From Nitrososphaerales archaeon TH526 (GTDB lineage: Archaea; Thermoproteota; Nitrososphaeria; Nitrososphaerales; Nitrososphaeraceae), in assembly GCA_014523665.1 (NCBI GenBank), contig JAATVR010000724.1, positions 1 to 10,161 on the forward strand: a DNA stretch of 10,161 nucleotides. Reading direction: 5' to 3'. Made by a program: the position numbers and the translations under genes. This document shows positions 1 to 10,161 of this stretch, one piece after another. Positions within the stretch are counted from its first letter, which is position 1, and every line of letters begins with the position of its first letter. The notes under the pieces were generated by a model that ran no database searches, was not told the origin of the DNA, and was given only the letters and a program-made list of their open reading frames with translations.

Positions 1-1
1 A

Positions 2-253
2 AATAAACCGAACACTAGATTTTGTACAAAGTGTGGGATGGTATTAACCTATGATGCATATAATGAGACTCTAGAAATTCAAAAGCAAAAAGAAGAAAGT
101 TTTGGTGCTATGGAAAAACAGGTTAACTTAATGCAATCACAATTACAAAGCCTGATTTCGGCACTTGGAAACATGAGTGGTGATAGCAAGAATAACTTTG
201 CAAGAGAACTATTTCAATCGGGGATATTAGAAGTAGAAAATAAATTAATCTAA
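2..253 (+). CDS. C-terminal end of a probable tyrosine recombinase/integrase (5' part outside window)
   Basis: The frame is open from the window edge, so the gene starts upstream and only about 83 codons are visible. The visible part begins NKPNTRFCTKCGMVL, the second half of a zinc ribbon (CxxC knuckle), followed by a charged helical tail (residues EIQKQKEES and onward) likely to form a coiled coil. A late 'P..RFC.KCG.VL' zinc ribbon plus helix is the usual C-terminal extension of thaumarchaeal XerA/phage-type integrases, which cut and rejoin DNA at att sites. The catalytic domain (R..HxxR..Y) lies outside the window, so the assignment rests on the tail alone; other zinc-ribbon proteins share this look. 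An internal ATG at 38 is not the true start because it splits the zinc knuckle from its helix. The 3' end overlaps the convergent minus-strand gene by 9 nt. Confidence 0.6.
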   Translation, partial: NKPNTRFCTKCGMVLTYDAYNETLEIQKQKEESFGAMEKQVNLMQSQLQSLISALGNMSGDSKNNFARELFQSGILEVENKLI

Positions 254-1198
254 TTTAAATAATTCTTCCTCTGCTATTTTTCTAAAACATTTGTGGCATT
301 TATACCACACACCTATTTTATGGATAATTATTTTTTCCCATTCTTCATGATCGCAGGTCCCCCGATCCTGAATGTCAACACTATCAGCATATTCTCTGCT
401 AACATATCTTTTATATTCTCTCTCCAGTAAATTATGCAAGCGTGGGTATACTTTACTATAAGCATGGATTAAAACTTGCAAAGGATTTTGATTTTTACTA
501 GTATAGAACTCATTTATTTCTGGTGGAATATTACTATTCTTGATCGTTGATTTTCTAATATTACCATATTCATCTTTTATTATCTTACCACGTTCATCTG
601 TTACTATCCCAAAAAGTCCAATTTTGTATTTATCTCTAAAATCATATGGAAGAGTAGCTAAAAATGTTTGCAAAAGATATTCGGGGGCCAAAGCATCTCT
701 CACAAATTTTATTGCAATCTTCTTTCTAACCTGCCTCATTTTCACAGTTTCTGTGGGTCTCAAAGCTTCAATTATTATATAACTAAGTAACGCCCCAATT
801 TGGTTGGAGAACTGAAAAATCACATCTTCTAATGAATTCTTTTGAAGCTTTGATTGAAATTCCCTATCTCGCCACAAGTCTTTGAAATTTGAAAAATATT
901 GCAATTCGTTAATAAATGCAGAAAATACTGACCAATCGTCATACATAACTACATGTTTCATAAAATATCTATCTCCTTCTTTGTAAAGCAGACTTTTGGC
1001 CCAGGGTTCTTTTAAATAATTATGTACTTGCTGCCTGGTGAGAGCTTTTTTGAGACGCTTTGACAACTGAGCTACAATTTGGCCCGTGGTGACCCCAGAC
1101 TCTCCAGATGAAAGAATGATATCCCGTAAATCTCTACGCTTATACTCGCCTCGGACCCCCTCCTTTCTTATATCTCTTTCGTTTCCTTTACTTTTCAA
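245..1198 (-). CDS. Winged-helix and zinc-finger protein of unknown function, 317 aa
   Basis: I do not recognise a named family. Residues about 20-77 look like a winged helix-turn-helix (RRDLRDIILSSGESGVTTGQ, then a Q/R-rich recognition helix and a short wing ending near FMK), so DNA binding is likely. The middle is alpha-helical and contains a hydrophobic stretch GALLSYIIIEAL. The C-terminus has a probable zinc site: C282 and H284, then C301 and C304 in the pattern CDHEEWE...WYKCHKC, a finger seen at the ends of many thaumarchaeal proteins. The start is TTG at 1198, the only start codon after an in-frame stop three codons upstream. A purine-rich SD-like run inside codons 12-15 has no usable start after it. 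The gene is transcribed towards the integrase and away from the replication operon, which would suit a regulator, but that is inference. Confidence 0.8.
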   Translation of the reverse strand: MKSKGNERDIRKEGVRGEYKRRDLRDIILSSGESGVTTGQIVAQLSKRLKKALTRQQVHNYLKEPWAKSLLYKEGDRYFMKHVVMYDDWSVFSAFINELQYFSNFKDLWRDREFQSKLQKNSLEDVIFQFSNQIGALLSYIIIEALRPTETVKMRQVRKKIAIKFVRDALAPEYLLQTFLATLPYDFRDKYKIGLFGIVTDERGKIIKDEYGNIRKSTIKNSNIPPEINEFYTSKNQNPLQVLIHAYSKVYPRLHNLLEREYKRYVSREYADSVDIQDRGTCDHEEWEKIIIHKIGVWYKCHKCFRKIAEEELFKLD

Positions 1199-1225
1199 GT
1201 GATCTAATCAAAAATGTAAAGTAAT

Positions 1226-1240
1226 CTTTCCGATATATAA
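1226..1240 (+). promoter_or_regulatory. Archaeal BRE/TATA promoter for the replication operon
   Basis: A TATA-like core (gatatataa, about 1232-1240) preceded by tttcc sits about 27-34 nt before the ATG at 1267. The archaeal spacing from TATA to transcription start puts the start at or a few bases before that ATG, so the first operon gene is probably leaderless; no SD motif precedes it. The core is nearly symmetric and could also serve the divergent gene starting at 1198, with a leader of about 10 nt. Inferred from spacing only. Confidence 0.5.
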
Positions 1241-1266
1241 CATTCTGAAGCACATGTAGAAGTTAA

Positions 1267-1425
1267 ATGTCATATAAAAATATCTGCATCTCTGAGACCA
1301 ATTATAAGTCACTCAAAAGAATGGGGCAAGCTGGTGATAGTTTTAATGATGTATTGACTAAGCTCTTGGCATCCAAACGTAACAAAGATCATGATAACGT
1401 TGAAGACGTACTAATGGAGATTTAA
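1267..1425 (+). CDS. Small VapB-type/ribbon-helix-helix antitoxin-like regulator, 52 aa
   Basis: This short gene encodes MSYKNICISETNYKSLKRMG followed by QAGDSFNDVLTKLLASK and an acidic tail. The pattern 'strand - YxxLKxxG - xGDSFNDVLTxLL' is the hallmark of archaeal VapB-like antitoxins: an N-terminal strand for dimeric DNA binding, then two helices, with the GDSF(N/D)DV motif starting the second. Such proteins repress their own operon and, in toxin-antitoxin pairs, neutralise a PIN-domain ribonuclease. No PIN gene lies next to it; the next ATG follows one base after the stop and opens a small Cys-rich protein. It may therefore act as an autoregulator of the replication operon, like plasmid copy-control RHH proteins. 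Its TATA box lies about 27 nt upstream, fitting a leaderless start. The motif match is strong; the role is inferred. Confidence 0.75.
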   Translation: MSYKNICISETNYKSLKRMGQAGDSFNDVLTKLLASKRNKDHDNVEDVLMEI

Positions 1426-1426
1426 T

Positions 1427-1645
1427 ATGTCTCAGCAGATTAAAGTCGATCGAATATCAGAATGTCTTACGAATAGCTGTCTAGATTGTTCAGGGCTGTA
1501 CGTTAACAAGCTGACAGGTTATAAACTGAAATGTGAGTGTAAATGTCATAATAAAAAGACATTAGAGCAACAACAGGTTGTGGGACCGGAGTGCTCTAAT
1601 GTCAATCATATACAGCCAAAAACCAACAATCAGGGGGATCATTAG
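1427..1645 (+). CDS. Small Cys-rich putative zinc-binding protein, 72 aa
   Basis: This small soluble protein has cysteines at 13, 18, 21, 36, 38 and 40 and a histidine at 41 (CLTNSCLDCSGL, then CECKCHNKK). The cluster is consistent with one or two structural zinc ions; the last third is polar and probably disordered. A GGAG motif at 1416-1419 inside the end of the previous gene precedes the ATG by 7 nt, and the ATG lies one base after that gene's stop, so the two are probably co-translated. I do not recognise a family. Its position just ahead of a helicase and primase suggests an accessory in DNA binding or replication control, but nothing in the sequence proves it. Confidence 0.7.
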   Translation: MSQQIKVDRISECLTNSCLDCSGLYVNKLTGYKLKCECKCHNKKTLEQQQVVGPECSNVNHIQPKTNNQGDH

Positions 1646-2047
1646 TTGACTGATACAAGTTTTACATTAAGCAATCCCAAAAATAAGTCTTCTGTAAAAA
1701 GCACTAAAATTCAGCCAATTTCATGGATGTCTTCTAAGATTGGTAATCAATACTGTCAATGGGATCAATTGGAAAAAGCTTCTTCTTACGTTTTTGATGC
1801 TAAGAACGAAAAGACCAGCAAACCAACCAAGCAAGAGTGGCTTTGGACAGGAGAATCAACATATTGCATCTGTACACATCATGTTGTGCATCATTGTACT
1901 GCTCATGACCGCAATGGCAGTGTAATAAATATACATTGTCATGGCAGTGAAAAGCGCTGTAACTGTGAACTCTTCAGAACACGCAGCGTAAGATTGTCAA
2001 CCAGTAACTATGACGAAATAGTAACAGAGGGGTTAGTATATGTCTAA
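1646..2047 (+). CDS. Cys/His-rich putative zinc-binding protein, 133 aa
   Basis: The TTG start directly follows the previous gene's TAG stop and is preceded by a strong SD (AGGGGGAT, 1632-1639, 6 nt spacing), so TTG is preferred over internal starts. The first 65 residues are polar and lysine-rich. Residues 74-110 hold a dense metal-binding pattern: C74-x-C76-x-H78 and H79, H82 and H83, C84, H87, then H97-C98-H99-G and C105-x-C107-x2-F. The order C-x-C-x-H ... CHG ... C-x-C-x-F matches small archaeal zinc domains of unknown function, probably with two metal sites. The 3' end overlaps the helicase-like gene by 8 nt, so translation is likely coupled. A DNA- or protein-binding accessory of the replication module is plausible but unproven. 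Confidence 0.7.
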   Translation: MTDTSFTLSNPKNKSSVKSTKIQPISWMSSKIGNQYCQWDQLEKASSYVFDAKNEKTSKPTKQEWLWTGESTYCICTHHVVHHCTAHDRNGSVINIHCHGSEKRCNCELFRTRSVRLSTSNYDEIVTEGLVYV

Positions 2048-4028
2048 AGAAATGTGTGACTTTGAGGTTACTGAAGTCTTAAGACAGAAAGGGATCAGAA
2101 AGATGGAGAAACAGAAAGACACTATCGCCATCACATTATCAGACAATAATAAAATAATTAGATCCACAATCTACAAAGCGGACTTTAACAAATCAATTAG
2201 GGAGTTAAAGAAAGCATGTTCTCCTTACATTGCTGACAAGCTGATAATACAAGAAATAATCATGATCATCTCCATGAAGTGGAATGAATTAATTGGCAAC
2301 GATAATGCTAGTAATGAGTATTCATTAAGATATGTTAATACTAGTTCAATATTCGATGAAATAAAAAAAGACAAGGCTGCTAACGGAAACGTATCACCAG
2401 AAACTTGGAACACAACCCTAATTGAAAAATACGATAATCTTATGAAAGTAATTGACGATAATTTGGCACAGCTCCGACCGCAGATAGAACTCGAATTATC
2501 TGTCAAATCAGTACTGAATATTAGAGATTGTACGCTACCATTACCAATGATAGTACTGGGGGCACCAAGCTCATTGAAAACTCAAGGCATTGAGCTATTG
2601 AGAAAGTGGCCGTATACATATTACACTGACAATTTTAGTGCCAGATCATTTGTATCACATAATACATCTGTCAAAAAAGAACAACTACAAGAAATTGATA
2701 TGCTACCAAAGATAAAAGACAAAATATTTCTCACTCCAGAATTGGCTCCAGCTTTTGCGGCAAAAGATGATGATTTAGTTCAGACGCTCGGAATAATAAC
2801 AAGAGTAGTTGATGGGCATGGGTATTTTAGCAACAGCGGGGCCCATGGAGGGAGGGGTTATGACACTCCGATGATGTTTGTTTGGATTGGCGCAGCTGTT
2901 GATATCCCTAGAAGAGTGCATAAACAACTTTCTACACTGGGCCCAAAACTATTTTTTTATAGACTTCCAAAAGAATTCTACTCTGAAGAAGAGTATTTGA
3001 AGCAGATTCAGGGTATTGATTTCGCTAAGAAAGTAGAAGCTATACATGCGGCCCTCTTTGATTACTTGAAATGGTTCGAACTATGTCCATATGCAAAGAT
3101 CGAACAAACCAGTGGTCTGCCAAAGATAGAATGGAATACACATGAAAAAGATGAAGAAGAAGCTCTCAGATATCTCATAAAGCTTGGTAGACTCCTTGGT
3201 CATCTTCGGGCTTCGGTCCCAACTTGGGATACATCTCATTCACAAGGGTCTGAATACGCATACAGCATAGCAACTATAGAAGAGCCATCAAGAGCTATAA
3301 CTCAACTTCGGAACTTGGCTCGCGGACATGCTCTCTCACTGGGAAGAAATTTCATTACTAAAGAAGATATACCAATTGTTGTTAAAGTTGTATTATCAAG
3401 TGCATCAATAGAAAGAGTAACCGTATTTGACTTGCTTCTAGCCCACAATGGCAAATTGCAGACCACTGTCATAGTTGATTCACTAAATACTTCTTCGCCA
3501 ACTGCGCTACGCACCATGACTGAATTTAAAGCAATTGGGTTGGTGGATAAGTATACCAACGCAGAATCTTCGCACGTCATGGAAATAAGATTAAAACCAG
3601 AGTTTAATTGGTTCTTGACTCCAGAATTTCAGAAATTAAGGGAGGGCTACAAACCCCACGCCCAAGGTGGTGGTGCTGATATAGAGACACAAAATGATCA
3701 TGAACACTGCAACGACGGCGACAGCAAAAGAAGCATAAATGTAGATAATATCGACTATTGCGTCACTAACAAGAATAATGAATCCGATCCCAAACAGCAA
3801 CAAGAAGAAGACGACAAACTTGTTGCAATTGAATCTTCTGGTAATGCCGATTCACAGCCACACCATTTTTGTCAACTTGACGGATCGGCACCGACCGGCG
3901 ATAAAGAGACAATTAGAACGGGTAAAGTAATCATTAGATGCAGCAAGGGAAGTGATTGGTGGCGTTGTACTGGCGAAAAGTGCAAGGCCAAGGGCGACAT
4001 ATATGCAATGAGGAGACACATATGTTAG
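2040..4028 (+). CDS. AAA+ ATPase, probable replicative helicase of a mobile element, 662 aa
   Basis: This is an ATP-driven motor, most likely the element's replicative helicase. Residues 1-165 form a helical N-domain. Walker A is GAPSSLKT at 174-181. The Walker B position reads KIFLTPEL at 228-235: the glutamate (E234) is kept, but the usual preceding aspartate is replaced by proline. Residues 255-292 (TRVVDGHGYF, then a Gly-rich loop with GGRGY, then FVWIGAAVDIP) probably hold the pre-sensor loop and sensor region. R425-L427 and the segment to D443 (LARGHALS ... ITKEDIP) resemble the MCM lid. Residues about 458-520 look like a winged helix. After an acidic, Asn/Gln-rich linker (about 540-605) comes a terminal zinc finger (C643, C648, H660, C662). 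SD GAGGGG at 2027-2032 supports the ATG at 2040; the internal Met at 22 is less likely. Helicase identity is inferred from the fold and from the primase two genes downstream. Confidence 0.75.
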   Translation: MSKEMCDFEVTEVLRQKGIRKMEKQKDTIAITLSDNNKIIRSTIYKADFNKSIRELKKACSPYIADKLIIQEIIMIISMKWNELIGNDNASNEYSLRYVNTSSIFDEIKKDKAANGNVSPETWNTTLIEKYDNLMKVIDDNLAQLRPQIELELSVKSVLNIRDCTLPLPMIVLGAPSSLKTQGIELLRKWPYTYYTDNFSARSFVSHNTSVKKEQLQEIDMLPKIKDKIFLTPELAPAFAAKDDDLVQTLGIITRVVDGHGYFSNSGAHGGRGYDTPMMFVWIGAAVDIPRRVHKQLSTLGPKLFFYRLPKEFYSEEEYLKQIQGIDFAKKVEAIHAALFDYLKWFELCPYAKIEQTSGLPKIEWNTHEKDEEEALRYLIKLGRLLGHLRASVPTWDTSHSQGSEYAYSIATIEEPSRAITQLRNLARGHALSLGRNFITKEDIPIVVKVVLSSASIERVTVFDLLLAHNGKLQTTVIVDSLNTSSPTALRTMTEFKAIGLVDKYTNAESSHVMEIRLKPEFNWFLTPEFQKLREGYKPHAQGGGADIETQNDHEHCNDGDSKRSINVDNIDYCVTNKNNESDPKQQQEEDDKLVAIESSGNADSQPHHFCQLDGSAPTGDKETIRTGKVIIRCSKGSDWWRCTGEKCKAKGDIYAMRRHIC

Positions 4029-4477
4029 CTTTAGTTAAGAGTCTAAGCGAGACGGAAACAAATGGTGATTACATACATGAGACAATGGAGCAACTTCAAT
4101 TGGTGACAACTCGGTTAAAGAAAATTTCTCCCCGACTCACGCACATTTTTAGAATTAATAATACAAATGGCTATCAGTTCTATTCTTGGATATTATACTT
4201 TAGATCAAAATTAAATTTGGTAATAGCTGATCTGTATATATTGATTATAGTTAAAGATAATTTTCTATTAGATTACTCTCAAATTATTGAATTAGTTAGA
4301 AGTAACATAATACTAATAATAAAATATACACCTCGTATGTATTTCTTCTTAAAACGAGGTTTAAACGTGAATTATAACATTCCCATACTTACTTGTGTTA
4401 ATAGCATGAAAATAAAAAATGGCGCGAGTCAAGGTTATTTTTTTCTTAAAGCAAGATATGGGGGATATAATAGCTAA
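4022..4477 (+). CDS. Orphan protein from very AT-rich DNA between helicase and primase, 151 aa
   Basis: The ATG at 4022 overlaps the helicase gene's end by 7 nt and has an SD (AGGAG, 4011-4015, 6 nt spacing). A longer version starting at 3956 is in frame but would lie inside the helicase zinc finger and is disfavoured. The stop at 4475-4477 shares its last base with the primase ATG (TAATG), so coupling is likely on both sides. The first 40 residues are polar and helical. The rest is rich in I, L, N, Y and K (for example LNLVIADLYILIIVKDNFLL) with no motif I recognise; hydrophobic stretches are interrupted by charges, so clear membrane segments are not evident. Base composition is much more AT-rich than the flanking genes, suggesting a separate origin or fast divergence. 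The two overlaps are the best evidence that it is real. Confidence 0.6.
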   Translation: MLALVKSLSETETNGDYIHETMEQLQLVTTRLKKISPRLTHIFRINNTNGYQFYSWILYFRSKLNLVIADLYILIIVKDNFLLDYSQIIELVRSNIILIIKYTPRMYFFLKRGLNVNYNIPILTCVNSMKIKNGASQGYFFLKARYGGYNS

Positions 4478-5610
4478 TGATTACTTCTATCACAGAAAGC
4501 AGAATCAACTCTACTAACCCTAAGGTACAATATGGGTTGGAGTTTATGTTAAAGCAGCTGGCCCCCGTACCGCTCTTCCCAAGAAACATAATGACGCATA
4601 GACTTGGGCGACAGATACTTGTTCATAGCAGAGAAGAAGCAATGAGATACTACAAGGAATCTGAATTCTTGGACTGCAGAATCAGCGCTTATCCACCCCA
4701 GCCCTCAACACTCAGTACTAAATATCTGGGCAATGGGTTAGCTCCAAATCTAATTATGATTGATATTGATAATTCGAGGTTTACGACAAAGCAAGCATTC
4801 GAACTGGCGGTATCAAAGATTCTCAAGAATTTTGGAGCAGAGCTAAATGGTAAGCCGACTATGATATGGTCTGGTAATGGGTGTCACATAATCCAGCCAA
4901 TGGCCGCATTTGTATTGGAAGAGTTGGATTTATTCAGCCCCGCAGTTATCAGCACAGATCAACCATCAGTTAAGTTTCTCAGATGGACGGAAGAATATCT
5001 ATCCAGTGGCAAATCAGATCCGGCTCATAACAAGACTTTGTCATTTGGCAATTGTATGTTGAGAGTACCAGGTTCCCATAATTCAAAGTGTGTTAGAGCA
5101 AATAATGGTGTATTAGACGAAGCTAAAACAGTAGTAAAAATAATACATGAATGGGACGGCCACAGACCAAGTATAATGTTGTTAATCGGAAGTTTTCACG
5201 CTTCTCTTGTAGACCGGAAGATAAAGCAGAACCAAAGAGACCGAAAGCAGCAGCGAAGACAAAGACAAGTGTATGGTTCAACGATGATGACAACGCCAGT
5301 AAGACCAGGGACGATATCATGGATTGAAAAATTGCTAACTATGTCTATATCCGATAATCGGAAGTATTGTATCTGGCGTATCCTTGCTCCATATCTGATT
5401 AATGTCAGACGGTTTCAAGACGAAAAAGCCAGTTACATTATAAGAGAATGGTTGGAGAAATGTGACTCTGTGAAGAGAGTTTCTTTTGACGGATTATCCA
5501 GAATAAGATATGATATCCAAAGTGCAAGGAAGAAGGGATTTTATCCCATTGGATGGAATGAACTAAAGACTGAAAACAAAGAACTTTTCAAGTTTCTAAA
5601 AAATGCATAA
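4477..5610 (+). CDS. Archaeo-eukaryotic primase (PriS-like, plasmid type), 377 aa
   Basis: It makes primers for replicating the element. The catalytic AEP domain spans about residues 30-235. Motif I is LIMIDIDNS, with metal-binding D96 and D98. Motif II is SGNGCHIIQP (132-141), with nucleotide-contacting H137. The third acidic ligand may be D181 in SGKSDPAHN. It is followed by RVPGSHNSK (196-204), a signature of archaeal plasmid and virus primases. A very basic stretch (about 247-264, DRKIKQNQRDRKQQRRQ) links to a helical PriCT-like domain (about 279-363: GTISWIEKLL, CIWRILAPYLINVRR, WLEKC, RKKGFYPIGW). Start choice is supported by the TAATG junction and a GGGGGAT SD at 4460-4466. A broken relative of the C-terminal domain lies at the right edge of the window on the other strand. 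The family call is confident; substrate details are not visible. Confidence 0.9.
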   Translation: MITSITESRINSTNPKVQYGLEFMLKQLAPVPLFPRNIMTHRLGRQILVHSREEAMRYYKESEFLDCRISAYPPQPSTLSTKYLGNGLAPNLIMIDIDNSRFTTKQAFELAVSKILKNFGAELNGKPTMIWSGNGCHIIQPMAAFVLEELDLFSPAVISTDQPSVKFLRWTEEYLSSGKSDPAHNKTLSFGNCMLRVPGSHNSKCVRANNGVLDEAKTVVKIIHEWDGHRPSIMLLIGSFHASLVDRKIKQNQRDRKQQRRQRQVYGSTMMTTPVRPGTISWIEKLLTMSISDNRKYCIWRILAPYLINVRRFQDEKASYIIREWLEKCDSVKRVSFDGLSRIRYDIQSARKKGFYPIGWNELKTENKELFKFLKNA

Positions 5611-5685
5611 ATGCAGAGCTAATTCTGATATATTAGAATCACACCTACTTACCCAGTCTTCTATTTAGTAACTATGTCTAACTGT

Positions 5686-5702
5686 CCGAAACCGTTATTA
5701 AT
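5686..5702 (+). promoter_or_regulatory. BRE/TATA promoter for the 325-aa zinc-ribbon gene
   Basis: The sequence ccgaaaccg (BRE-like, 5686-5694) is directly followed by ttattaat (TATA-like, 5695-5702). The TATA centre is about 28 nt before the ATG at 5727, so the transcript is probably leaderless; no SD precedes that ATG. This separates the gene transcriptionally from the primase operon ending at 5610. Confidence 0.5.
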
Positions 5703-5726
5703 GGATAGTAACATACCCAATATGAA

Positions 5727-6704
5727 ATGGCACAGTTACCATTACTAATAGAAAATCCACCATTTGTTCTGGCTCCAAACGTTGAACTCACTCAGAGCAA
5801 TGTCAAGAGAATGATTGAAGAAAGAAAGAAAGGAAATCTTTACGGATGCGACAACTGCGGCAAAGACTTGGGGTCTCCATATTATATCATGGTTGGAATC
5901 CCTCCAAGCCCAATTATGATAGATGTATTCAAGTGTGAAAGTATAGACAAGGAAGTAGACATTGGAAAGTCAATAATGTCTTCTATACGATCTGAAGCAA
6001 GAATCAATGACATTGAAAGCAAATACCAATGGATCTTTTCAGAACAAAACATAATGAGTTCAAAAATACGCGTGTGTAGTCGATGTTTTGGAAAGTGTAC
6101 ACGTCCTCACGATAGATTTGGCCAAACTTTGTTTCGTATACGTTTAGTACGCTTTGCTATTGAAGAGTATCAAAGGCGTCATACTCCAATTGAACCCAGT
6201 ATGTCTGATTATGAAAAATGTATAATCTCTTTACCTGATAGGACCAATGTACGTTGGGACCCAAATGGCGAGGTTGATTGGAATGACAATTATGGATCGG
6301 ATGGTTTTGAAGACGTAATGGGGGAGTGTTTGACTATTGCTCTAATACCTGGTTACAAACCGATGGATGCATTATCACAGGAATTCCGGGCAAATTTCAT
6401 CCAAGATAAAGATAGAGTGATTCCCAATGATCAAGAATTGACAAGATGGATGGGAAGGTGTATTAGTGAACGAATTCAATTTTGTAAGATATTTGTAAAT
6501 CCAAAAGCAGGAAGGTTTCCAATCTATCAAGACGTTATCGATGAAGAGTGTACTCCTAGATATAAGGTAGTCGTACACTACTCTGTTCCCAAGGGAGATT
6601 GGGATGTGTATGATATCCCAGACATGGGGGATCCCAGCCTAAGTAAGGCAATCCCACAATATCTTGAAAAGTTATACAGCCGAACTATGCGAGTGGTAAC
6701 TTGA
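5727..6704 (+). CDS. Split zinc-ribbon protein of unknown function, 325 aa
   Basis: I do not recognise this family. C41-x2-C44 (YGCDNCGKDLG) and C117-x2-C120 (RVCSRCFGKC, with extra C124) are spaced like the two halves of one zinc ribbon separated by about 70 residues. The middle is helical and basic (FRIRLVRFAIEEYQRRH), and a Trp/Asp/Asn-rich turn (VRWDPNGEVDWNDNYGSDGF, 175-194) follows. The C-terminal third mixes strands and helices. No signal peptide or membrane segment is visible, so the protein is probably cytoplasmic. An out-of-frame ATG at 5722 opens nothing useful. It has its own promoter 116 bp after the primase but the same strand and similar codon use, so it is probably part of the same element. 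A nucleic-acid-binding role is a guess from the zinc ribbon. Confidence 0.75.
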   Translation: MAQLPLLIENPPFVLAPNVELTQSNVKRMIEERKKGNLYGCDNCGKDLGSPYYIMVGIPPSPIMIDVFKCESIDKEVDIGKSIMSSIRSEARINDIESKYQWIFSEQNIMSSKIRVCSRCFGKCTRPHDRFGQTLFRIRLVRFAIEEYQRRHTPIEPSMSDYEKCIISLPDRTNVRWDPNGEVDWNDNYGSDGFEDVMGECLTIALIPGYKPMDALSQEFRANFIQDKDRVIPNDQELTRWMGRCISERIQFCKIFVNPKAGRFPIYQDVIDEECTPRYKVVVHYSVPKGDWDVYDIPDMGDPSLSKAIPQYLEKLYSRTMRVVT

Positions 6705-6748
6705 TCGTCATAAAATAAAAGTTCTGACCCGGGCAATAGCTAGACCAA

Positions 6749-6760
6749 ACATGTACATGT
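6749..6760. repeat. Perfect 12-bp palindrome
   Basis: ACATGTACATGT reads the same on both strands and is itself a doubled ACATGT, so it offers two half-sites. It lies 45 bp after the zinc-ribbon gene. It could bind a dimeric regulator such as an RHH protein; this is not demonstrated. Confidence 0.6.
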
Positions 6761-6810
6761 ATATTACATAATAATGGTATGTATGTAGTGGATAGATAAT
6801 TGGTGTCTAA

Positions 6811-6828
6811 ATGTCAATTATGTCAATT
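6811..6828. repeat. Tandem 9-bp direct repeat (ATGTCAATT x2)
   Basis: Two exact adjacent copies, followed by a partial 'at'. Two copies alone are too few to call iterons. Confidence 0.6.
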
Positions 6829-7288
6829 ATGATCTATTATTGCGTCAAGGAGATGAGGAGGAATACAACGGTCTTTTAAGCAGTAACGGGCTAATAATTA
6901 ATATGGAATATGGAAATTAAATTGTAAGAGATAAACTCCAAATGGCAAATGATCAGTTCAAGAATGCTGGAATACCAGTTAGACATCAGTGGCAACTATG
7001 ATAATGATGATAACGGCGGGGCAGCAGCAGCAGCAGGCAATAATTAGTCTGAACGGGCAAAAGCACACAAACCGAATCCCCTATTTTTTACAAAATAAAG
7101 GTCACCTCATGTCACTCCTAGGACTTGAGTTGTGTTTTAACCATAATTATGATTGCAAAATAAGACGTTTTAACTAGTCTCTTATATTTGAATAGCAAAA
7201 AGCCAACCAGCAAGTACAATTTTTCAGCAAGCTAATGTTCTTTAATCTGTACTATGACATTAAGGTGTTGCTAAGTGATTGATTTGGA

Positions 7289-7741
7289 TTGGCTAAGACA
7301 ATAATACTCGTAATCTCTGGTATAATAGTAATAGTTTCAGTAGTATGGTTAGCAACGGGTCTCAATGATGTCTTTGTTGCTCAGCGAGAGGCAGATGAAG
7401 CACATACGGATGTTGAACACGCATAAAGGGAAGTTGACCAGGCACAAGCAGAACTAGACCAAGAAGTAAATGATACAGTTGCTCAGCGAAATATAGATGA
7501 AGCACGTAGGGCCGTTGAACAGGCACGACTAGACGCTGAACAGGCGCGACTAGAGGTTGAACAGGCACAAAGGGAACTAGACCAAGCAGTGAATGAAGAA
7601 GTTCCAAAACTAAGAGAATGCATAAATGCTAACGGCTATGACGCATGTAGAAATGCAACGATTGATCGGTGTGTATCACAGGGCGAATATTCACTTAACG
7701 AATGTACAAAAGCATTTGAATTATTTGAGAAGGAATTATAA
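7289..7741 (+). pseudogene. Membrane-anchored coiled-coil protein interrupted by one nonsense codon
   Basis: One frame runs from a TTG at 7289 to the TAA at 7739-7741, broken only by a TAA at 7424-7426. Residues 3-22 form a hydrophobic anchor (KTIILVISGIIVIVSVVWLA). A long coiled coil follows, built from repeats such as VEQARLD, AEQARLE and VEQAQRELDQ; the DNA shows near-identical 21-bp units from about 7514. The C-terminal part carries four cysteines (RECIN, DACRN, DRCVS, NECTK) and ends EKEL. The stop falls where the related repeat has CAA: 'gaacacgcaTAAagggaa' against 'gaacaggcaCAAagggaa'. One C-to-T change therefore explains it. The protein was presumably exported and membrane-tethered. 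It could be a recent pseudogene, a sequencing error or, less likely, a readthrough gene. The start is uncertain because no SD is visible. Confidence 0.65.
7514..7573 (+). repeat. 21-bp coding repeats in the coiled-coil gene
   Basis: Two full units (7514-7534 and 7535-7555) and most of a third match the form gttgaacaggcacgactagac, encoding seven-residue heptads of the type (V/A)EQARL(D/E). Heptad-length units are what a growing coiled coil would be expected to show. Confidence 0.7.
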
Positions 7742-7765
7742 GGGAAGGAGAAGGTTCATTCAAAT

Positions 7766-7802
7766 CTATAAAGAACTTAAGGTACTAGTGGGGCAATAGG
7801 AG
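7766..7802 (+). promoter_or_regulatory. TATA box and SD for the 66-aa gene
   Basis: CTATAAA at 7766-7772 predicts a transcription start near 7796. AGGAG at 7798-7802 follows, 9 nt before the ATG at 7812. This gives a very short leader with an SD close to its 5' end. Confidence 0.45.
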
Positions 7803-7811
7803 TAAAGACAT

Positions 7812-8012
7812 ATGTCATTTAGGAAGAAAAAGAGACCCAAATTGATAGACGACTTTCCTATCTCCAATTCGGCGTTTATGTATATTGATAATAGAAGGAA
7901 TTCAACCAGGGAGCCTTTGTATGAAACATTAGATAGGATACTAGAACAACATGAAAGATTAACTAGTGAAAAGAAAGAGTTAGACGAAGAAGAAAAGCAG
8001 GACCTGAAATAA
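7812..8012 (+). CDS. Small charged protein of unknown function, 66 aa
   Basis: The gene has a good SD and a TATA box at fitting distance, so it is probably expressed. The N-terminus is basic (MSFRKKKRPKL), a short possible strand follows (AFMYIDNRR), then helices (REPLYETLDRILEQHERL) and a strongly acidic/lysine tail (SEKKELDEEEKQDLK). The order strand then 'REPLYETLDRIL' helix faintly recalls ribbon-helix-helix antitoxins, but the match is too weak to assign. No partner gene is adjacent. Confidence 0.6.
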   Translation: MSFRKKKRPKLIDDFPISNSAFMYIDNRRNSTREPLYETLDRILEQHERLTSEKKELDEEEKQDLK

Positions 8013-8017
8013 CTATT

Positions 8018-8027
8018 CTATTTATTT
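8018..8027 (+). promoter_or_regulatory. TATA-like box for the exported FxLYD-like gene
   Basis: ctatttattt has its centre about 30 nt before the ATG at 8053, consistent with a leaderless transcript. No SD precedes that ATG, which helps choose it over the internal ATGs at 8089 and 8092. Confidence 0.4.
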
Positions 8028-8052
8028 GCCGACAGAAAAATGGACATAGATA

Positions 8053-8631
8053 ATGATAAGAGGAAGAGCAACGAATGAACAAGAAAGAATGATGAGGGTC
8101 TTCTTGTCTGTTCTGGTTATACTATCACTACTCTTTACAACAATGATAACAATTGATGGGATACAAGCAACTACTTCTACTACTGGCAAACCACTAGAAG
8201 AACAGGCACAGGCAGATGACCCTGGAATTCAACCAGAAGATCGTTTCACCATAACTGACCCTAATGCAGGCAAGGGAATTCCACCTGTAAAAATATTAAG
8301 CCAACATTCTGAGTATGATAATGCTTTGAGTGGTGATCTACTACTTAGGATTAAAGGTGAAGTTATGAATCCCACTGGTGAAATATGTTGTGCTGGTAAC
8401 GATTCTGTATGGATAGTTGCCACATTCTTCGATGCGAATAACGAAGTTCTTGGAAGTAAAGTAGGTGTAATAGACTATAAACCTGGTATGAATCCAAAGC
8501 AGGTTTATCCATTTGAGATTGTCGCAGCGGATGTCTATGATATTCCCCTCGACAAACTTGCTACTTATTCTTTAGAAGTAGATTGGATGCCGCCGTCACC
8601 TTTACTATCTCAATCTTTACTATCTCAATAA
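8053..8631 (+). CDS. Exported FxLYD-like domain protein, 192 aa
   Basis: The N-terminus is a signal peptide or anchor: a charged n-region, hydrophobic core VFLSVLVILSLLFTTMITI (about residues 16-34) and a probable cleavage near IQA-T. A Thr/Glu/Gln-rich spacer follows. Residues about 95-180 fit the FxLYD/DUF3426-type immunoglobulin-like beta domain: LLLRIKGEVMNPTG, a WIVATFFDANNEVLGSK strand pair, then PGMNPKQVYPFEI and a final YSLEVDW. Such proteins sit outside the membrane of archaea and bacteria, with mostly unknown partners. The start could be the ATG at 8053 (fits the TATA spacing) or 8089/8092 (a more usual signal-peptide length). The last residues (PLLSQSLLSQ) come from a small tandem duplication in the DNA. 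This looks like a host-type gene rather than a replication gene. Confidence 0.75.
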   Translation: MIRGRATNEQERMMRVFLSVLVILSLLFTTMITIDGIQATTSTTGKPLEEQAQADDPGIQPEDRFTITDPNAGKGIPPVKILSQHSEYDNALSGDLLLRIKGEVMNPTGEICCAGNDSVWIVATFFDANNEVLGSKVGVIDYKPGMNPKQVYPFEIVAADVYDIPLDKLATYSLEVDWMPPSPLLSQSLLSQ

Positions 8632-8745
8632 GCCTCACCTATCTACCCATTGTGAAAATACGTCCCGACTAAGGACATTGCAACTACTTTTTAGTATTAG
8701 ATAACATTTATTGAACGTGGTTCTTTGAGGACGCAAGAGGCAGAC

Positions 8746-8779
8746 GACCAATAGACAATGCAGTTTACGCATTTTGGTC
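8746..8779. repeat. Bulged inverted repeat
   Basis: GACCAA (8746-8751) pairs with TTGGTC (8774-8779), and AATGC (8757-8761) pairs with GCATT (8769-8773). This gives an 11-bp stem with a 5-nt one-sided bulge and a 7-nt loop. It could be an RNA hairpin or a protein-binding site. Confidence 0.5.
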
Positions 8780-8943
8780 GCCCACCTTATAAACATTGAT
8801 TGAACCGTTAGGACCTAGAGTGATTTAAAGGTCTAACAGCCAGTAGTAATTATGAAACATATTATAAAACCATATTCTGTAAAGAAAGATTATTAATTTA
8901 AGGAAAATGAGTGAGGGAGACGTTGAAAGATGAAACATTTCAT

Positions 8944-8993
8944 AGGATAAGTAAGGGCAGGTCAGAGACAACGCAAGCGCCCTTACTTACCCT
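8944..8993. repeat. Long inverted repeat (14 of 15 bp paired)
   Basis: AGGATAAGTAAGGGC (8944-8958) pairs with GCCCTTACTTACCCT (8979-8993) with one A-C mismatch, around a 20-nt loop. The inner 11 bp are perfect. This is the strongest hairpin I found in the window. No T-run follows it, so it is not a typical terminator. Confidence 0.7.
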
Positions 8994-9027
8994 GTGCAGG
9001 AATCTATTTCCCATTGACGCCAACCTT

Positions 9028-9042
9028 ATTGGCTATGCCAAT
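9028..9042. repeat. Short perfect inverted repeat
   Basis: ATTGGC, a 3-nt loop (tat), then GCCAAT. An upstream GCCAA at 9019-9023 could pair alternatively with TTGGC at 9029-9033, so two exclusive hairpins are possible in a transcript. Confidence 0.45.
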
Positions 9043-9134
9043 TAGCAAAACAGGTATAAAATTTTGGAAAGTAAAATTATAGGAATAAAAAGGTAAAGAC
9101 AGTTATTCCTTTAATAAACTATCGCAGCTGCGTT

Positions 9135-9416
9135 ATGCGTTCATTAATGGAGAGGTTGAAAGAGGAAGAGGATAGACTAGACCAAGAATTAGAGGACAGT
9201 CACGGTATTTGAAAAGCGAATCCAGTTATACAAGAGATACCTCAAGAAGGTTTAACAGGGCTAAATAGGCTTATGTTATCAAATAAAAAGGAATGGAGTA
9301 TGTCACACTTATTATCATTTATAGAACATGACGATATAACCAATGAATCACTAGTGATAACTCGGACATTTGCGAGGAGTCAAACAGGATATAGTGCCCG
9401 TTCAGAACTATTGTAG
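9135..9416 (+). pseudogene. Doubtful broken plus-strand frame
   Basis: A 25-codon frame (MRSLMERLKEEEDRLDQELE and onward, acidic and helical) ends at a TGA at 9210-9212. The same frame then stays open for 67 more codons to 9416. A CGA-to-TGA change could have split one gene. A TATA-like tttaataaa lies about 20 nt upstream. However, the last 100 bp overlap the better-supported minus-strand exported-protein remnant, so at most one is real there. The upstream 25 codons could also be a stand-alone micropeptide. Confidence 0.22.
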
Positions 9417-9619
9417 TTGGGCTTTCATACTCAACCTCTAAACGAATATAATGCACATGCGTTGGTCTGCAGCTCTGAAGTAATCTGACTTGCTGTTTTC
9501 TCTTGTGCTTCAGCATAGTATTGCTGCTGTGGTGATGATGATACCGCTATTACGACCGTAGAGATTGTTAGCACTACCAGTACTAATGCTAATGTGAATG
9601 ATATTATTCCTTGGTTCAT
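9319..9619 (-). pseudogene. Exported-protein gene, apparently frameshifted
   Basis: From the ATG at 9619 the protein begins with a clear signal peptide: MNQGIISF, the hydrophobic core TLALVLVVLTISTVVIAV, then SSSPQQQYYAEAQEK. This first frame stops at 9431, after 62 residues. In an overlapping frame the sequence continues as LEVEYESPTTIVLNG and on to 9319, a stretch that reads like a normal beta-rich protein segment rather than a shadow. Joining the two near 9440-9470 needs a one-base shift. The joined product of about 100 residues would be a small secreted or anchored protein. Either this is a decayed gene, or the 62-aa product is real and the second frame is chance. No family was recognised. 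Confidence 0.5.
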
Positions 9620-9709
9620 AACCTTTTATTCTATACTTTTCATCTAATAGGCATTCACGACTTTTGTGTACAGGGATGATGTAATAAATAGCCTGTAATC
9701 TATTTCCTT

Positions 9710-9799
9710 ATGGCTGGTGGGTCCTCTTTCGAGGAGCAAGACAAAGCAGAACAGTGGAGGAAAACAAAGGCAAAGACAGCAGAAGATATGGAAAGTTAA
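9710..9799 (+). CDS. Possible small hydrophilic peptide, 29 aa
   Basis: The frame starts MAGGSSFEEQDKAEQWRKTK and ends in an acidic tail. It is highly charged and probably helical. A TATA-like taataaata at 9682-9690 is centred about 24 nt before the ATG, fitting a leaderless transcript; no SD is present. At this length chance is a serious alternative. Confidence 0.3.
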   Translation: MAGGSSFEEQDKAEQWRKTKAKTAEDMES

Positions 9800-9823
9800 A
9801 AAGACTTGATGAGGCCGACCATT

Positions 9824-10161
9824 TCAACGCTCGAAGACCGGGCATAAGAAATATTTTCCGCGGCTGCCACCTCTTCTATCTTCTACATCATCATGGCCTC
9901 CTATATAATACGACATAGAACAGGATTCCCTTTCTGCAGGTTGTCCAAACTGATAGATAATCCTTTTTTCGCTTCCACACTTTTCTAACCAGTTTAACAT
10001 ACGAATTCTAGTTTCCTCATCAGATAACCTTCTGATATTTACCAAGTATGGGGCTAAGACACGCCATACCCAACACTTCCGATAATCTTCGATAGGTGTG
10101 TAACAGTCTTTCAATCCACTGAATCCGGCCAGTAGCAGGTGACAGGTGCTATGGTCAGCCA
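9824..10161 (-). pseudogene. Remnant of a second primase (C-terminal domain), frameshifted and cut by the window edge
   Basis: The minus-strand frame below 10114 encodes IEDYRKCWVWRVLAPYLVNI followed by RRLSDEE and WLEKCGSEKR. This aligns without gaps to residues 292-334 of the intact primase (ISDNRKYCIWRILAPYLINV, RRFQDEK, WLEKCDSVKR). The preceding homologous part, GRIQWIERLL (primase GTISWIEKLL), lies in a different frame just upstream (about 10102-10131). Further upstream that frame has a TAG and a TGA. Downstream of KR the similarity fades, with a possible RKG..FY match in a third frame. The frame ends at a TGA at 9824. The copy is therefore a decayed relative, not a recent duplicate. 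It runs in the opposite direction to the intact primase and continues past the right edge. Confidence 0.75.

Follow-up and report, generated by a model that had tools for sequence, protein, structure and literature searches.

Six genes of Nitrososphaerales archaeon TH526 probably make up an operon for the replication of a plasmid-like, integrative element found in Nitrososphaeraceae. A tRNA-targeting integrative element is the most likely reading because the gene order is repeated in relatives, some of the related islands are bounded by att copies, and occupancy of the tRNA sites varies. This evidence supports the initial annotation, which had read the set as part of an integrative element; we infer that the window itself belongs to a tRNA-targeting one.

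The window, that is, the whole stretch of DNA analysed, is 10161 bases long and is an entire contig (G000:C645), assigned to an archaeon of the ammonia-oxidising type, of a 4.9-Mb genome in 833 contigs. The genome is a MAG with a completeness of 96.63% and a contamination of 5.26%, so the contig may be misbinned. A thaumarchaeal host, as first proposed, fits the relatives: all 13 named loci (13/13) belong to Nitrososphaeraceae, Nitrososphaerales, or Nitrosocosmicus.

A compact operon beside an integrase tail

Six open reading frames follow one another on the forward strand from 1267 to 5610 with spacings of +1, 0, −8, −7, and −1 nt (gap or overlap), bearing out the claim of six genes with overlaps or 0–1 nt gaps. 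Among ten window proteins, only an antitoxin-like RHH domain and PriX scored above the Pfam cut-offs. The contig start truncates a gene for a tyrosine integrase, of which the C-terminal tail remains (2..253, forward strand; zinc ribbon and coiled coil). The tail, initially called integrase-like, matches a profile of ten integrases built without the window (E 3.5e-9), and blastp aligned it with the C-termini of proteins in L072, L074, L080, L081, L083, and L085.

The next gene (245..1198, reverse strand) diverges from the operon. Its product has an HTH-like start and a C-terminal Cys cluster, and residues 273–315 match phrog_16024 (1.2e-5). It occupies the slot held by a divergent wHTH gene in four relatives (the G028 C17, G026 C306, G005, and G016 loci) and is likely a regulator. 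A leave-one-out profile of the four wHTH proteins did not recognize it (E 56), and it showed no likeness to a protein on contig C651 of its own genome. The intergenic region between the divergent genes (1199..1266) contains the motif TATATAA at 1234–1240, a putative archaeal TATA box judging from the letters.

The first gene of the operon (1267..1425) encodes a 52-aa VapB-antitoxin-like RHH regulator (PF02697, 1.7e-7) that weakly matches a profile of the RHH proteins of four relatives (E 0.0046). Pfam detected no PIN domain among the ten window proteins, and we do not class the gene as half of a VapBC pair. Two small genes follow. Cys-rich protein 1 (1427..1645, 72 aa) has local matches of 38–53% encoded 5′ of the AAA+ gene in L075, L078, L079, L081, and L085. 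Cys/His-rich protein 2 (1646..2047, 133 aa) matches, at 53% over 90 aa, a protein on contig C37 of the same genome (L073), 1.5 kb 5′ of a partial primase.

Between the AAA+ and primase genes lies an AT-rich orphan (4022..4477, 151 aa), a real gene with no role assigned. Besides itself it has two relatives, 61% and 54% identical. The nearer one probably adjoins a 76% identical primase, because each was found on a 2605-base contig. Compared with the small proteins in the same slot in G028, G026, G016, and G415, the orphan scored no better than shuffles. Immediately 3′ of the operon, 5727–6704 (forward strand) encodes a 325-aa Cys-containing protein with no match in Pfam, PHROG, NCBIfam, or PADLOC.

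The AAA+ protein has a predicted MCM-like fold

The 662-aa AAA+ ATPase (2040..4028, forward strand) ends in a Cys/His-rich segment. Its predicted structure has an MCM-like AAA+ fold, nearest to MCM among solved structures, and on this model the protein is probably a helicase. By sequence it is not an MCM: the Pfam MCM model did not match, and profile-profile comparison of the AAA+ core with 11 archaeal MCM proteins found no match. Some uncharacterised phage proteins fit the model with better TM-scores than any MCM.

At two loci of G003, a member of the host's own genus, a true MCM and a PolB are encoded 5′ of the same kind of primase (L257:3211-8990 and L258:3257-8962; MCM PF00493, 1.9e-35 and 1.1e-30; PolB, 7.9e-43 and 1.3e-39). 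In G028 (L081), a PolB gene (1.6e-37) lies between the AAA+ and primase genes, and G016 (L078) has a counterpart of it at 71% identity. These arrangements support a helicase role for the slot that the AAA+ gene fills. L078:8251-14474 (G016) and L081:8416-14305 (G028) represent a larger variant with an 850–864 aa AAA+ protein, PolB, and AEP-PriX; a nearby P-type ATPase gene is possible cargo.

The primase is fused to a PriX-like domain

The last gene of the operon (4477..5610, forward strand) encodes a 377-aa protein with AEP motifs I (hhhDhD/E), II (sxH), and III and an AEP fold (about residues 13–252). The AEP primase of the initial annotation is therefore upheld, and a second domain can be added: residues 280–377 match PriX with 65.6 bits against a curated cut-off of 50 (Pfam, 43.9 against 25). 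In Sulfolobus, PriX (PDB 4wyh, 5of3) is a separate subunit of PriSLX, whereas here the PriX-like domain is fused to the AEP catalytic domain and not made as a subunit of ~150 aa. One of the nearest solved folds to the primase is RepB′, a member of PrimPol-PV1. Like the window protein, PrimPol-PV1 enzymes are mobile-element AEPs with a helical C-terminal domain (part of PMC5862659), and section 19 of that paper links PriCT and PriX structurally; neither thaumarch nor nitroso appears anywhere in its text. The window primase differs in that it keeps the motif II His and its C-terminal domain matches PriX by sequence profile.

The PriX model matched 44 of 398 genomes of the phylum. Stand-alone PriX proteins of ~150 aa occur in families f35, which we take to be Sulfolobaceae, and f28; longer frames occur in the mobile loci and at a small number of other places. 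In a tree of 50 PriX domains (7 of 57 were removed as duplicates or fragments), 26 stand-alone domains cluster with AEP-PriX fusions of f28 and f19 (support 98/99 and 100/97), and the f28 fusion adjoins the f35 clade (97/88). The direction of change is not settled by this tree because it is midpoint-rooted and the program warned of long branches meeting. AEP-PriX fusions of f19 and f28 lie at L212:6510-10030 (G415) and L211:6146-7528 (G118); their PriX parts score almost like stand-alone PriX, and the L212 fusion lies behind a P-loop protein.

A different natural fusion, PriL-PriX, is found at L214:9720-10694 (G045) and L062 (G059). This 324-aa protein of family f10 matches PriL over residues 11–187 (2e-9, far under the model cut-off) and PriX over 221–310 (5e-18, above it), and it possibly serves f10 as chromosomal primase subunit.

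The gene order recurs in relatives

Among 61 genomes centred on the host, 15 encode the AAA+ protein and 25 the primase; a single genome can have as many as 19 primase matches, many of them short or with stops. A profile of the AAA+ protein matched 5 of the phylum's 398 genomes, few candidates being scored per genome. Homologues of the set are linked, not scattered as one of the two refuting outcomes named in the initial annotation would have it. Ten contig sizes were common to the best 21 AAA+ and the best 35 primase relatives (the window's left out), and none was shared once sizes were offset by 1–10 bases in either direction, which suggests that the best relatives of the two proteins share contigs.

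A primase followed within 5 kb 3′ on the same strand at 11 of 22 AAA+ loci (AAA+ matches of at least 300 aa; weak matches of 23–41 bits at four further loci were excluded). Two of the linked loci, on C142 and C654, carry broken AAA+ genes. Among the 11 loci without a primase in that range, G006 C22 has one about 9 kb off and another ends at a contig edge.

We also counted from the primase, using the 44 proteins of at least 300 aa in the available Nitrososphaeraceae loci and dropping shorter, broken, or outside-family ones. A match to either helicase profile lay 5′ of the primase in 25 of the 39 loci with at least 3 kb upstream; five of the 25, the four second-group helicases and the window, count by construction of the profiles, and two others score 26–41 bits. 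A helicase match or another same-strand gene of at least 450 aa held that place in 30/39, and a small Cys-rich ORF lay 5′ in 26/39. Upstream of the 30 primases with at least 5 kb, there was an integrase in 15 cases (8 by profile construction), a tRNA in 9, both in 8, an RHH gene in 6 (4 by construction), and a wHTH gene in 4 (all by construction). When each was left out in turn, the four non-window RHH proteins recognized one another, and so did the four wHTH proteins.

Next to a tRNA gene, four other Nitrososphaeraceae loci run integrase, divergent wHTH, RHH, Cys-rich, helicase-like, primase, and many more keep part of this order. G028 C17 and G026 C306 are closest to the window: tRNA-Ser, integrase, divergent wHTH, RHH, Cys-rich ORF, AAA+, small protein, primase. 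Their integrase open frame extends into the 3′ end of the tRNA-Ser gene. The G005 locus and one G016 locus have the same order and an adjoining tRNA-Ser, with a different large protein in the helicase slot; the ARAGORN label of the tRNA at one G016 site (Leu or Lys) depends on the intron setting. At L216, which belongs to f9, another family of the taxonomic order, the run is integrase, divergent gene, two Cys-rich ORFs, 586-aa protein, AEP-PriX. Six whole integrases of relatives compared with Pfam all match Phage_integrase, one of them over the cut-off. At L231 (G292, f18), the 3′ end of a tRNA-Ala gene (11584–11658) recurs as an exact 33-nt copy at 164–196, and the enclosed interval of about 11.5 kb includes a distant AAA+ relative.

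Some related islands end in tRNA copies and occupy their sites variably

The initial annotation had proposed a search for att repeats at the flanks. In some relatives they are present: copies of a tRNA 3′ end, 15–45 nt long, bound four primase-bearing islands. The G028 C17 island (about 18.8 kb) has a 26-nt tRNA-Ser copy (25/26), the G005 island (about 19 kb) a 39-nt tRNA-Ser copy (37/39), the G016 island (about 35 kb, without an integrase-profile match) an exact 45-nt tRNA-Thr copy, and the G028 C41 island (about 15.5 kb) a 15-nt tRNA-Ala copy. In G023, a 24-nt tRNA-Ile copy (92%) encloses an integrase and a primase fragment. Where relatives have both an integrase and a tRNA upstream, the available flanking sequence held an att copy in 3/8 and none in 5/8.

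In the window, a search with 54 tRNA 3′ ends from the loci analysed returned no convincing copy. The best match was 25 nt at 84% to a tRNA-Arg (5891–5915; E 0.010 for a single query out of 54). Matches to 20 plain base shuffles reached at most 13–22 nt, yet the 25-nt match is a candidate only, because it is imperfect and lies inside the ORF at 5727–6704. The window's element cannot be bounded, because the contig begins in the integrase and holds no convincing tRNA copy.

This absence is one reason to consider a stranded remnant, in which the operon is intact and the ends of the element are lost, so that it no longer moves or self-replicates. The far part of the window adds to it: ORFs are sparse from 6.7 to 9.8 kb, and a second primase, broken, lies at 9824..10159 (reverse strand), a PriX part with the contig end inside (NF033412, 6.6e-7, 29.6 bits, below cut-off; 49% identity over 49 aa to the window's own primase). 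The fragment, a trace of more than one copy here, points to nested remnants. Further copies in the same genome, on C142, C654, C343, and C651, are split or truncated. However, all six genes of the operon keep open frames, the AT-rich orphan included, and AAA+ and primase relatives at about 65–80% identity are common, often on equally long contigs. We therefore consider a remnant improbable, though less so than the alternatives discussed below. Elsewhere in the far part, imperfect repeats (7376–7584) lie in a stretch whose coding sequence is Ala/Glu/Gln-rich, and the ORF at 7289–7426 terminates inside them.

An Rfam scan of the window gave no match. Neither 3′ of the primase nor between the divergent genes did an origin search find origin-like repeats or unusual folding (z 0.27); only an overlapping 12-nt palindrome turned up, at 5622–5639.

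We looked for empty sites by joining the flanks of the G016 and G005 islands. No other genome aligned across the junction, the tRNA side alone being shared, and we therefore compared occupancy at orthologous tRNA genes. In genus g2, among seven genomes with at least 10 kb of sequence beyond the orthologous tRNA-Ser, the full set was present in two (G005 and G028). The other five have an integrase, wHTH, and RHH (G023), an integrase (G033 and G451), an integrase fragment (G456), or nothing (G016). At the tRNA-Thr site, G016 carries the AAA+ and primase genes, and none of six profiles matched in any of 11 other genomes (taken from 14 other matching genomes), 8 of them over at least 10 kb. The orthologous tRNA-Ser and tRNA-Thr sites are insertion targets. 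The set is not fixed at one chromosomal site, an outcome that would have told against mobility: several tRNA sites are used, with variable occupancy.

Could the genes instead serve a provirus as its replication module? Viruses commonly carry AEP and AAA+ genes, and a viral structure library returned fold matches to phage proteins. In G022 (L118:5893-16726), an integrase and two similar-looking ~150-aa proteins in tandem are encoded close to an AAA+ relative, a locus that could be viral. Yet 10 genes scanned from two bounded elements (7 of the 12 other ORFs in G028 C17 and 3 of 16 in G005) gave no match to portal, terminase, or major capsid families. A repetitive, collagen-like protein of the bounded elements matches many tail-fibre families and, more weakly, one family called "virion structural protein" (among the best 25 of 45 families). 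The primase had no match in a phage collection, and neither the primase nor the AAA+ protein, searched singly and as alignments, found a relative among viral contigs. A provirus is, in our estimate, very improbable. The primase had no match in a plasmid collection either; together with the phage and viral-contig results this leaves no sign of a free form, which counts against our main reading.

A role of the primase and AAA+ protein in host defence or repair, of the kind proposed for the ICETh2 primase-polymerase, appears more remote still. Its basis is that loss of the ICETh2 Ppol left replication of the element unaffected (reported in part of PMC7693054). Against it stand the linkage to integrases and tRNAs and the patchy occupancy in relatives, and PADLOC gave a single weak match for eight window proteins, in the HTH part of the AAA+ protein (Csa3, E 0.0016).

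Discussion

Taken together, these results favour a plasmid-like integrative element that carries its own replication operon. The plasmid pRN1 of Sulfolobus has a single replication protein, ORF904, that carries both primase and helicase. Unlike in pRN1, the window's primase (4477–5610) and helicase-like gene (2040–4028) are separate, Cys-rich genes precede them, and the primase has, by profile, a PriX-like C-terminal domain. A likeness is the small regulatory gene: in pRN1 the gene for the replication protein shares its transcript with a small gene for copy control (PMC4234260, in part). The SCCmec operon also pairs, on a mobile element, a 3′-5′ helicase with a dedicated priming enzyme; there an A-family polymerase does the priming together with a partner protein, whereas the window's enzyme is an AEP (PMC7581432, in part).

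By analogy with these two systems, we take the RHH, AAA+, and AEP-PriX proteins to be repressor, helicase, and primase. The RHH protein would repress the upstream promoter and set copy number. The AAA+ protein, as a presumed ring helicase, would open and unwind a putative origin of the element, the AEP-PriX protein would prime the exposed strand, and the host polymerase would extend. The PriX-like domain may help to hold the initiating nucleotide, replacing a separate PriL or PriX subunit. The Cys-rich proteins and the orphan could be accessory factors. The integrase would insert a presumed circle at a tRNA gene's 3′ end, which would thereby be duplicated on the far side.

The cryptic integrated elements of thaumarchaea (Krupovic et al. 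2019, PMC6563490, in part) are alike in their integrase, frequent insertion at tRNA 3′ ends with short repeats, small size, and varied replication modules that include MCM or AEP genes. The modules described there are PolB+MCM, MCM, SF2 helicase, Cch-like AAA+, Cdc6/Orc1, primpol-S3H, rolling-circle, and a PolB operon. The pair of AAA+ and AEP-PriX is absent from those named in its section 13, and the main text makes no mention of PriX. In passages of open-licence full texts (including PMC4158269, PMC12770985, and PMC5700102) we came across neither an AEP-PriX fusion nor this operon for Thaumarchaeota, and a prior description is possible.

PriX has been described as Sulfolobales-specific, and a duplication from PriL has been suggested as its source (PMC9258230, in part). 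Sulfolobus PriX appears to stabilise the initiating nucleotide (PMC10345425, in part), and the fused domain may therefore free the primase from the host's PriL. The fusion would make the role of PriX in primer initiation testable in one polypeptide, and the origin of cellular PriX becomes testable too. We raise, as a tentative and on balance unlikely idea, that the stand-alone PriX of Sulfolobales and the PriL-PriX fusion of another family of the order were drawn from the AEP-PriX pool of archaeal integrative elements. If so, a subunit of a cellular replicase would have been acquired from a mobile element.

Ammonia-oxidising archaea have few genetic tools. The integrative elements described here form a compact family with a helicase-like gene of its own and a single-chain primase, and some have clear borders; the family could supply a vector backbone for these organisms and a marker for mapping their mobilome.
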